Below are positions 1 to 64,000 of a DNA stretch of 64,000 bases, piece after piece (the first letter of the stretch is position 1; each line of letters opens with the position of its first letter). This DNA comes from Halodesulfovibrio aestuarii DSM 17919 = ATCC 29578 (GTDB taxonomy: Bacteria > Desulfobacterota > Desulfovibrionia > Desulfovibrionales > Desulfovibrionaceae). The position numbers were made by a program, and so were the translations under genes. The stretch is from positions 1,054,001-1,118,000 of the forward strand of contig NZ_ARQF01000021.1 of NCBI RefSeq assembly GCF_000384815.1, given 5' to 3'. The notes under the pieces are model-generated. The model saw only the letters and a list, made by a program, of their open reading frames with translations, was not told the DNA's origin and ran no database searches.

Positions 1-1101
1 GGACTTACCGTAAGCATGCTGTTCCCTTGCACTATGGGAGCAACAGTTATTCCTTTCCCTCGATACGTTCCAAAAGACGTTCTCGATGGAATTCAAAAAT
101 ACAAGCCGACCATCTTCCCGGGTGCGCCGTCTGTATACATTTCACTTATGCAGCAAAAAGGTCTTTCTAAATATGACCTAAGCTGTATCAAGTACTGTAT
201 CTCCGGTTCTTCACCGATGCCGGTTGAACAGATGCACCAATTCAAAAAAATTACCGGTGCCCAGCTGCTTGAAGGTTTCGGCCTTACAGAAGCCTCTCCG
301 GTTACACATTTGAATCCGCTTCTTGGCGTTGCCAAAAACGGATCTATAGGTCTGCCGTTTCCGGATACTGATGCACGCATTGTAGATATGGAAGTAGGCA
401 GTATTCCTCTCCCAACCGGAAAAATAGGTGAACTTATACTCCGTGGCCCTCAGGTCATGATGGGTTACTGGAACCGACCGGATGAAACAGCTTCTACGTT
501 GCGTAACGGCTGGTTGTATACAGGCGATATCGCCACGATGGATGAGGAAGGCTACTTCTATATTGTTGACCGCAAGAAGGACATGATCATCGTAGCCGGA
601 TACAATGTGTACCCGCGCGAAATTGATGAAGTACTCTACGAACATCCAAAAGTTCAAGAAGCGGTAACTGTGGGTGTTCCGCACAAAACCCGTGGTGAAA
701 TTATCAAGGTGTACATTGTGCCTAAGGTGGGCGAAGAATTGACCAAGTCGGAAATTCTTTCTCACTGCCGCGAAAAACTTGCGAACTACAAAGTTCCTAA
801 GCAAGTTGAATTCCGTGACGAACTGCCGAAAACCATTGTCGGTAAAGTTCTGCGTCGTGCTCTTAGAGTTGAAGAAGAAAAAAAACAGGACACCAAAAGA
901 GCTGCAGGCAACAGCCCTGAAAATGCAAGAAAAGCAGCTGCGCCTGTTGCGCCTGTTGCTTCTGATGCATCTGACGAAGCACAGAATACTGTTGTAAAAC
1001 AGCAGGAAGAGATTACCCCGGCTGAAGGAACAGAAGCTATGACGAAAGTCACCACAGACACTGCAGTTGAAGCAACTGCTGAAACAAAAACAGTCCAGTA
1101 A
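1..1101 (+). CDS. Long-chain acyl-CoA ligase (AMP-forming), 5'-truncated
   Basis: C-terminal 366 residues of an adenylate-forming enzyme that activates fatty acids to acyl-CoA through an acyl-AMP intermediate. The reading frame is open from base 1, so the N-terminus lies outside the window. Visible family motifs: GFGLTEASPVTH (adenine-binding region), GYWNRPDET, the YTGDIATMDEEGYFYIVDRKKD hinge region (seen as YTGDIA then DRKKD) and the C-terminal catalytic lysine context PKTIVGKVLRRAL. About 75 residues follow the usual end of the family and are rich in Ala, Glu, Thr and Lys, so they are probably a disordered tail. The next gene starts 2 bases after the stop, so the two are likely cotranscribed. 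The exact substrate chain length cannot be read from the sequence. Confidence 0.93.
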   Translation, partial: GLTVSMLFPCTMGATVIPFPRYVPKDVLDGIQKYKPTIFPGAPSVYISLMQQKGLSKYDLSCIKYCISGSSPMPVEQMHQFKKITGAQLLEGFGLTEASPVTHLNPLLGVAKNGSIGLPFPDTDARIVDMEVGSIPLPTGKIGELILRGPQVMMGYWNRPDETASTLRNGWLYTGDIATMDEEGYFYIVDRKKDMIIVAGYNVYPREIDEVLYEHPKVQEAVTVGVPHKTRGEIIKVYIVPKVGEELTKSEILSHCREKLANYKVPKQVEFRDELPKTIVGKVLRRALRVEEEKKQDTKRAAGNSPENARKAAAPVAPVASDASDEAQNTVVKQQEEITPAEGTEAMTKVTTDTAVEATAETKTVQ

Positions 1102-1103
1102 CT

Positions 1104-1571
1104 ATGAAGTTATTACTACAACGAGTAAAAAACGGCTCTGTCCACATTGCAGGCCAGCCCGTGGCTTCCATAGATAATGGCCTTGTTGTTCTTGTGGGCT
1201 TTGGCGCACAGGATACAGAAGATATGCCATTAAAAACTGTATGGAATACCATGCTGCAAAAGATGATAGGCCTACGCATCTTCTCTGATGAACACGGCAA
1301 AATGAACCTGAGCCTGAAAGACACAGGCAACAGCTTACTCCTTGTTCCTCAGTTTACGTTATATGCAGACTGCAAGCGTGGACGCAGACCATCTTTTACA
1401 TCGGCATGTCCGCCTGCTATCGCTTCAAAGCTGTTTGATACCTTTGCAGAACATTGCAAAGCTGAACTGCCGAACTTAGTCCAGTGCGGCGTTTTCGGTG
1501 CAGATATGGATGTATCACTCACAAACTGGGGGCCTGTTACGATTATGCTCTCATCAGATGACTTTATATAA
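1104..1571 (+). CDS. dtd: D-aminoacyl-tRNA deacylase (Dtd)
   Basis: Cytosolic editing enzyme that removes D-amino acids (and glycine from mischarged tRNA-Ala) from tRNA. At 155 residues it has the normal family length (about 145-150). Both family signatures are present: LLVPQFTLYADCKRGRRPSF in the middle (the SxxxPQFTLY motif) and the C-terminal NWGPVTI (the NxGPVT motif that forms the cross-subunit Gly-cisPro site), preceded by GVFGADMDVSL. It starts 2 bases after the acyl-CoA ligase stop, with no separate promoter visible, and ends just before a strong terminator. It is probably the last gene of that operon. Confidence 0.95.
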   Translation: MKLLLQRVKNGSVHIAGQPVASIDNGLVVLVGFGAQDTEDMPLKTVWNTMLQKMIGLRIFSDEHGKMNLSLKDTGNSLLLVPQFTLYADCKRGRRPSFTSACPPAIASKLFDTFAEHCKAELPNLVQCGVFGADMDVSLTNWGPVTIMLSSDDFI

Positions 1572-1596
1572 CAACACAATAAACGATGTTACGGAA

Positions 1597-1626
1597 GGCT
1601 GAGTACTAATGTACTCAGCCTTTTTA
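1597..1626 (+). terminator. Intrinsic terminator after dtd
   Basis: Perfect 10-bp stem (GGCTGAGTAC / GTACTCAGCC) with a TAAT loop, followed by five T residues. It closes the acyl-CoA ligase-dtd unit. Confidence 0.93.
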
Positions 1627-1917
1627 TTAACACTCAAATATAGAAACACTTATTATCAAGTACACAACACACAATGTACATAAAACGCTTCAACACTCAA
1701 GAGTACATCACTGCATTCAGATAGACTTTACCATTTTTTTTTAAGCAAAGCTTAAATTGCAGTTAGCTTTTTTTTATATTAGAAAAAGCATACGCATCTT
1801 TAGGCAATGGGAAAAAGACCGATATGGTTCATAATGGGGATATCACAAGTACTGCTGCTATTATTTGCCACAGCTCCCGTACTGATTCTACTCCGGCATC
1901 ACAATATCGAGAACAAT

Positions 1918-2262
1918 ATGAATCCAGCTAGCACGTCCAGATTAGGCTCTGCATTAATACTCCTGTACAAGAAAGATCTGACACATGAATTATGCCAGCC
2001 TCTTAAGGAGCATTTTGAAACGCTTATTGCTGTGCAGGACTATCAACATGTTGTGCTGGATTTATCTGAGTTGGGTGCCGTTGACGAATCGGGGTTGCAT
2101 CTGCTTGTGTACTTAAACTCACGAGTACGTGGCCACGGGAAGATTTTACATATCCTGTCTCCACCACGGCACTTTCTTGAACTTTTGCAGAAAAAACAGT
2201 TGTTACGTTTTTTTAATCTTTTTCGGAATGAAGACGATATGCTCTCCAGTCTTCCTCTCTAG
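1918..2262 (+). CDS. STAS-domain protein (anti-sigma-antagonist type)
   Basis: A 114-residue STAS-fold protein. The strand-helix pattern HVVLDLSELGAVDESGLHLLV is typical, and S in DESGLH sits where phosphorylatable serines sit in SpoIIAA-like proteins. The ATG at 1918 is preferred because it gives a single STAS domain of normal length. The frame is open up to an ATG at 1807, which would add a hydrophobic 37-residue stretch unlike the family. Ribosome binding sites are weak at both. The stop overlaps a GTG of the next frame (TAGTG at 2260), and STAS-FapA-MotA-MotB form one tightly packed unit, so a role linked to motility or to regulation of that operon is inferred. Confidence 0.75.
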   Translation: MNPASTSRLGSALILLYKKDLTHELCQPLKEHFETLIAVQDYQHVVLDLSELGAVDESGLHLLVYLNSRVRGHGKILHILSPPRHFLELLQKKQLLRFFNLFRNEDDMLSSLPL

Positions 2263-2276
2263 TGGGATGCTTTCGT

Positions 2277-3389
2277 ATGACATATTATTTGCGCCACTAC
2301 TTCGACCCCTTTTTCAATCACACAAAGCTCTCACCAGCTGCCGTATCGCACGGTCGTGTTGATCACCACTGCCTTGGATACGTGCAAAATATTATTGCCG
2401 GCCAAATCCTTGCTGAACTTGTGCCGGCACCGGAAGACACAGAATTCCTTGATCCACAATTTATCTTAGATTCACCCGTACTCCCGGCAGGCCCCAATAC
2501 GATTGTGAATCCAGAAAACAGTCACCAGCTCCTTGCTACAAAAAACGGATACGTTTTTTACCATGAAGACCTTATCTCGGTAAAAAAACTGTTGAATATT
2601 CATGGTGACGTGAACTTCAGCACCGGAAACGTTATTTACGTAAACGACCTATGCGTCCATGGTACGGTTCGCACAGGTTTTGAGCTGCTTGCACGTAATA
2701 TTCTGGTAAAAGATATTGTGGAAGGTGCAACAATTCGTGCATTGGACGCGTTCACCGCACAAAGCGGGATCAAGGGAGCCAAATCTTGTGTCATAGATGC
2801 TGGTAGTAATATTCGTGCCGCTTTTTGCGAAAATTGCGACCTACAGGCTGGCAATGACATCTATATTGAAGGATCCTCCCTTCATACTCAAATGTCACTC
2901 AATGGAACACTTATCGTCAAAGAGAGACTACAAGGCGGTAAGATCTATGCCAACAACATGGTATATGTTGGTGAACAGCTTGGTGGAGGTATCAATACCC
3001 CCACATCTATCATTATGGGCTATCCCCCTGCTCTAATGAAAAAGCTGGAAGGCATTGAGGATAAAATTACGGCTGTAGACGAAAACATTAAGCAGTTGCT
3101 GAAAACCAGTGCAAAAAGTGATCTCCACCGTGCTGAGAACCGGGCTAATCTTGAGTTTGAAGAAAAACGAATGGGATCACTTCGCAGAGAACAACGGCGT
3201 ATTATGAAATTAATGAAAAAAAACGCAAACTCAGAACTTTGCCGTGTCATTGTACCAGGCACAATCCGTCCGGGTGTAGAAATAAGTATCGGCGGATATT
3301 ACACAAAAATTAACGATTATCTGGAAAATGTAGCTGTCAGTTTACAAGACGGCGAATTACGCTTCAACTCCCCAGCAATTAAGAAGTAA
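2277..3389 (+). CDS. FapA/DUF342 family protein
   Basis: Product of 370 residues matching the FapA (formerly DUF342) family. It has an N-terminal globular region, then a right-handed beta-helix built of repeats such as DVNFSTGNVIYVNDLCVHGTV and IYANNMVYVGEQLGGG (about residues 100-235), then a charged helical coiled-coil stretch (about 245-320) and a short C-terminal beta region. The ATG at 2277 is preferred over a GTG at 2262 that overlaps the STAS stop, because GTGGGA lies about ten bases upstream. FapA proteins are often linked to polar flagella and sensory output, and their exact function is unsettled. The motA start follows 7 bases after the stop. Confidence 0.85.
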   Translation: MTYYLRHYFDPFFNHTKLSPAAVSHGRVDHHCLGYVQNIIAGQILAELVPAPEDTEFLDPQFILDSPVLPAGPNTIVNPENSHQLLATKNGYVFYHEDLISVKKLLNIHGDVNFSTGNVIYVNDLCVHGTVRTGFELLARNILVKDIVEGATIRALDAFTAQSGIKGAKSCVIDAGSNIRAAFCENCDLQAGNDIYIEGSSLHTQMSLNGTLIVKERLQGGKIYANNMVYVGEQLGGGINTPTSIIMGYPPALMKKLEGIEDKITAVDENIKQLLKTSAKSDLHRAENRANLEFEEKRMGSLRREQRRIMKLMKKNANSELCRVIVPGTIRPGVEISIGGYYTKINDYLENVAVSLQDGELRFNSPAIKK

Positions 3390-3396
3390 CTACCTC

Positions 3397-4149
3397 ATGG
3401 ATATAGCAACGCTTATTGGCCTGTTTGGCTCATTAGCACTTATCATCGGTGCTATTGCTGTCGGCGGAAGTCCCGCAGGGTTCATTGATATGCCTTCGAT
3501 TCTCGTTGTATTCGGTGGCACGATTGCTGTAGCTTTCATTATGTTCCCGCTTGGCACAGTACTGGGCTCAATGAAAGTCGGCATGAAGGCTTTTTTCTCC
3601 AAGCCGCCAGACCCACTGGACTCTATCGACATTGTTATCAACCTTGCAGATCGTGCACGCAAGGAAAGCCTTGTTGCGCTTGAAAAAGTCAGTATTGAAA
3701 ACGAATTTTTAAAACGCGGTGTTCTCCTTGTTGCGGACGGCACAGAGGAATCTCTCATCCGTTCCGTCATGGAAATTGACGTTGAAATAATGAAAAAGCG
3801 TCACCGCACCGGTCAGGAAGTATTTAAAGGGATGGGCAACATGGCTCCGGCATTCGGCATGATCGGTACGCTTATCGGTCTGGTACGAATGCTTCAGGCT
3901 CTTGATGACCCTTCTGCCATTGGCCCTGCAATGGCGGTTGCACTGCTCACCACCTTCTATGGTGCTATTCTGGCTAACTGCATCTTCCTGCCGCTCGCAA
4001 AAAAACTGGAAGAACGTTCTAACGAAGAAGCCACAAACATGGAGCTCATGACCGAAGGCGTACTTTCAATTTTAAACGGCGAACATCCGAATATCGTAAG
4101 AGAGAAATTAAACTCATTCCTCCCGCCGTCAAAACGTCAGGAACGATAG
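3397..4149 (+). CDS. motA: Flagellar motor stator protein MotA/PomA
   Basis: Inner-membrane stator subunit of 250 residues that, with MotB, conducts ions and drives flagellar rotation. The N-terminus has two hydrophobic segments (about 5-25 and 32-52). A cytoplasmic loop with the charged stretches that contact FliG follows (RKESLVALEK; EIMKKRHRTGQ), and then GNMAPAFGMIGTLIGLVRML and AVALLTTFYGAILAN mark the third and fourth transmembrane helices. The extended N-terminus (MDIATLIGLFGSLALIIGA) and overall length are closer to PomA-type than to enterobacterial MotA (about 295 residues). It lies between the FapA-like gene and motB, 1 base from motB. Confidence 0.95.
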   Translation: MDIATLIGLFGSLALIIGAIAVGGSPAGFIDMPSILVVFGGTIAVAFIMFPLGTVLGSMKVGMKAFFSKPPDPLDSIDIVINLADRARKESLVALEKVSIENEFLKRGVLLVADGTEESLIRSVMEIDVEIMKKRHRTGQEVFKGMGNMAPAFGMIGTLIGLVRMLQALDDPSAIGPAMAVALLTTFYGAILANCIFLPLAKKLEERSNEEATNMELMTEGVLSILNGEHPNIVREKLNSFLPPSKRQER

Positions 4150-4150
4150 T

Positions 4151-4891
4151 ATGGCTGACCCTCGAAAGCGCGGTGGGGATGAACCACCAGTTGAAGAAGG
4201 GCTGCCGCTTTGGATGGCAACCTTTGCAGATCTGGTAACACTGCTTCTCTGCTTCTTCGTTCTTCTGCTCTCGTTTGCCCAGCAGGATGCCAACAAGTTT
4301 AAAACACTTGCAGGCTCCGTCAAAGATGCATTCGGCATTCAGGTCAAACGTAAAACGGCAAATTTTGCAGCATTTTCACCCTCAAAATTTGAACGCTCCG
4401 ACGTAAAGCTGAAGGAAGAAGACCAAATGATTCTGGGCATGTTACTCGAAATTAAGAGCTACATGCTTGAAGACCCGTCCTTACAAAAAGTTGCAACTGT
4501 GACGGCGGACAATAAGGGACTTATTCTCCGCATTCCGGTAACAAACTTTTTTGCTCCCGGTTCTGCAACACTGAAAACAGGCAGTGAAAAACTGCTGGAC
4601 GGCGCCATCAATATACTAAAACAGCACACCGTTAACATGGTAGTACGTGGGCATACAGCCAATACAATTGAAAAAACAGAAGCATACCCTACAAACTGGG
4701 AACTTTCATCCGCCCGTGCTGCTGCGTTACTGCGTGCAATTATGTCTCGTTCCAAGATTCCGGCATCACGACTTAAAGCTGTCGGCTACGCAGATTCACG
4801 TCCGTTATTGCCAAACACGACAGAAGAGAACCGAAAGCTTAATGACAGGATGGAATTTTATATTCATCGTCCTGAAGACAAGAGCTGGTAA
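4151..4891 (+). CDS. motB: Flagellar motor stator protein MotB/PomB
   Basis: Stator partner of MotA, 246 residues. A short basic and acidic cytoplasmic N-terminus is followed by one membrane helix with the ion-binding aspartate (Asp27 in PLWMATFADLVTLLLCFFVLL). The C-terminal half (about 115-240) is an OmpA-like peptidoglycan-binding domain with VVRGHTANT, NWELSSARAAALLR and GYADSRPL. The start is 1 base after the motA stop, so translation is coupled. The sequence alone does not decide whether sodium or protons are used. An intrinsic terminator lies about 60 bases downstream. Confidence 0.95.
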   Translation: MADPRKRGGDEPPVEEGLPLWMATFADLVTLLLCFFVLLLSFAQQDANKFKTLAGSVKDAFGIQVKRKTANFAAFSPSKFERSDVKLKEEDQMILGMLLEIKSYMLEDPSLQKVATVTADNKGLILRIPVTNFFAPGSATLKTGSEKLLDGAINILKQHTVNMVVRGHTANTIEKTEAYPTNWELSSARAAALLRAIMSRSKIPASRLKAVGYADSRPLLPNTTEENRKLNDRMEFYIHRPEDKSW

Positions 4892-4948
4892 CAACAATGC
4901 GGGCGACCTGATTCGACTTGCGGTACGTTCCGAACTATACATTTGAAA

Positions 4949-4980
4949 GGGTGACTTCAACATGAAGCCGCCCTTTTTTT
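4949..4980 (+). terminator. Intrinsic terminator after motB
   Basis: Stem GGGTGACTTCA / TGAAGCCGCCC with one wobble and one mismatch and a short loop, followed by a run of seven T. It ends the STAS-fapA-motAB unit. Confidence 0.8.
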
Positions 4981-5112
4981 ATGACTCGATATTCATTCTG
5001 CACTAAGAAATTTTGAAAAAGAAAAGCACGCTCTCATGAGCCTGAAGTTGCCTGCGGCATTTTTTTCCCACAACATTACAACTCAACATATCGACTTCAT
5101 TATATTTTTTTA

Positions 5113-5128
5113 TGGAACGCTTCTTGCT
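5113..5128 (+). promoter_or_regulatory. Sigma-54 promoter of fliK
   Basis: TGGAACGCTTCTTGCT matches the sigma-54 consensus TGGCACG-N4-TTGCW with one change. GG (5114-5115) and GC (5126-5127) are separated by exactly 10 bases. The predicted transcript start (about 5139) lies just before the AAGGAG ribosome binding site of the gene at 5153. Confidence 0.8.
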
Positions 5129-5152
5129 TTCATCTCGACAAGGAGTCTCATT

Positions 5153-6769
5153 ATGCACATTTCGCCTACTGCATACTTAAAAAAACAAGCTAGTAGTATC
5201 ACGACAAACAGTTCCACTGGAACTGGCTTCAATGCTATCTTTGAATCCATTCAAAAAAATAGCGAGAAAAGTCATGCCGAGTGCAAGCAAGCCACAAAAA
5301 AGGCAATGCAGTCGGTTCATAAAAATCTCAGCTCGCTTAAAAAACTTTCCATCAGCTCGGATGATTTTAGCGACATTGAAAAAAAGCTGGAAAAAGCCGG
5401 AGTTCAAAAAGAGACGCTTAAGCGTTTACAGGAACAAGCTGAGAACAGCTCCCTAACCTGGGACAACCTCATCGGCATTCTTGAGCAAACAGCTCAGTTT
5501 GACGTAACACCTGAGGCGATCTCTCTTTCTCCTGATGAGCAAAACCAAATTTCCTCATTCTTGCAGCAAATCGGAATTGATCCTGCAAAGTCACATGACA
5601 TTCTTGCAGACCTTCAGTCCGGCGATACTGAGAAAGCTTGGAACAGCATCACTGACCTCTTAAAGAATGCCGATGCAACGACAGAGCTTTCCATTACACA
5701 GGAAGAATTACTTGCCCTCGGCAAGGGGCTTCAACTTGACAGCAATACGCTTGCCAAGCTCAAAGCTATGATCACAGATGCTGACAGCACAATGGACAGT
5801 ACAGATCTTAAACAGCTTGCTGCCCTTCTCGACTCTTCCGTAGAAGCACAAAACACATCGGGCGGGGATTTATTAAAAGAGATTAAGCAGCAGCTTAACC
5901 CTCTGATTGCAAAAGCTATTCAGGGCAATGAAGTGTCTTCAGCGGACATGCATGCTTCGACTGAAGAGAACGCCACACAAATTTTACGTACCGATCAGGC
6001 AACCGAAAAAGGCCTTGGCTTTATGTCGAGTGTTAACAGTAAAGAAGGTACAACGCAGACTCAGTCTGCAACAAATATTGCTGAAGAACAAAACGGACAG
6101 AACACTACAACGGCAGCTGCAGTGGCAAGCACTGACGGAACAGATACAAATGATTCTGATGCAGGTTCCTTACCGAATAATACCCAGAGTGGTTCTGGTA
6201 ACTCGTGGATGAACTTCTTGAATAATGTTGCAGTAGCGGACACCTCTTCATTAGGACAGTCCACCACCGCAACAATGACGGATTTCCTGAACCAGAATGC
6301 TTCGCTGAAACAGACTAGCACAACAATTCTGGATCAGATCCAGAGCGGTGTGTTCAAGTCTCTGCGCAGCGGTATCAGTCAACTGTCTTTAAAACTTGAT
6401 GCTGCCGATCTTGGCCCTGTAAACGTCTTGGTTTCCACCAAAAGCGGTGAAGTAGCTGCGAGCATCCGTACTGAAAATCCTGAAGCTGCAAAGGCACTAC
6501 AGGAAAACATGCATGTTCTTCGCGCTTCTCTGGAAGCACAGGGTCTGAAAGTTGAGAAACTGGATGTGCAGACCGGCCCTGATAACCATCTTAATGATCA
6601 GGGATGGAATGACGCCGAGCAGCATAACGCACAGCAGGAAGCACAGCAACGCTTCCTGGCAAAACAGCACTTCCGTCAACTTAAAGATACAAAACAAGAT
6701 CTCATTAACGGAACGGCACTCCCGCAACAATCAGCCAGCTTGCAAAGCGGATTAAATCTTGTTGCATAG
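5153..6769 (+). CDS. fliK: Flagellar hook-length control protein FliK
   Basis: Product of 538 residues. The C-terminal part (about 400-500) is the Flg_hook domain, with LKLDAADLGPVNVLVSTKSG and NMHVLRASLEAQGLKVEKLDVQ, which in FliK switches the export gate from hook to filament substrates. The long N-terminal part is Gln/Ser/Thr/Asp rich and acts as the ruler region in the family. The ATG at 5153 is chosen over an upstream in-frame ATG at 5036 because AAGGAG precedes it at good spacing and a sigma-54 promoter lies between the two. FliK normally belongs to the hook gene class. Here it stands alone between motB and the flagellins and ends at a strong terminator. Confidence 0.88.
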   Translation: MHISPTAYLKKQASSITTNSSTGTGFNAIFESIQKNSEKSHAECKQATKKAMQSVHKNLSSLKKLSISSDDFSDIEKKLEKAGVQKETLKRLQEQAENSSLTWDNLIGILEQTAQFDVTPEAISLSPDEQNQISSFLQQIGIDPAKSHDILADLQSGDTEKAWNSITDLLKNADATTELSITQEELLALGKGLQLDSNTLAKLKAMITDADSTMDSTDLKQLAALLDSSVEAQNTSGGDLLKEIKQQLNPLIAKAIQGNEVSSADMHASTEENATQILRTDQATEKGLGFMSSVNSKEGTTQTQSATNIAEEQNGQNTTTAAAVASTDGTDTNDSDAGSLPNNTQSGSGNSWMNFLNNVAVADTSSLGQSTTATMTDFLNQNASLKQTSTTILDQIQSGVFKSLRSGISQLSLKLDAADLGPVNVLVSTKSGEVAASIRTENPEAAKALQENMHVLRASLEAQGLKVEKLDVQTGPDNHLNDQGWNDAEQHNAQQEAQQRFLAKQHFRQLKDTKQDLINGTALPQQSASLQSGLNLVA

Positions 6770-6782
6770 CATAGACGAAATT

Positions 6783-6818
6783 AAAAACGGCAGACTGCAA
6801 AGTCTGCCGTTTTTTTTA
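6783..6818 (+). terminator. Intrinsic terminator after fliK
   Basis: Perfect stem AAAACGGCAGACT / AGTCTGCCGTTTT around a GCAA loop, followed by an eight-base T run. Confidence 0.93.
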
Positions 6819-6971
6819 TTTACTATCACAGCGTTAGCCCCCCAGAAACGCATATCCTATAAAGCTCTCCTTTCTGCCCGCCGTCACCTGTTCTATCTGT
6901 AGCCACTAACATTCACTATACTCACTCAGAACATCATTCCGGCTACATCAAGCACTGAACAGACAACGTTT

Positions 6972-6984
6972 GGCAAAGATTGCC
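6972..6984. promoter_or_regulatory. Inverted repeat upstream of the flagellin sigma-54 promoter
   Basis: GGCAA-AGA-TTGCC is centred about 210 bases before the predicted flagellin transcript start. The distance suits an enhancer-binding protein site, but only one copy is seen, so this is tentative. Apart from this, the fliK terminator and the promoter at 7163, nothing else was recognised in 6819-7214. Confidence 0.3.
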
Positions 6985-7162
6985 TAAAAATAAGCTGACA
7001 ACTTCTAAACACCTACCACCCTGCAAATCCTGCCCGCCTCATTATAATCTATGCATACCACGCACTCATTATAAGGAAAAAATGACCTGAATTCTTTATC
7101 AAGAATGGCTTAATCTTCCTTCACAAAACATTAAAATACTGTTTTCATTAATCTTTCTAAAG

Positions 7163-7180
7163 TTGGCACCGCCATTGCTT
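7163..7180 (+). promoter_or_regulatory. Sigma-54 promoter of the first flagellin
   Basis: TTGGCACCGCCATTGCTT is a near-perfect -24/-12 element. GG (7165-7166) and GC (7177-7178) are 10 bases apart, with the full TGGCAC and TTGCT boxes. The predicted start is about 7190, giving a leader of about 25 bases that contains GGAGG. Confidence 0.92.
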
Positions 7181-7214
7181 TATACATAGCAGTAAAACAT
7201 GGAGGTTATACAAT

Positions 7215-9236
7215 ATGTCTTTAGTTATTAATCACAATATGATGGCAATGAACGCAACCCGCAACCTGAACGAATCTTACGGTAAACTCGCAACATCTAC
7301 CCGTAGACTCTCTTCAGGTCTTCGCGTTGGCACCGCAGCTGATGATGCTGCCGGCCTCGCAATGCGTGAACTTATGCGTGCAGATATTAAAACCCTTGGT
7401 CAGGGTCTGCGTAACGCAAACGACGGTATTTCAATGATCCAGACTGCAGACGGCGCTCTCGGCGTTATCGATGCTAAGCTCATCCGTATGAAAGAGCTTG
7501 CAGAACAGGCATCAACCGATACATACACTGATGTACAGCGTAAGATGATAGATCAGGAATACCAGCTCATGGCTAAAGAAATCACCCGTATCGCAGAAGA
7601 TACTGATTTCAACAGCAGAAAATTACTCGCCGGCACTGGTCTTCCTATTTATAATCAGGAAAGTCAGGCTGTCGACACAGCCCCTTCTATAATCAACCGC
7701 GGTGATGTTGAAGGAAACGTTGAGACTTGGGAAGCATCAAATAACGGTATTACGACTAACAGCGTAGTTTCAACTGCAGCTACAGGTACTACCTATTCTG
7801 TATCCGGAGATATCGAATCATACGGTAACGCCGCAGGTTCCGCTGGTGCTGTCACCTTTACTCAAACAAATAGAAGCGGATTAGCGATTGCCAACGCAGT
7901 AACATTAGCAACAGACCCTACTGCTGACACAAACGCAATTACGCACAACACTGTTACAGGTGCAATAGCTACAACAGCTGGTGCAGCTACTATTGCATCA
8001 AGCATTCCTGCTTTCACCTATGGCTCCGCTACAAACCAAATTACATCATACACGGTGGAATCTCTTACTCCACCTGCCACGACATGGACTGATATAACAC
8101 CAGCTCCGGCCGGTAATGTGAGCACTGCAGCTGGTGACAGTCTCCGCATTACCGCAACTCTTGCAGATGGCAGCACCGTTCGTGACACCATTACAAATGT
8201 TACCGGCGGCGTGCTTAGAGCTACCGATAACAATAACGGTACGGTTACATTAGACTCAACAACTGGTTCCTCAACCCAGTTTAGCGTTCAAAGTGAAATT
8301 ATTGGCACGAAAACATTCAATTTCACAACAAAAACAGGAACTCAGGTTTCTAACACAGTAACCACCGGTTACGATGACCCTACGACACCTGCTAATGAAA
8401 ACATTACTTCTTCAACATTCACTCATAACACCAAAAGCGGTGAGATTGAACTTGAAAAAGAAGCTACAATTGAATCTACGGCTTCTGCAACCTTTGGTGA
8501 TGTTAACAACATTCCTGAATCAATTAAAGTTGAAGTATTTGATGAAGCTACAAAGAGTTGGGTTGAACAGCCTCTTGTTCAGGGTGCCAACTACAAATCA
8601 TTAGATATTGACCCTAGTGTTAAATCATTCCGTGTTACTACCGACTACGGTGATGGTAAAAAGACCAGAGACACCATCTCTAACAACACTAATGGTACCT
8701 TCACCATTAAAGAGCAGACCGACCCTGCCACCAACTTGGCAAACGGTGTAGGCTTTGAACTGGTTCAGACTACCGGCGGTGAGGCATCTTCAACACAGCT
8801 TGACGTTAAATCTGATGACCTTGTTGTAGTTAATATTCACTTCGGCTCCGGTAATACTGATGCCGACAGCTACGACACCGCTATCAATCAGGTAACTGCA
8901 AAAGCACTTGGTGTTGGTAATGATGCCGGAGATTCCGTAGCCACTAGAGACGAAGCCAAACAAGCTCTTGAGAATCTTACAGAAGCTATCCGCAGAAAAG
9001 ACGAAGTTCGTGCAGAAATTGGTTCTACCCAGAACCGCCTCTCTGCAACAATCGAAAACGTGTCTATTCAGCAAGAAAACCTGCAGGCTTCTGAGTCCCG
9101 TATCTCTGACGTGGACGTAGCTACTGAAATGACTGAATTCAACAAAACTCAGATCATGACTAACGCTGCTGTATCCATGCTTGCACAGGCTAACTCCCTG
9201 CCGCAGATGGCTCAGAAACTCATCGACGGACGCTAG
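7215..9236 (+). CDS. Flagellin (large, 673 residues)
   Basis: Filament subunit. The N-terminal D0/D1 region (about 1-140) has the classic LSSGLRVGTAADDAAGLAMRE and GLRNANDGISMIQTADGAL. The C-terminal D1/D0 region (about 585-673) has RAEIGSTQNRL, ISDVDVATEMTEF and QANSLPQMAQKLI. Between them is an unusually long central region of about 440 residues, rich in Thr, Asn, Ser and Ala, presumably surface-exposed and variable. Many flagellins are 280-500 residues. The start is preceded by GGAGG in a leader (GGAGGTTATACAATATG) that is repeated almost exactly before the second flagellin. The sigma-54 promoter is at 7163. Confidence 0.96.
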   Translation: MSLVINHNMMAMNATRNLNESYGKLATSTRRLSSGLRVGTAADDAAGLAMRELMRADIKTLGQGLRNANDGISMIQTADGALGVIDAKLIRMKELAEQASTDTYTDVQRKMIDQEYQLMAKEITRIAEDTDFNSRKLLAGTGLPIYNQESQAVDTAPSIINRGDVEGNVETWEASNNGITTNSVVSTAATGTTYSVSGDIESYGNAAGSAGAVTFTQTNRSGLAIANAVTLATDPTADTNAITHNTVTGAIATTAGAATIASSIPAFTYGSATNQITSYTVESLTPPATTWTDITPAPAGNVSTAAGDSLRITATLADGSTVRDTITNVTGGVLRATDNNNGTVTLDSTTGSSTQFSVQSEIIGTKTFNFTTKTGTQVSNTVTTGYDDPTTPANENITSSTFTHNTKSGEIELEKEATIESTASATFGDVNNIPESIKVEVFDEATKSWVEQPLVQGANYKSLDIDPSVKSFRVTTDYGDGKKTRDTISNNTNGTFTIKEQTDPATNLANGVGFELVQTTGGEASSTQLDVKSDDLVVVNIHFGSGNTDADSYDTAINQVTAKALGVGNDAGDSVATRDEAKQALENLTEAIRRKDEVRAEIGSTQNRLSATIENVSIQQENLQASESRISDVDVATEMTEFNKTQIMTNAAVSMLAQANSLPQMAQKLIDGR

Positions 9237-9264
9237 AATCAACTGTCCCCCTAGAACACATAAA

Positions 9265-9294
9265 AGCCGGGGATTTTTCCCCGGCTTTTTTTCC
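9265..9294 (+). terminator. Intrinsic terminator between the flagellins
   Basis: AGCCGGGGA / TCCCCGGCT stem with a short T-rich loop, followed by a T run. It implies that the second flagellin has its own promoter or depends on read-through. Confidence 0.92.
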
Positions 9295-9310
9295 AACACT
9301 TTTGCATAGA

Positions 9311-9326
9311 GCTGTTTTTTAACAGC
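9311..9326. promoter_or_regulatory. Inverted repeat upstream of the second flagellin
   Basis: GCTGTT-TTTT-AACAGC, a perfect 6-bp inverted repeat 48 bases before the start codon. It could be an operator or a leader hairpin. No sigma-54 or sigma-28 promoter could be recognised in 9295-9373. Confidence 0.35.
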
Positions 9327-9373
9327 CCCATCACTGCTGTAGAGAGCTTTGTAGAACACGGAGGTTATACAAT

Positions 9374-10885
9374 ATGTCTTTAGCCATTAACCACAATATG
9401 CTGGCAATAAATTCCAGATACAGTCTTAATCAGAGCTACGACGCTCTGGGTACATCGACCCGTCGTCTTTCTTCCGGTCTTCGTGTTGGAACAGCAGCAG
9501 ATGATGCAGCCGGCCTTGCCATTCGCGAGCTTATGCGTGCGGATATAAAAACGCTCGGTCAGGGATTGCGTAACGCAAACGACGGCATCTCCATGATTCA
9601 GACAGCAGATGGTGCTCTTAACGTAATTGATACGCAGCTTATCCGCATGAAAGAGCTGGCAGAACAAGCCGCTACCGGAACGTATACAGACGACCAGCGA
9701 GTACTGATCAATCAGGAATACCAGAAATTAGCTCTTGAGATTAGCCGCATCGCCGAATCTAGCGAATTTAACACCAGAAAATTGCTTGATGGCTACGAAC
9801 ACAATTTCATTGTATCCAATGAAACTCCTGTTGCTACCGGCGCAGCCACTGTGGATACTGCAAACAACGCACTCTCAACTGTAGCAGCTGGTGACACAGC
9901 GACGTTCACCAACCGGAATGAAGATGGATTTACCGTTACCACCACTGCAACCTTCTCATACAAAGGCACTGGTGGCACAGTTCCTACCAATGCCACATAC
10001 TCTTACAATACAGATGGTACCACAACTATCACTCCTGAGCCACAGGCAACGGCTGGCGATCAGGAACTCATAAGTACTGAAGTCTACACTCTGAGTAAGC
10101 AGTATGAGCCAAGCGAAGCCACTAGCGTTCGCTACGAAATTTCTACAGACGGCGGCGAAACTTGGAATGATTTGCCGACCACCGGTACCGTAACAACCAA
10201 CGCCGGAGAACAGCTTCGCGTTACAGCAAACTATCCTAAAGGTGAAATCACCGAAACGTTTGTTGACCCGAGCAGTACCGACCCTGCACTTGCTGCCGAC
10301 GATGCAAATATTGCCTTTGAATACGATGCGGCAACCCATACGGTCAGCTACAAAACCGTTCCTGTAAACACCGCACCCCCTGCACTTACCGAGGCACAGA
10401 TTGATGAAAATGGCGCTCAGGCCAAAGCAGATCTTTCAACGGTACAAAAAAGTATTCAAACAGATTCCGCGACAACTATTAAATTCACCTTTGGTGCCCG
10501 TAATGAGGCTCATGATAACTACGGCATTAAGATAGCTAAAGTTAACGCAAAAGCACTCGGTATAGGCAACGGCGCAGGTGATACCCTTTTAACACGGAAA
10601 AGTGCACTCAAGGCGCTCGACAACATTTCAAAAGCGATCATTAAAAAAGATAAAATTCGAGCACGCATTGGTGCAACACAAAACCGCCTCGAAGCATCCA
10701 TTGATAATATTTCAATCCAGCGCGAAAACGCGCAGGCATCCGAGTCTCAAATTTCTGATGTAGATGTTGCGAGCGAAATGGTAGACTTTACCCGCAGACA
10801 ACTTATGGCCAACACAGCCATGTCTATACTGGTTCAGGCAAACTCGTTGCCGGAAACAGCACGCAGACTCCTTGAAGGCTCTTAG
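9374..10885 (+). CDS. Flagellin (503 residues)
   Basis: Second filament protein, a tandem paralogue of the gene at 7215. The N-terminal region (about 1-140) is nearly identical in the conserved stretches (LSSGLRVGTAADDAAGLAIRE; GLRNANDGISMIQTADGAL). The C-terminal region has RARIGATQNRLEASIDNIS, ISDVDVASEMVDF and QANSLPETARRLL. The central region (about 145-410) differs from the first flagellin in sequence and length, so the two filaments would expose different surfaces. It carries the same GGAGGTTATACAATATG leader. It is followed by a bidirectional terminator shared with the converging rnc gene. Confidence 0.96.
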   Translation: MSLAINHNMLAINSRYSLNQSYDALGTSTRRLSSGLRVGTAADDAAGLAIRELMRADIKTLGQGLRNANDGISMIQTADGALNVIDTQLIRMKELAEQAATGTYTDDQRVLINQEYQKLALEISRIAESSEFNTRKLLDGYEHNFIVSNETPVATGAATVDTANNALSTVAAGDTATFTNRNEDGFTVTTTATFSYKGTGGTVPTNATYSYNTDGTTTITPEPQATAGDQELISTEVYTLSKQYEPSEATSVRYEISTDGGETWNDLPTTGTVTTNAGEQLRVTANYPKGEITETFVDPSSTDPALAADDANIAFEYDAATHTVSYKTVPVNTAPPALTEAQIDENGAQAKADLSTVQKSIQTDSATTIKFTFGARNEAHDNYGIKIAKVNAKALGIGNGAGDTLLTRKSALKALDNISKAIIKKDKIRARIGATQNRLEASIDNISIQRENAQASESQISDVDVASEMVDFTRRQLMANTAMSILVQANSLPETARRLLEGS

Positions 10886-10940
10886 CCGGTCACTGAGCAC
10901 TTTGGATGTAATCCTGCTTCAGGAAGAGACATACCAATAA

Positions 10941-10975
10941 AAAAAGCCGGAGAAATTCTCCGGCTTTTTTTATTG
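10941..10975. terminator. Bidirectional terminator between flagellin and rnc
   Basis: AGCCGGAGAA / TTCTCCGGCT stem flanked by an A run on the left and a T run on the right, so it works on both strands for the two converging genes. Confidence 0.92.
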
Positions 10976-10991
10976 GCTCATATACAGTCAG

Positions 10992-11672
10992 TTATACATC
11001 AAGCCGCTCAAGTGCAATGCTGGCAGCATACTGCTCTGCACGTTTTACGCTGGGACCTTCAGCGATAATTATCGCTCCGTCCGGCAGTCTCAGTTCAACC
11101 TCAAACACCTTTGCATGTTCAGGGCCTTTACTGTTTTTAAGCGTATAAGATGGACGGTCTTTAAATTTTTTCTGTGTCAGTTCTTGTAAACGGCTCTTGT
11201 AGTCTTTTGACTTGGAGTTTTCCGGTTCGTTAGGCCACTTGCCCTCAAACATGTTATCGATGTACTTCAAGGCACTATCATAGCCGCCGTCAAGAAATAC
11301 TGCACCAAGTACAGCCTCAAACGCGTCACTCAATAAAGAGTGTCTGTCCCGGCCGCCTTGCGCCTCTTCCCCTTTGCCAAGCTTCAAATATTTATCAAGC
11401 TGCATTTCTATTGCTAAGGCTGCAAGAGATGGCTTACTCACCAACTTTGCGCGCATACGGGTTAACACACCCTCTCTAGCTTTTGGAAATTTGGCAAATA
11501 GCCGTTCAGAAACACAGATTTCAAGAACTGCGTCACCTAAAAATTCTAATCGTTCGTTATGTTCTATCGCCCCGCCATGCTCATTCGCGAATGAACTGTG
11601 GGTTAATGCTGTCTCAAGCAAAGAAATCTGAGTAAATGTATAACGAATGTGTTCTTGCAATCTTTCGAGCAT
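10992..11672 (-). CDS. rnc: Ribonuclease III
   Basis: Double-strand-specific endoribonuclease of 226 residues for rRNA and mRNA processing. The catalytic domain (about 1-150) has [14 protein letters not shown], with the Glu/Asp metal ligands, and [15 protein letters not shown]. The C-terminal double-stranded RNA-binding domain (about 155-225) has [14 protein letters not shown] and [16 protein letters not shown]. The ATG at 11672 is chosen over one 27 codons upstream because AGAAGGATAGT precedes it and the upstream residues do not fit the family. It converges with the flagellin gene and stands alone. Confidence 0.95.
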
Positions 11673-11991
11673 ACTATCCTTCTCGCACACAACGGTGCTT
11701 TTCTGCCGACAAGTGCCTGGGTAAAAAAGGAAATGGCTGCCTTTTGTACACAAGTCTTATCAACAGCATACTGTGATCGTATAAGTTTGCATTGGCGGTT
11801 ATCTTTTTTTTCACCATATGTAAACACAGATACCATTTATTCTACCAATTACGCCTCAACCGGTTTTATAAACATCACATTTATGCAACATACACGACAC
11901 ATGCATGGCATGCACTCAATTAAATACACAAACCAAAGACATTACAAGCCCCTTAAACTCAAAAACAGTAAATATCTTCCTTGATTTTCTC

Positions 11992-12000
11992 TGTTATAAT
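11992..12000 (+). promoter_or_regulatory. Candidate extended -10 promoter
   Basis: TGTTATAAT is a consensus extended -10 element (TGnTATAAT) about 186 bases before the gene at 12187. No good -35 box is seen at 16-18 bases. Otherwise nothing was recognised in 11673-12186 beyond a palindromic TGCATGGCATGCA near 11900. Confidence 0.4.
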
Positions 12001-12186
12001 ACGGCAAAGTGTAAATCGCATTTTAGCTCAAGCTGTTCTGCATGTTTCATTATACTTTTTTAGCCTGTCATCTATTCACGGCTGGCTACTTTTTATGATA
12101 TTGTTCCAAAGCTGGGTTAGCATGTTCTGCTCAATTGCGCATGTGTAACTCAATATTTTTATATAGTTTTTTGACAGGAGGACGCA

Positions 12187-13260
12187 ATGGCTGCAGGAAT
12201 CTACATTGGCTCTACGTCCGGATATTCCGGTAAAAACATGGTTGTTATGGGCATTGGTCTGCGTCTTCAAAAAGAAGGGTTTGATGTAGGCTACATGAAA
12301 CCAGTCGGTGCTGTACCGGAAGAGCGTGACGGTGTGCTCGGTGATCAGGACGCATTTTTTGTTCAAGATATTCTCGGACAGGATGCACCACCGGAGCTCG
12401 TCAGTCCGGTGGTCGTAACACAGGACTTCAAAGTACGCGCATTCAGCGGACAGTTTGACGATCTCATGCCGTCAATCAAGCATGGGTATGAACAGCTTGC
12501 AAAAGGCAAAGACGCTATGGTCGTTGCCGGTTCAGGCTCCATGTACTCCGGCCGCTACTGCAACATTGACGGAATGCGCGTTGCCAAAGCACTTGGTCTG
12601 CAAATCATTGTTATAGACCGGCTCGATAAAGAATTGAATTACGACTACCTTGTCGTACTCAAAGATGTTCTGGGAGACAGCCTTGCCGGCGTTATCTTGA
12701 ATGACATTCCTTCCAGCTTTATGAATGAAGTGGATGGACTCATTAAGCCTTTCCTCGAACGTAATGATATTAAAGTGCTCGGTGTTATCCCGAAAGATCC
12801 GCTCATGGGTGCCATTAAAGTAAGCGACCTTGCAGAACGCCTTGGCGGCAGAGTTATCTCCTGCGCGTCCAAATCTGAGAAAGTTGTAGAAAACTTCCTC
12901 ATCGGCACCATGCAGGTTGAAAACTTTATGACGCACTTTAGAAAGAATAAAAACTCTGCCGTTATCGTAGGTGGTGACCGTTCCGACGTACAGCTTGTTG
13001 CCCTTGAAGGCAGCTGCCCGTGCCTCGTACTTACCGGTAACCTCTACCCTAACGATATTATTCTCACCCGCTCAGAGGTGCTGAATATTCCTATCGTCGT
13101 TGTTCGCGACGATACCTACACCGTAGCAAAGAAAATGGAAGCTATTCTTTCCAGACACAAATTGCGCGATGTGATCAAAATTCGTCAGGGCGCTCAGCTT
13201 GTGAGCTCCTCCATCGATTTTGACTACATCAAAGAACGCATGGGGCTGAGCAACAGATAA
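12187..13260 (+). CDS. BioD-like/DRTGG-domain protein (phosphotransacetylase N-terminal type)
   Basis: Product of 357 residues resembling the N-terminal half of long phosphotransacetylases (COG0857) without the catalytic PTA_PTB domain. Residues about 1-215 form a BioD/CobB-like P-loop fold with a modified loop near the N-terminus (GSTSGYSGKN, where BioD has GxxxxxGKT) and VAGSGSMYSGRYCNIDGMRVAKAL. Residues about 220-330 form a DRTGG domain. In the long enzymes these parts are regulatory. The stand-alone protein has no assigned reaction. AGGAGG lies 8 bases before the ATG. An imperfect hairpin element (13279-13347) follows the stop. Confidence 0.8.
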   Translation: MAAGIYIGSTSGYSGKNMVVMGIGLRLQKEGFDVGYMKPVGAVPEERDGVLGDQDAFFVQDILGQDAPPELVSPVVVTQDFKVRAFSGQFDDLMPSIKHGYEQLAKGKDAMVVAGSGSMYSGRYCNIDGMRVAKALGLQIIVIDRLDKELNYDYLVVLKDVLGDSLAGVILNDIPSSFMNEVDGLIKPFLERNDIKVLGVIPKDPLMGAIKVSDLAERLGGRVISCASKSEKVVENFLIGTMQVENFMTHFRKNKNSAVIVGGDRSDVQLVALEGSCPCLVLTGNLYPNDIILTRSEVLNIPIVVVRDDTYTVAKKMEAILSRHKLRDVIKIRQGAQLVSSSIDFDYIKERMGLSNR

Positions 13261-13278
13261 CTCGATTTAGTATTTCTG

Positions 13279-13347
13279 TTGCCTCCGGCGGCTGAGAGGG
13301 AACCCCGTTTTTTTTCAAAAAATTAGGTTCCCTCTCAAGCTCTCCCT
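13279..13347. repeat. Dispersed GCCTCCGGCGG-head hairpin repeat, copy 1
   Basis: Begins GCCTCCGGCGGCTGAGAGGG and contains the inverted repeat GAGAGGGAACC (13294-13304) / GGTTCCCTCTC (13326-13336). Its head and hairpin layout match copies at 24875 and 25674 (reverse), though the stem sequence has diverged. It may also end transcription of the gene at 12187. Confidence 0.7.
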
Positions 13348-13458
13348 TCTGAAAAAGACTTCGGCATACTCTCTTCCCTTATTATCCACACAAACTGAGA
13401 CCCCCACGCCCTATCGGCAACGCCCGTATTTCCTCAACATCACGTACAAGAATAATAA

Positions 13459-14643
13459 ATGCCTAGAACTACTATACAACATAGCGCGCTGCCTTTTCGG
13501 TCTGCTTTTCCATATCTTTGCTTTCTTGCGCTCATTTTCTACGTAAACAGTGTAGAACGTGCGCTTTTATCACCACTGCTCGTTTCTATTCAGGAAGAAT
13601 TTCACTTCTCATACACGCTTACCACCAGCCTGCTTGTTATTCGCTCTCTTGGATTCAGCCTGAGCCTTTTTGCCAACAGCTTTCTTGCCACACACTTTAC
13701 GCACCGGCGCATTATCACAGCATCCATATTTTTTGTCGGAGCAAGTTTCACCCTGCTTTCCACTACGACAACCTACCTTCAACTACAGTTAGGACTGCTG
13801 TTTTTTGGGCTTTCTGCGGGATTGTACTTTCCATCCGGCATGGCAATGCTAGCCTCTCTTGTAAAAAAAGAAGATATAAGCAAAGCATTTTCAATTCACG
13901 AACTTGCGCCGAATCTTGGTTTCATCACTGCCCCGTTTATCGTTGAAATAATGCTCTCATTCACAGACTGGCGCGGCACCATGCGTTACATGGGTATAGC
14001 AGCTATGTTGCTTGCCATTCTCTTTGCACTTACGAGTAAAGGTGGATACACCCACGGAGCACCACCGCGCTTTTCCACCGTCAAACGAATTCTGACAAAG
14101 CGTAACACATGGATTTTCTTTACCCTTGTGGGCATTGCTCTGACACTGGAAACCGCTCCATATTATGTGTTACCGTTGTTTCTGGTTGATCAGCAAAACA
14201 TGACAAGCGCCGAGGCTAACAACCTGCTTGCCATGTCCAGACTGGCAACGCCGTTGATGGCTCTTTCTGCAGGCTTTATCTCGACCATAACAGGCGTCAA
14301 ACCGCTGCTTTTCAGCGGATTGCTGTTAAGCGCCGTATCCCTTGCGCTTATGGCGACAGCGCACGGAACGCTGCTCTCGGCAGCAATCATTGCACAACCA
14401 CTGTTTCCAGCTATTCTATTTCCTGTAATTTTTATGGTTTTTTCAGATTTCTTTCCACCGGAAGAACAATCTCTCGTACTCGCAATCACCATGCCTTTTG
14501 TGGGATTTATCGGTTCCGGAATCATGCCGAACTTTTTGGGATACTGTGGAGACATATTCTCTTTTGAAACTGGATTTGGCATACTAAGCGCTCTAACAAT
14601 CGCAAGCATTGCAGCACTGTTTATTACGCCTGCATCAGATTAG
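13459..14643 (+). CDS. MFS transporter
   Basis: Product of 394 residues with twelve predicted hydrophobic segments and a long polar loop near the middle, the layout of the major facilitator superfamily. N-terminal FYVNSVERALLSPLLVSIQEEF and a Gly-rich FFGLSAGLYFPSGMAML helix fit the superfamily. It is closest in feel to nitrate/sialate-type or unassigned MFS carriers. The substrate cannot be inferred. The ribosome binding site is weak (AAGAATAATAA). No operon partner is evident. Confidence 0.85.
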   Translation: MPRTTIQHSALPFRSAFPYLCFLALIFYVNSVERALLSPLLVSIQEEFHFSYTLTTSLLVIRSLGFSLSLFANSFLATHFTHRRIITASIFFVGASFTLLSTTTTYLQLQLGLLFFGLSAGLYFPSGMAMLASLVKKEDISKAFSIHELAPNLGFITAPFIVEIMLSFTDWRGTMRYMGIAAMLLAILFALTSKGGYTHGAPPRFSTVKRILTKRNTWIFFTLVGIALTLETAPYYVLPLFLVDQQNMTSAEANNLLAMSRLATPLMALSAGFISTITGVKPLLFSGLLLSAVSLALMATAHGTLLSAAIIAQPLFPAILFPVIFMVFSDFFPPEEQSLVLAITMPFVGFIGSGIMPNFLGYCGDIFSFETGFGILSALTIASIAALFITPASD

Positions 14644-14713
14644 CACACTGAATACTTGACAGTTGCAGAACGAATACCTACCTAAAGCCGGAACTTACTT
14701 TAAGGAGCAGAAC

Positions 14714-15067
14714 ATGGCTTATGAAATTAAATTAGTTAAATTAGTGAGTGGCGACATGCTCATTGGCAAAGCAAACGTTGAAGAAGGTATGCTTACCGAC
14801 GTAGCTGTTTTGCAGACTGTCCCAACTCAGCAAGGCGTACAGATGATGCTCCTGCCTTTCGGTTACCCGTTTGAGCAAGATTTCGACGCTAAAATTTCTA
14901 CCGCACACGTAATCTACGAATACAAAGAGTGTCCGGAAGATCTTAAAACAAAATATCTGGAAGCTACTTCAAACCTTACCGTTTCCACCGGAGGTCTTGG
15001 CAACTTGAACCTTCAGGGTGGCGCAGGCGGTAATGTAACTGATATCTCCCAGCTTCTGAAAAAATAA
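14714..15067 (+). CDS. Small Sm-like (LSM-fold) protein
   Basis: 117-residue soluble protein. The pattern KLVKLVSGDMLIGKANVEEGMLTDVAVLQTVP, then QQGVQMMLLPFGYPFEQD, then AHVIYEYKECPEDLKTKYLE resembles the short Sm-like proteins known from marine phages and some bacteria (a strongly bent beta-sheet with a G-x-x-L/I-x-G turn). The C-terminus is Gly-rich and ends DISQLLKK. The ATG at 14714 is chosen over one at 14663 because AAGGAG lies 8 bases upstream. RNA binding is possible by fold but not shown. The Sm-like call rests on pattern recognition and needs a profile search. Confidence 0.6.
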   Translation: MAYEIKLVKLVSGDMLIGKANVEEGMLTDVAVLQTVPTQQGVQMMLLPFGYPFEQDFDAKISTAHVIYEYKECPEDLKTKYLEATSNLTVSTGGLGNLNLQGGAGGNVTDISQLLKK

Positions 15068-15090
15068 TCACTCGCTTTTATTACGTTTTT

Positions 15091-15118
15091 TAAGAGGCGG
15101 CATTAGTGTCGCCTCTTA
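15091..15118 (+). terminator. Hairpin, possible terminator
   Basis: TAAGAGGCG / CGCCTCTTA stem with a 10-base loop, followed by CCTATTTTT. The T run is delayed by four bases, so termination would be weak. Confidence 0.5.
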
Positions 15119-15189
15119 CCTATTTTTGCACGACATAACTTTTTACTCACGCCTCCCTGCCACAAGAGGCATCCGTATAAGGACATTCC

Positions 15190-17766
15190 ATGCGTGAATT
15201 GCTGCAACTGGTTCCCAAACCAAGCCGTTACCTCGGCATCGAAGAAGGAACCGTTCATAAACAAGGCAAAGACATTTCCATCCACACCGCACTTGCATTT
15301 CCAGATATGTACGAAGTGGGCATGTCATACCTTGGTCAAAAGATTCTTTACGGAATCCTCAACGAGCGTGAAAACTGGTGGGCAGAACGTGTTTTCACCC
15401 CGTGCGTAGAAACCGCACAGGTTCTGCGTGACCACAACACACCGCTGGCAACGCTGGAATCCGACACTCCACTTGGCGATCTCGACATGGTCGGCTTTCA
15501 TGTCACGCACGAGCTTTGCTACACTAACATTCTGTACATGCTCGACCTGAGCGGCATTCCGTACCGCACCGCAGATCGTGGTGACACGCTGGATATCCCG
15601 ATCATCATGGCTGGTGGCGGCTGCACATTATCTGCCGAACCGCTTGCACCGTTCATGGATCTCATGACCCTTGGTGAAGGCGAATTCATGATGGTTGAAT
15701 TGCTCGAAACTCTTGAACAGTGCAAAAAAGAAAACACGTCACGACACGAATTTCTTCTTCGGGCAGCAAAAATTCCGGGCGTCTACGTTCCATCCTTCTT
15801 TGAAGAAAAAGAAGCAGGAACAATGCTCGTGCCGACCGAAGACATTACCGCGCGTCCAACACGCCGCGTAGTACCGCAAATGGATGATGCAACATTCCCG
15901 ACCAGCCAGCCGATTCCGTTCGGCGCAGTGCACAGCCGTCTTGCGCTGGAAATCGCACGTGGCTGTACCCGCGGCTGTCGCTTCTGTCAGGCAGGTATGA
16001 CCTACCGCCCTGCCCGTGAGCGTTCCGTAACAAACGTAGAAAAAATTGTGCAGGAAAGCCTCACAACCACAGGGTACGACGATCTTTCTTTCCTCTCTCT
16101 GTCCACCGGTGATTTCTCAGCTCTCAAAGAGTTGTTCATGAACACCGTAGACCGTTGTACACAGGAACAGGTTTCCGTATCATTACCGTCCTTGCGCGTC
16201 GGCTCCATTGATGACGACATCATGGAAAAAATGGCTTCCATCCGCCGTACAGGTGCAACCCTTGCTCCGGAAGCAGGCAGCCAGCGTCTACGTGATGTAA
16301 TCAACAAAGGCATTACGGAAGAAGCCATCATCACCCACGTACGGAAACTCTACCAGCATGGCTGGCAGCAGGTTAAACTGTACTTTATGATCGGCTTGCC
16401 AACAGAAACTTACGAAGACCTCGATGAAATTATTGAGCTCTGCCGCAAAGTACGTGGTGCAGCAGGCAAGCGCATTCAGGTAACCGCAGGTATCTCTCCG
16501 TTTGTTCCTAAGCCGAACACCCCGTTCCAGTGGGAACCGCAAATTTCTTACGATGAAATCCGCAACCGCATTTTCTACCTGCGCGACAAGTTCAAGCAAG
16601 AAAAAAACATGCGTATGCGCTGGCACGAGCCGGAATCCAGCCTTCTTGAAGGTATTTTCTCCCGTGGTGACCGCCGCCTTGCGGACGTTGTGGAAACTGC
16701 CTACGCCAAAGGCGCTGTCTTCAGCAGCTGGGTTGAGCATTTCTCCATCGAACCGTACCTTGAAGCGCTCGAAGAGCACGGCCTCACCGTTGATGAATAC
16801 ACCGGAGCACGCGACACCGAAGCTGCGCTTCCGTGGGATCATCTCAATAACGGCGTAACCAAAGAATTTCTCCTTCGCGAACTCAAACGCGCGAAAGAAG
16901 AAAAAGTGACTGACGATTGTCGCTACGGCGCATGCCGCGTATGTGGCGCCTGTGATAAAGGTGCAAAAGAGTCTGAACTGGAACGTCTTACCGAAGATAC
17001 AAAATACCAGAACATTCTCAACAACGAAGCACGGGATCAGGAAGCACACGAGATCGAACTGGACGAAAACGGCCGTATTGTCATCAAGTCCGCAGTATCC
17101 AACAAGCCGCCAAAGCTTGCAGAGCACCTTACTGTAAAGGCAGCGCACATGCGCGTCTGGTACAGTAAAGAAGGTGCATCCGTATTCCTTTCGCAGCTGG
17201 AACTCCAATCCATTTTCGAACGCATCTTCCGTCGCGTAGATCTGCCGCTCACCTTCTCTCAGGGCTTCCACCCGCTGCCGCTCATTTCATTCGGCCGCGC
17301 CCTGCCGATCGGTGTGGCAAGTAAAAAAGAATGGGTGAACATCTTCATTCGCGAACCATTCACACCGGAAGAAGTGTTCAAAAAACTCATCTCTGCGCTG
17401 CCGACCGGTATGCATCCGGTAGCAGTAGAAAAGCTCTCCATGTCAAAAAAACAGCCGCAGCCGTACGCAGAGACCTTCAAAGTGGAATACGTGGGCGACA
17501 AAACACGCGAAGCCGACTTCATTCAGGCATTCAAAGATATGCTTGAAGAAGATTCCATAATGTGGACACGCTCTACCAAAAAAGGCGACCGCACCATGGA
17601 CGTACGACCAGTGTTCGCAAAAGTTATCTTCAACGAAGACGACATCACCATTACCCTCGACTGGACAGACATCTACGTGTCACCAGTCAACATCGTCAAA
17701 GCAATTACACCGGGCTTCGATGTACTCGACTTTAAAATGACCAAACTCGATCAGCACATGCCTTAG
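15190..17766 (+). CDS. B12-binding-type radical SAM protein fused to DUF2344 (TIGR03960/TIGR03936)
   Basis: Product of 858 residues. An N-terminal B12-binding-like region (about 20-200) precedes a radical SAM domain with the 4Fe-4S motif CTRGCRFC (CX3CX2C, about residue 258), the SLSTGDFS strand and APEAGSQRLRDVINKG. A cysteine cluster near residue 577 (CRYGACRVCGAC) could bind zinc or a cluster. The last 230 residues are the DUF2344 domain (LSQLELQSIFERIFRR; LPLTFSQGFHPLPLISFGRALPIG). The reaction is unassigned. The family is often near RNase E/G and ribosomal protein genes elsewhere. It stands alone here, with a strong terminator after it. Confidence 0.9.
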   Translation: MRELLQLVPKPSRYLGIEEGTVHKQGKDISIHTALAFPDMYEVGMSYLGQKILYGILNERENWWAERVFTPCVETAQVLRDHNTPLATLESDTPLGDLDMVGFHVTHELCYTNILYMLDLSGIPYRTADRGDTLDIPIIMAGGGCTLSAEPLAPFMDLMTLGEGEFMMVELLETLEQCKKENTSRHEFLLRAAKIPGVYVPSFFEEKEAGTMLVPTEDITARPTRRVVPQMDDATFPTSQPIPFGAVHSRLALEIARGCTRGCRFCQAGMTYRPARERSVTNVEKIVQESLTTTGYDDLSFLSLSTGDFSALKELFMNTVDRCTQEQVSVSLPSLRVGSIDDDIMEKMASIRRTGATLAPEAGSQRLRDVINKGITEEAIITHVRKLYQHGWQQVKLYFMIGLPTETYEDLDEIIELCRKVRGAAGKRIQVTAGISPFVPKPNTPFQWEPQISYDEIRNRIFYLRDKFKQEKNMRMRWHEPESSLLEGIFSRGDRRLADVVETAYAKGAVFSSWVEHFSIEPYLEALEEHGLTVDEYTGARDTEAALPWDHLNNGVTKEFLLRELKRAKEEKVTDDCRYGACRVCGACDKGAKESELERLTEDTKYQNILNNEARDQEAHEIELDENGRIVIKSAVSNKPPKLAEHLTVKAAHMRVWYSKEGASVFLSQLELQSIFERIFRRVDLPLTFSQGFHPLPLISFGRALPIGVASKKEWVNIFIREPFTPEEVFKKLISALPTGMHPVAVEKLSMSKKQPQPYAETFKVEYVGDKTREADFIQAFKDMLEEDSIMWTRSTKKGDRTMDVRPVFAKVIFNEDDITITLDWTDIYVSPVNIVKAITPGFDVLDFKMTKLDQHMP

Positions 17767-17796
17767 TTGCTGATTCGTTCATAGAACTAAGAAAAC

Positions 17797-17825
17797 AAAA
17801 GCCCGTCACAATGTGACGGGCTTTT
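17797..17825 (+). terminator. Intrinsic terminator
   Basis: AAAAGCCCGTCAC / GTGACGGGCTTTT stem with a three-base loop, followed by T-rich sequence. Confidence 0.93.
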
Positions 17826-17851
17826 GTTTTTGTTTTTGTTTTTGTTTTTTT
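17822..17851. repeat. Short tandem repeat (GTTTTT)n
   Basis: About four and a half copies of the hexamer GTTTTT directly after the terminator hairpin, forming the T-rich tail. Copy number could vary by slippage. Confidence 0.85.
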
Positions 17852-17878
17852 GCCTGCGGCGCTTTTTTGAGTTTGTAT

Positions 17879-17979
17879 GCCTCCGGCGGGCAAGGGCTCT
17901 GCCCTGCACCCGCAAGAGGGACGCCCTCTTGACTGCGAATTGCGAGAACAGCCTACTATCTCAAACAATTCCGGCTTAT
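17879..17979 (+). repeat. Dispersed GCCTCCGGCGG-head repeat, copy 2
   Basis: Starts GCCTCCGGCGGG and contains the hairpins AGGGC-TCT-GCCCT and CAAGAGGG-ACG-CCCTCTTG. Its tail (TTGCGAGAACAGCC, then CAATT, then GGCTTAT) matches the tail of the copy at 24875. Its middle matches, in inverted orientation, the copy at 18145. Confidence 0.75.
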
Positions 17980-18144
17980 CCCCACTCTTTTTACCATAAT
18001 ACATTGTATTGTATGAGTTGCACCTCTGGCACAGGCAGGTCGTATCCTCGCAGCCTATCCGCCATGACCTTTATCTAACAACAATCTTTCTATAGCTAAC
18101 CCGAAAAAAAACTTTAAAAGAATAGAAAACATTCCCCTAAAAGG

Positions 18145-18209
18145 GTCAAGGGGCGCGCCCCTTGCGGGTGCAGGGCAGAGCCCTTGCCCGTCGGAGACCC
18201 GCCGGAGGC
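18145..18209 (-). repeat. Dispersed GCCTCCGGCGG-head repeat, copy 3 (inverted)
   Basis: Read on the minus strand it begins GCCTCCGGCGGG and continues GGGCAAGGGCTCTGCCC and TGCACCCGCAAG as in copy 2. It contains an 18-bp perfect palindrome CAAGGGGCGCGCCCCTTG at 18147-18164. It lies just after the xerC stop, where it may also act as a transcript end. The rest of 17980-18144 shows nothing further. Confidence 0.75.
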
Positions 18210-18247
18210 TCGTCGAAGACCTTCCAAAGACGTAACAAAGAAAAAGC

Positions 18248-19216
18248 TTATCTTTTCCCGCCCGGATGCGCTTTGTCGTACACTTCGACAAGCTTGGCGA
18301 TGGTAAGGTGTGTGTACCGTTGCGTTGTTGTGAGTCGAGCGTGCCCGAGCAGCTCTTGCACGCTGCGCATGTCGGCTCCCGCTTCGAGAAGATGTGTTGC
18401 GAAGGAATGGCGCAGGCTGTGTGGTGACACTGCTTGCGGCAGCCCTACGCGCTTGCAGAGGTCTTCAATGATCCGTACAGCTTGGCGTCGATTCAGTCTA
18501 CCGCCACGGGCACCGAGAAACAGTGCCGGCTCCTGCCCTGTTGAATCGAGTTTGTTCCGTACAGAAGTCCATGCGGTTATGGCTTCTTTAGCGGTATCTG
18601 AAAGTGGGACAACACGTTCTTTTTCCCCCTTCCCTGTCACGCGTACGATACCGGAATTGGTATTAATGTCGTGAAGATTGAGACGCAATGCTTCGGAAAT
18701 ACGTAGTCCGGAACCGTAAAGAAGTTCCGCCAGAGCAAGGTCGCGTAGCAGTTGCTCTTTACCGTAGGCACGCTTACGGGTGGATTCTGCTTTGAGTTGC
18801 TTCCTCTTATTCAGTACTTCAAAAGTTTGGTCTACATTAAGTGCTGTCGGGTGTTTCTGCGGCGCTTTCGGATTCCGCACCCCGTCTGTCGGGATATTTT
18901 GAATGAGCTTACGCTTTGCCATGTATTTAAAGAAACCGCGCAAAGCAGATAGCTTACGTCCCATGGACGTTTTTCCAATCTGCACACGATGCAACTCTGC
19001 TAAAAAGCCGCGAATATGCTCCCGCTTAACCTTTTCGGGTGTATCCAGCGTATTCTGTGTCCGGTGCAGGTATGTTTCAAACTGATATAGATCACGCGCG
19101 TACGCTTCCACCGTGGCGCCGGAGTATCCTTTTTCAATACTCAAGTGCCCAATGTACATTTCCGCCATATCAGGAAGTTCGGGGAGTTCACCGTCAAAGT
19201 TATCGTCCGCAAACAT
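18248..19216 (-). CDS. xerC: Tyrosine recombinase XerC
   Basis: 322-residue site-specific recombinase that resolves chromosome dimers at dif with XerD. The N-terminal SAM-like core-binding domain covers about 15-105. The catalytic domain has the conserved Arg in YGSGLRISEALRL, Lys in VTGKGEKERVVPL, His-x-x-Arg in HSLRHSFATHLL, His in LGHARL and the Tyr nucleophile in TTQRYTH, so the active site is complete. The ATG at 19216 is chosen because GGAG lies eight bases upstream. It is the last gene of a minus-strand run after a CpoB-like gene and dprA. No dif site was identified in the window. Confidence 0.92.
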   Translation of the reverse strand: MFADDNFDGELPELPDMAEMYIGHLSIEKGYSGATVEAYARDLYQFETYLHRTQNTLDTPEKVKREHIRGFLAELHRVQIGKTSMGRKLSALRGFFKYMAKRKLIQNIPTDGVRNPKAPQKHPTALNVDQTFEVLNKRKQLKAESTRKRAYGKEQLLRDLALAELLYGSGLRISEALRLNLHDINTNSGIVRVTGKGEKERVVPLSDTAKEAITAWTSVRNKLDSTGQEPALFLGARGGRLNRRQAVRIIEDLCKRVGLPQAVSPHSLRHSFATHLLEAGADMRSVQELLGHARLTTTQRYTHLTIAKLVEVYDKAHPGGKR

Positions 19217-19331
19217 GTTCTTCTCCATCTGAACAACGACTATTTTCAAAATTCTTTTTAGGCAAATCAAACACTGTACAGAGCACATAGGACGAAAACG
19301 CGTTTTTTAAAAATGCAGAACGGACAGCAAG

Positions 19332-21014
19332 CTACACTTTTGCATACTTCATCCCCGGCAGCTTTCTTACCTGACCGGAAACCTCAAGCATCAGCAAAGC
19401 AGTACTTATCTGCGAGACAGGAACGGAAGTCATTCTGCTGAGCACATCAATGTGTACCGACTCCTCACCTGTAAGCAGCAGCACAATCTGTTCATCAAGC
19501 GGAGCATTGGGGTCGATGACTTTTTCTTCTAACGGCAAAATATCGGCGTGCACCCGTAATGTAGGTTTCGGTAGCACCACCCCGTCCTCATCAGCCTTAT
19601 TTATCGCAAAAGCAGATCCACGCTCGTGATGATCTGACCCCGGTTCACCTGAAACAAGCCCGCTTGCGCTAGAAGCACCGTCAACGGAATTCGTCAACGG
19701 GATCTCAATCACCTCAGGAATCGCCTGAAGCTGCTCTTCAATACTCAGTTCGTGTTCTGCGGCTGTTTCTTCCGGTTCTACATCACTTGAATGAACGGCT
19801 GAATTGACCAGTTCAACAGTATCGTCTGAAACTCCGTGTTCAGTCGAAAATTCGTCCGGAATGTTTTCCGATTCAGCAAAGGTCGCGCTATCATGACGTG
19901 TTGAAGATGCAGAGTTCGTTGGCTGTTCTGTTTCAACAGGGGCATTTACTGAGTCAGTCTCAGCGCCTACAGCAGCTACTCCCGTTGTTGTGACCGATTC
20001 TGGAAAATCCGGCATTGGAGCCACCGCCGAAGGCTGCACTGACGACCTTACAGACGCGACATTCCCTGTTCTGGTGAAGTTATCTAGCGAAATTCCGAGC
20101 AACGGTGCAATAGATACAAGAATATCGTCGCAGGAGAACACTGCGGTTGCCCCCTGACGGATAAGATCATGACAGCCGGATGAAGCACGCGATTGCATAC
20201 GCCCCGGTACAGCAAAGACCTCGCGCCCCTGTTCAAGCGCATGACGGGCAGTAATCAGGCTGCCGCTTTTAGGCATTGCCTCAATGACAAGTACTCCCAG
20301 CGACAACCCGCTAATAATGCGGTTTCGTAAAGGAAAATTACGTCCTTCAGGCGGCATATTAGGGGGAAATTCAGTAACAAGAATGCCGCGTTCTGCAATA
20401 CCGAAAAATAAGTCACTATTTTCCGGCGGGTAGATATGCGAAATACCGGTACCAAGCACCGCAACAGTGCTTCCCCATCCAGAAAGCGCATGAGTATGGG
20501 CAACAGCATCAATACCACGCGCAAGACCGGAAATCGTGGTTACGCCGCAAGCAGACAACGTTCTGCTGAGCACTTCTGCGGTACGGATACCGTCCTTTGA
20601 GCAGCGTCTGGAGCCTACGACCCCGATGGCCGGATTCTTCAGTAGTGAAAGATCGCCTTTGTAGTACAGAAAAAGTGGAGGGTCAGGAATTTCGCGAAGC
20701 AGTTCAGGATACGCAGGGTCAGACCATAGAAGCACCTCGCAGGCAACCTGCGCAGCGTTTTCCCACTCTTTTTTCGCCTGTTCCCGCCAGCGGTTGCTCA
20801 ATACAGCTTCCACCACTTTGGCAGAAATAGAAGCCCGTGCAGACCAGCCTTTAATATCATTCATAGCGGCATTGGCGGAACCATACTCGACCAATAATCG
20901 TTTGGCAGTTCTGAACCCGATACCGGCAGTATAGCGGAGAGCCAGAGAAGCCCAAAAATCTTCGCGTCTGTCTTCCGACAACGTCGCAAGACAGCTTACA
21001 GGAGTTGCATTCAT
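19332..21014 (-). CDS. dprA: DNA-processing protein DprA
   Basis: Single-strand DNA-binding RecA loader used in natural transformation, 560 residues. A helical N-terminal domain covers about 15-100. The Rossmann-like core (about 110-315) has the signature GVVGSRRCS, SGLARGIDAVAHTHAL, AVLGTGISHIYP and FPLRNRIISGLS. The C-terminal winged helix (about 505-560) ends the protein. Between core and winged helix is an acidic, Ser/Thr/Glu-rich linker of about 190 residues that makes the protein much longer than the usual 290-400. It starts 9 bases after the CpoB-like stop, so the two are cotranscribed. Confidence 0.93.
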   Translation of the reverse strand: MNATPVSCLATLSEDRREDFWASLALRYTAGIGFRTAKRLLVEYGSANAAMNDIKGWSARASISAKVVEAVLSNRWREQAKKEWENAAQVACEVLLWSDPAYPELLREIPDPPLFLYYKGDLSLLKNPAIGVVGSRRCSKDGIRTAEVLSRTLSACGVTTISGLARGIDAVAHTHALSGWGSTVAVLGTGISHIYPPENSDLFFGIAERGILVTEFPPNMPPEGRNFPLRNRIISGLSLGVLVIEAMPKSGSLITARHALEQGREVFAVPGRMQSRASSGCHDLIRQGATAVFSCDDILVSIAPLLGISLDNFTRTGNVASVRSSVQPSAVAPMPDFPESVTTTGVAAVGAETDSVNAPVETEQPTNSASSTRHDSATFAESENIPDEFSTEHGVSDDTVELVNSAVHSSDVEPEETAAEHELSIEEQLQAIPEVIEIPLTNSVDGASSASGLVSGEPGSDHHERGSAFAINKADEDGVVLPKPTLRVHADILPLEEKVIDPNAPLDEQIVLLLTGEESVHIDVLSRMTSVPVSQISTALLMLEVSGQVRKLPGMKYAKV

Positions 21015-21023
21015 ATCAATTTT

Positions 21024-22127
21024 CTAAATACCGGAAAGCATTTTACGGGCAAGACGCGCCTCGTTCGATTTTGGATATTTCTCAACTACTTTTAAAAGAT
21101 ATCGACGCGCTTCAGATAATTCATTCATCCGCTCAAAGGAATACCCAATTTTTAACATTGCTGATTTTGCCTTGCTGCTTTCGGGAAAACGATTCAGCAC
21201 TTCGCGGAACACATCCACAGCAATGAGATAATCTTTTTGCGAATAGTACGCCTCACCCACCCAATACACAGCATTCGGTGTAAGCGGATCCCGCGGAAAT
21301 TCTGTTAAAAATTCTTCAAGACGTTCACGTCCTTCTACGTAGCGCCCTTTTTCAAGCAACTCTAGCCCGTGCTTATACATGGAGGTCGAACCTGTTTTCT
21401 TTGCAGGAGGCCGCACTGTTTTTTTAGGAACCGGAACATCAGAATGCTGAGCAACAACGCGCGGCGCAGAGCTTGGCTGCGCATCTTTTGCCGTTGGGGA
21501 AGGTGTGGAAACCTCTTGCGATGAAGAAGGCACGGATGCTGCCGCTGCCTGAGGAGAAGACGCCTCGGACGGCTGGGCAGAAGAACTTGCCTTTTCGTCT
21601 ACTTGTGGCTGGGCAGAAGACTTTGTGAAAGGGTGTACAGGGCTGTCCGCATTAGTAGGAGCAGGAGGTGTTGCTGCTTCCGCTACTGAAGGCTTGGCCG
21701 ATGTTTCATCTTCAAGTTGCTGTTCGTCTGCAACAGCCTGCGAGTCTGCTTCATCCGCATTTTTTGTTGCAGGTTGTGCAGATTCATTTGCAGACGGTTC
21801 AGGATCGCCGTCATTGTCAACGCTTGTAGCGGCCGCTGTATTTGCGCCATCTGTTGGCGAAAAGACATGCACCTCCGGTGTAAGTTGAACAGATTCAGCT
21901 ATCATTTCTTCTTGCGTTGGGACAGGAAGACCAAGTTGCTTTTCTAATTTTGCTATGCGTGTCGAAAGACCGGCTTCGCGTAATGCGGCTCTTTCTCTAA
22001 AATCCAAAAAGCGTTGTTCCAGATTTTCCATCCGCCATTTCGTGCTTGCTACTTCCGTATGCATAGAGGCGGTACTACACCCGCAACATACTAAAATAAT
22101 ACTACCTACAAACAACCGCCTTTTCAT
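21024..22127 (-). CDS. CpoB/YbgF-like TPR lipoprotein
   Basis: Product of 367 residues. The N-terminus MKRRLFVGSIILVCCGC looks like a lipoprotein signal with Cys17 as the lipidated residue. A short coiled coil (about 25-70, MENLEQRFLDFRERAALREAGL) resembles the trimerising helix of YbgF/CpoB. A low-complexity Ala/Ser/Glu/Pro linker of about 160 residues follows, and then tetratricopeptide repeats (about 250-365: EKGRYVEGRERLEEFLTEFP, YSQKDYLIAVDVFREVLNRFP, LSEARRYLLKVVEKYP). CpoB coordinates outer-membrane constriction with peptidoglycan synthesis. No tol-pal genes are adjacent, so function is by similarity only. Confidence 0.8.
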   Translation of the reverse strand: MKRRLFVGSIILVCCGCSTASMHTEVASTKWRMENLEQRFLDFRERAALREAGLSTRIAKLEKQLGLPVPTQEEMIAESVQLTPEVHVFSPTDGANTAAATSVDNDGDPEPSANESAQPATKNADEADSQAVADEQQLEDETSAKPSVAEAATPPAPTNADSPVHPFTKSSAQPQVDEKASSSAQPSEASSPQAAAASVPSSSQEVSTPSPTAKDAQPSSAPRVVAQHSDVPVPKKTVRPPAKKTGSTSMYKHGLELLEKGRYVEGRERLEEFLTEFPRDPLTPNAVYWVGEAYYSQKDYLIAVDVFREVLNRFPESSKAKSAMLKIGYSFERMNELSEARRYLLKVVEKYPKSNEARLARKMLSGI

Positions 22128-22390
22128 TGCCGCTCCTCTATACCTGCCTGTTGCTATCAGGCTGTTTTCTCAATTCAGCCCCGTGCAACTGCATTTCAAC
22201 CAAATTCAGCGTACAGCATACCTGCAATTTGTTTTCAACTGAAGTTATTTTTTCAGGAAAACACAGCTGTTACACCATTTTTAGTGCATAGTAGTAGTGC
22301 AGGAAAACTTGCTTTTCGCGTATAAATGGTGCAATAAACCTGTGCTCGGCATAGAAGCCGTGCAAATGCACCCAAAGGAGTTCTTGTAGC

Positions 22391-23392
22391 ATGAATGGGC
22401 TACTCAACGATCCTCAGTATTTAGGACTTAGACTTGCAGGCTTCCTAGTCATCATGGCTATCCTTGCCGCACCGTCTCTTCCTCTGATTTCTGCTATCAG
22501 CCAAGGCATCGCTAAATCTCAAAAAAAGAGTTTTTACGATAAATTCGGCAAGCAGTTTACCCGTATGTGCCTCATTTACGGAGGCACGGCACTGGCAGTG
22601 CTCACCCTTGGATTTGCCCGTTACCTGACAATTGATCCGGTAATGTTGCAAGGCCCGTATCAATTACCACTTATTCTCTCGACGGGTGTTACCATACTCG
22701 CCGTAATAGTGTTAACCGTCTATTTCAAGGCTTGGAAGACAATGCGCAAACAAAAAGGTGCGCATATCCTCCTCGGGCTGTTAAGTTCCGTGTTGCTTTT
22801 CGCAGCAGTTCTCTGCGTCGCAATGGTAGCAAACGTCTTACAGTCTCTGGAATACTTTCTTCCTTCCATGGGAACGCCGCTTGAAATCCTGACGGCACTA
22901 ATTTCGGCTGCAAGCTCTAAAGCATTCATCACCTATATGAGTCTTGGTATCATCACAGGCTTTGCCCTGTGCGGTACTTTCGGGCAAATGTACCTGCTCG
23001 CACGCAGAGACAAAGACGATTTTGGTCGTGATTACTATAAGTTTGCCATGCCATACGCAGCAAAATGGGCTATTGGCGGTACGATACTTCAGATTGCAGC
23101 ATCCATCGTAATGCTTGTATCAACCCAGTTGCCTATACTTATTGAACAAATCACTTCGAGTGCGCCGAAAGACCTGTTGCAGAATCCAATTGTAATGACT
23201 TGGGGCTTTGCCCTTCTTCTGCCTGTCTTTGCCTGCATTCTCTGGACATTTATTGTATTGAGCGCAACACCGATGCGTAGAAAAGTCAGCGTATACTGTG
23301 CTGGAATTATTATGATAGTTACTGATATCAGCCTGCTGTTTGCAGCCTACGTTGGTATCATGATGACTGTCGCACAGCCTGTAGTCAGCTAG
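22391..23392 (+). CDS. Eight-helix membrane protein of unknown function
   Basis: 333-residue integral membrane protein with eight predicted helices (about 13-36, 59-78, 89-110, 123-149, 177-201, 223-248, 263-290 and 298-325). Loops are short and partly basic (KSQKKSFYDKFGKQFTR after the first helix; RRDKDDFGRDYYKF after the fifth). No cofactor-binding motif is obvious. A distant link to cytochrome bd-like subunits was considered but not supported by heme-ligand motifs. AAAGGAG lies 10 bases before the ATG, so translation should be efficient. It is a single-gene transcript by layout. Confidence 0.75.
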   Translation: MNGLLNDPQYLGLRLAGFLVIMAILAAPSLPLISAISQGIAKSQKKSFYDKFGKQFTRMCLIYGGTALAVLTLGFARYLTIDPVMLQGPYQLPLILSTGVTILAVIVLTVYFKAWKTMRKQKGAHILLGLLSSVLLFAAVLCVAMVANVLQSLEYFLPSMGTPLEILTALISAASSKAFITYMSLGIITGFALCGTFGQMYLLARRDKDDFGRDYYKFAMPYAAKWAIGGTILQIAASIVMLVSTQLPILIEQITSSAPKDLLQNPIVMTWGFALLLPVFACILWTFIVLSATPMRRKVSVYCAGIIMIVTDISLLFAAYVGIMMTVAQPVVS

Positions 23393-23412
23393 CTTTCAAC
23401 TCACTGCGAGCT

Positions 23413-23450
23413 TAAAAAAGCCCGACACCATGCAGGTGTCGGGCTTTTTT
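23413..23450 (+). terminator. Intrinsic terminator
   Basis: AAAAAAGCCCGACACC / GGTGTCGGGCTTTTTT stem with a four-base loop, ending in a T run. Confidence 0.95.
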
Positions 23451-23583
23451 ACTGCATCATAGATAATACATACGTTATATTAGTAATCCTTGAAGCATTT
23501 TTGCACTCCCTTATACTTAATCCGTCCTTGGCCCGACATTAAGTCTGCCCCCCAAAAAAAGGGAACCACCTTAAAGAACTTAC

Positions 23584-23629
23584 ACTTTTGTACAAAAGTC
23601 GTTGACAATATATATCGAACTGTTCAAAT
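23584..23629 (+). promoter_or_regulatory. ilvE promoter with adjacent perfect palindrome
   Basis: TTGACA at 23602-23607 and TCAAAT at 23624-23629 (spacer 16) form a plausible sigma-70 promoter. Two bases upstream of the -35 box is a perfect 16-bp palindrome, ACTTTTGTACAAAAGT (23584-23599), a likely operator for an unknown dimeric regulator. Confidence 0.55.
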
Positions 23630-23649
23630 ATTCTTCAGATTGAGTGAAT

Positions 23650-23666
23650 ATTGGTGAACCACCAAT
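23650..23666 (+). promoter_or_regulatory. Hairpin in the ilvE leader
   Basis: ATTGGTG-AAC-CACCAAT, a perfect 7-bp inverted repeat with a three-base loop, 44 bases before the ilvE start. It lies inside the transcript if the promoter at 23602 is right. Confidence 0.5.
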
Positions 23667-23710
23667 TTGAATTATAAACGGTATGCAACCGGACAGAAGA
23701 GGATTCTGGA

Positions 23711-24781
23711 ATGGACTTTAAACTTGATTTACTCCCTGAGGAAAAACGAAATTACAACTGCTTGTCAGAGCTTGAAACTCTCTCATTCGGTCAGCTGCGC
23801 AGTGATCATATGTTCGTTGCTGAGTACGAAGACGGCGAGTGGAAAAACGCGCGCATAGTTCCTTATCAGAACTTCTCTATTGCCCCTGGCGCAATGGTAC
23901 TCCATTACGGTCAGGCTCTTTTTGAAGGCGCAAAAGCATTTCAGCGCGATGGTGAACTCTACACATGGCGCTTTGACAAAAATGCAGAACGTTTGAACGA
24001 ATCTGCACGAATTCTCTGCATGCCTGAAATTCCAGTCGATTTTCAGATTGAAGCACTCAACCGCCTACTCGATATTGAACGCAACTGGTGTCCAAAAGTT
24101 GAGGAATCTTCTCTGTACATTCGTCCGTTCATGTTCGCTACACAGGACTCCCTTGGTGTGCATCCTAGCTCTAAGTACATATACTGCATCATGCTTTCCC
24201 CAAGTGGCCCTTACTACGCAGGCGGCTTCAGCAATACTGTTACCCTGCTCGTAACCGAAAAATTCCACCGCGCAACCCCGGGTGGTACCGGTGCTGCTAA
24301 AGCATGCGGTAACTACGCTGCTTCACTGCGTGCGCAGGAATTTGCAAAATCAAAAAATTGTGCTCAGGTACTCTATCTTGATACCACCAATACCTATCTT
24401 GAAGAAGTTGGTGCAATGAACCACTTCCATATCATGAAGGACGGATCTATCATCATTCCAGAATTTACCGACACAATCCTTAAGTCCATCACATCTCAAT
24501 CCGTGTTGGAACTTTTCCCGAATGCTCGTCAGGAACGCATCAAAATTGCTGACTTCCTCGAGCAGATTGAGAATGGCGAAATCATCGAAGCCGGCGGTTT
24601 CGGTACCGCAGCAGTAATTACCCCAGTTGGTAAATACGTAACCGACGACGGCAAAGAATACGTAGTAGGTGACGGCGAAATCGGTAAACACACCCGCGCC
24701 ATCTACGAAAAATACGTAAGCATGCAGCGCGGCGATATTGAAGCTCCAGAAGGATGGCTCGTTCAAGTTCCTCACTACTAG
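23711..24781 (+). CDS. ilvE: Branched-chain amino acid aminotransferase IlvE
   Basis: PLP enzyme of 356 residues that transfers amino groups between glutamate and the keto acids of Leu, Ile and Val. Family motifs are in order: APGAMVLHYGQALFEGAKAF, RPFMFATQDSLGV, the PLP lysine region GGTGAAKACGNYAASLRAQ, YLDTTNTYLEEVGAMNHF and EAGGFGTAAVITPVG. The length fits the class IV BCAT-II group. AGAGGA precedes the ATG. It has its own promoter region with a 16-bp palindrome and a terminator, so it is regulated apart from its neighbours. Confidence 0.96.
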   Translation: MDFKLDLLPEEKRNYNCLSELETLSFGQLRSDHMFVAEYEDGEWKNARIVPYQNFSIAPGAMVLHYGQALFEGAKAFQRDGELYTWRFDKNAERLNESARILCMPEIPVDFQIEALNRLLDIERNWCPKVEESSLYIRPFMFATQDSLGVHPSSKYIYCIMLSPSGPYYAGGFSNTVTLLVTEKFHRATPGGTGAAKACGNYAASLRAQEFAKSKNCAQVLYLDTTNTYLEEVGAMNHFHIMKDGSIIIPEFTDTILKSITSQSVLELFPNARQERIKIADFLEQIENGEIIEAGGFGTAAVITPVGKYVTDDGKEYVVGDGEIGKHTRAIYEKYVSMQRGDIEAPEGWLVQVPHY

Positions 24782-24803
24782 CAGCTGCACTCCTTGGTCA
24801 TAC

Positions 24804-24832
24804 AAAGGCGCCCTTTCGAGCGCCTTTTTTTA
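24804..24832 (+). terminator. Intrinsic terminator after ilvE
   Basis: AAGGCGC / GCGCCTT stem followed by a T run. Confidence 0.9.
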
Positions 24833-24874
24833 TGCCGGAAGATCACATTTTGTCTCTGTCATGTCCGAGCCGTG

Positions 24875-24988
24875 TTGCCTCCGGCGGCTGGGGGAAACCC
24901 TTTTTCAAAAGGGTTCTCCCCCAGACCCCCTTCCTAAAACTTTTACTTGCGAGACCAGCCCGTTTCATACAATTGCATGCGGCTTATG
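24875..24988 (+). repeat. Dispersed GCCTCCGGCGG-head repeat, copy 4 (left arm of inverted pair)
   Basis: 114-bp element. The head TTGCCTCCGGCGGCTGGGGG is followed by a long hairpin whose arms pair GGGGGAAACCC with GGGTTCTCCCC, then by CTTCCTAAAACTTTTACTTG and a tail ending GCGGCTTATG. The element at 25674-25787 is the same unit in reverse orientation, so the two bracket the RRM gene. Apart from this repeat and the two terminators, nothing else was seen in 24833-25174. Confidence 0.88.
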
Positions 24989-25102
24989 CGAACTACTTTA
25001 AGAGAATAACGCAGTGTTTTTTCTAGCACCGGCTACCCCTCTGTGCAGAGTTGATCAGCGCGGCATCTCGACTCCCTGATTCATTATCAGTGTAAAAGAA
25101 CA

Positions 25103-25140
25103 CAAAAAAGTCCCTGCCTTGTGGAAGGCAGGGACTTTTA
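25103..25140 (-). terminator. Intrinsic terminator of the RRM gene
   Basis: AAAAGTCCCTGCCTT / AAGGCAGGGACTTTT stem with a four-base loop. The minus strand continues into a T run. Confidence 0.92.
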
Positions 25141-25174
25141 CACACCGAAATTTGTTGTAACAGCTAAAAAACGG

Positions 25175-25435
25175 TTATGAGCGACGCGGCTCGCGTGCTT
25201 TAGCTTCGGAAAGAGTTGCTGGACGACCCATCAAGTTTTTACCATTGAGGGTTTCGATTGCAGCATCAGCTTCATCGGCATCCATATCTACAAATGCAAA
25301 CCCGCGGGAACGACCAGTTTCCTGATCTTTCATAATGCGCACACGGATAACCGTGCCACATTCTGCAAAGAAATTGCGTAAATCATCGTCTTCAGCGGAC
25401 CATGCAAGGTTACCGACAAAAATACTTTTTACCAT
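25175..25435 (-). CDS. RRM-domain RNA-binding protein
   Basis: 86-residue single RNA-recognition-motif protein of the bacterial type. RNP2 is IFVGNL at the N-terminus and RNP1 is RGFAFVDM near residue 48, both with the aromatic residues that stack on RNA. A basic tail (AKAREPRRS) follows the fold. GGAG lies 9 bases upstream of the start. Bacterial RRM proteins of this size are often cold-induced and bind single-stranded RNA. The role here is unknown. The gene with its terminator sits between two inverted copies of a 114-bp repeat. Confidence 0.93.
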   Translation of the reverse strand: MVKSIFVGNLAWSAEDDDLRNFFAECGTVIRVRIMKDQETGRSRGFAFVDMDADEADAAIETLNGKNLMGRPATLSEAKAREPRRS

Positions 25436-25673
25436 CTAGATTCTCCATAAAATTTCACGGTTCTCCCGTGGTTCTGCTGCAATATACCCAATTCAGCCAT
25501 GGTCGCAACGAAAATATGTGCCTCCCAAAATATCCCGCCGCAACGGTCAGGCCAAAAAAATTTCATTACTACGCCTACAGCACCGGAACGAAACCAGCAG
25601 GAATTAATAAAAAATACCACACTATGGTCATACATTTAGGAACTCAATATATCCGATACGTAAGGTAGTGGGA

Positions 25674-25787
25674 CATAAGCCGCGAGGTTCCGCAAAAAAA
25701 GTGCTGACCTCGCAAGTAAAAGTTTTAGGAAAGGGGTCTGGGGGAGAACCCTTTTGCAAAAGGGTTTCCCCCAGCCGCCGGAGGCAA
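25674..25787 (-). repeat. Dispersed GCCTCCGGCGG-head repeat, copy 5 (right arm of inverted pair)
   Basis: Reverse-orientation copy of the 24875-24988 element, the same length of 114 bp and almost identical over the head, hairpin and CTAAAACTTTTACTTGCGAG stretch. The tails are less alike but both end in GCGGCTTATG. The rest of 25436-25862 holds only the argH terminator. Confidence 0.88.
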
Positions 25788-25812
25788 AAAAAGGCTGTTA
25801 TTCAAACGGCAC

Positions 25813-25843
25813 AAAAAAAGGGACAGCAAATGCTGTCCCTTTT
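25813..25843 (-). terminator. Intrinsic terminator after argH
   Basis: AAAAGGGACAGCA / TGCTGTCCCTTTT stem. The minus strand reads into a long T run. Confidence 0.93.
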
Positions 25844-25862
25844 AGATTCTATATTGTTCGAC

Positions 25863-27242
25863 TTAGCTGAGCCAGCCGTTCAATTCTGCTATTTGTGCAC
25901 GCACAGCATCGGGGCCGGTACCGCCCTGAGTTTTGCGTCGGGCAACAGCATTCTTGTAGGAGAGTACTTCGTACACATCGTCTGAGATAAGATCAGAAAC
26001 AGTATTGAACTCTTCGATACTGAGATCTTCGAGTCCCTTGTTTTTGTCTTCAGCAAGCGCCACCGCAGCGCCTGTGATGTGGTGAGCTTCACGGAACGGA
26101 ACACCTTTGCCTACAAGGTAGTCAGCGAGTTCTGTTGCGTTAAGGAAGCCCTGCTTGAGCACTTCTTCCATGCGTTTTGTATTAAAACGCAATTCAGAGA
26201 GCATACCTGCCATAATAGCGAGGGATGTTGATACTGTTTTATCAGTATCAATAAACGGCTCTTTATCTTCCTGCATGTCACGGTTGTAGGTCATTGGAAG
26301 ACCTTTAACTGTGGCGAGCAGGTTCATGAGTGCACCGAAGGTACGCCCCACTTTACCGCGCATGATCTCCGAAACATCCGGATTTTTCTTCTGCGGCATG
26401 ATGCTTGAGCCGGTGGCGTAGGCATCTGGCAGATAGATGTACCCGAAGTTAGGGTTTGCCCAGTATACAAGCTCTTCGTTAAGACGAGAAAGATGCGTCA
26501 TAACGAGTGAACCGGCGAATAAGGATTCCAGAACAAAATCTCTGTCGGACACCGCATCCATAGAGTTTTTGAAGGTTCCGTACATGCCGAGTTCTTCTGC
26601 TACTGAGGCAGGATCAAGCGGATATGTAGTGCCTGCAAGTGCTGCTGCACCAAGCGGACACACACGAGCGCGTTTATCGCAGTCTACAAGGCGATCGAAA
26701 TCGCGTGTAAGCATCCATGCGTAGGCAAGAAGATGATGTGCAAGGGATACAGGCTGTGCTGGCTGCATGTGAGTGCAACCCGGAAGCAAGGTATCCACGT
26801 GCTCTTCAGCCTGTTTTACAAGCTCAGCAACTACGCCTTTAATAAGCTCCTGCCATTCACGGATAGAATCAGAAACATACAGACGGAAATCAAGTGCCAC
26901 CTGATCGTTTCTGGAACGTCCGGTGTGCAGGCGTTTGCCGGCATCACCAATGAGTTCGGAAAGACGGCTTTCAATGTTCATGTGAACATCTTCGTACTCA
27001 GTTTTCCACTGAAACGTACCGTCTTCAATTTCCTTTAGAATAGCATCAAGGCCGGATACAATAGAATCTGCATCTTCCTGAGAAATAACCTGCTGACGGG
27101 CAAGCATACGCGCATGGGCTTTAGACCCTGCGATATCCTGCCTGTAGAGGTTTCTGTCGTAGGAAACGGATTCTGTATATTCTTCTACGAGCGCAGCGGT
27201 TTTCTGACGAAAACGTCCGCCCCACATCTTTTTTTCTGCCAT
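25863..27242 (-). CDS. argH: Argininosuccinate lyase
   Basis: Final enzyme of arginine synthesis, splitting argininosuccinate into arginine and fumarate. At 459 residues it has the family length. Motifs: MWGGRF at the start, [16 protein letters not shown] (active-site region), TCMQPAQP-type sequence seen as [16 protein letters not shown], and the fumarase-superfamily signature [12 protein letters not shown] with the flexible catalytic loop. It starts 9 bases after argG, and argF lies further upstream on the same strand, giving the order argF-argG-argH. An intrinsic terminator follows. Confidence 0.97.
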
Positions 27243-27251
27243 GATGAGAAC

Positions 27252-28448
27252 CTATTTTTTGTAGCCGAGAAGACGTAAGCCCTGAAGCTTAATAAAACCG
27301 GCTGCGTCTGCCTGATCGTAAACATCATCCTCTTCAAAAGTAGCGAGGTCTTCGCGGTAGAGAGAGTAAGGAGACTTACGGCCAACAGGAATAACGTTAC
27401 CTTTGTACAGTTTAATACGGACAGTACCGGAAACGTTTTTCTGGGTTTCATCAATAAGTTTCTGCATTGCTTCACGCTCAGGAGCGAACCAGAAACCATT
27501 ATAGATGCATTCTGCATACTTAGGAATCATGGAATCGCGCAGGTGCATGGTATCACGGTCAAGGCAGATGCCTTCGAGATCGCGATGCGCAACATGCAGG
27601 ATGGTGCCGCCCGGAGTTTCGTACACGCCGCGTGACTTCATGCCAACGAAACGGTTTTCAACCATATCGAGACGACCGACGCCGTGTTTACCACCAACAG
27701 TGTTAAGCGCTTTAACCATTTCGGCAGGGCTTAATTTTTCACCGTTAAGAGCAACAGGGTCACCGTTGATAAATTCGAGTTCAATGTATTCAGCTTCGTC
27801 CGGAGCTTCTTCTACAGGAACAGCCATGATGTAGGAACCCGGGCCCGGCTCAAGCCAAGGAGATTCAAGCTCGCCACCTTCAAAAGAGCAGTGAAGCATG
27901 TTTCTGTCCATGGAGTAAAGCTTACGGGATGCTGCAACAGGAAGCGGAATACCGTGCTGTTCTGCAAAGTTGTTAAGATCTGTACGGGAACGGAAGTTCC
28001 ATTCGCGCCAAGGTGCAATAACTTTGATGGATGGATCAAGAGCCATTGCAGAAAGTTCGAAACGAACCTGATCGTTACCTTTACCGGTTGCACCGTGTGC
28101 TACGGCCTGTGCACCTTCTTCGTGTGCAATTTCGATAAGGCGTTTAGTGATAAGAGGACGCGCAATGGAAGTACCGAGCAGGTAGCGGCCTTCGTAGATT
28201 GCGTTAGCGCGCATCATCGGGAAGATGTAGTCGCGTGCGAACTCTTCACGGAGATCTTCAACGTATGCGCGAGTAGCACCGGTTGCCAATGCTTTTTCAT
28301 CTACGCCGTCGAGATCTTCTTCCTGACCTAAATCAGCAGTAAGGGTAACAACTTCACAATTGTAAGTAAGTGCAATCCATTTAAGGATTACGGAAGTATC
28401 GAGCCCGCCGGAGTATGCGAGCACTACTTTTTTAATATCATTAGCCAT
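27252..28448 (-). CDS. argG: Argininosuccinate synthase
   Basis: ATP-dependent ligase of 398 residues joining citrulline and aspartate. The N-terminal P-loop [14 protein letters not shown] and the signatures [15 protein letters not shown] and [17 protein letters not shown] are clear. GGAAGG is well placed before the ATG. It lies between argF (151-base gap) and argH (9-base gap). No clear ARG box was found in the argF-argG gap. Confidence 0.97.
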
Positions 28449-28599
28449 TTCGTACCTTCCATTCTTTTATTGAAAAGCGGGACACATTACATGCCCCGCA
28501 TCATATCTAACAACAAATCCCGATCACCCAGCAACCTGATGTAGCTGGCTGCATTGAATACTCATCCGCAGCAACAACACAGCATGGTTTCTGTTTGTC

Positions 28600-29508
28600 T
28601 TAATCTGCTTTGAATACCCATTCGAGAATTGCTTTTTGCATGTGCAGGCGGTTTTCTGCCTGATCCCATACAATAGACGCCGGACCTTCAAAAACTTCTT
28701 CGCTCACTTCTTCACCGCGATGCGCAGGCAAACAATGCATGAACTTTGCGTCAGGATGAGCAAGAGCCATCATCTTCTCATCAATCATGTATCCTGCAAA
28801 TGCTTTTTCGCGACGTTTCTGCTCTTCTTCCTGTCCCATAGATGCCCATACGTCTGTATTTACGTAGTGTGCACCCTCAAGAGCCAGCTTTGGATCATGG
28901 GTACAGAAGATTTTAGCTCCAGCCTGCAGCGCAAAAGAAAGCAGTTCTTTATCCGGCTCGTAGCCTTCCGGAAACGCCATAAACAGCTCAAACGGAAAGT
29001 ACATTGCAGCTTCAATCCATGAATTAGCCATGTTGTTGCCATCGCCAACCCATGCAACCCGTACTGCGTCAAAGTTAGGAGTGCGTTCATGAATAGTCAG
29101 GAGGTCACTCATAATCTGACATGGGTGCCCTTGGTCAGTCAGCGCATTAACAACAGGGATATCACCGTAATGTACCAGCTGTTCAATGTTTTCCTGACCG
29201 AAGGTTCGAACAATCATACAGTCATTGTATCGGGAGAGCACTCGAGCAGTATCTTTTAGCGGTTCACTTCGACCCAACTGGCTTTCAGCCGGAGTCATAA
29301 AAATAGTTTTACCGCCAAGGTGGTATACAGCTGTTTCAAAAGAAACACGTGTACGGGTGGATGCCTTTTCAAAAAGCATAATCGCTGTTTTGCCAGCCAT
29401 AAGGTCACAACGGTAGTCTGTGTCCTTCATCTCTTTAGCGCGGGCAATAAGGTCATGCGCAGCTTGGCAACCCAAATCTCTGATACGTGTAAAGTGCTTG
29501 GTCATCAT
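28600..29508 (-). CDS. argF: Ornithine carbamoyltransferase
   Basis: Converts ornithine and carbamoyl phosphate to citrulline. At 302 residues it has the usual length. The carbamoyl-phosphate motif is FEKASTRTRVSFE, followed by ALTDQGHPCQIMSDLLT and the ornithine loop MHCLPAHRGEEV. Two adjacent ATGs are possible starts; GGGGG lies just upstream of both. The region before the gene contains a 28-base hairpin (29572-29599) and a terminator-like structure (29633-29687), so control at the leader level is possible. It is first of the arg genes on this strand. Confidence 0.97.
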   Translation of the reverse strand: MMTKHFTRIRDLGCQAAHDLIARAKEMKDTDYRCDLMAGKTAIMLFEKASTRTRVSFETAVYHLGGKTIFMTPAESQLGRSEPLKDTARVLSRYNDCMIVRTFGQENIEQLVHYGDIPVVNALTDQGHPCQIMSDLLTIHERTPNFDAVRVAWVGDGNNMANSWIEAAMYFPFELFMAFPEGYEPDKELLSFALQAGAKIFCTHDPKLALEGAHYVNTDVWASMGQEEEQKRREKAFAGYMIDEKMMALAHPDAKFMHCLPAHRGEEVSEEVFEGPASIVWDQAENRLHMQKAILEWVFKAD

Positions 29509-29571
29509 GACCCCCTGTAAGTGTGTGCTTTCCCAATAATGTCCTTAAAAAATGGTCTCAGAATTTCAGCA

Positions 29572-29599
29572 GATGAAACAGCGGGAACGCTCTTTCATC
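29572..29599 (-). promoter_or_regulatory. Hairpin or operator upstream of argF
   Basis: Nested inverted repeat: GATGAAA / TTTCATC enclosing AGCG / CGCT around a GGAA loop, with a single mismatched pair between the stems. It begins 64 bases upstream of the argF start. It could be a palindromic operator or a leader hairpin. Confidence 0.5.
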
Positions 29600-29632
29600 A
29601 GATTGAACAACCCTTGTGCAGTGCACGATGCT

Positions 29633-29687
29633 AAAAAAAGCCAAGATCGAAGCATACATAGATGTATGTGGGAATTTGGCTTTTTTG
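29633..29687. terminator. Bidirectional terminator-like hairpin between argF and the UPF0280 gene
   Basis: Outer stem AAAAAAGCCAA / TTGGCTTTTTT encloses an inner stem CATACAT / ATGTATG. T runs occur on both strands. No gene reads into it from either side, so it ends an unseen short transcript or acts as an attenuator for argF. The remaining sequence to 30050 holds a TGCTGT-TT-ACAGCA palindrome at 29881-29894 and nothing else recognised. Confidence 0.7.
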
Positions 29688-30050
29688 CAGCAACACCAGC
29701 TCGCCTTAACGGAGCTTCAACCTCTTGGAAACAAAGCCCCTTAAGATGTGTTGCAATATGCGGGTTTATTTTCAATCTGGAGATCCTTGCCGAAAATAAC
29801 CTGAAGCCGGCAGTTTAGGCTTATTAGCCAATATTGTAAACCCAATGAGTGCGGATTTCTCATGGAATATCCACGGAAAATGCTGTTTACAGCACAGCCC
29901 GACGCTACATTAACCGGAACGCGCACAAACGCTGAACATTGAGCACAGATATATGCTTCAATACGCCTCTATCCTTCATCACTCCTTATGCAACCGTTTC
30001 CATTACAGTGTAGAGTTGCAAAATAGTGACTGCACCGGTATAGAATAACA

Positions 30051-30797
30051 ATGAGCACAAAAGCATACAGCAATCCTTTACGACACTATCGGCAACAGTA
30101 TACTCGGCACGACGATGAGCTGGCCTTTCAGGTTCTTGTCGAAGAGACAGATCTGCATGTAACCGCATGCAAGAACCTGTCTCTGGAGATAGCCGCGTAT
30201 GTATCTGAACTACGCGGTATACTGAAATCCTACATCACGTTTCACCCCGAGTTTTTAGAAAGTTATTCGCCTGTTGAAGTTCCGGCACACGCAGCACTCA
30301 TCATTAAGCGCATGGCAGAATCTGCCAGCATTGCTAATGTTGGGCCTATGGCAGCGGTGGCGGGCACTATCTCACAAATGGTGTGCGAAAAATTTGCATA
30401 CCAAAGTACCGAGCTCATTGTTGAGAACGGGGGCGATGTGTACATGCTTTCTTCCAAACCAAGAATTGCAGGTCTCTTACCAGACCCGAACAGCGATGCC
30501 ACGATCGGCATTAAACTGGATGATACAGACTTCCCTGTGGGCATCTGTGCCTCATCCGCAACCATCGGTCATTCTGTCAGCTTAGGTTCCGGTGAACTGG
30601 TTGCAGTCCGATCCAAAAATGGAAGTCTTGCAGACGCCTGTGCAACATCACTTTGCAATATGCTCAAACTTCCCGGCGATGTTGAGCGTGTGACAGAAGA
30701 AGCCGCACGATTGCAGCAGTATGGCATCGAAGGCGTTTTTGCCCAATGCGGTGACAAAGTCAGCGTATGGGGAAAAATGGAGCTAGCCGTTGTTTAA
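30051..30797 (+). CDS. UPF0280 family protein (ApbE-like fold)
   Basis: 248-residue member of UPF0280, a family related in fold to the FAD-trafficking protein ApbE. Family landmarks: GPMAAVAGTISQMV, ELIVENGGDVYM, GICASSATIGHSVSLGSG and LADACATSLCN. Substrate and reaction are not established for the family. It appears in methanogens and sulfate reducers. No Shine-Dalgarno sequence is visible (TAGAATAACAATG), so initiation may be weak or leaderless. It is divergent from argF. Confidence 0.88.
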   Translation: MSTKAYSNPLRHYRQQYTRHDDELAFQVLVEETDLHVTACKNLSLEIAAYVSELRGILKSYITFHPEFLESYSPVEVPAHAALIIKRMAESASIANVGPMAAVAGTISQMVCEKFAYQSTELIVENGGDVYMLSSKPRIAGLLPDPNSDATIGIKLDDTDFPVGICASSATIGHSVSLGSGELVAVRSKNGSLADACATSLCNMLKLPGDVERVTEEAARLQQYGIEGVFAQCGDKVSVWGKMELAVV

Positions 30798-30834
30798 TAT
30801 TGATTAAACACAACCAACCAACGCAATTGCTGAA

Positions 30835-30919
30835 TCTCGCATATCAACAAATCCCCGTCATAATGGAAGTAAAATAGAAGACCTGCTACACTGCTTCCAT
30901 GAGGTGTTGATATGCGAGA
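30835..30919 (+). promoter_or_regulatory. Long inverted repeat covering the start of the photolyase-family gene
   Basis: A perfect 15-bp inverted repeat, TCTCGCATATCAACA (30835-30849) / TGTTGATATGCGAGA (30905-30919). The right arm contains the ATG at 30912. Inside it a second 7-bp repeat pairs ATGGAAG (30863-30869) with CTTCCAT (30894-30900). The Shine-Dalgarno GAGG (30901-30904) sits between the two stems, opposite CCCC. In RNA this would mask both the start codon and the ribosome binding site. Confidence 0.8.
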
Positions 30920-32411
30920 AGCAGCAGTTATCTTTCCCCACCAGCTTTTTTTGAACCATCCTGCAGTGACGCAGAACCGTCCTGTCTTTTTGCTGGAAGA
31001 ACAACTTATGTTCGGCGACTACCGCTGGCAAAAGAACTTCCACAGACAAAAGCTGATGCTTCATCGAGCCAGCCTGAAAGCCTATGAACACCATCTGCAA
31101 CAGGCAGGGCATACCACCACATATATCCCCCACTCTCCCTCACCGGATATGCACAACCTGTTTGTGGCACTGGCAGATGCAAACATTACCCGCATATACA
31201 TAGCCGCCCCTTCCGACTACTTACTGGAAAAACGACTTACACGCGGATGCAGCGCAAACAACATTACGCTGACTATAGAACCTACCCCTGCATTCTTTCT
31301 GCAAAAGAAGGAAGCCGAAGAACTTTTGGGAGACAAGCCGCGTCAATCATCATTCTATACAGCCCAACGCAAGGCACTGCAGGTTCTCTTAAAAGAAAAC
31401 GGCAAGCCCGAAGGCGGAAAGTGGTCAATGGATGCCCAGAACCGCTATGCGTATGACGGAGTTGTTCCTGTTCCTCCACCGCCGCCTGATGTGACGTCCG
31501 AGTTTGCCATGGAGGCACAGGCGCATGTTGCAGCTACCTACGCGGAGGCATTCGGAGCAGACGCGCCGCTGCTCTACCCCCATACACACGAACAGGCTCA
31601 GCAATGGCTTCATGATTTCATCAAGCACAAGCTGCCCCATTTCGGCATCTATCAGGATGCCATACTGCACGACTACGACTTTCTCTTCCACTCCCTGATC
31701 TCTCCAGCACTGAACATAGGACTGCTCAGTCCGCAACAGGTACTCAACGCTGTACTGGACAAATGGAAAGAGGGAGATATTCCCCTGAATTCTATAGAAG
31801 GATTTGTGAGGCAGATCATCGGCTGGCGGGAATTTATGCACGCCACCTACTGCAAACTGGGGGTACAACAGCGGAATGCAAATTTTTTCAAACACACACG
31901 CCCCATCCCGCAATCATTCTACACAGGAACCACAGGCATCGTCCCGGTAGATACCGTCATCAACAGAGTGTTGAAACACGGGTATTGCCATCATATTGAA
32001 CGGCTTATGATTCTGGGAAATTTCATGCTGCTCTGCGAATTCGACCCCACGCAGGTGCACTTATGGTTTCTGGAGCTGTTTATAGACGCCTACGACTGGG
32101 TGATGGTTCCCAATGTATACGGCATGAGCCAGTATGCAGACGGAGGACTCATAACGACCAAACCCTATATAAGCAGCAGCAATTACGTGCGCAAAATGAG
32201 CGATTTTCCTCAAGGGGACTGGTGTACCATATGGGACGGACTGTACTGGCGGTTTATTTATACGCACTATGAGCTGTTTGAAAACAACAATCGCACACGC
32301 CCTATGATCTGGGGATTGCAACGCATGGAAGAAGCGACGCTGCAAAAGCACCTTTCCGTGGCTGAAACCTATCTCGCCTCGCTACCGCCCGCTACTGACG
32401 GTTCGCGATAA
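30912..32411 (+). CDS. Photolyase/cryptochrome-family protein (FeS-BCP/PhrB-like, cluster cysteines not conserved)
   Basis: 499-residue flavoprotein of the bacterial cryptochrome and (6-4) photolyase group. The N-terminal domain (about 1-130) has LIFPHQL-type sequence AVIFPHQLFLNHPA. The C-terminal FAD-binding helical domain has RQIIGWREFMHATY, GYCHHIERLMILGNFMLL, DAYDWVMVPNVYGMSQYADGG and TTKPYISSSNYV. In PhrB-type members the segment after SDY holds three of the four Fe-S cysteines. Here it reads SDFPQGDWCTIWDGLYWRF and only one Cys is left, so a 4Fe-4S cluster is unlikely. The start codon is inside a long inverted repeat. Its 3' end overlaps the converging EamA gene by 20 bases. Confidence 0.88.
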   Translation: MREAAVIFPHQLFLNHPAVTQNRPVFLLEEQLMFGDYRWQKNFHRQKLMLHRASLKAYEHHLQQAGHTTTYIPHSPSPDMHNLFVALADANITRIYIAAPSDYLLEKRLTRGCSANNITLTIEPTPAFFLQKKEAEELLGDKPRQSSFYTAQRKALQVLLKENGKPEGGKWSMDAQNRYAYDGVVPVPPPPPDVTSEFAMEAQAHVAATYAEAFGADAPLLYPHTHEQAQQWLHDFIKHKLPHFGIYQDAILHDYDFLFHSLISPALNIGLLSPQQVLNAVLDKWKEGDIPLNSIEGFVRQIIGWREFMHATYCKLGVQQRNANFFKHTRPIPQSFYTGTTGIVPVDTVINRVLKHGYCHHIERLMILGNFMLLCEFDPTQVHLWFLELFIDAYDWVMVPNVYGMSQYADGGLITTKPYISSSNYVRKMSDFPQGDWCTIWDGLYWRFIYTHYELFENNNRTRPMIWGLQRMEEATLQKHLSVAETYLASLPPATDGSR

Positions 32412-33288
32412 AAATACCGCACACAATCAGGAGGCCGGAAACCCCGTGCACCCATGTGACAGCCTCACCTAAAATAAGCCATGCCTCAAGACCACAGAAA
32501 AGCGGTAAACTGTAATACACTATCCCCGCCTTAGACGGGCCTATGCTGGCAATGGCGTAGTTCCAGAACAGATAGGACAGAAGTGATGCACCGACACCGA
32601 TATACAGGATCGCCCCCATAACGTGTGGTGCGGGCATGACTGGCGGTGCGTATGTCCATTCCCACAATACCCACGGAAGAAGCATAATCCAGCCGAGAAT
32701 AAAGTTTGCACCAAGATATGCTGTAGGCAACAGCGCCACCGGCTTGCGTCGGACTAGTATTGTGTAGACTGCAAAAATAAGCGTGGCGAACAGCATCAAC
32801 AGATCGCCTTCATTAAACTGCAATTGCAGTAATAAACCAAGATCACCGCGGGTTGTGAGCAGCACAACACCGCATATAGAAAGCACAACACCACACAGAC
32901 GGGCGAGCGTAATTCGATCCTTTAAAAAAATATGCGCGAGAATGATAATGAAAACCGGAGAAAAAATGGCAATCAACGACAGGTTCAATGCGGTTGTCTT
33001 ATGCCCTGCAATATAAATTAATGTGTTAAAGACTGTAACACCAAGAAATGCAGTAGGGACTAAGTGACGCAAACTTGCAAGCAACTCTGCACGCTGGCGG
33101 TACAATGCAGTCATTGCAAACGGCAGCAACACAACCGTTGCGGTTGTCCAGCGACAAAAAGCAAGAGTAACAGGAGCGATCTCACTTGATAATCCACGAG
33201 CAACAATAAAGTTGCCGGACCAGATAACAGTCGCCATCAACGCAAACAGGCATCCACCATAACGGGCAAGCTGAGAAGGCAAATTCAT
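32392..33288 (-). CDS. EamA/DMT-family transporter
   Basis: About 298 residues with ten hydrophobic segments in two homologous EamA repeats (about 10-145 and 160-298), as in drug/metabolite transporters. Landmarks: ATVIWSGNFIVARGL at the first helix, NLSLIAIFSPVFIIILA, and in the second half YNYAIASIGPSKAGIVYYSLPLFCGLEAWLILGE (seen as WNYAIASIGPSKAG). The ATG at 33288 is preferred over one 12 codons upstream because TGAGAATAG precedes it. The substrate is unknown. It converges with, and overlaps, the photolyase-family gene. Confidence 0.88.
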   Translation of the reverse strand: MNLPSQLARYGGCLFALMATVIWSGNFIVARGLSSEIAPVTLAFCRWTTATVVLLPFAMTALYRQRAELLASLRHLVPTAFLGVTVFNTLIYIAGHKTTALNLSLIAIFSPVFIIILAHIFLKDRITLARLCGVVLSICGVVLLTTRGDLGLLLQLQFNEGDLLMLFATLIFAVYTILVRRKPVALLPTAYLGANFILGWIMLLPWVLWEWTYAPPVMPAPHVMGAILYIGVGASLLSYLFWNYAIASIGPSKAGIVYYSLPLFCGLEAWLILGEAVTWVHGVSGLLIVCGIFIANRQ

Positions 33289-33654
33289 TCTATTCTCATT
33301 TTTAAAGCAGGTTAACAGGTACAAGAATTACTCAGTAAGGTAGTGAGTTACATAAAGCAAGCTCATTCCATAGCGGCTACCCATACGAATTGAATCACCT
33401 AATCAGATCATTCGATTTGTTCTCTCTACACAGATACGCTATCAGGGAAAAATCTATCTCAGGAAACTACTGAATGCAGTATTACGTCATCAACGCTGCA
33501 TTCTGAAAAAAAAGATGACTCCGGACAATGAAGTTCTTTTTTCTGCAAAACGGGTTGCTGAACCAATAAGGCTTTGTTGTATGTTCAGGCTATAAGATTC
33601 TCCAAAACAAATTTTCTGACAAAGGTTGGCATATCTGGCGTAGTAATACCGATC

Positions 33655-33808
33655 CCCGCATCTTACTTACCCCCCCTGTAAGATCGAGGCCAACCACACG
33701 CACCTTGTGGTGTCAAACGGCCCCACCGTATCGACCATACTTGACAGCACAAGATGCTTCAGAAGCCAGAATCACACAAGCCGAACCGCAGGTGAAATTC
33801 TGGCTTTT
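33655..33808 (+). ncRNA. Candidate structured small RNA
   Basis: A gene-free stretch with consecutive inverted repeats, ATCTTAC / GTAAGAT (from 33660) and ACCACA / TGTGGT (about 33693), ending in a terminator-like stem AAGCCAGAAT / ATTCTGGCTT (33763-33806) followed by TTTTG. No convincing promoter was identified and no known RNA family was recognised. The rest of 33289-34022 holds a GAATGCAG / CTGCATTC inverted repeat near 33473-33504 and no gene. Confidence 0.35.
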
Positions 33809-34022
33809 GTTATATACCTATGCAAAGGAAATTCTAAACCCAAACGCTGCCCACCTTTTTTCTAAAGAAAAAAGTATTGAATATACAGCTTGTTAAAAAA
33901 GCTAACAATCGTTCCCAGATATACATTCAATTCAATTTACCAAAAAATTAAAAACATTAAACTATACTACATTTTAAATTATTCCTATAAGGCCTCACAC
34001 ATTCACTACAAAAGAGGTCGCA

Positions 34023-35051
34023 ATGAACCACCCTAAATCTATTATTCGAGTCGCTGATATTCCTACTCCTACTGCCGGTCTTGCTCTGGGTATTGCCAGC
34101 CTTGGTTGGTGTTGGGAAAACGCAGCACCGTTTCACGGATACGCACAGTCAACAGGCGCAGCTATTGCTGCCGTATTGCTCATCGCGCTTCTTGCCCGTT
34201 TTGTTTTTTACCCTAAAACGTTGCTTAGCGATCTTTCTCACCATGTTCTTGGTAGCGTTGCACCAACGTTTGCCATGGCAACTATGGTTATTTCCAACAC
34301 CGTTTCAAAAGTTGCTCCGTTAGCCGGCGAAACCCTTTGGGTTGCTGCTGTCGGAATTCACCTTATATTCCTTGCGATATTTATTTTCCACCAGATCAAC
34401 GACTTTTCCTTGCATAAAATGGTTCCAAGCTGGTTTGTGCCACCTGTAGGTATTATCGTAGCAAACGTAAGTTTTGCAGGAACTCACTTTTACACCTTTG
34501 CAACATTATTGCTGTACTTCGGAATGATTGCATACGCCATCATGCTGCCGGTCATGATCTATCGCTTCATGTTCTGCAACGAAATTGCAGACGCAGCGAA
34601 ACCGACTATTGCAATTATGGCAGCACCTGCAAGCCTCTCTCTTGCTGGCTACCTGTCTATGACACGCACCCCTTCAGCTCTTATTATTGCGCTGTTGCTC
34701 GGCATTGCGGTACTCATGACGTTTGTACTCTATGTCGCATTTACAAAGCTTCTTCGGCTTCCATTCAGTCCGGCCTACGCATCCTTCACATTTCCACTCG
34801 TAATCGGGTCAACAGCACTATATAAAGTCAGTGCATGGATGAACACTCAAGGATGGCAGCAGGAAGTAGTAAAACAGGTTTCAACCCTTGCAACGTTTGA
34901 ACTGTACATCGCAACAATAATTGTTAGCTATGTCGCTATCCGCTTTATGCTCTTTTTCTTTCCGATGGGAGCAATTATGCCCCTCTTCAATAAAGAACAT
35001 TTCGTTTTCAAAACTGTTTCTACCTTGCAAACACGACGCAGAGTTGCTTAG
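34023..35051 (+). CDS. TDT/TehA-SLAC1 family transporter
   Basis: 342-residue membrane protein with about ten helices, matching the tellurite-resistance/dicarboxylate transporter family. Landmarks: PTPTAGLALGIASLGWCWEN at the first helix, VAPTFAMATMVISNT, WFVPPVGIIVANV and SPAYASFTFPLVIGSTAL, which correspond to family motifs around the central pore. Family members are anion channels or carriers (malate, tellurite-related, sulfite). The substrate here is unknown. AGAGGTCG precedes the ATG. A strong bidirectional-type hairpin follows. Confidence 0.88.
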   Translation: MNHPKSIIRVADIPTPTAGLALGIASLGWCWENAAPFHGYAQSTGAAIAAVLLIALLARFVFYPKTLLSDLSHHVLGSVAPTFAMATMVISNTVSKVAPLAGETLWVAAVGIHLIFLAIFIFHQINDFSLHKMVPSWFVPPVGIIVANVSFAGTHFYTFATLLLYFGMIAYAIMLPVMIYRFMFCNEIADAAKPTIAIMAAPASLSLAGYLSMTRTPSALIIALLLGIAVLMTFVLYVAFTKLLRLPFSPAYASFTFPLVIGSTALYKVSAWMNTQGWQQEVVKQVSTLATFELYIATIIVSYVAIRFMLFFFPMGAIMPLFNKEHFVFKTVSTLQTRRRVA

Positions 35052-35084
35052 CAACGCTGCACACAAACACAAAATTGCAACACC

Positions 35085-35137
35085 AAAAAAGCCAACCCCG
35101 ATATATGCACTGCATGTTAGGAATTGGCTTTTTTTAT
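35085..35137. terminator. Terminator after the TDT transporter
   Basis: AAAAAAGCCAA / TTGGCTTTTTT stem with a T run on both strands. Its plan and flanks (GGAATTGGCTTTTTT) are strikingly like the hairpin at 29633-29687. Confidence 0.85.
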
Positions 35138-35339
35138 AGATTAGAAACAATACAGGCCATGTTAGTGACACTTTAAAAGATAAGTTCTAGTAAAATTTTT
35201 CTATATACAACGATTTGTCATAGCAGATTTTATTAAAACGGCTCACTTTGTCTATATCTGCCTACGTCCCCTTTACATTCTCACTTCATATCATTACAAA
35301 TTTTGCAAACACAACCTCTTAGGAAAAGGTATTTACTTT

Positions 35340-35636
35340 ATGCGTATCCTTAGCAAATGTGAACAGACTATTAAAAATGTATTAAAAGACAGCCCATACT
35401 GTGAAAAATACGTATGGGAAGAAGAAACTGCCGTTCCTAGAGAACAAAGTGCGGAATTAAACCGTGCCGACGGTATGGCTATGACTGTATTTATTGCTGA
35501 AATTCTGCAGGATAACAACGCCCCGTGCGTTGAAGAAGTCATCGGACTGTTGGAAGATTTTGTTCACGAATGCACCGCAACCGAAAAAAATGCCCTGCTG
35601 GTTGAATTAAGCAACGCGCTCAACAACGCCTGCTAA
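35340..35636 (+). CDS. Small acidic protein of unknown function
   Basis: 98-residue soluble, acidic, mostly helical protein with four cysteines (residues 7, 21, 63 and 78 approximately) and no family recognised. AGGAAAAGG lies upstream of the ATG but rather far (about 11 bases). Codon use and the single clear frame support a real gene. It stands alone between the TDT carrier and a zinc-ribbon protein and could be cotranscribed with the latter. Confidence 0.6.
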   Translation: MRILSKCEQTIKNVLKDSPYCEKYVWEEETAVPREQSAELNRADGMAMTVFIAEILQDNNAPCVEEVIGLLEDFVHECTATEKNALLVELSNALNNAC

Positions 35637-35814
35637 CACCACAAAGGCTGTGGGCGGCGCATCGCGGCTGCTCGTCATTACATATGAGTCTGAACAGGAT
35701 GCAGTGCAAGCCTCGCTGTAGTACCCGTTGACTTGCATTTTTCATCCCCCTATTAGGAACGTTCACGTTTATACAAACAAGCCACAAGGCTCTTACCATA
35801 AAGCGAGAATATTC

Positions 35815-36048
35815 ATGAACGGATGCCGTAGATGTAATGATAATAAAATGTTAAACTACTACTGCGAAAAATGTGGCATGCTCGGATTTTCCAAAGGCCC
35901 TAACGGAGCATGGGTTGCCAACACTGGCGACGTAGTAAAAGTTGTTCAAGCTGGCGGAATTAAAAACGGCTGCCCTACATGCAGCAGTACAGTAACCGAA
36001 CGCGAAGAAAACTTCTGCGTATGGTGTAAGCCGGAAGAAACCAACTAG
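35815..36048 (+). CDS. Small zinc-ribbon protein (four CxxC motifs)
   Basis: 77-residue protein with four CxxC pairs: CRRC near the start, CEKC, CPTC and CVWC near the end. This is enough for two zinc (or iron) sites of rubredoxin/zinc-ribbon type. The middle segment (GFSKGPNGAWVANTGDVVKVVQAGGIKNG, quoted in part) is not catalytic-looking. The ATG at 35815 is chosen because the cysteine pattern starts there; the ribosome binding site GCGAG is weak. The function is unknown, possibly nucleic-acid or protein binding. Confidence 0.7.
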   Translation: MNGCRRCNDNKMLNYYCEKCGMLGFSKGPNGAWVANTGDVVKVVQAGGIKNGCPTCSSTVTEREENFCVWCKPEETN

Positions 36049-36062
36049 GATTGCTATACAAT

Positions 36063-36098
36063 AAAAGCCCCGCACAGTTCGCTGTACGGGGCTTTTAT
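36063..36098. terminator. Bidirectional terminator
   Basis: AAAAGCCCCG / CGGGGCTTTT stem with a hairpin loop. It is shared by the zinc-ribbon gene and the converging Bcr/CflA gene. Confidence 0.92.
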
Positions 36099-36109
36099 TA
36101 TGCTGTTTA

Positions 36110-37261
36110 CTAGGCTTTTTGATGCTTTTTACGCAGAAAGAACAACGCCACAAGAGGGATCATAGCGGAAGCAATACCCATTTCCCCTATGACTAACGGT
36201 TTGCTGGCCCAGTCAAAGGAAATAAACTGCATCGCGAGTGCCCCGAGGATGAAGTACGTAAACGTGAGAAGGGACGAAGCGGTTCCCACGTCGGTATCTA
36301 CGGTTTCCAAGATCATATGGTTACTCACCGGACGACTAACCCCCATGGAAAACGTCATCATGAACATCGTAACAGCAAAGCCCGTAATCGTATTACAGAA
36401 AAAGCACAGGGCAATACTCGACAACAGGATGCCGGTAAGGGAACTCCGTAAAATCTCCATAGATGTCATATCGACACACAAACGGGAACAAAGCAACGAT
36501 CCCAGCATAAAGCCGAAGGCGTTGCCCCCGAACAGCAACGCGTACTGCTGTTCGGTAAGTCCGAATGACACAATATAAATATCTGCGGAACCTGCAAGAA
36601 ATGCATAGAAGCCTATTCCCATAAAGGAAAAGGTGAAGCAACTTAACGAGAACTGCATATTCGACAACACAGCGGCATAGCGGGAAATTACCTTCCACAC
36701 AGAACCACGTATTTTCTCAAACTCAGGCTCTTTAAAGGTAAGTGTTCCGTACATTGCCAGCGTTGCAAGCACCGCCTGACATATAAAAATCCAGTTCCAT
36801 GAAGTATATTTCAAAACGACACTACCAAACAATGGAGCCAGCATCGGGCACAGCGGAATAATAACCCCGATGTATGCCAATACCTTCTGACGTTCAACGC
36901 CCGTATAGACATCCTTTGCCAGAGCCATGGCAAGTGCTGAAGCTGACGCCGCTCCTGCTGCCTGAACAATACGGGCAGCCACAAGCAGCCAGATGCTCTG
37001 AGCCAAAGCACACAGAATACATCCGACAATATAGAGGGTAATGCCCCCCAGTAAGACTGGCCGTCTACCTACGCGGTCTGACAACGGCCCGTAGACCAAC
37101 AGGAAAAAACTGAAAAACACAAAGAAAAGTACCAGCGACAAGTTTGCGGTAGCTAACGGGATCCCCATCTGTTCCTGAATAATAGGCAACGCAGGAAGAT
37201 ACATATCCGTAGAAAGCGCTGGAAACGCTGCAAGCAACGTAATAAAAACAAAATTAGACAT
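36110..37261 (-). CDS. Bcr/CflA-family multidrug MFS transporter
   Basis: 383-residue drug:proton antiporter of the Bcr/CflA subgroup. Diagnostic stretches: DMYLPALPIIQEQMG in the first loop, GPLSDRVGRRPVLLGG (the MFS motif between helices 2 and 3), RIVQAAGAASASALAMALAKDVY and PLCPMLAPLFGSVVL. Twelve helices are predicted. The ATG at 37261 is preferred because GGA lies 8-10 bases upstream. An in-frame TTG six codons earlier is less likely. The drug range cannot be inferred. Confidence 0.92.
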   Translation of the reverse strand: MSNFVFITLLAAFPALSTDMYLPALPIIQEQMGIPLATANLSLVLFFVFFSFFLLVYGPLSDRVGRRPVLLGGITLYIVGCILCALAQSIWLLVAARIVQAAGAASASALAMALAKDVYTGVERQKVLAYIGVIIPLCPMLAPLFGSVVLKYTSWNWIFICQAVLATLAMYGTLTFKEPEFEKIRGSVWKVISRYAAVLSNMQFSLSCFTFSFMGIGFYAFLAGSADIYIVSFGLTEQQYALLFGGNAFGFMLGSLLCSRLCVDMTSMEILRSSLTGILLSSIALCFFCNTITGFAVTMFMMTFSMGVSRPVSNHMILETVDTDVGTASSLLTFTYFILGALAMQFISFDWASKPLVIGEMGIASAMIPLVALFFLRKKHQKA

Positions 37262-37324
37262 ATCTTTCCATGTACCCAAAGTTCAAATTACTACTAACCC
37301 ACATGCAGGTCTTATTGCTGACGC

Positions 37325-37363
37325 TGCAAAAAAAATATGTCCTGCACAATAAGTACAGGACCA
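37325..37363 (-). terminator. Intrinsic terminator of a short upstream gene
   Basis: On the minus strand, TCCTGTAC / GTGCAGGA forms an 8-bp stem (one G-U) followed by CATATTTTTTTT. It lies between the 35-residue membrane protein gene and the Bcr/CflA gene. Confidence 0.8.
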
Positions 37364-37411
37364 CTAAACATATCTTACCGCACTCGCCCCCGGAAAAAAG
37401 AGGGCTTGCGA

Positions 37412-37519
37412 CTATAAGCCGTTCTTAACACAATACACAAAGATACCAATACCTGCAGCAACGCCGGAAAGCATAATTACCCAGGCAAGCTTAGTGTAAA
37501 AAGGATCATTTTCTTTCAT
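37412..37519 (-). CDS. 35-residue single-pass membrane protein
   Basis: Small open frame starting ATG AAA GAA AAT GAT. The product begins MKENDPFYTKLAWVIMLSG, has one hydrophobic helix (about residues 11-30) with a Gly-rich face, and ends VYCVKNGL. AAAAGG lies about 12 bases upstream. A dedicated intrinsic terminator follows (37325-37363), which supports a real one-gene transcript. The size resembles small subunits of membrane complexes, but no partner is adjacent. The function is unknown. Confidence 0.6.
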   Translation of the reverse strand: MKENDPFYTKLAWVIMLSGVAAGIGIFVYCVKNGL

Positions 37520-37686
37520 TGTGATGTTTATACCTTTTAGTAAAGAGCGCCGCCAATATAAACTGACTTTTTACGTATACTTTCGTACACCATTCTGATG
37601 AGGCACTCATACCCGCCACTGTGCATTATGTACACTGCAAAGGCTGCCGCAAACCAAATTATCAGCGTATTATTGTTAGACCACTC

Positions 37687-39360
37687 CTATCTGACATCAG
37701 GCACAATCAAAAAGCCTTCTTCCGCATTCCCCAAAGCTTCATATCTACCGCAAAGATAAAACAGTCCCACTATGGCAGAGGTGATGGCATCCAGCTCATC
37801 ATGAGTGATCTTTGCACGCTTGCTCTGTTGCAACCTGTAGTGATGAAGGAAGTTCTGCCGTGCTTCCAATTCCTGCGGGGAAGTCAGGCGATCTTCTGAC
37901 GTCCGATTGCCTGCGTAATTAGCCCAACTCTCTTTTGCGCGTATTTTTTTCGGCCTGCTCACTGTGGAATTGTTTTTTGCCTGCATTTCCTCTGTCTGTC
38001 GAGCTGCATCCTGTATAAACCGGCCGGTAATACCGAACTCTTTCAGCCCCTCAATAAGGTCTTGCAATCCTGCCTGCTTACGCGGAATAGAAAGGATATC
38101 CTGCGTTCCTCCGGGATATCCTTCAATAACTTCTAGACCATGTGCCCTGAATTTTTCCGCCAGCCCCATACCCCGCTGCGTCAACTTCTGCATACTGGGA
38201 ATAAGACACGGGTAACTTGAAACTCCGCGCTGCTTCAACTGCCGTTCGCATTCACGCGTAATACCGCACTGCTCGCGCATCGGGTCGTCATCCCAGAATG
38301 ATGTTCTGCCATGCGGGATACCGAGCGGCGAATCTATGGAAACAACATCCGCTCCGGCAGAAAGTGCCACTGCAATCATCTCTTCATCCGTTTTAACACG
38401 GGATGTTATAGCCGCATTGCCATGCAGAATGCAGAAGCCTGATTCCCGTTTTTCAGAAGCCACAAGGTCAATCCCGACAACGCACACATCATCAAGCGGT
38501 CTTTCCGCTTGCAGTGTACCATATGTCACAGCAGACGCCTGTTCACTCTTATACGCAGAGACGGTAATGCCGGAACGGGGTAACGCATCTTTCGTTTTTG
38601 CCCATCTGATTACACTTAATGAATCAGCAAAACGGACAGAAGACTGTACAGCATCGGGAATGGAAGCCTTGGCATACATGCGGCGAATACAGGCGTCCAA
38701 CAACACTTTCTGCGCTTCAACATCCGCATGGTTATAGGTGATCATCCGCCGCAACGCAGAGTTGTTCCCGCGGCGATACCTGTGCCATAGCACTGATGCG
38801 GTCTCCGAAGTAGTCAGACGAACCAGCCCCGCAGCCTGTTCGATGGCACTTCTGCCACCGGAAAAACCTGCACGCTTTGCACTGTATCGCAGATCAATAT
38901 GCACAACGGGTAAAACCAGTTCCGGAAAATGCTTCTGTATAAATTTGCAGTCATGCTGCGTGCCATTAAAGGTCACAAGAACCTTTGCGCGCTGTACAGC
39001 CTCCACAAAAGGAGCTGGATCCTCCCCTTCAACATACACGCCGTAGGAACTGCCAAACGACCAGCCAACCATGGTCAGAGAATCATAATACAGGCTGGTT
39101 CCTGTTGTTTCGGCACACAGAAACATCACATCATCAGGAAATCCCAAGGCAATTCTATACAATTCCGTCCCCGGCAGAGAACGCGCGAAAAAGTTCACGT
39201 TTCCCGTGCGCAGTGCATGGAAAGAATTCTGCAATGCCGGCACACGAGACTTCGGCGCTACGTTTTCATACAGCGCCCAGTCCGTTATCCCCTGTTCCCA
39301 TAGGGATTGCTCCTGCCGTTTGCTGATTCCTTTAATATGAAGGAAGGTGTGTGTGATCAT
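37687..39360 (-). CDS. Fusion of YprB-type RNase H-like domain and DUF429 domain
   Basis: 557 residues with two distinct RNase H-like folds. The N-terminus (1-35) resembles the helix-hairpin-helix that precedes YprB nucleases (IKGISKRQEQSLWEQGITDW). Residues about 75-225 match the PF13482 exonuclease fold, but the first catalytic motif reads FLCAETTG where D-x-E-T-T-G is expected, so Asp is replaced by Cys82. Glu84, Asp137 (FNGTQHDCKF) and Asp213 (YNHADVEA) remain. Residues about 290-550 form a DUF429 domain with GIDLVASEKRESGF, SIDSPLG, YPGGTQD and DELDAITSAIVGLFY. It lies 20 bases after modB with no own promoter seen. Confidence 0.8.
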   Translation of the reverse strand: MITHTFLHIKGISKRQEQSLWEQGITDWALYENVAPKSRVPALQNSFHALRTGNVNFFARSLPGTELYRIALGFPDDVMFLCAETTGTSLYYDSLTMVGWSFGSSYGVYVEGEDPAPFVEAVQRAKVLVTFNGTQHDCKFIQKHFPELVLPVVHIDLRYSAKRAGFSGGRSAIEQAAGLVRLTTSETASVLWHRYRRGNNSALRRMITYNHADVEAQKVLLDACIRRMYAKASIPDAVQSSVRFADSLSVIRWAKTKDALPRSGITVSAYKSEQASAVTYGTLQAERPLDDVCVVGIDLVASEKRESGFCILHGNAAITSRVKTDEEMIAVALSAGADVVSIDSPLGIPHGRTSFWDDDPMREQCGITRECERQLKQRGVSSYPCLIPSMQKLTQRGMGLAEKFRAHGLEVIEGYPGGTQDILSIPRKQAGLQDLIEGLKEFGITGRFIQDAARQTEEMQAKNNSTVSRPKKIRAKESWANYAGNRTSEDRLTSPQELEARQNFLHHYRLQQSKRAKITHDELDAITSAIVGLFYLCGRYEALGNAEEGFLIVPDVR

Positions 39361-39380
39361 CGTAGTTGTGTTCGGTACGC

Positions 39381-40058
39381 CTATATCAGGTTAGGTGACG
39401 AAAGTTTTTTCAACGCAATAAAGATTATACAGGAAAAAACGGCCAAAATTGATGCGAGCACCACTGCCCTGTCAAATTCTCCGCTGAACACGGCATTGTA
39501 AATTTCAAGGGACAGCGTATTGGTTTTGCCAATAATATTTCCCCCCAGCATAAGGGTAATACCCACTTCACCCAATCCTCTACCGAGGGCAAGAAACCAG
39601 CCGGTAGCAATACTGCGCCGGATGTTGGGAAGAAGTACCAGCCAAAAGGTTTCCCAGTCGCTTTTACCCAGCACATGGGCTAGTTCCGCCAAACGGCGAA
39701 CATCCCCCCGCAATGCTGTTTCAACAGATTTTACCATAAGCGGCAGCCCCGCAACAAATGATGCGATGACCACACCTGTAAAACTGAAGACTATATCCAC
39801 AGGAAGCGCATGACCGATAAGGCCGGAACGCCCAAGCAGCATCAGCAGCACAAATCCCGTGGCAATAGGTGGAAACACCAGTGGCAGCGTCACAAGAAAA
39901 TCCACAACAGAGCGCATCATGCTTTTTTTACTGGTAAGATAATAGCCAAGCAAAACGCCGCTTACTAAGTGCAGCAAACCAACAAGCCCCAGAGTCTTAA
40001 CAGTAAGATACAAAGGAGCCGTGGTTTGCTGCTCTGATAAAATTGCAACAAAGTCCAT
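39381..40058 (-). CDS. modB: Molybdate/tungstate-type ABC transporter permease
   Basis: 225-residue inner-membrane permease with five to six helices. The cytoplasmic loop motif that docks on the ATPase is present (ELAHVLGKSDWETFWLVLLPNIRRSIATG), as is VTLPLVFPPIATGFVLLMLLG near the N-terminus, both typical of ModB/CysT-like permeases. It starts 5 bases after modA. No ABC ATPase (ModC) follows; the next gene is the DUF429 fusion protein. The anion may be molybdate, tungstate or a related oxyanion. Confidence 0.88.
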   Translation of the reverse strand: MDFVAILSEQQTTAPLYLTVKTLGLVGLLHLVSGVLLGYYLTSKKSMMRSVVDFLVTLPLVFPPIATGFVLLMLLGRSGLIGHALPVDIVFSFTGVVIASFVAGLPLMVKSVETALRGDVRRLAELAHVLGKSDWETFWLVLLPNIRRSIATGWFLALGRGLGEVGITLMLGGNIIGKTNTLSLEIYNAVFSGEFDRAVVLASILAVFSCIIFIALKKLSSPNLI

Positions 40059-40063
40059 ACAGA

Positions 40064-40792
40064 CTACAGTCCATGTTTACGAACGATAGCCTGTGCTTCC
40101 GGCGTGTTGAGGAACTGTAAAAAGTCCTGCTGCTCTTTTTTCTGCGATGCATTGGCAAGCACACCTACAACGATAGAAATCGGGGAATACAGTGAGTCAT
40201 CCACCAACACATATCCGCCGAGCTTATCAGCAACATTCAACGCGTGAGTAAGGTTCAGGAACCCCATATCAACCTCGTTGGTTGCAATGTAGGAAAATAC
40301 CTGAGGAACGGTGGAAACTTCCAGCAGTTTAGGCTGAATAGAAGGGAGCCTGCCACTGGACTGCAAAAATTCACGTGCAGCTTTTCCGTAAATAGCCTTT
40401 TTTGCATCAGGCAGAGCAATGCGACTTACGTGCGGGTTATCCAGATCTGCAACGGTTGATGCCTTTACAGATTTTGAAAATGCCAGCACAAGTTTTCCGC
40501 GACCGAGTTCCTGTGCAGATTGCATCGGAAGATGTGCTCTTTCCAAAAAGCTGCTGTCACCTAGAACCAGACCGACTTTATCTTTCTGTTTCGCCAACGT
40601 GGTCACACGGGCCATATTACCGAAAATAAGGTCAACAGTATGCCCAGTCTTCTGCGTATACGCAGAAGTAAGTGCAGTTACCATTTTTTTATATCCGGCA
40701 CCGGAAGCCAGAACAACAGTATCTGCCCAGCCTGTTGTTACAGATGAAACAAGCAGGAACACGCCCAAGATCGCAATCCGAAGTAAATTCAT
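40064..40792 (-). CDS. modA: Molybdate-type periplasmic binding protein
   Basis: 242 residues with a Sec signal peptide (cleavage likely after TTGWA). The mature protein has VVLASGAGYKKMVTALTSAY, IFGNMARVTTLAKQK, VLGDSSFLERAHLP and GKLVLAFSKS, as in substrate-binding proteins of the ModA group. The canonical ModA N-terminal SAASL-type anion loop is altered to ASGAGYKK, so specificity could differ from molybdate. AAGGAC precedes the ATG. A structured 400-base region lies upstream. Confidence 0.82.
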   Translation of the reverse strand: MNLLRIAILGVFLLVSSVTTGWADTVVLASGAGYKKMVTALTSAYTQKTGHTVDLIFGNMARVTTLAKQKDKVGLVLGDSSFLERAHLPMQSAQELGRGKLVLAFSKSVKASTVADLDNPHVSRIALPDAKKAIYGKAAREFLQSSGRLPSIQPKLLEVSTVPQVFSYIATNEVDMGFLNLTHALNVADKLGGYVLVDDSLYSPISIVVGVLANASQKKEQQDFLQFLNTPEAQAIVRKHGL

Positions 40793-40984
40793 AGTATTTG
40801 TCCTTAGATAGATACAAAAAAAATGACGGTATACTGATCATTTTCTATGTAAGGACAACCATGAAGACAACGGAGTCACGTAAACAATAAAAAACGTGAC
40901 ATTACTCTTACGACGGTTACTACAGGCAAATAGTACGACACAAAAGAATTTCTTCCCTTCTGTTTCTTCCCCCACAAAACTAAA

Positions 40985-41171
40985 TGCCGCCTCCACTATA
41001 TGAGGAGGCGGCAAAGGGCTGCAGGAGGAAAAAACAAGCAGCCGGTACGGAACAATTAGCCACATAAGTTGCATATGCCTCTTTCTGCCACAAGAGGCTC
41101 ATGCAGTTACGTGTCCGAGGTAAATTTGTAATCTGCTTCTGTGTCAAAGAGACACGCGGAGCAGGTTCCGC
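40985..41171 (-). promoter_or_regulatory. Structured leader region upstream of modA
   Basis: Series of hairpins on the modA strand: GCGGA / TCCGC (41156-41171), GTGTC / GACAC (41141-41155), GCCTCTT / AAGAGGC (41077-41098) and a 10-bp stem TGCCGCCTCC / GGAGGCGGCA (40985-41013), the last followed by TTTAGTTTTG. The last stem could end transcription. A molybdenum-cofactor-type riboswitch was considered, but its consensus could not be confirmed by eye. Confidence 0.4.
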
Positions 41172-41225
41172 TGTGGTATTTTTTTATAGGTTACTTGAGT
41201 AGATAGAACTTCTTTGAACTCACAA

Positions 41226-41247
41226 CAAAAGCCTATAAAAATAGGCT
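41226..41247 (-). terminator. Terminator overlapping the end of the universal-stress operon
   Basis: AGCCTAT / ATAGGCT stem with an AAAA loop. On the minus strand it reads into TTTTGTTG. The stop codon of the last operon gene lies inside the stem. Confidence 0.75.
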
Positions 41248-41583
41248 CATAATGTAATCGAGCACGAACCAGCACGCACCTAGCAAGGCAAACAGCAAGA
41301 CAACTTTACCAATTGCATTCTGCGGTTTTACCAGTTCAATCAGCTGCTTTTCGTCATCAATAGACTGCACGGTGTAATAGCGCGGCTTTTCGGACTTCAT
41401 TGCAAACACAACAAGCCCACCCTTTACAACCTGAGACTCAGACAGCACCATATGGTCAAATTTCCGCTGCTCATTTGCGTCTACATCCATAAATGTGTAG
41501 GCGCTATACTGCATATTCTCCTGAGAAAGAGTATCCAGTTCTTCTACAGTCTCACATTCTTCTGCTGCTACACTTACGCTCAT
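41233..41583 (-). CDS. Small C-tail-anchored membrane protein, last gene of the operon
   Basis: 116 residues. The N-terminal 90 residues are soluble and acidic (ECETVEELDTLSQENMQ; DANEQRKFDHMVLSES) and are followed by one hydrophobic helix (IGKVVLLFALLGACWFVLDYIM). It has no signal peptide, so the soluble part faces the cytoplasm. No family was recognised. The start overlaps the stop of the upstream universal-stress gene (ATGA), so translation is coupled and a joint function with that protein is likely. Confidence 0.75.
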   Translation of the reverse strand: MSVSVAAEECETVEELDTLSQENMQYSAYTFMDVDANEQRKFDHMVLSESQVVKGGLVVFAMKSEKPRYYTVQSIDDEKQLIELVKPQNAIGKVVLLFALLGACWFVLDYIMSLFL

Positions 41584-42443
41584 TGGGCCTGCTCCTTTAC
41601 GATAAGTACGGGACACGCACTGCTATATACAAGTTTATGTACTACCCCGCCCACAAGAAGGTGGGAAAGCTTACTGCGTGAACACGCCCCTATGACAATC
41701 AACCCTGCATCACTCTTCTGAGCCTCTTCTACAAGAACCTCGTGCGGAGGATTGCCGTAGCGCACTGCCACATCAAAGTCTCTCACATCAGCAGAAGCAA
41801 CGATATTTTTTATAGACTCCACGGCCAGTTCTGTTTTCTCGACAGCGGCACTTTCTACAACCGGAGATAGGCTGAACGCCTCCATATCCATTTCGTAAGC
41901 GATTCCAGCCGTCAGCCGTGAGCCATACCGTTCTGCCAGAGCACAAGCCTGACGTGCGGCAATGCCAGCTTCTGCACTTCCGTCATACGCTAAGAAAATG
42001 TTCTGCACTGACAATTCCTTGTCTCCGGTAATGATCAGCAGATCAATATCCGAATGACGCACAACCGTACCGGCAACTGAGCCGATCACAACAGAATGTA
42101 ACAGCTGGGAAGAGTGTGTACCAAGGGCAACTATGTCACTGCCAAGAGCTTCTATCTGCTCTGCAAGCACATCCGCAGGGTTGCCCGTTAAAAAATGTCC
42201 CCGCACCTGCACACCATCTGCTTTGCACATGGCGACAGCATCATTAAGAGCGTTACGAATGCTGTCGTACATTTCGTACAACACACTTGCATCGCCTTGG
42301 ATACGCAAATTCCCCTGATATTCCGGACAAACCGTAACAATATCAACTATGGAGTTTTCAGAACGTGCAAAGCGTGCTGCCTGCCGAACTATGTCCATTG
42401 AGGATTCTGCGCCGTCGAAGGCCACAAGCATTTTTTTATACAT
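41580..42443 (-). CDS. Tandem universal stress protein (two UspA domains)
   Basis: 287 residues in two UspA repeats. Repeat 1 (about 1-140) begins MYKKMLVAFDGAESSMD and ends GTHSSQLLHSVVIGSVAGTVVRHSDIDLLII. Repeat 2 (about 145-287) begins NIFLAYDGSAEAGIAARQA and ends GACSRSKLSHLLVGGVVHKLVYSSACPVLIV. The Gly-rich ends fit the ATP-binding G-x2-G-x9-G pattern only approximately. The ATG at 42443 is chosen because GAAGGG lies upstream at good spacing. It follows the TauE exporter gene by 36 bases and overlaps the next gene by 4. Confidence 0.92.
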   Translation of the reverse strand: MYKKMLVAFDGAESSMDIVRQAARFARSENSIVDIVTVCPEYQGNLRIQGDASVLYEMYDSIRNALNDAVAMCKADGVQVRGHFLTGNPADVLAEQIEALGSDIVALGTHSSQLLHSVVIGSVAGTVVRHSDIDLLIITGDKELSVQNIFLAYDGSAEAGIAARQACALAERYGSRLTAGIAYEMDMEAFSLSPVVESAAVEKTELAVESIKNIVASADVRDFDVAVRYGNPPHEVLVEEAQKSDAGLIVIGACSRSKLSHLLVGGVVHKLVYSSACPVLIVKEQAQ

Positions 42444-42479
42444 TCGTAACGCCCTTCTATACTTAGATGAGATCAAGCT

Positions 42480-43547
42480 TTATACGTTGGTACCAGCAGC
42501 CATTGCCATCTGACGTTCTTTTCTGCGTCCTACAATCATTGCTTTAAGAATGATGAATGCACCAACACCGAGAGCAAAACACATAAGACCGAAGCTGGTT
42601 TTACTCATGCTGGAGATAAGAGTTGCATCCCAGTTAATAGCTTCAAGTTGCTTGAGATATTTAGGAATTGCAAGACCGCGGCTGAAAGCAACGATTAACA
42701 TAATGGTCGCCATTACGTATTTGATTACATAGTCTTTTACGTACGTAGTACCGATAGCACCAAGCTGTACGCCGAAGAGAGAACCTGCGAGGATGATGAG
42801 GGTAAGGCGAATATCTACCATTCCGTAGAATGCCCAGATAAGTGTACCGCCGAGTCCCATAACAAACGCTACAACAAGTTCGGTTGCGGATGCCATAAGG
42901 CTGGACATACCGATGATGTAAATCATACCCGGTACACCTGCGAAACCGCCAACAGCGATGGTTGCTGCAAGCAGACCAGCGGCAAGGCCAACCGGTGCGG
43001 TAAACCAGAATGAAATGCGGATGTTGCTGCCTTTAAAGTTTACCATCGGCCACAGTTCAATGCTCTGCAATTTCTTAGCAATGTTGGTTACTTTTTCTTC
43101 GCCACCATTACGTTTAGTGGTGATAGCATCTTTCATAACAAAGCTGCCCACTGTAACCAGAACAAATACAAACGCTAAGGAAACATACAGGTTTGAACCG
43201 GCAGGGCCCCATAGTTCCAGAATAAGCTTCTGGATCTGGATACCAATCTGAACACCGACTTCAGCAGAAACGCCGACAATCAGTCCCAATTTGATATCTA
43301 CCTGCCCGTATTTGTAGCGTTTTAATGCACCTACAAGAGCTTTAGGAAATTTATGACACATGTTACTTGCTACAGCTACAGGTCCCGGAACACCGAGACT
43401 CATCATACCCGGAGTAAGAACAAATGCACCACCGGAGCCGATAAAGCCACTTACCAGTCCGCCAACAAATCCAACGAAGAACAAGAACAGCACACCCACC
43501 AGAGACAGGTCTACAAAGCGTGCGCCATCTAATAATAAATCATGCAT
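42480..43547 (-). CDS. TauE/SafE-family anion exporter
   Basis: 355-residue membrane protein of the sulfite/sulfonate exporter family. The two signature repeats are seen: FVGGLVSGFIGSGGAFVLTPGMM in the N-terminal half and AATIAVGGFAGVPGMIYIIGM in the C-terminal half. Eight or so helices are predicted, with a larger charged loop near residues 140-170 (MKDAITTKRNGGEEKVTNI). In a sulfate reducer the substrate may be sulfite, sulfate or an organosulfonate, but this is inference. AGGAG precedes the ATG. Its neighbours on both sides belong to the same operon. Confidence 0.9.
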   Translation of the reverse strand: MHDLLLDGARFVDLSLVGVLFLFFVGFVGGLVSGFIGSGGAFVLTPGMMSLGVPGPVAVASNMCHKFPKALVGALKRYKYGQVDIKLGLIVGVSAEVGVQIGIQIQKLILELWGPAGSNLYVSLAFVFVLVTVGSFVMKDAITTKRNGGEEKVTNIAKKLQSIELWPMVNFKGSNIRISFWFTAPVGLAAGLLAATIAVGGFAGVPGMIYIIGMSSLMASATELVVAFVMGLGGTLIWAFYGMVDIRLTLIILAGSLFGVQLGAIGTTYVKDYVIKYVMATIMLIVAFSRGLAIPKYLKQLEAINWDATLISSMSKTSFGLMCFALGVGAFIILKAMIVGRRKERQMAMAAGTNV

Positions 43548-43571
43548 GGTATATCTCCTGACTACTTGCCA

Positions 43572-43883
43572 CTAAGCATTAACGGTGGCGCGGGTGCGGG
43601 TCTCTTTACGAGGGGTTGCTTCTGCAGCCTTAGTCTTTCTGCCTGCACTTGAAGAAGCTTCAATGCCAAGGGCTGTCCAGACGTTGCTGGCAAAGTTGCC
43701 ATGAACATAGGAGAACAAAAATACGGTAGCAACAGGCAGCAGACAGTATGCGCCACCTTTTGCGTACAATTCTACCATTGGATCTGCATAGTAAAACGCA
43801 GCAGAGTATAAAGCGACACTTACTGCGCCAAATAACAAGGCATTAATTTTAGCTTTTTTCTTTCTATCATGAGCGGTATTCAT
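43572..43883 (-). CDS. Small two-helix membrane protein of the operon
   Basis: 103 residues with a basic N-terminus (HDRKKKAKINA), two hydrophobic helices (about 14-33 and 43-63) and a Lys/Arg/Thr/Ala-rich C-terminal tail (GRKTKAAEATPRKETRTRA). The pattern suggests both ends in the cytoplasm. It lies 24 bases upstream of the exporter gene, so it may be an accessory subunit. AAGGAG is well placed before the ATG. No family was recognised. Confidence 0.75.
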   Translation of the reverse strand: MNTAHDRKKKAKINALLFGAVSVALYSAAFYYADPMVELYAKGGAYCLLPVATVFLFSYVHGNFASNVWTALGIEASSSAGRKTKAAEATPRKETRTRATVNA

Positions 43884-43916
43884 AACTTCTCCTTCAGTAC
43901 TACCTGCGCTATGGTA

Positions 43917-44084
43917 TTACGCACGCATTTGGGGTCTTTTTCTTGCGTTCTCTGAAGCCTGTTTTTTCGATGTTGCTTTCTTTCTTTTCTGCTCGTTGAC
44001 GATAAGACTTGCCATCTCACTATCGCCACTCTCAGCAAATACGACTGCTACAAATAATCTTTCTAGCGTCTTAAACAGATTCAC
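43917..44084 (-). CDS. 55-residue basic protein sharing a module with the operon's first gene
   Basis: Starts with GTG behind an excellent AAAGGAGGGCGTT ribosome binding site. The N-terminal half reads MNLFKTLERLFVAVVFAES and continues GDSEMASLIVNEQKRKK; the C-terminal half is strongly basic. The first part aligns with the N-terminus of the product of 44141-44629 (LE then FAE-x-G, an acidic pair, Ala and KK), suggesting a shared short helical module. It is too short for most gene callers. It sits in line with the operon, 33 bases before the two-helix membrane gene. Confidence 0.7.
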   Translation of the reverse strand: MNLFKTLERLFVAVVFAESGDSEMASLIVNEQKRKKATSKKQASENARKRPQMRA

Positions 44085-44140
44085 AACGCCCTCCTTTTTC
44101 TAAAGCGTAGGTCTCTGTATTACTCAGCAGTTCCGTTCTG

Positions 44141-44629
44141 CTAAGTATTCGTCATAAAAAAATAGGGCACATCTATGTGTAATTGAGCCGGTTTGCATTC
44201 CTCGCATCTTAGAATAACAAACTCTACTTCTCTCGTTTCATTGCAAATATTTCGCACTGCCTCGTTAAAGCTCGAAAACACAACAACCTGCCTAGCATGT
44301 ATGGTTGCTATTGAATTTGGTAATTTCGCGACCTCCTCGCTGAAAATTCGTTTAAAAGAACGGTTCGAAGATTCAAGAAACTGTTTGCCCAGCTGCTCTG
44401 CTTTTGCTTTACCCTGCACGCATGCAAACAAAAGTTCGCACTGCAAACGTGCTGCAATTGGCAACGCAGCCTGAATAACCTGCCGTTCGGCTGGCTCTCC
44501 GTCATAGGCGACGATAATCTTTTTCTGCTTATCATCGGCCTTCATCATGTCCAAAGCCGTATCCCACTCGCCTGCTTCTGCAAAAGCGGCTGCTGTGGTT
44601 ATGGACTCCAACATTTTCATTATCTTCAT
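44141..44629 (-). CDS. Universal-stress-like protein with short N-terminal extension, first gene of operon
   Basis: 162 residues. An N-terminal helical module (MLESITTAAAFAEAGEWDTALDMMKADDKQKK) precedes a single UspA-like domain that begins KIIVAYDGEPAERQVIQAAL and includes LLFACVQGKAKAEQLGKQFLE. The usual Gly-rich ATP loop at the C-terminus is missing (VEFVILRCEECKPAQLHIDV), so nucleotide binding is doubtful. It is first on a minus-strand operon whose sigma-54 promoter lies at 44672-44688 and whose enhancer-like sites lie further up. Confidence 0.8.
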   Translation of the reverse strand: MKIMKMLESITTAAAFAEAGEWDTALDMMKADDKQKKIIVAYDGEPAERQVIQAALPIAARLQCELLFACVQGKAKAEQLGKQFLESSNRSFKRIFSEEVAKLPNSIATIHARQVVVFSSFNEAVRNICNETREVEFVILRCEECKPAQLHIDVPYFFMTNT

Positions 44630-44671
44630 GAATTATCTCACCATTCTCCTCGTGGGTATTGCTCACTAGTT

Positions 44672-44688
44672 AGCAGCATTCATGCCAA
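44672..44688 (-). promoter_or_regulatory. Sigma-54 promoter of the universal-stress/exporter operon
   Basis: On the minus strand, TTGGCATGAATGCTGCT. GG and GC are exactly 10 bases apart and it differs from TGGCACG-N4-TTGCW at two positions. The predicted transcript start is about 44661, giving a 32-base leader to the start at 44629. Confidence 0.8.
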
Positions 44689-44750
44689 CTAATAATATAC
44701 TGTTTTATTTAACTTTATTCTAAAGGTGCGTTTTTGCAGCATCAAAAACT

Positions 44751-44765
44751 GTTACAAATTACAGC
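44751..44765 (-). promoter_or_regulatory. Enhancer-like site A
   Basis: GTTACAAATTACAGC, 12 of 15 positions as in site C. Centred about 97 bases upstream of the predicted transcript start. Likely contacts for the sigma-54 activator encoded at 46930 (inference). Confidence 0.6.
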
Positions 44766-44780
44766 AAACACAACTCTTCC

Positions 44781-44795
44781 GCTGTAATTTGCAGC
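44781..44795 (-). promoter_or_regulatory. Enhancer-like site B
   Basis: GCTGTAATTTGCAGC. Its reverse complement matches site C at 14 of 15 positions. Centred about 127 bases upstream of the predicted start. Confidence 0.7.
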
Positions 44796-44833
44796 ATTTC
44801 GTTTGCAACATTGGATGATTTCATAGAATCATT

Positions 44834-44848
44834 GCTGCAATTTACAGC
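44834..44848 (-). promoter_or_regulatory. Enhancer-like site C
   Basis: GCTGCAATTTACAGC inside the longer inverted repeat TTGCTG-N7-CAGCAA. Centred about 180 bases upstream of the predicted start and 70 bases before the divergent Lon-receiver gene, which it may also control. Confidence 0.7.
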
Positions 44849-44911
44849 AACAGAATGCGTAGATTTACAAATATCAACCTGATATACATAGATAAACAAA
44901 AGGCGGGAAAG

Positions 44912-46933
44912 ATGAGATTTTTTAGCAAACCAGAGGATGTAGCTCCTGTACCGGAACCGACACTGACCATGCAGGAAGAGCTGCGTATCGCCGTCGAGAA
45001 GTCAAAGCTTCCTGAAAACGTACGGCATATAGCACTCGAAGAACTCACCAAGCTGGACAGAACAGATTCTTCCTTTGCTGAATTCGGGCTGGGCGTAACC
45101 TATGTAGAATTGCTACTCTCTCTTCCGTGGAATATTTCCTCGCAGGATAATCTGGAACTTGAGCACGCCGTCACAGTTCTCAATCAGGAGCACTTCGGCC
45201 TGAATGGCGTTAAGCAGCGCATTCTGGAATATCTGGCTTCCAACATCACATGCCATATCAAAAAAAGCACTGTGCTTGTTGTGGATGATGAACAAATTTC
45301 CCGCGACAATATGGCCTATTCCCTCGACAAACTTTCCTGCGAAGTGCTTACGGCATCAAATGGTCTGGAAGCTGTGGACATTCTGGAAGAACGCAATGTG
45401 GACTGCATTGTAACCGACCTCAAAATGCAGAAGATGGACGGGCTGGAACTGCTCAACTATGTTCAGGAAAAATGGCCGGACACTAAACTTATTATCGTTA
45501 CGGGGTACGCAACCGTTGATAACGCCATCGGTGCGCTTAAAAAAGGCGCGTTGCACTACCTTCCTAAACCCATCAATTTAGAAATTCTTCGCAATGCCGT
45601 TCAGGAAATTCTTGAACAGCAAAAGCAAGCGTGCTCCGTTTCCGGCCCTATCCTCTGCTTCACAGGCCCTCCGGGAACCGGAAAGACATCCATCGGCAAA
45701 TCCGTTGCAAATGCTCTCTCCAGAAAATTCATCAGGTTGTCTCTTGCGGGCATGCGTGATGAAGCCGAGCTTCGCGGGCACAGGCGTACGTACGTAGGCG
45801 CAATGGCAGGTCGCATCATCAGCGAACTGAACAAATGCGGCGTGAATAACCCGGTATTTATGCTGGATGAAATAGATAAGATAGGTCAGGACTTCAGGGG
45901 GGATCCCGCCTCTGTCCTGCTGGAAATTCTTGACCCTGAACAGAACAGACACTTTTTAGACTACTATCTTGATACTCCGTTCGATCTTTCAAAGGTAATG
46001 TTTATTACAACGGCAAACATGGTGGACAATCTTCCGGCACCATTGCGCGACAGAATGGAGATTATTCCCTTCTCCTGCTACACACTGAACGAAAAAAAAC
46101 AGATCGGGCTGGATTATCTTGCCCCGCGTCAACTGCGCACACTCGGATACTCCCAAAACGAAATCGCTTTCACACCGGAGGCCATGTCCACCCTCATTTC
46201 CGGCTACACCAGAGATGCGGGACTGCGCAGCGTGAACAGGGAAATAGGTAATGTCTGCCGCAAGATCAATTTACAGATTCTGCAACAGCTCAAAAAGCCG
46301 CCAATCACTATTTCAAGCGAAGACATTGTCTCCCTGCTCGGATATGAACGATATACATTTGAGGCCGCTACTGCGCAGCCGCTTATCGGTGTCACAACGG
46401 GACTGGTGTGGAGTGAATACGGCGGGCAGCTTATCTACATTGAGACAGCCAAAATGAAAGGCAGCGGTCGATTGATTATGACCGGCTCACTGGGAGAAGT
46501 TCTGAAAGAATCCGCCCAGACTGCACTCAGTTTTCTGCGGAGTAATGCCACAAAATTCTCAATAGATGAAAATCTGTTCGAGCAAAGGGATATTCATGTG
46601 CACATCCCTGCCGGTGACATCTCGAAAGATGGCGCATCAGCAGGGGTAACAATCGTCATGGCATTATTGTCACTGCTTACCAAACGGCCGGCAAGAAGGG
46701 ATGTTGCGCTGACAGGGGAATTCACCCTGAGCGGAAGGATATTACCTGTAGGCGGACTGCGTGAGAAAATTCTGGCAGCACAACAGGCCGGTGTACGTGT
46801 AATTCTGCTGCCGGAACGCAATAAAAAGGAAGTTCAGGTAATGAATGATGAGGTGCGTAATGCAGCGGAACTGCACTTTGTATCGTCCATCAACGAAATA
46901 GTTGAGCACGTGTTGCTGCCATCGGCAGACTAG
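44912..46933 (+). CDS. Lon-type ATP-dependent protease with inserted response-regulator receiver
   Basis: 673 residues. The N-terminal Lon substrate-binding domain is absent. Residues about 15-110 match the helical linker of Lon (LPENVRHIALEELTKL, YVELLLSLPWN, FGLNGVKQRILEYLA). Residues 118-235 are a receiver domain with acidic pair Asp125/Asp126, phosphoacceptor Asp169 (IVTDLKM), Thr197 and Lys219. An AAA+ module follows with Walker A GPPGTGKT (252-259), Walker B VFMLDEID and Lon-specific RGDPASVLLEILDPEQN. The S16 protease domain has the catalytic Ser576 (DGASAGV) and Lys619 (GGLREKIL), so the protease dyad is intact. The ATG at 44912 is chosen for GGCGGGAAAG upstream. It converges with the activator gene, and the stops share CTAG. 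Confidence 0.9.
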   Translation: MRFFSKPEDVAPVPEPTLTMQEELRIAVEKSKLPENVRHIALEELTKLDRTDSSFAEFGLGVTYVELLLSLPWNISSQDNLELEHAVTVLNQEHFGLNGVKQRILEYLASNITCHIKKSTVLVVDDEQISRDNMAYSLDKLSCEVLTASNGLEAVDILEERNVDCIVTDLKMQKMDGLELLNYVQEKWPDTKLIIVTGYATVDNAIGALKKGALHYLPKPINLEILRNAVQEILEQQKQACSVSGPILCFTGPPGTGKTSIGKSVANALSRKFIRLSLAGMRDEAELRGHRRTYVGAMAGRIISELNKCGVNNPVFMLDEIDKIGQDFRGDPASVLLEILDPEQNRHFLDYYLDTPFDLSKVMFITTANMVDNLPAPLRDRMEIIPFSCYTLNEKKQIGLDYLAPRQLRTLGYSQNEIAFTPEAMSTLISGYTRDAGLRSVNREIGNVCRKINLQILQQLKKPPITISSEDIVSLLGYERYTFEAATAQPLIGVTTGLVWSEYGGQLIYIETAKMKGSGRLIMTGSLGEVLKESAQTALSFLRSNATKFSIDENLFEQRDIHVHIPAGDISKDGASAGVTIVMALLSLLTKRPARRDVALTGEFTLSGRILPVGGLREKILAAQQAGVRVILLPERNKKEVQVMNDEVRNAAELHFVSSINEIVEHVLLPSAD

Positions 46934-48297
46934 CTTTCAAGCCCGAGCCGCTTCATTTTTCTCCACAGGGAACCTCTGTTCAGACCCAGCAGTTCTGCTG
47001 CACGGCTTTTGTTGCCGTCTGTCTGTTCCAGTACCCAGCTAAGGTAGCGGCGTTCATTGTCCTCCAATGACACTATATCATCAAATTCAACAGGAGCTTT
47101 AGGTACTGCTGCCGGAATCAGATGGTCTCCCCACAAATCGGGAGGTAACTGCGCAACGCGAATAACCCTTCCGTTACAGAGCACAACTGCGCGTTCCATC
47201 ATATTTTCCAGTTCCCGTACGTTACCGGGAAACGCATAGTCACTCAGGATATTGAGCACGTCATCGTCAATATCGGTAATGTTTTTCTTGAACACGGACG
47301 CAAACTTGTTCACAAAAAAACTGGCCAGCAGCGGGATATCGTCTTTGCGCTTACGAAGCGGAGGAACCTCCAGCGTTATTACGTTAAGCCTGTAATACAG
47401 GTCTCGACGGAACGTCCCATGCTCTACCATGCTCAGCAAATCTCTGTTTGTTGCGGCAATAATGCGCACATCTACCGGCACCTCAATTGTGCCGCCTACC
47501 CTGAGCAGTTTTCTGGTTTCCAGAACCCTCAGCAGGTTTGCCTGCATACTCAGCGGCATATCCCCTACTTCATCCAGAAAAAAAGTACCATGATCCGCAG
47601 ATTCAAGAAGCCCTTTCTTGGCACTGTTCGCGCCTGTAAAGGCTGATTTTTCATGCCCGAACAGTTCATTTGCCAGCAATTCTTCATTAAATGACGCGCA
47701 GTTAATGGCAAAAAACAAGTTGTTTCGTCTAGGACTTCCCATATGCAGGGCTTTAGCCACCAGTTCTTTGCCTGTTCCCGTTTCCCCTTGAATAAGCACA
47801 GTACATCCAACAGCCGCAACCTGATCAATCTGATGCTTCAGCTGAATAATAGGAGCACTGTTGCCGATTATCCTGTCGGAACCGGATGCCTCAAGCTGAG
47901 TCCTCAACATGGCGACTTCTTCTTTCAGTCTCTTTTTTTCCAATGCCTTCTGGGTCAGCAACGTAACTTCATCCAGACGTACAGGCTTTGCCAGATATTG
48001 AAATGCCCCACTCCCCATAGCCTGCACGGCGCTATCCACAGTGGCATATCCTGTTAATATAATAACCTCTGTGTCCGGCGATGTTACCTTGATAAACTGA
48101 AGCAACTCAAGCCCGCTGATATCGGGCATACGCATATCGGTTAAAACAACATCGAACTGCTCTTTTTCGATAGCCGCCTGAGCCTGTGCCCCGTTCTCGA
48201 CAGCGGTTACAGTCGCTCCCTGCTGAGTTAACACATGCGCCAAATTTTCCCGAGCAATCAGCTCGTCTTCAGCAATCAATATCTTTGCATCAATCAT
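46930..48297 (-). CDS. NtrC-family sigma-54-dependent response regulator
   Basis: 455 residues. The receiver domain (about 1-120) has Asp10/Asp11-type acidic residues (IAEDE), phosphoacceptor Asp in VLTDMRMPD and Lys in LAKPVRLDE. The AAA+ domain (about 140-370) has Walker A GETGTGKEL, the sigma-54 contact loop as EKSAFTGAN (Ser where most have Gly in GAFTGA), Walker B GTFFLDEVGDM and RRDLYYRLNV. The C-terminal Fis-type helix-turn-helix is DGNKSRAAELLGLNRGSLWRKMKRL. AGGGCG precedes the ATG. It is encoded after the histidine kinase on the same strand and is the obvious candidate to bind the sites at 44751-44848. Confidence 0.95.
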   Translation of the reverse strand: MIDAKILIAEDELIARENLAHVLTQQGATVTAVENGAQAQAAIEKEQFDVVLTDMRMPDISGLELLQFIKVTSPDTEVIILTGYATVDSAVQAMGSGAFQYLAKPVRLDEVTLLTQKALEKKRLKEEVAMLRTQLEASGSDRIIGNSAPIIQLKHQIDQVAAVGCTVLIQGETGTGKELVAKALHMGSPRRNNLFFAINCASFNEELLANELFGHEKSAFTGANSAKKGLLESADHGTFFLDEVGDMPLSMQANLLRVLETRKLLRVGGTIEVPVDVRIIAATNRDLLSMVEHGTFRRDLYYRLNVITLEVPPLRKRKDDIPLLASFFVNKFASVFKKNITDIDDDVLNILSDYAFPGNVRELENMMERAVVLCNGRVIRVAQLPPDLWGDHLIPAAVPKAPVEFDDIVSLEDNERRYLSWVLEQTDGNKSRAAELLGLNRGSLWRKMKRLGLES

Positions 48298-48384
48298 AAC
48301 GCCCTACAGTTACTTTTGAGCCGAATGCCACCAAACATAATGACGACTAACAGCCCAGCGTGAATGACTCTTTCAGGCAACACT

Positions 48385-49806
48385 CTAATCGTGGTGTCTC
48401 AATGGTAAATCTATATAAAATCTGGAGCCGGCACCGAGTGTACTTTCAACACGGATTTCGCCGTCAAACTCTTCGATGATGCCATACGCAACAGAAAGTC
48501 CAAGCCCTGTACCTTCTCCCACATCCTTGCTGGTAAAGAACGGGTCAAATACTTTAGGCAAATCCTCTTCAGGTATGCCTTCGCCGGAATCGGACACAAC
48601 AAGTGTGACAAAGTCCTCAACCTGCTCTTTGAGAACAGAAATAGAAATGAAACCTGAAGTCTGTTCTTTCATAGCCTGCGTGGCGTTGATAATAAGATTA
48701 ATCAGCACCTCGCCCATTCTCTGCGGATCAAGGTGCACAAAAATATTGTCCGGTACGTTGACCTCAAGAGTAACACCCGAGGGTATCTGCGAAGAAACAA
48801 GTTGAACCGCGTTATCCACAACGTTCTTTAATGAAACAGTACGCAGCGACAACTCTGTGCATCGTGCAAATTCCAATAAGCCGCGTACAATATCCCGTGC
48901 GCGTGCTGTCTCTGTTTCAATATTATCAAGGAGCTTTTTGGCGAAGGGATTAATGGATTCCTTCAGTTCGCCCTGAAGGATTTGTGCTGAAGTGGAAATA
49001 TTATTGAGCGGGTTGTTTACCTGATGTGCGATTCCCGCACTCAAGGTACCGATAGAGGACATTTTCTGCGCCTGTACTAACTGCGCCTGTCGATGCTCCA
49101 GCTCGGAAACCATACGGTTAAAGGCAATCTGTACCTTGGATATTTCATCAGACATATTTTTCACATCTACATGGGCAAAATTCCCTTGCGCAATTTGCGT
49201 TGTGGTTTCTTCAATAACCTTCAGCGGCCCCACAATGCGTTTAGTGATAAAATACAGGGTACACAGAAATAAAAATGTCACTGCCAAAATAGAGAACAGC
49301 AGCTGCTTACGCAATTGTCTGTTAATTTTAAGAATATTAGCACGTTCCAAGTCCGCAATACTTTGCGCTTTAAAAACAAGCTCCTGCCCTATTTCACGCA
49401 GCTTTCCAACTTCGTCATCAAGATTACGTTTCTGCTTGGTTGCAGCTGCATACATGGCAACAATACGGTCTCGATACTCGGAAATAGTTTTTTTCAACTC
49501 AATGATGCTGTCCGTCATAGCTTCATCAAAATTCAAATCAGCATGTCCACCCAGCAATTCAAGCGTCTCTTCTATTTCACTCAATGCAAGCTGGTAACTG
49601 CTCTTTTCTCCATACAGCAGATAGTTCTTTTCCTGCCGACGAAAATTCAAAATAGAGCTTTCGACATCATCAATAAATTCAACAGAGTATGTTTTATCTT
49701 CAACAAGCAGCAACTGTTTGTAGGAAAAGAGTGTCTGCCCCCCTAAACAAATCGAGAGGATGAGAAAACCTGCGATAATCCGCTGTCTAACATTAAGTCT
49801 CAACAT
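48385..49806 (-). CDS. Membrane sensor histidine kinase
   Basis: 473 residues. N-terminal membrane helix (about 8-28), a periplasmic helical sensor of about 140 residues (ILNFRRQEKNYLLYGEKSSY, resembling helical-bundle ligand domains), second helix (about 170-190), and HAMP domain (VGPLKVIEETTTQIAQGNF). The dimerisation domain carries the phosphorylated His in GTLSAGIAHQVNNPLNNI. The ATPase domain has NLIINATQAM, DSGEGIP, FFTSKDVGEGTGLGLSVAYG. AGAGGAGGGTGG lies before the ATG. It is encoded 87 bases upstream of the NtrC-type regulator, which is its likely partner. The receiver in the Lon hybrid is a second possible target. Confidence 0.93.
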   Translation of the reverse strand: MLRLNVRQRIIAGFLILSICLGGQTLFSYKQLLLVEDKTYSVEFIDDVESSILNFRRQEKNYLLYGEKSSYQLALSEIEETLELLGGHADLNFDEAMTDSIIELKKTISEYRDRIVAMYAAATKQKRNLDDEVGKLREIGQELVFKAQSIADLERANILKINRQLRKQLLFSILAVTFLFLCTLYFITKRIVGPLKVIEETTTQIAQGNFAHVDVKNMSDEISKVQIAFNRMVSELEHRQAQLVQAQKMSSIGTLSAGIAHQVNNPLNNISTSAQILQGELKESINPFAKKLLDNIETETARARDIVRGLLEFARCTELSLRTVSLKNVVDNAVQLVSSQIPSGVTLEVNVPDNIFVHLDPQRMGEVLINLIINATQAMKEQTSGFISISVLKEQVEDFVTLVVSDSGEGIPEEDLPKVFDPFFTSKDVGEGTGLGLSVAYGIIEEFDGEIRVESTLGAGSRFYIDLPLRHHD

Positions 49807-50044
49807 CCACCCTCCTCTTGAAAGTCATACAAGACATTGAATTTATTATATCAGAATAAAAAAGACTATATTGTGATTTTTAGCACAAAGTCAAGTTTCA
49901 CAACAACAATTTATGACTGTTTGCAATCAAAAATACAGCTGTCTGCACACCGTATACACAGCCCTTCCTCCAAGTAAGCAAGATTGTACAATACGGTAAA
50001 GCACACCGCAGCTACCTTTAAAAAAAACACTAAGGAGAATATCA

Positions 50045-50425
50045 ATGAATGTTTCTACTATTGCAAACAATACTGTATACTTTTCACATGGTTCAAAAGA
50101 TCTTACTGACGTGGCGTGGGTTGACCATCCCAAGTTCAAAGGGGTTCAACTGAAACTTTTGCTCTCCGGTGCGGACACTGGCAACACCTTCAGCTCTCAC
50201 CTTATAAAAGTTGACCCCTTATGCGGTCTGGAAACACACTGCCATGAAGACCAGAAAGAGTTGCATGAAATTGTAGACGGGCACGGAGAATGTGTTTTAA
50301 CCGGAAAAACAATCTGTTATACTTCAGGAGTTATGACGGTTATCGACAAAGGTGAACTCCATCAGGTGAAGGCTGGCTCTGACGGACTTCTCATGCTGGC
50401 AAAATTTTTTCCACCGGCTGCTTAA
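50045..50425 (+). CDS. Cupin-domain protein
   Basis: 126-residue single-cupin protein. The first cupin motif is degenerate but visible (CGLETHCHEDQKELHEIVDGHGECVLTG, quoted in part: THCHEDQKELHEIVDG), with three His and two Glu as possible metal ligands. The second motif is VIDKGELHQVKAG. TAAGGAG precedes the ATG. It is followed after 18 bases by an AraC-type regulator, so both are cotranscribed. The ligand or substrate is unknown. Confidence 0.85.
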   Translation: MNVSTIANNTVYFSHGSKDLTDVAWVDHPKFKGVQLKLLLSGADTGNTFSSHLIKVDPLCGLETHCHEDQKELHEIVDGHGECVLTGKTICYTSGVMTVIDKGELHQVKAGSDGLLMLAKFFPPAA

Positions 50426-50443
50426 TGATGTACGTGGGCAAGG

Positions 50444-51262
50444 ATGGCGAAAGAGAAAAGCGAAATACGCACTATCAACCTTTCTGAAGAGTTAGGGATT
50501 GAGGCAATATTCGGCAAGCGGATACGCAACACCTTTCAACGCCACATCCACGCAACATACCTCTTTGGTCTTGTTGAGAAAGGAACGCGTGACATCACAT
50601 GCGGCGGCTGTACAGAATCCGTTTCTGAACAGGAATCGTTTGTGCTGCAACCTGCACAGGTTCACACATGTACATGCAGTGCCGATCATTGCTACAGCAT
50701 TCTCAGCATTAAGCCGGAATTTGTGGAAGCACTTGCAGTGCAGCTCTTTGGAATCGGGCATCCACCACCTTTCTTTCCATATGTCTGCTGCAGGGACAAA
50801 CTGCTTTCTAAACAACTTCAGGCTATCTTTACCCTTATAAAAAAACAGGGCATGAGCGATCATGCCCTTGCTTCAATACAACGCTATATCTCTACCCTGC
50901 TACAGCATCAGCCGCCGATACCGCACAAAATCACACAACAGGATGAATCTGTTGTAGACAGCACCTGTGAGTTCCTTCAAAAGAACCATGCACAAAAGCT
51001 GCCTCTTTCGTCCCTTGCGGAACACGCCTGCCTAAGTCCGTTCCATCTCCAACGGCTTTTCACAAAACGCATGGGAATAAGCCCTAACGATTACCTGCAA
51101 GCCCACCGTGTTGCCGAAGCACGGCAACGATTACGCATGAACATTCCGCTAAGCGAACTTGCACTCTCGTTAGGCTTTTACGATCAAAGCCACTTCACGC
51201 GCACATTCCGGAAAGTAATGGGCGTATCCCCGGGAAGTTATCGTAAAACTAATTCCAACTAG
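50444..51262 (+). CDS. AraC-family transcriptional regulator
   Basis: 272 residues. An N-terminal cupin-like sensing domain (RHIHATYLFGLVEKGTRDITCGG; FVLQPAQVHTCTC) contains many cysteines and histidines, which may sense metal or redox state (inference). The C-terminal DNA-binding domain (about 175-272) has two helix-turn-helix units: LSSLAEHACLSPFHLQRLFTKRMGISPNDYL (in part) and the family signature LSLGFYDQSHFTRTFRKVMGVSPGSYR. It is cotranscribed with the upstream cupin gene, which may be its target or helper. A terminator follows. Confidence 0.92.
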   Translation: MAKEKSEIRTINLSEELGIEAIFGKRIRNTFQRHIHATYLFGLVEKGTRDITCGGCTESVSEQESFVLQPAQVHTCTCSADHCYSILSIKPEFVEALAVQLFGIGHPPPFFPYVCCRDKLLSKQLQAIFTLIKKQGMSDHALASIQRYISTLLQHQPPIPHKITQQDESVVDSTCEFLQKNHAQKLPLSSLAEHACLSPFHLQRLFTKRMGISPNDYLQAHRVAEARQRLRMNIPLSELALSLGFYDQSHFTRTFRKVMGVSPGSYRKTNSN

Positions 51263-51276
51263 TACGTATCCAAGAG

Positions 51277-51322
51277 AAAAGCTCCCCCGACCGGTACACG
51301 GCTGAAGGAGCTTTTTGTTTTT
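51277..51322. terminator. Terminator between the AraC gene and the decarboxylase gene
   Basis: AAAAGCTCC / GGAGCTTTT stem with a 21-base loop, followed by TTTTTG on the plus strand and TTTTC on the minus strand. It serves both converging genes. Confidence 0.8.
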
Positions 51323-51349
51323 ATATCAAAACGGGTAGAAACGACACGT

Positions 51350-53647
51350 CTACACCTTCACACACAGTGTTTTGAAATAGGTCTTGCCGCCCTTTTTGAA
51401 CCGTTCAACACCATGTATGTCACTCTCGTAGCCCGGGAACGTGTTTTCAAATGCTTCCCGAGTCCTCAGGTATTCCAGAATCGGCTGTGCGGCGCTGTCC
51501 ACAGTTTCCCCGCCCATAAGAATCGGGATACCCGGAGGATACGGAACAAGCATAACGGCTGCCACACGGTTATGAAGATCTTTGAGTGCAACATATTCCA
51601 CATTCTTTTTAACCACTTCCTGATAGGCATCAGACGGCTTCATAACTTGGTGCGGTATAATCTCAAACGCATCATGCATTTTTCCCAGCAGGTCATGTTC
51701 TTTGTAATAGGCATGGATTGCGTCACAATGCTCCCGCAATCCCAGATGCTGATACGATTCCGGATACTGCTTTACAAGATCCGGGAAAACATCCTGCATC
51801 GGCATGTTCTTATCGTAGCATTCTTTAAACTTCAGTAATGCCGTCAGTAACGTTCCCTGCTTGGCCTTTGTCGTACCTATGGAATTAAGCAGCAGGAACG
51901 AATAATAATCTGTCTTTTCACACACAATACCGTGCCTGATTAAATAGTCTGTCACGATCATAGCCGGTATGCCTGACGACTGGTACGACCCGTCTAAATT
52001 CAATCCCGGTGTGGTAATTGTCAACTTGATGGGATCGAGCATAACGAAATTGTCTTCAATATCAGTAAATCCATGCCAGTTATTTCCAGCATCAAGCACC
52101 CACGGTTCCTGCGTCGTGCTCAGATACGTTGCCGGAACCTTTGTGAACGGAACAAGCGCATGCTCAAACTCTACGTCCTCCGGTTGCCACATGGAAAAGA
52201 ACCAACTGCCTTTCTCTTTCATTTCCGCCGCAATACCGGCAATTTTCTGCCTCAGCACCACCGCAGCATAAATACAATCAGAAAGAAGAATTGTGCCGCT
52301 GTCTTCCATTATCTTTGTGGCAACATCCAATGATGCAATCATACTGTACTGAGGAGATGTAGAGCCATGCATCATATATGATTCGTTCATTTCAGCCTGA
52401 TCGATCTTCGTATGGCTGCCGTGTTTTACATGCAGCATGGACGACTGGGAAAATGCTGTAAGAAGCTTGTGCGTTGACTGAGAGCAGAAGATCGGCGGGT
52501 GTTTTTCATGCGGCGTTTCCGCCATTCCAAAATGATTTGCATATATTGGATGAAACTTTGCGTACGCATACCATGCTTCGTCAAAATGCATGTTTTTAAC
52601 GTTCTTCTCCAACTGCTCCTTGATAGTCGAAACATTGTAGCAGAGACCATCATACGTCGAGTTTGTAAGGGCAGACATAACAGGCTCGGCACGCTTTTTC
52701 GCATCCGGAATAATCGGGCTTTTTTTGATGTTCTGCTGAATTGTCTCTTTGCTGAACTCTTTGAGCCTGCACGGGCCTATTATTCCGAGCTGGTTGCGCC
52801 GCGGCTGCATGTAGACAGGATAAATATCTGTGATAACCATGGAGTAATTCAGAGATTTATGACAGTTTCTGTCCACAACGGCTATGTCATCACGCACCGC
52901 CTGCGAACGCCATATTATCTGATTTGCATTCGAGGTACCGTTAAGCACATAAAACGTTAAATCTGCCCCGAATACTTTTGCAGACTTTTGTTCTGCATCT
53001 CCTACCACTCCGCTATGATCGAGCAGCGACCCAAGCTCCGGTACGGAGATGGAGAGGTCTGCCCTGAAAACATTTTCCCCGAAAAACTTATACATCCCGA
53101 CTCCGGCCGGACTTTTCAAAAAGCCCTCGCCGCCCATATGCCCCGGAGTATGCCATGCATACTTATATGCCTCGGCGTATTGAACCAGCGTCGAAAAAAA
53201 GACAGGGTTAATCTGTTTAATATATTCAAGCAGCAGGGTTTCAATCCTTCCTGCCAGAAAATCAACAGTATCCGCGTGCTTCCATAGCAACTCATCAAGC
53301 ATTGCCAATAGGTCAGTTGCAATACTGTGCCGCCCTGCACTGTCCGTCAGCAGACAAACCGGAATACTCTTGTTTCGTGCCCGAATCTCTTTCAGCAACG
53401 TCTCCGGTCTTCCACACTGAATTTTTGTTTCATTCCCGATTTCCCAGTCGATAACAATCACACCCAGATCCGCACGATTATGCACGATACTGGCAGCATC
53501 GTCATAACAATACGCCCGAATCACGCTGCAATTCTGCTCTGTAATAAGAGCATGTTCCAACTCGCGCATTCTGTTACCTGCATCATTATTTGCATCAAAC
53601 AGGCTGGATACAATAAGCACCGGCCAATCTACTTTTGTAAGTTTCAT
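51350..53647 (-). CDS. Inducible-type Arg/Lys/Orn decarboxylase (AdiA-like)
   Basis: 765-residue PLP-dependent decarboxylase of the large acid-resistance group. The N-terminal wing domain resembles a receiver fold (about 1-130). The PLP domain has YAWHTPGHMGGEGFLKSPAG, TFYVLNGTSNANQI, the PLP-binding lysine in CSQSTHKLLTAFSQSSM and ESYMMHGSTSPQYSMIASLD. The C-terminal domain ends the protein normally. Length is close to AdiA (about 755) and above CadA/SpeC types (about 715-730), so arginine is the favoured substrate, without proof. GGAG precedes the ATG. It follows an amino acid antiporter gene by 40 bases. Confidence 0.9.
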   Translation of the reverse strand: MKLTKVDWPVLIVSSLFDANNDAGNRMRELEHALITEQNCSVIRAYCYDDAASIVHNRADLGVIVIDWEIGNETKIQCGRPETLLKEIRARNKSIPVCLLTDSAGRHSIATDLLAMLDELLWKHADTVDFLAGRIETLLLEYIKQINPVFFSTLVQYAEAYKYAWHTPGHMGGEGFLKSPAGVGMYKFFGENVFRADLSISVPELGSLLDHSGVVGDAEQKSAKVFGADLTFYVLNGTSNANQIIWRSQAVRDDIAVVDRNCHKSLNYSMVITDIYPVYMQPRRNQLGIIGPCRLKEFSKETIQQNIKKSPIIPDAKKRAEPVMSALTNSTYDGLCYNVSTIKEQLEKNVKNMHFDEAWYAYAKFHPIYANHFGMAETPHEKHPPIFCSQSTHKLLTAFSQSSMLHVKHGSHTKIDQAEMNESYMMHGSTSPQYSMIASLDVATKIMEDSGTILLSDCIYAAVVLRQKIAGIAAEMKEKGSWFFSMWQPEDVEFEHALVPFTKVPATYLSTTQEPWVLDAGNNWHGFTDIEDNFVMLDPIKLTITTPGLNLDGSYQSSGIPAMIVTDYLIRHGIVCEKTDYYSFLLLNSIGTTKAKQGTLLTALLKFKECYDKNMPMQDVFPDLVKQYPESYQHLGLREHCDAIHAYYKEHDLLGKMHDAFEIIPHQVMKPSDAYQEVVKKNVEYVALKDLHNRVAAVMLVPYPPGIPILMGGETVDSAAQPILEYLRTREAFENTFPGYESDIHGVERFKKGGKTYFKTLCVKV

Positions 53648-53687
53648 TCAGCTCTCCTGTCTTTCAACAACGTCTATCGTATCCAAA

Positions 53688-54983
53688 TTATTTTGATTTT
53701 GCGGCAAAAACTACAACATACCCCGCAAGGGCGATCATTACACATGCAATTACAAGCCATAATTCTGCAAAATTTGCTGACTCAAATGCAGAGAGGATGA
53801 AGATTGAAGAAAGCGTAACTATTGTAATGTCAAAATATGAATGTTTTCCTGTCTCAAACCCTTTTTTAACAAGAGCAATTCCAGACCAGAAATACGGAAA
53901 CAGCACAAGAAGTACGGAGATAGTCACGGTCAGATTAAACGCCGCAGCAATATTACTGCCTAAAAACATAAGACCAAGCTCAACAGCAGTCATGATGGCT
54001 GCGTTGAGTAACAGCCCGCGGCTGCCGACATTATATTTGTTGGTATAGGAATACAGTTTAGGCAAAAAACCGTTATCAGCACTTGTTTTCGCAGCGCTGA
54101 CCACAGAAAGGTTCCACACAAGGAAACTGGAAAGGCACGCAACAGCCATAACCAATGATGAAATCTGGCCGAGCAGTTTAGATCCGAAAATATGGGAAAT
54201 AGAGAGTGAGAACGTCGCCGGTTGATTCTGTATAACCTTTGCGGTGAACATTCCCTCAAGTACCGTGGTTGAGACAATGTATAGAATCGCGACGATAACG
54301 AATCCCACGATGGTCGCAATGGGCACATTCCGTTTAGGATTATTCACGAGTTCATAGTTGTTGGCGACGGCTTCAACGCCCACATAGGAAAAAAGCAGTA
54401 CCGCAAAACCGGAAAGGACAGCTTTGCCCGGAGGCAGGCTGGTGACATTCCAGTTCTGTTCAAACAGATGCACATCAAATGAAAACCAGCCAAGTAAGGC
54501 TGTCAGAAATACGGATATAAGAAGAAGAGTAACGGAACAGGAGACAACAAGCGTAACAAACTTGGCTCCGCGTAGCGCAAGGAGGGTAAACACCCATATC
54601 AGGGAAATAACAACCAGTCCCAATACCATGGGATGATTCAATGAAGGGACAAAGTACGTGAGGTAGCCGAGTCCGGCTATGAGGATAGATACATTAGAGA
54701 TAAGGTTTGAATACACATAGAACAAACCGCTTTTCGCACCGAGAATCGGGTTCACGTATGCGGAAAGACCGGTCGGGCTGGGGTCATCAAACAGTGCCCC
54801 TGCTCTTACGTATACTAAAGTCAGGCATAACGCTCCTCCCGTTACAAGCAGAAACGAAAACAGCGTTATTGAACCAATTGCCGCCAGTTGCTGCGGCAAG
54901 GCAATTACGCCGCTGCCTGCAAGGCTTGCAACAATAAAGAATGTTGCCCCGACAAGTCCGAGCTTGTGTTTTGATGCTTCCAT
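53688..54983 (-). CDS. APC-superfamily amino acid/polyamine antiporter (AdiC/CadB/PotE-like)
   Basis: 431 residues with twelve predicted helices. The first helix has the family motif FFIVASLAGSGVIALPQQLAA, corresponding to the unwound Gly-Ser-Gly site that binds substrate. Others: GGALCLTLVYVRAGALFDDPSPTG, VLLFSYVGVEAVANNYELVNNPKRNVPIATI (in part). In known systems such a carrier swaps the amino acid for its amine product, exporting protons consumed by the decarboxylase. AAGGGCTGG precedes the ATG. It forms an operon with the decarboxylase at 51350. Confidence 0.9.
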   Translation of the reverse strand: MEASKHKLGLVGATFFIVASLAGSGVIALPQQLAAIGSITLFSFLLVTGGALCLTLVYVRAGALFDDPSPTGLSAYVNPILGAKSGLFYVYSNLISNVSILIAGLGYLTYFVPSLNHPMVLGLVVISLIWVFTLLALRGAKFVTLVVSCSVTLLLISVFLTALLGWFSFDVHLFEQNWNVTSLPPGKAVLSGFAVLLFSYVGVEAVANNYELVNNPKRNVPIATIVGFVIVAILYIVSTTVLEGMFTAKVIQNQPATFSLSISHIFGSKLLGQISSLVMAVACLSSFLVWNLSVVSAAKTSADNGFLPKLYSYTNKYNVGSRGLLLNAAIMTAVELGLMFLGSNIAAAFNLTVTISVLLVLFPYFWSGIALVKKGFETGKHSYFDITIVTLSSIFILSAFESANFAELWLVIACVMIALAGYVVVFAAKSK

Positions 54984-55071
54984 GGCCAGCCCTTTGTGGG
55001 TTAGAAATCAATCTACAGATTTCTAATCCTACGGCACCATGGGAATTACATCCTTTATTACTGAATCTTAC

Positions 55072-55135
55072 TGGGCTGCTGTTCTCTGAATACCAAAAGC
55101 TCTCGCGTCGATTACGCGAAAGAACTCACAGCCCA
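55072..55135 (-). promoter_or_regulatory. Structured region upstream of the antiporter-decarboxylase operon
   Basis: Nested inverted repeat: TGGGCTG (55072-55078) / CAGCCCA (55129-55135), then GTTC (55081) / GAAC (55122), then TCGCGT (55103-55108) / ACGCGA (55114-55119). A second hairpin, ACGGG-CAT-CCCGT, lies near 55140 and GCAGG / CCTGC near 55163. No T run follows, so it is either a leader structure or the 3' end of the upstream lipoprotein transcript. Confidence 0.45.
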
Positions 55136-55195
55136 TACATCACGGGCATCCCGTAACTATGCAGGAGAGCCTGCCACCTCAAGCGTTCGTTACTA

Positions 55196-56020
55196 CTAAC
55201 TCAAGCGCTCAATATCTATGAAGTCAGGAGTGATCGTATGCACCCTGAACTGGTGTCCTTTAATCGTGATTATCGGAGTTCCAAGAGGTACGGATACGGG
55301 CTTCCTGCTCATTACACGGGGTCTGCTACCGCCTTTGAGTGTTCTGACTTCAAACAACACGGACATACCTTCCTTCTTCACAAATTTGATTACATAATGT
55401 GTTTCGGATTCAGGCACCACTTTACTTCTCGTAATGCGCCTGAAGGATACATCGGCAGGTTTCACTGTCACCGGAATCTTTTTGTATACTCCGGAGCTGA
55501 CTGTCGGCCTGTAGACTTCTTTTACAAGGTGGCCTTCTTTATCGAGTGCAGCAAACACAGTATCCAGCAGTATTACACCGTCAGAAATTGATGAGGATAA
55601 CACCTCATATGTGACATTTGAGTACCCGAAGATAGTTACGCCCTTATCAGAAGAGGATGAAGACGGGGTGCTCAGTGTGATGGTAAAATCTTTAGAGGCA
55701 CTCATTTTAGGTAACTCGAGCACTTCTTCATTATAGCGGAGTATCCGTAAGACATCACCGCCTGCAACGACGGTTTTACGTTCCCCGATCTCCATTGTCT
55801 GAGTTCTTGTTTTGCGGATACGGTCTTTTTGCGGCCCTTGCGCCAGATCAACACGCATTGCCACTTCATCCGCAGCAAGAGCTGGAGCCGGAGGAGCAAC
55901 AGGTGTAATTGTCCTCTTTTGCAGGCCGGCACACCCTGTTACAAAACATGAGCACGCTATAAAAACGCATGCGTACAGCATGTGCCGCCCAAAATTATGA
56001 ACCAAAATTTTCCATTGCAT
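55196..56020 (-). CDS. Secreted lipoprotein of the ATP-grasp/retropepsin cassette
   Basis: 274 residues from the first ATG or 261 from the ATG at 55981. Both give a hydrophobic signal ending in a lipobox (CFVTGCAGL), so it is a likely lipoprotein. The mature part is mostly beta, with VEVLSSSISDGVILLDTVFAAL-like stretches, a Ser-rich tract (STPSSSSSDKG) and a Lys/Arg-rich second half. No family was recognised. The 5' end overlaps the 3' end of the ATP-grasp gene by 26 bases if the first ATG is used, so it is the last gene of the cassette. It could be a substrate or partner of the ligase/protease system (inference). Confidence 0.7.
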   Translation of the reverse strand: MQWKILVHNFGRHMLYACVFIACSCFVTGCAGLQKRTITPVAPPAPALAADEVAMRVDLAQGPQKDRIRKTRTQTMEIGERKTVVAGGDVLRILRYNEEVLELPKMSASKDFTITLSTPSSSSSDKGVTIFGYSNVTYEVLSSSISDGVILLDTVFAALDKEGHLVKEVYRPTVSSGVYKKIPVTVKPADVSFRRITRSKVVPESETHYVIKFVKKEGMSVLFEVRTLKGGSRPRVMSRKPVSVPLGTPIITIKGHQFRVHTITPDFIDIERLS

Positions 56021-56936
56021 ACTGTACCCGTTGTGTTTCAGATTGCAAATTATGGTGAACCGCCTCGACCTTGTCTAACCTGCTTTGCAAACCTGTCTTG
56101 TTCGCAACCTGAATAGCCAGTCCGGGACGGGCGTTCAGTTCCAGAATCAACGGGCCAAGATCTTTATCAAGCACGATATCAACACCAAGATAGCCCAGAC
56201 CGGTAACTGAATACCCTAACGATGCCTGCCGGAGCAATTCTTCCCATCCGGGAATTTGAACACCGGAAACAGGCTGCAAAGTATCAGGATGCATCTCGTG
56301 ATTTTCATTTTTCCATACGGCATGGGTGGTCTTTCCGGTGCATATATCAATACCGCACCCCATAGCTCCCTGATGCAGGTTTGCTTTACCGTCTGATTCA
56401 CGGGTCGGCAGCCGCAACATCGCCATAGTCGGAACACCCTTGTATACGATAATACGTATGTCTGGAACACCCTGATATGCGATACCGTTAAAGACCGGAT
56501 CGAATTTAACACAATATTCAATCAGGGCCTTGTCCGGCATTCCACCGAGACTGTACATCCCGCTCAGAATATTTGAAATATGAAAATGAATTTCCTCTGT
56601 TGAAACAAAGGAGTCATCCGGTTTCAGAAAATGAGAACCGAGCTTTCCTGTAATTACCAGAATCCCGTTGCCACCGGCACCGCGTGCCGGCTTAATCACA
56701 AAAGAATCATGCTTTTCAAGCAGGTCAGGCAAGAGTTTTGTTTCGTGTTGTGCGCGGATAACTCCGTACATCTCCGGAACATTCAATCCGGCATCCTGAG
56801 TAAGACGCTTGGTAGTCTCTTTGTCGTCCACAAGAGGATACAGCCTGCGAGGGTTATTAGGCAGCACATATGCGGCATTGCGTCCGTTCATTCCCACAAC
56901 GCCCTGCTCTTTTAATTTAGAAAACCAACCGAACAT
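55995..56936 (-). CDS. RimK-related ATP-grasp alpha-L-glutamate ligase-like protein
   Basis: 313-residue ATP-grasp enzyme of the RimK-related group (TIGR02291 type). ATP-grasp features: FVIKPARGAGGNGILVI (phosphate-binding region), DIRIIVYKGVPTMAMLRLPTR, and the metal site LGVDIVLDKDLGPLILELNARPGLAIQ. Such enzymes join glutamate or other amino acids to a carboxyl group on protein or peptide. The partner is unknown. It starts 3 bases after the stop of the transglutaminase-like membrane gene (GAGGTTAGGCC before ATG). Gene order retropepsin, transglutaminase-like, ligase, lipoprotein suggests a single pathway. Confidence 0.88.
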   Translation of the reverse strand: MFGWFSKLKEQGVVGMNGRNAAYVLPNNPRRLYPLVDDKETTKRLTQDAGLNVPEMYGVIRAQHETKLLPDLLEKHDSFVIKPARGAGGNGILVITGKLGSHFLKPDDSFVSTEEIHFHISNILSGMYSLGGMPDKALIEYCVKFDPVFNGIAYQGVPDIRIIVYKGVPTMAMLRLPTRESDGKANLHQGAMGCGIDICTGKTTHAVWKNENHEMHPDTLQPVSGVQIPGWEELLRQASLGYSVTGLGYLGVDIVLDKDLGPLILELNARPGLAIQVANKTGLQSRLDKVEAVHHNLQSETQRVQYAMENFGS

Positions 56937-56939
56937 GGC

Positions 56940-58505
56940 CTAACCTCGAATAAAGGTGCGGAAACGAACCAGATCTAACAGACGATACCCGGTGTATCGA
57001 CCCATCATAACGGTAAGCGCCAGCAGCACCAAAAAGAGTTCCGGAAATACAAAGAACAGATGTTCTACGTATGTGTTTGTCATTACAAGATACGCAAGCA
57101 CTGAAACAGCCATGGTACCCACAGCCTGCTGAATAGCCTTGCCGGCACCAAGTTCGTCCCACATCACGGAAATGCGCTCAATAGTCATACTCATGATGAC
57201 CATCGGGAACAGGCTGACGGACACACCACGCGGAATGCCCAGCTTGAAGCAGACAACACTGATTCCTGCCATAAGCAAAACAACAGAGATTAAAACACAG
57301 GCAAGACGCGGAACAAGCAGCAACTTCAAGTGCTCCAGATACAACCGCACGCCAAGGCCGAGGGCAATCACTATGGAAAATAACCCTACGCCCCAGAGCA
57401 ACTGAGTTTCCCTGAAAGAAAGAGCGATCAGAACGGGCATAAATGTTCCGAACGTGCTGAATCCGACAACGTTTCTCAGGAATACCAGAAGGATGGCACC
57501 GATCGGGATAAGAAGAATGACTCTATACGTTGCCTGTGCCTGAACCGGAAGGCTGAATAAAGAATAGTCAAAAAATGTCGGGTGCGTTGCAGCAATGCGG
57601 TCTACAACATTCTTCATCGCATCAATTGCATCAGGCACTACAGAAAGTGAGACTTGCAAGTGTTTACCGCCGGTAAGTTCTGCTAACGGTGCCTCACCAC
57701 GCCACCATGGCACAAAGTTTACCGGAGTACTGAAAACTCCTTTAGCAACATTAAACATGTGCCAGGAATCGTTCTGGTACAACTCAAGCCAATGGCTGAT
57801 ACGGGCATCACTGGCTGTACCGAGCGTAATACCATGTACAGACTGTGCCGGAATGCCGGAAAGGTGCAGCAACCGTACGGCGACATTAACGACCCCGCGG
57901 CTGTTTTTTGCATTGCGCAACAGGAACGCGGCATTGGAATTCTTTTCCGAATGCTGCAATTCCTGCATGAGAAGAGGAACAAAGGACTCCATATCCGCAG
58001 ATTCTTTACCAATTCTGGAAAGAAGTGCATTAGCGGCAACGGCTTCTGCCTCTGAGAATTGCGGATCACGAAGTTCCGGAATGTTTTGCGGCGGACTCCA
58101 TTTCGGCATTTCGCCTGCGGATTCAGGACGAAGCACCGCAGAATATATGAGATCCTGTTTGCCGTCAGCCAATCGCTTGGACCAGATAACAACGGAGTTT
58201 TGATCATATGCTTCGTTGGTTATCTGCTCGTCGGTAATCCGCTGGCTTACGCGCTGGCGCCCATACCCGGCTCCAATGAAAAATTCATCCGTTACCGCAA
58301 ATCCTGAGACACGGTTAAGTGTCTGCAGCACTACTTTTACGGGACTGTTTTTTCCATCAAAAGCAACATGAGCTTCCACATTCCATGCAGATGTCTTTTC
58401 TGAAGGAACAAGCGGAAATCCTAACACACTAACTTTGTAACTAAATACGCCGAGCCCAATTGCCAGCAATATGCCGACAAGCAGCTTAAACTGTAATTTA
58501 TTCAT
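56940..58505 (-). CDS. Inactive transglutaminase-like 7TM membrane protein
   Basis: 521 residues. One N-terminal helix (about 7-30), an extracytoplasmic transglutaminase-like domain (about 130-290: NAAFLLRNAKNSRGVVNVAVRLLHLSGIPAQSVHG in part; HWLELYQNDSWHMFNVAKG) without a catalytic Cys at the usual place, and a C-terminal block of seven helices (about 330-505: FLRNVVGFSTFGTFMPVLIALSF, FPMVIMSMTIERISVMWDELG). This is the Transglut_i_TM/7TM_transglut architecture. It sits between a retropepsin-like protease and the RimK-like ligase. The reaction is unknown; a scaffold or sensor role is plausible. Confidence 0.88.
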   Translation of the reverse strand: MNKLQFKLLVGILLAIGLGVFSYKVSVLGFPLVPSEKTSAWNVEAHVAFDGKNSPVKVVLQTLNRVSGFAVTDEFFIGAGYGRQRVSQRITDEQITNEAYDQNSVVIWSKRLADGKQDLIYSAVLRPESAGEMPKWSPPQNIPELRDPQFSEAEAVAANALLSRIGKESADMESFVPLLMQELQHSEKNSNAAFLLRNAKNSRGVVNVAVRLLHLSGIPAQSVHGITLGTASDARISHWLELYQNDSWHMFNVAKGVFSTPVNFVPWWRGEAPLAELTGGKHLQVSLSVVPDAIDAMKNVVDRIAATHPTFFDYSLFSLPVQAQATYRVILLIPIGAILLVFLRNVVGFSTFGTFMPVLIALSFRETQLLWGVGLFSIVIALGLGVRLYLEHLKLLLVPRLACVLISVVLLMAGISVVCFKLGIPRGVSVSLFPMVIMSMTIERISVMWDELGAGKAIQQAVGTMAVSVLAYLVMTNTYVEHLFFVFPELFLVLLALTVMMGRYTGYRLLDLVRFRTFIRG

Positions 58506-58560
58506 TAAATTTGATCCGAAGAAGAATAGTTAGCAAGCAGGCATTAAAAAAACTGCCATG

Positions 58561-59136
58561 CTAGGGGGATACAGGCTTGCCAAGCCGATAGCGTTGTGAA
58601 GGATCGATCAACAAGCCGTTTCGAAGCTCTTTGCGACCGATGAGAAGTTTATATGAGAAATGTGTTCTGTCCGTCAGATTTACTTCTGCTTCAAACACTT
58701 GTGAAGCAATGCGGATTTGTGCCGCAATAACAGGTCGTTGAGAAGATCCTGAGGGACGTTTTTTAACCCGCATTATACGCTTATAAGGACAGGTTATACG
58801 TTGCATTCCACCGTTACTGTTTACGGTGGTGAAGGTAACTTTTTTATGTTTTTTATCAATAACAATATCAGTAGCATGAAACGAGGTGCTGTCTGCACCT
58901 GTATCAAGTTTTGCATCAACTTCAATAGGGAGCGCCTGTCCACAAATACTGATAGAAGATTTTTCCAAGTATCCGGCAATAAGCTTATTTTCTGATGTTT
59001 TTTCTATAGCAGCCGGGGCTGCGGCCTGAGAACACTCACTGTAGGAAGTGTCTGAGGATACGTTTTGTCGGGACTGCGCAAAGGTAGCTGTGGTGTTGAA
59101 TATAAGCAGTATTGCTAACCACCATGTATAATACAT
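58561..59136 (-). CDS. Retropepsin-like (RimK-associated) protease, secreted
   Basis: 191 residues with an N-terminal signal peptide (MYYTWWLAILLIFNTTATFA, cut before QSRQ). The core (about 65-185) matches the PF05618 family, with the aspartic protease motif KLDTGADSTSFHA, then RTHFSYKLLIGRKELRNGLLIDPS. Family members were first named ATP-dependent zinc proteases but have a retropepsin fold with one Asp per monomer. The signal places it in the periplasm. It is the first gene of a four-gene minus-strand unit. AGGAAATAATT precedes the ATG. Its promoter region contains a 56-base inverted repeat. Confidence 0.88.
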   Translation of the reverse strand: MYYTWWLAILLIFNTTATFAQSRQNVSSDTSYSECSQAAAPAAIEKTSENKLIAGYLEKSSISICGQALPIEVDAKLDTGADSTSFHATDIVIDKKHKKVTFTTVNSNGGMQRITCPYKRIMRVKKRPSGSSQRPVIAAQIRIASQVFEAEVNLTDRTHFSYKLLIGRKELRNGLLIDPSQRYRLGKPVSP

Positions 59137-59210
59137 AATTATTTCCTGTAGAAGATTATTGCTCTACGCGAAGTGGTGTATATTAACAGTAAAATTTATT
59201 GTTTTTTCAT

Positions 59211-59266
59211 AGTATTTAGAAAAAATGCAATACGCATTGTTTGATGCGCATTTTTCGCTAAATACT
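59211..59266. promoter_or_regulatory. Large interrupted inverted repeat upstream of the retropepsin cassette
   Basis: AGTATTTAG (59211-59219) pairs with CTAAATACT (59258-59266), and AAAAATGC (59221-59228) pairs with GCATTTTT (59248-59255). An alternative inner stem pairs AATGC (59224-59228) with GCATT (59234-59238). It lies 75 bases before the retropepsin start. No T run follows on either strand. Confidence 0.6.
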
Positions 59267-59585
59267 CGCTGCTTCACTTTTCGTCAAACCTCGCCCCGCA
59301 AAACAATTTTGTAAATACCCTCCACGCCCTATCATAGAGACACCCTATCTCTCACAATATTCTAACAACCTATTTATCCTCTACGCTAAAAACATCCATC
59401 AATGTCTTCAAAAAAGTCTTTCTGCGGGCCATCTGGCATAGTTCAGCAATCGGCCATTTGCCATTGGCATTTGTTAATTACGATTCGCCCAATACATTTG
59501 GCAGATCCTGTTCCAACATCGTCGTAGTCCCTACACCGACACTCCCCAATCATTCAAGTACTCAGTTGACGTATACTTAAACAAA

Positions 59586-59621
59586 TTGAGTCCCACTGAG
59601 GGCTACCGCAGGGGGACTCAA
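59586..59621. repeat. Hairpin in the long gap before the Tad locus
   Basis: TTGAGTCCC (59586-59594) / GGGACTCAA (59613-59621) around an 18-base loop, without a T run. The surrounding gap 59137-59985 shows one degenerate sigma-54-like element (TGGCACG at 59773 with a poor -12 box), an AT-rich stretch from 59690 and no gene. Confidence 0.5.
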
Positions 59622-59985
59622 ATCGTTACGTGTCCAAAATTAGAGCAGACACATTCGAGCACTGCAAAAATATTTTAATAACAGTTAGATACCATGTAGT
59701 TTTTTTAAAAAAAACTCACAAGCTCAACACATATGCATTGTAAAACTGCAATACAACACATTCATATATACAGTGGCACGTTGATCGTATTCATAAGACT
59801 GTACCATACACAGAATCTTCTACATATTTAGTGTGTTGAATAAACAATAACCATCCTAACTCTAATTTAATACAGGTTATAACACCACATCATGTTCCCA
59901 AAGCATAAAAATATGTCTATAAAATAACCATCGACAGGTCTATTCAATGCTTGTTGTAAAACACTTTGTTAACAAGGAGAACACC

Positions 59986-60168
59986 ATGCTTAGTTCCATT
60001 AAAGAATTTATAACTGATGAACGTGGTGCAAGTGCTGTTGAATATGGACTTTTGATTGCGCTTATCGCTGTAGCGATCATCGGGGGTGCTACACTCCTGG
60101 GCACAAACCTCAACGAAAAATTCAATGAAGTAGCTGACGAGGTAGGCGGAGCAGAAGCTCAACCGTAA
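59986..60168 (+). CDS. flp: Flp/Fap pilin 1
   Basis: 60-residue prepilin of the Tad system. A short basic leader-like N-terminus is followed by the prepilin site and Flp motif (RGASAVEYGLLIALIAVAIIGGATLLG). The Glu-Tyr pair after the cleavage Gly is diagnostic. A short polar C-terminus follows (NEKFNEVADEVGG). AAGGAG precedes the ATG at 59986. Cleavage would be by the CpaA peptidase encoded at 61406. A strong hairpin without T run follows and may stabilise its message. Confidence 0.93.
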   Translation: MLSSIKEFITDERGASAVEYGLLIALIAVAIIGGATLLGTNLNEKFNEVADEVGGAEAQP

Positions 60169-60190
60169 CGGTCAGAAACATGTTAGTACA

Positions 60191-60216
60191 CCGGTGGCTC
60201 GGTATGGAGCCACCGG
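60191..60216 (+). promoter_or_regulatory. Stable hairpin after pilin 1
   Basis: CCGGTGGCTC / GAGCCACCGG, perfect 10-bp stem with a 6-base loop and no T run. This type of hairpin often protects pilin messages from decay. Confidence 0.65.
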
Positions 60217-60231
60217 AAACACCTTAACACT

Positions 60232-60302
60232 CCGTGAACATACTCCTTTATAGGAAGAGTTGTATCCCTACGTCTGCTGCGATGTGTGGTCACTGATTGA
60301 TC
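60232..60302 (+). repeat. Intergenic segment repeated after pilins 1 and 2, copy 1
   Basis: About 70 bases resembling 60623-60692: both begin CCGTGAACAT, share GGAAG and GTGTGGTCA near the middle and end ATTGATC. Copies lie at equal positions after each pilin, indicating duplication of a pilin-plus-spacer unit. Confidence 0.6.
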
Positions 60303-60382
60303 CTGCATTGAAAATGTAAACACCAAGGGATACCAGAAGGTATCTATCTTATTGCCATATCGAAAGGCAACAGGAGCCGCAT

Positions 60383-60574
60383 ATGCTTAGTGCTGTTAAA
60401 CGATTTATTACTGAAGAACGCGGTGCGAGTGCAGTTGAATATGCACTTTTGATTGCGCTAATCGCTATGGCTATCATTGGTGGTGCGACACTGCTGGGTA
60501 CAACCCTTGATGAAAAGTACAATGATGTTGCTGGGCAGGTTGAAGAAGCAGGAGCTCAACCCGGAGGCCAGTAA
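60383..60574 (+). CDS. flp: Flp/Fap pilin 2
   Basis: 63-residue prepilin, paralogue of pilin 1. RGASAVEYALLIALIAMAIIGGATLLGTTLDEKYNDVAG (quoted as RGASAVEYALLIALIA) keeps the cleavage Gly and the Glu-Tyr pair. ACAGGAGCC precedes the ATG. The spacer upstream has a duplicate downstream of this gene, so the two pilins arose by tandem duplication. The C-terminus ends in Gly/Gln-rich residues. Confidence 0.93.
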   Translation: MLSAVKRFITEERGASAVEYALLIALIAMAIIGGATLLGTTLDEKYNDVAGQVEEAGAQPGGQ

Positions 60575-60622
60575 CAAACACCGATCAGGTGAACGAAAGA
60601 CGCCGAAGATATTGTATGGGCA

Positions 60623-60692
60623 CCGTGAACATCCTTCTTACCGGAAGCGTGGTGCACTGTGCCCTTTTATACTGTGTGGTCATACATTGATC
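60623..60692 (+). repeat. Intergenic segment repeated after pilins, copy 2
   Basis: Second copy of the segment at 60232-60302, diverged at roughly a third of positions. Confidence 0.6.
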
Positions 60693-60766
60693 AAACAACT
60701 GAAACCGCGAGCCAACAAGTTTCTACCTCATGCGGGTCAAAACCTTCAGAACTTGCACCAGTAACT

Positions 60767-60795
60767 GCCCTGACAACGTCAGGGCTTCAGTTTTC
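60767..60795 (+). terminator. Terminator after pilin 2
   Basis: GCCCTGAC-AAC-GTCAGGGC, perfect 8-bp stem followed by TTCAGTTTTC. The T run is broken, so it may be partial. Nothing else was recognised in 60796-61069. Confidence 0.65.
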
Positions 60796-61069
60796 AAAAA
60801 CCGCTCCTCTCCCCTGCATTATACACGCGACACCTCCAACCATTCCTTTCCATATCCAGTTATCCGGAACCATCCCTTCCTGTTCATCCCTCGAGTTATA
60901 CGAATGTCATTCGGGCAAATAACAGTCCATCTCAAGCAACATTTATACTCGTTATCAACAATAGAACATATTCACAAAAGTCAAAAACATGTACTATGCA
61001 ATAACTATTGACAATTTTGCCCTGCGGGCTTGTTGCAAAAAAGCAATATCTGTCAATAAGGAGCCCTCA

Positions 61070-61342
61070 ATGGTTAATGCGATTAAAAAATTTACAATGC
61101 AAAAACGCGGTGCAAGCGCAGTTGAATATGGAATTTTAATTGCTCTTGTTGCTGTCGCGTTCATTGGTGGTGCAAATCTCCTAGCCTCGCATCTGGACAG
61201 CAAGTTCAGTGCAGTAGCTAACGAACTTAGCACCACCCAATCGGATAACGGCAGCGACGCTGCAACCGCAACAGATAATGCGGCAAATAACAACTCCGGC
61301 AACTCAGACAAGAAGAATAAGAAAGGTAAAAAAGATAAATGA
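61070..61342 (+). CDS. Flp/Fap pilin 3 with Lys-rich tail
   Basis: 90-residue prepilin-like protein. The Flp motif is intact (RGASAVEYGILIALVAVAFIGG), but the C-terminus is extended by about 40 residues: an Asn/Asp/Ser/Thr/Ala stretch and then a run of Lys (SDKKNKKGKKDK). AAGGAG precedes the ATG. Compared with pilins 1 and 2 it is more diverged and could be a minor pilin or a subunit with a surface-exposed basic tail. It is followed 63 bases later by cpaA. Confidence 0.88.
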   Translation: MVNAIKKFTMQKRGASAVEYGILIALVAVAFIGGANLLASHLDSKFSAVANELSTTQSDNGSDAATATDNAANNNSGNSDKKNKKGKKDK

Positions 61343-61405
61343 CCGGCGACAGCCAGCAACAACTAACTGTTTCGGTAGTGCATTATGGAATACCTCAAGG
61401 ACACC

Positions 61406-61957
61406 ATGGACATACTTCTTATTGGAATCGTTGTAATCTGCGCGTTGTTTGATCTGCGATCGCAAATAATACCAAACGTAATTGTACTTCCTGCGATTCT
61501 TATATTTTGGGGAGCACATTATGCTTTTGATGGAATGTCCGGCCTTAACGCCTCCATGACCGGTACGGGGCTGGCATTTTTATTTTTCTTCATTCCCTAC
61601 AAGCTCGGTGTGCTCGGGGCTGGAGATGTAAAACTGTTTATGGCTGTCGGGGCATGTCTTGGCCCCAAAGGTACTGTCACAACATTCTTATTCACCAGTT
61701 TAGCCGGAGGGTTGTATGCGTTAATTGTGCTCATTCGCCATAAAAATGCATTACGCAGGTTCTTTAATAAACTGTTCGGCTGGGCTGTTGTGTCACTGGG
61801 CACTCGCAAGCTCAACCTGTTCCCTGAAGACGCGGAGTATCAAATGCCGATGCTTTGCTACGGCGTGGCCATTGCGGCAGGTACACTGACAACTGTTATG
61901 CTGTCACACCTTTACCCTAATCTCTTGATCTTAAACATTTTAGAGGGATTATCATGA
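61406..61957 (+). CDS. cpaA: Prepilin peptidase CpaA/TadV
   Basis: 183-residue type IV prepilin peptidase (peptidase family A24) with about six helices. The two catalytic aspartates are in ALFDLRSQIIPN and GVLGAGDVKLFMAVG, the second being the GxGD motif. It lacks the N-terminal methylase domain of PilD, as usual for Tad systems. The ATG at 61406 is chosen over one seven codons upstream because AAGGAC lies six bases before it. Its last codons overlap the cpaB start (ATGA). It would cleave the three Flp prepilins. Confidence 0.92.
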   Translation: MDILLIGIVVICALFDLRSQIIPNVIVLPAILIFWGAHYAFDGMSGLNASMTGTGLAFLFFFIPYKLGVLGAGDVKLFMAVGACLGPKGTVTTFLFTSLAGGLYALIVLIRHKNALRRFFNKLFGWAVVSLGTRKLNLFPEDAEYQMPMLCYGVAIAAGTLTTVMLSHLYPNLLILNILEGLS

Positions 61958-62787
61958 ACACCAGACGGTTAGTGATACAACTTTCCATAGCCATCGCGCT
62001 CGCTGTGATTACCGGATACCTTACCATCAACTGGATGCAATCCCTTCCCCGCGGGGATGTTACTAAAGCGCCAACAGGTGAAACGGTTCCTGTAGTTGTT
62101 GCAAAAACCACTATCGCCCCCGGAACAGTGATCAATGAAAACATGATCACCGTTAAAAATTTTTTAGAGAACAACAAGCCTAAAAGCGCTTTTGGCTCAG
62201 CCGAAGATGTGAGCGGGCGCGTAGCCATCTACACCATCCACACAAGCGAGATCATCACAGATACCCTGCTCGCCTCTCGTGATGTCGACGTCGGCGGTGT
62301 AGGTGCGTTGATTCCTCATGGAAAGAGAGCAATGGCAGTACAAGGAAACAAGGTACTTGGCCTTTCAGGACTCATTCGCCCGGGGGACATCGTTGATGTT
62401 CTTGTTTCCTTCAGGATGAAAGACAAAAGCATAACCAAAGTAGTGCTTGAAAACCTGAAAGTTCTCGCCACGGGTAAAGAACTTGTTGCAAGCGCGGACG
62501 GCAAAAAATCCTCTCCTATTGATGTATACACCCTTGAAGTAACACCGGATGAAAGCGAAATTCTGGCTCTTGCCGCGACCAACGGTACTCTTCATTTTGC
62601 ACTACGCCACAGATCAGATGGAGAAACCGTATTGACCGAAGGTGCAGATGCGAAAAAAACCCTGTCTTCGTACAGGGGGAGCAAACCCAAAAATAAAGAA
62701 GAGGCCGTCACTATCACTTCAGACGAACCCCAGTATAGTATTGAGATTCTCAGGGGTAACATACGCAACACCATTCGTGTGAAGTAA
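61954..62787 (+). CDS. cpaB: Tad pilus assembly protein CpaB/RcpC
   Basis: 277 residues. An N-terminal membrane anchor or signal (about 8-28) is followed by a SAF domain (VPVVVAKTTIAPGTVINENMIT in part) and a second beta region with IPHGKRAMAV and LIRPGDIVDVLVSF, the usual CpaB layout. It acts in the periplasm, probably with the CpaC secretin. It overlaps cpaA by 4 bases and precedes cpaC by 22. Confidence 0.92.
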   Translation: MNTRRLVIQLSIAIALAVITGYLTINWMQSLPRGDVTKAPTGETVPVVVAKTTIAPGTVINENMITVKNFLENNKPKSAFGSAEDVSGRVAIYTIHTSEIITDTLLASRDVDVGGVGALIPHGKRAMAVQGNKVLGLSGLIRPGDIVDVLVSFRMKDKSITKVVLENLKVLATGKELVASADGKKSSPIDVYTLEVTPDESEILALAATNGTLHFALRHRSDGETVLTEGADAKKTLSSYRGSKPKNKEEAVTITSDEPQYSIEILRGNIRNTIRVK

Positions 62788-62809
62788 CCACAAAACAAAG
62801 GAATCCCCC

Positions 62810-64000
62810 GTGACAAAGCAGACAAATTTTCAAAACATCCTTATAGGTGCAATAATCTGTTTTCTGACACTTGCGCTGGCCACACAAGCATCAGCGCGAA
62901 AAGATAAGTTCTTACTGCTGAAAGATATAGGCCGCATTGAAACTACGGCCGGTAAGTCTGTCATTCTGCAGAGTGAACAAAACATTCGCCGAATAAGCAT
63001 TGCCAATCCGGACATTGCGGATGTGACTCTGCTCTCCCGAAATCAAGTGTACCTGAACGGCAAAAAAATCGGCACTACCACTCTTTCCTTATGGGGAGCT
63101 AACGAAGGCTTACTGCACGTCTTCGACGTAGTTGTCACACGTGATGTAACAGGGCTTAAACGCCTTATCAGACAAGTGCTTCCTAACGAATCAGATATCA
63201 GAATCAATGCAGCCAGCGGCTCACTTTCACTGTCCGGTGCAGTCAAAGATCCGGAAAGTGTAACCACGTCTATTGCTCTGGCAGAAGCCTACGCTCCCGG
63301 AAAAGTCATCAACCTTATGAAGGTGTGCGGCGTACAGCAGGTTATGCTTGAAGTTCGCGTTGCTGAAGTATCTAAGAGCGTTCTGAAACGATTAGGGCTT
63401 AACCTTGCCTACATCAAAAGCGGCCAACTGCTGGATGGTGAAGTATTCTACACGTTCCTGAACTCCCTTACCGGTTTTAATGATCAGGGTAATTTCAGTT
63501 TAGCTGAGAACATCGACTCCGCATTTACATTTAAGGCCGGGGGCGCAAGCTGGAGTGGCTTTGTAGACGCGCTCAAACAAAACGGTCTGCTTAAAGTTCT
63601 CGCTGAGCCGAATGTCGTCTGCCAAAGCGGACAGAGCGGCAGCTTCCTTGCCGGTGGTGAGATTCCGATTCCTGTTCCGCAAGGTCTTGGCACCGTTGGT
63701 ATTGAATACCGCGAATTCGGCGTAAGCCTCGAGTTTAAGCCAACTGTCCTCGGTAATGGCAGAATCAATGTGAAAGTACGTCCTGAAGTATCTGAACTTG
63801 ATTACAACAACGGCACAACCATATCCGGCACCAGAGTTCCAGCGCTTACAACCCGCAGGGTTGAAACCACTGTAGAACTGGCAGAAGGTCAAAGCTTCGC
63901 CATTGGCGGGCTTATTAAAGACACCATGCGGGAAACATTAGATAAATTCCCACTACTGGGTGATGTGCCTGTTCTTGGCATGCTGTTCCGCAGCTCTGAA
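62810..64000 (+). CDS. cpaC: Tad secretin CpaC/RcpA, 3'-truncated
   Basis: The frame is open from a GTG at 62810 (AAAGGAATCCCCC upstream) to the end of the window, 397 codons. The signal peptide ends ATQASA. Then come the secretin N-terminal domain (GKSVILQSEQNIRRISIANPDIADV in part), a BON-like stretch (LPNESDIRINAASGSLSLSG), and the secretin core start (VMLEVRVAEVSKSVLKRLGLN; GQSGSFLAGGEIPIPVPQG; FKPTVLGNGRINVKVRPEVSELD in part). It would form the outer-membrane channel of the Flp pilus. The C-terminus lies outside the window. Confidence 0.93.
   Translation, partial: MTKQTNFQNILIGAIICFLTLALATQASARKDKFLLLKDIGRIETTAGKSVILQSEQNIRRISIANPDIADVTLLSRNQVYLNGKKIGTTTLSLWGANEGLLHVFDVVVTRDVTGLKRLIRQVLPNESDIRINAASGSLSLSGAVKDPESVTTSIALAEAYAPGKVINLMKVCGVQQVMLEVRVAEVSKSVLKRLGLNLAYIKSGQLLDGEVFYTFLNSLTGFNDQGNFSLAENIDSAFTFKAGGASWSGFVDALKQNGLLKVLAEPNVVCQSGQSGSFLAGGEIPIPVPQGLGTVGIEYREFGVSLEFKPTVLGNGRINVKVRPEVSELDYNNGTTISGTRVPALTTRRVETTVELAEGQSFAIGGLIKDTMRETLDKFPLLGDVPVLGMLFRSSE

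Follow-up and report, generated by a model that had tools for sequence, protein, structure and literature searches.

Which regulator, and through which DNA elements, controls the operon that diverges from a Lon-protease response regulator gene in Halodesulfovibrio aestuarii? The 282-bp gap between the two transcription units (44630-44911 of the window, i.e. of the whole 64,000-nt stretch analysed) contains one -24/-12 element and three palindromes, termed A, B and C. Sigma-54 activators of the NtrC family use palindromic enhancers upstream of a -24/-12 promoter, and an earlier note on this DNA had proposed that an NtrC-type activator encoded nearby binds the three palindromes. Judged from the observed sequence elements, their conservation, the co-occurrence of the module's genes and the covariation of regulator and site, the gap is very probably a control region, in which a sigma-54 promoter and palindromes bound by the regulator encoded at 48297-46930 would drive a USP/TauE operon.

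The divergent gap and its neighbouring genes

To one side of the gap lies the gene for the Lon-hybrid response regulator (44912-46933, plus strand), in which Pfam recognizes a short N-terminal part, a receiver, AAA, Lon lid and Lon protease domains and which corresponds to DVU3303 of D. vulgaris Hildenborough. Its longest open reading frame opens at 44855, 57 bp too early, and the start is very likely the ATG at 44912, given that this codon and its ribosome-binding site are conserved in the genus alignment. On the minus strand and convergent to lon are the NtrC-type response regulator (46930-48297; corresponding to DVU3305) and a histidine kinase (48385-49806; HAMP, HisKA and HATPase; corresponding to DVU3304). 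The regulator resembles NtrC-family activators in its receiver, sigma-54 AAA+ and Fis-type HTH domains (Pfam) and in the palindromes 97-180 bp upstream of a -24/-12 element, and differs from them in the half-site and in a loop that reads SAFTGA in place of GAFTGA (SAFTGA or AAFTGA among the nine genus members).

To the other side, on the minus strand, lies the operon. Its six genes—a count that includes a 55-aa open reading frame with a GTG start—encode a UspA-like protein of 162 aa (gene 1, 44141-44629; Usp match below the Pfam cut-off), the 55-aa small protein (gene 2, 44084-43917), which has an AxFAEaGe-type motif in common with gene 1, a 103-aa protein without a Pfam match (gene 3, 43572-43883), a TauE/SafE (sulfite-exporter family) permease (gene 4, 42480-43547; Pfam TauE, 2.3e-34), a tandem universal stress protein (gene 5, 41580-42476; Pfam Usp, 1e-42, two stretches) and a 127-aa product without a Pfam match (gene 6, 41233-41616). 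A terminator-like hairpin lies near gene 6 (41248-41229), and such hairpins occur at chance number in the region. Rfam returned no match in 40000-51500 at the gathering threshold.

The -24/-12 element, TGGCATGAATGCTGCT, runs from 44687 to 44672 on the minus strand, and both the coordinates and the 10-base GG-GC spacing claimed for it by the earlier note were borne out. Placing the start 12 nt after the -12 C predicts transcription from about 44661, the position from which all site distances are counted here. Compared with the TGGCAC/TTGCW context, GG-N10-GC is exact, and the C at position 6 and the T at -14 are not kept. The window contains 47 matches to the -24/-12 pattern at up to two mismatches versus 45.6 expected, i.e. 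the element is at chance on sequence alone, and its significance therefore has to rest on conservation. Matches to TGGCACNNNNNTTGCW in the window were likewise at chance number, and no sigma-54 element was found on the lon-hybrid side of the gap.

The palindromes were found at the distances proposed for them, with centres about 97 (site A), 127 (site B) and 180 bp (site C) upstream of the predicted start, at 44758, 44788 and 44841, respectively. Sites B (GCTGCAAATTACAGC, 44781-44795) and C (GCTGTAAATTGCAGC on the minus strand, 44834-44848) are exact; site A (GCTGTAATTTGTAAC, 44751-44765) is a degenerate palindrome with two mismatches, which makes the description of three matching sites a generous one. 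The genome-wide motif search that had been suggested returned B and C as the sole exact matches to GCTGYAADTTRCAGC in the 3.5-Mb genome. Allowing up to one mismatch yields four matches in the window, all of them due to B and C, which count once per strand; 100 dinucleotide-shuffled sequences gave 0.18 on average, and one of them reached four. The broader pattern GYTGYANNNTRCARC matches the genome exactly at four positions, which are B, C and two adjoining a paralogous regulator. Places of site-A quality are not rare, as the genome yields 96 rows at up to two mismatches versus 38 for the pattern read backwards, and a further loose match of this type lies inside gene 1 (44451-44465). That a -24/-12-like string merely happens to stand near three loose inverted repeats could draw on these loose matches and on the chance-level frequency of the sigma-54 element, but the two exact palindromes stand far above the shuffles and conservation across genera already refutes this explanation, to which we assign a negligible probability.

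Site C had also been described as close to the divergent Lon-hybrid start. There are 63 bases between C and the likely start at 44912. Between C and lon lies a second perfect palindrome, ATATCAACCTGATAT (44871-44885); apart from the window, only its four closest relatives (L116-L119) largely keep this stretch.

Conservation of the promoter, its upstream sites and the operon's cargo

Nine of the ten genus genomes encode the Lon hybrid; promoter and site B are retained in every one of the nine. In the alignment of these loci the TGGCAY and TGCT blocks are retained with their spacing (9/9), site B, 127-131 bp from the predicted start, departs from GYTGYANNNTRCARC by at most one mismatch (9/9), as does site C, at 179-183 bp, in eight loci; in the ninth locus (L123), C has three mismatches to GCTGYAANTTRCAGC. 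Site A comes within one mismatch of GYTGYANNNTRCARC in three of the nine. The tenth genome (G076) has a Lon match only at the level of ordinary Lon (best E 7e-143), and searches of it returned no regulator match above 48% identity (the best being the other, paralogous regulator), no TauE above 34% and no GCTGYAWWWTRCAGC site. As far as coordinates show, exact GCTGYAWWWTRCAGC sites are confined to the Lon locus in seven of the nine Lon-hybrid genomes; G129 and G131 have one such site each at the Lon locus, and in G285 one of two genus-class sites is on another contig.

Beyond the genus, 297 genomes of the order, taken from a larger group, were searched, and 101 had a Lon-hybrid match at E <1e-180, well separated from the matches to ordinary Lon (about 1e-150). 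The resulting set, the window plus 100 other loci, spans 25 genera. We scanned -900 to +100 of lon for sites with up to one mismatch to GYTGYANNNTRCARC. Absence of sites upstream of orthologous operons had been named beforehand as a possible refutation; they are present in 87 of the 101 loci, including each of the nine Lon-hybrid loci of the genus, with 171 sites in the 100 kb upstream of lon, compared with 38 in 1.27 Mb taken from these 101 loci. No site was detected by this pattern in the other 14. A sigma-54-like pattern, TGGCAY-N6-TGN[AT], in which the -12 C is left free, occurs on the operon strand in 74 of the 101 loci and on the lon strand in two, where the rate in the rest of the loci predicts 1.3 per strand; the last base of the -12 part was freed once early scans had been inspected, though the controls (opposite strand and remainder of the loci) were counted with the identical expression. 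By this expression 27 loci have no element. For 63 loci a distance from the predicted start to the first upstream site is available; it is 85-131 bp in 46 of them and 183-394 bp in the other 17. Outside the order, the match covers the receiver domain in 13 of 80 genome_contigs loci, and ten of these have sites, one of the ten (L036) being apparently on the same contig as L117.

These counts bear on the alternative that the sites mainly serve the divergent lon-hybrid gene, as autoregulation through site C, with the sigma-54 element incidental. Site C is indeed the one nearest lon and is kept in eight of the nine genus loci, and in one other genus (g2) all ten loci have sites and none the sigma-54 element. 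The element, however, stands at a fixed distance in every Lon-hybrid locus of Halodesulfovibrio and almost always on one side across the order, and Kazakov 2015 (PMC4641369) assigns the D. vulgaris sigma-54 promoter to the USP-type operon DVU3302-3298 and marks DVU3303-3305 as without one. We regard this alternative as very improbable and retain the reading of a sigma-54 promoter that would drive the USP/TauE operon.

A hand-weighted sigma-54 consensus score was discarded, as it separated the strands poorly (mean best 9.7 on minus, 9.5 on plus; 9.1 for mononucleotide shuffles). Outside the genus (L124-L215), the -12 GC has T, A or G for C in 61 of the 65 loci with an element. The idea that the missing C is special to the Lon-locus promoter was dropped: in six genomes, exact TGGCACGNNNNTTGNW matches are often without it as well, with C at -12 in 0/10 (G044), 1/8 (G160), 6/15 (G183), 4/9 (G116), 2/5 (G152) and, in the window's own genome, 2/6 matches, some of which are chance occurrences, since TGGCACGNNNNTTGNW read backwards gives 1 to 5 per genome.

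With respect to cargo, the stretches of the 101 loci contain a TauE transporter in 56 cases (>200 bits), a CitMHS/SLC13-like one in 40 (>300 bits), neither in five and both in none, figures that denote presence nearby within the stretch and not proven membership of the divergent operon at each locus; in most loci of genus g51, TauE lies about 3.7 kb away. The CitMHS/SLC13-like query was the protein of L180 with TrkA-C domains, encoded after the element. The first gene product of L180 gave no significant Pfam match, so that a Usp part is not apparent in that group. The module's cargo hence seems to include an anion-type transporter, be it TauE or a CitMHS/SLC13-like symporter. This agrees with chlorate phenotypes reported in D. 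vulgaris, where DVU3303-3305 are described as detrimental and the putative anion transporter DVU3299 as important (PMC10102598).

The AxFAEAGE-type motif recurs in several small or UspA-like operon proteins, in the window for instance at 44629-44560 and 44084-44000. Within 3.5 kb and on the strand of the operon, 45 of the 101 loci together have 60 matches (0.175 per kb versus 0.024 elsewhere), counted with an expression that was built after examples had been seen and that admits some matches which look unrelated. One possibility is that the motif marks these proteins for interaction with, or degradation by, the Lon hybrid encoded next door.

Candidate binders of the palindromes

The kind of system found here is already known, and the binding prediction can be said to have been tested, in essence, in the relative D. 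vulgaris. All components of the DVU3298-DVU3305 module are present, i.e. the Lon hybrid, the histidine kinase, the NtrC-type regulator and a divergent Usp-type/membrane-protein operon, which, as there, has a predicted sigma-54 promoter, with none recognized on the lon side. According to Rajeev 2011 (PMC3333781), an in vitro DAP-chip study, DVU3305 has its own operon and DVU3302-3298 among its targets, and also DVU2822-2825 and DVU3334-3339; the same source describes the site as conserved in most genomes that have both a DVU3305 ortholog and a Lon hybrid, reports induction of the module by high pH, heat shock and stationary phase, and suggests that the Lon hybrid is a protease switched by its receiver. 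The loop of DVU3305 is listed as GAFSGA in PMC4641369. The present locus differs from that of D. vulgaris in that its kinase-regulator pair converges on lon and stands outside the lon operon, and in that the exact motif marks a single target region. The window scan returned no site near the start of the kinase-regulator pair, so the regulator is not expected to control its own gene directly via these sites. Our searches of the literature on Lon-type response regulators and on Halodesulfovibrio with sigma-54 found nothing on this locus.

What is new here is an apparent joint change of the regulator and its sites in this genus. For a quick tree, 98 regulator sequences were truncated ahead of the recognition helix, and the root was set on the paralog described below; the Lon-linked regulators, that of the window among them, fall in one clade (84 rows, SH-aLRT 99), inside which the genus forms a clade of its own (100). 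One of the 84 rows (L235) came from the paralog search, and DVU3305 itself is not in the tree by name. A strong full-length regulator match within the stretch exists in only 84 of the 101 loci; 18 loci were dropped from the tree, 17 with weak, partial or absent regulator matches in the stretch and L180, whose helix reads IDRVS, by the helix expression. The helix of the window's regulator, LNRGSLWRK, is found in all nine genus members, and the other 74 in the tree read IDRVS (48), IDRAS (25) or IDRAT (1). At the sites, position 2 of the half-site is C in 43 of 56 genus half-sites and T in 261 of 320 elsewhere. The pairing here is thus GCTGCA with LNRGS, in contrast to GTTGCA with IDR[V/A]S in most other loci compared. 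A joint change of the helix from IDR[V/A]S to LNRGS and of the half-site from GTTGCA to GCTGCA is suggestive; being a correlation of one event on the tree, in one genus, it carries no statistical proof. Against a strict rule linking helix and site, some half-sites of genus g51 read GCTGCA alongside an IDRAS helix. L231 and L234, with an INRAS helix, were considered as a second such event and set aside, as they sit on a separate branch of the tree; neither the site pattern nor the 15-bp palindrome list gave a GCTGCA-type site behind them.

The genome of the window also encodes a second NtrC-type regulator (L216:123-1472, contig C20), and its two exact GTTGCANNNTGCAAC places lie just downstream of this paralog. 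The segment L216:1501-1700 (G000:C20:257791-257892 and downstream) contains three GTTGCANNNTGCAAC-type sites and a sigma-54-like element, TGGCACGACATTTGGA, beyond which a hairpin with a T run was seen by eye, in the window's genome only, before the next gene. All ten genus genomes have the paralog, each with three such sites (up to one mismatch) and TGGCACG-N4-TTGGAT behind it; G145 has one further exact GTTGCA-type place on a different contig. The layout resembles that of the small-RNA targets reported behind DVU0679 and DVU0653, a likeness of arrangement, and possibly a regulated small RNA is encoded downstream of the paralog. Rfam gave no match in L216 at E up to 0.1.

Might the palindromes of the gap then serve another activator or repressor, with the adjacent NtrC-type protein acting elsewhere? 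The genome has many activators (90 first-look candidates from a search with this regulator), the C20 paralog itself adjoins GTTGCANNNTGCAAC sites, and in D. vulgaris DVU2394 is reported to target DVU3298-3305 too (PMC3333781). Yet the sites, the Lon hybrid and the regulator occur together in nine genomes of the genus and are absent together from the tenth, the helix covaries with the site, the exact GTTGCA-type places of the window's genome are found beside the paralog only, and DVU3305, the D. vulgaris counterpart of the regulator, was mapped to both operons of this region according to the same source. We consider another binder acting in its stead unlikely. These genus-level patterns and the D. 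vulgaris mapping support the NtrC-type regulator as the predicted binder, as the earlier note had it; it need not be the sole one, given what is said of DVU2394.

Proposed mode of action and its bearing on the family

For this species, we infer binding, phosphorylation, looping and activation as follows. The gap at 44630-44911 would control a three-component stress module of histidine kinase, NtrC-type regulator and Lon-protease response regulator. Upon phosphorylation, dimers of the regulator (48297-46930) would occupy sites B and C, and more weakly the additional site A, and assemble into oligomers; DNA looping would bring these to the sigma-54 RNA polymerase at 44687-44672, turning on the USP/TauE operon. 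Activation by looping from a phosphorylated regulator is taken over from the NtrC family. These sites probably influence the divergent lon-hybrid gene as well, chiefly through C. In the genus, the regulator's helix and the half-site would have moved in concert, the latter from GTTGCA, the state of the family, to GCTGCA.

It is conceivable, if somewhat doubtful, that in this shift the Halodesulfovibrio regulator switched specificity and kept off GTTGCANNNTGCAAC-type sites, with one base in each half-site separating the targets of the two paralogs (GCTGCANNNTGCAGC versus GTTGCANNNTGCAAC). The literature on paralog insulation that we searched held nothing bearing on the Lon-hybrid locus.

The module, so far described chiefly in a single model sulfate reducer, can now be traced across 25 genera, with conserved promoter and enhancer geometry. 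Within this family, Halodesulfovibrio offers what appears to be a compact instance of coupled change in a response regulator and its sites; if the specificity switch is true, it would be a natural example of paralogous regulators insulated by a single base per half-site.
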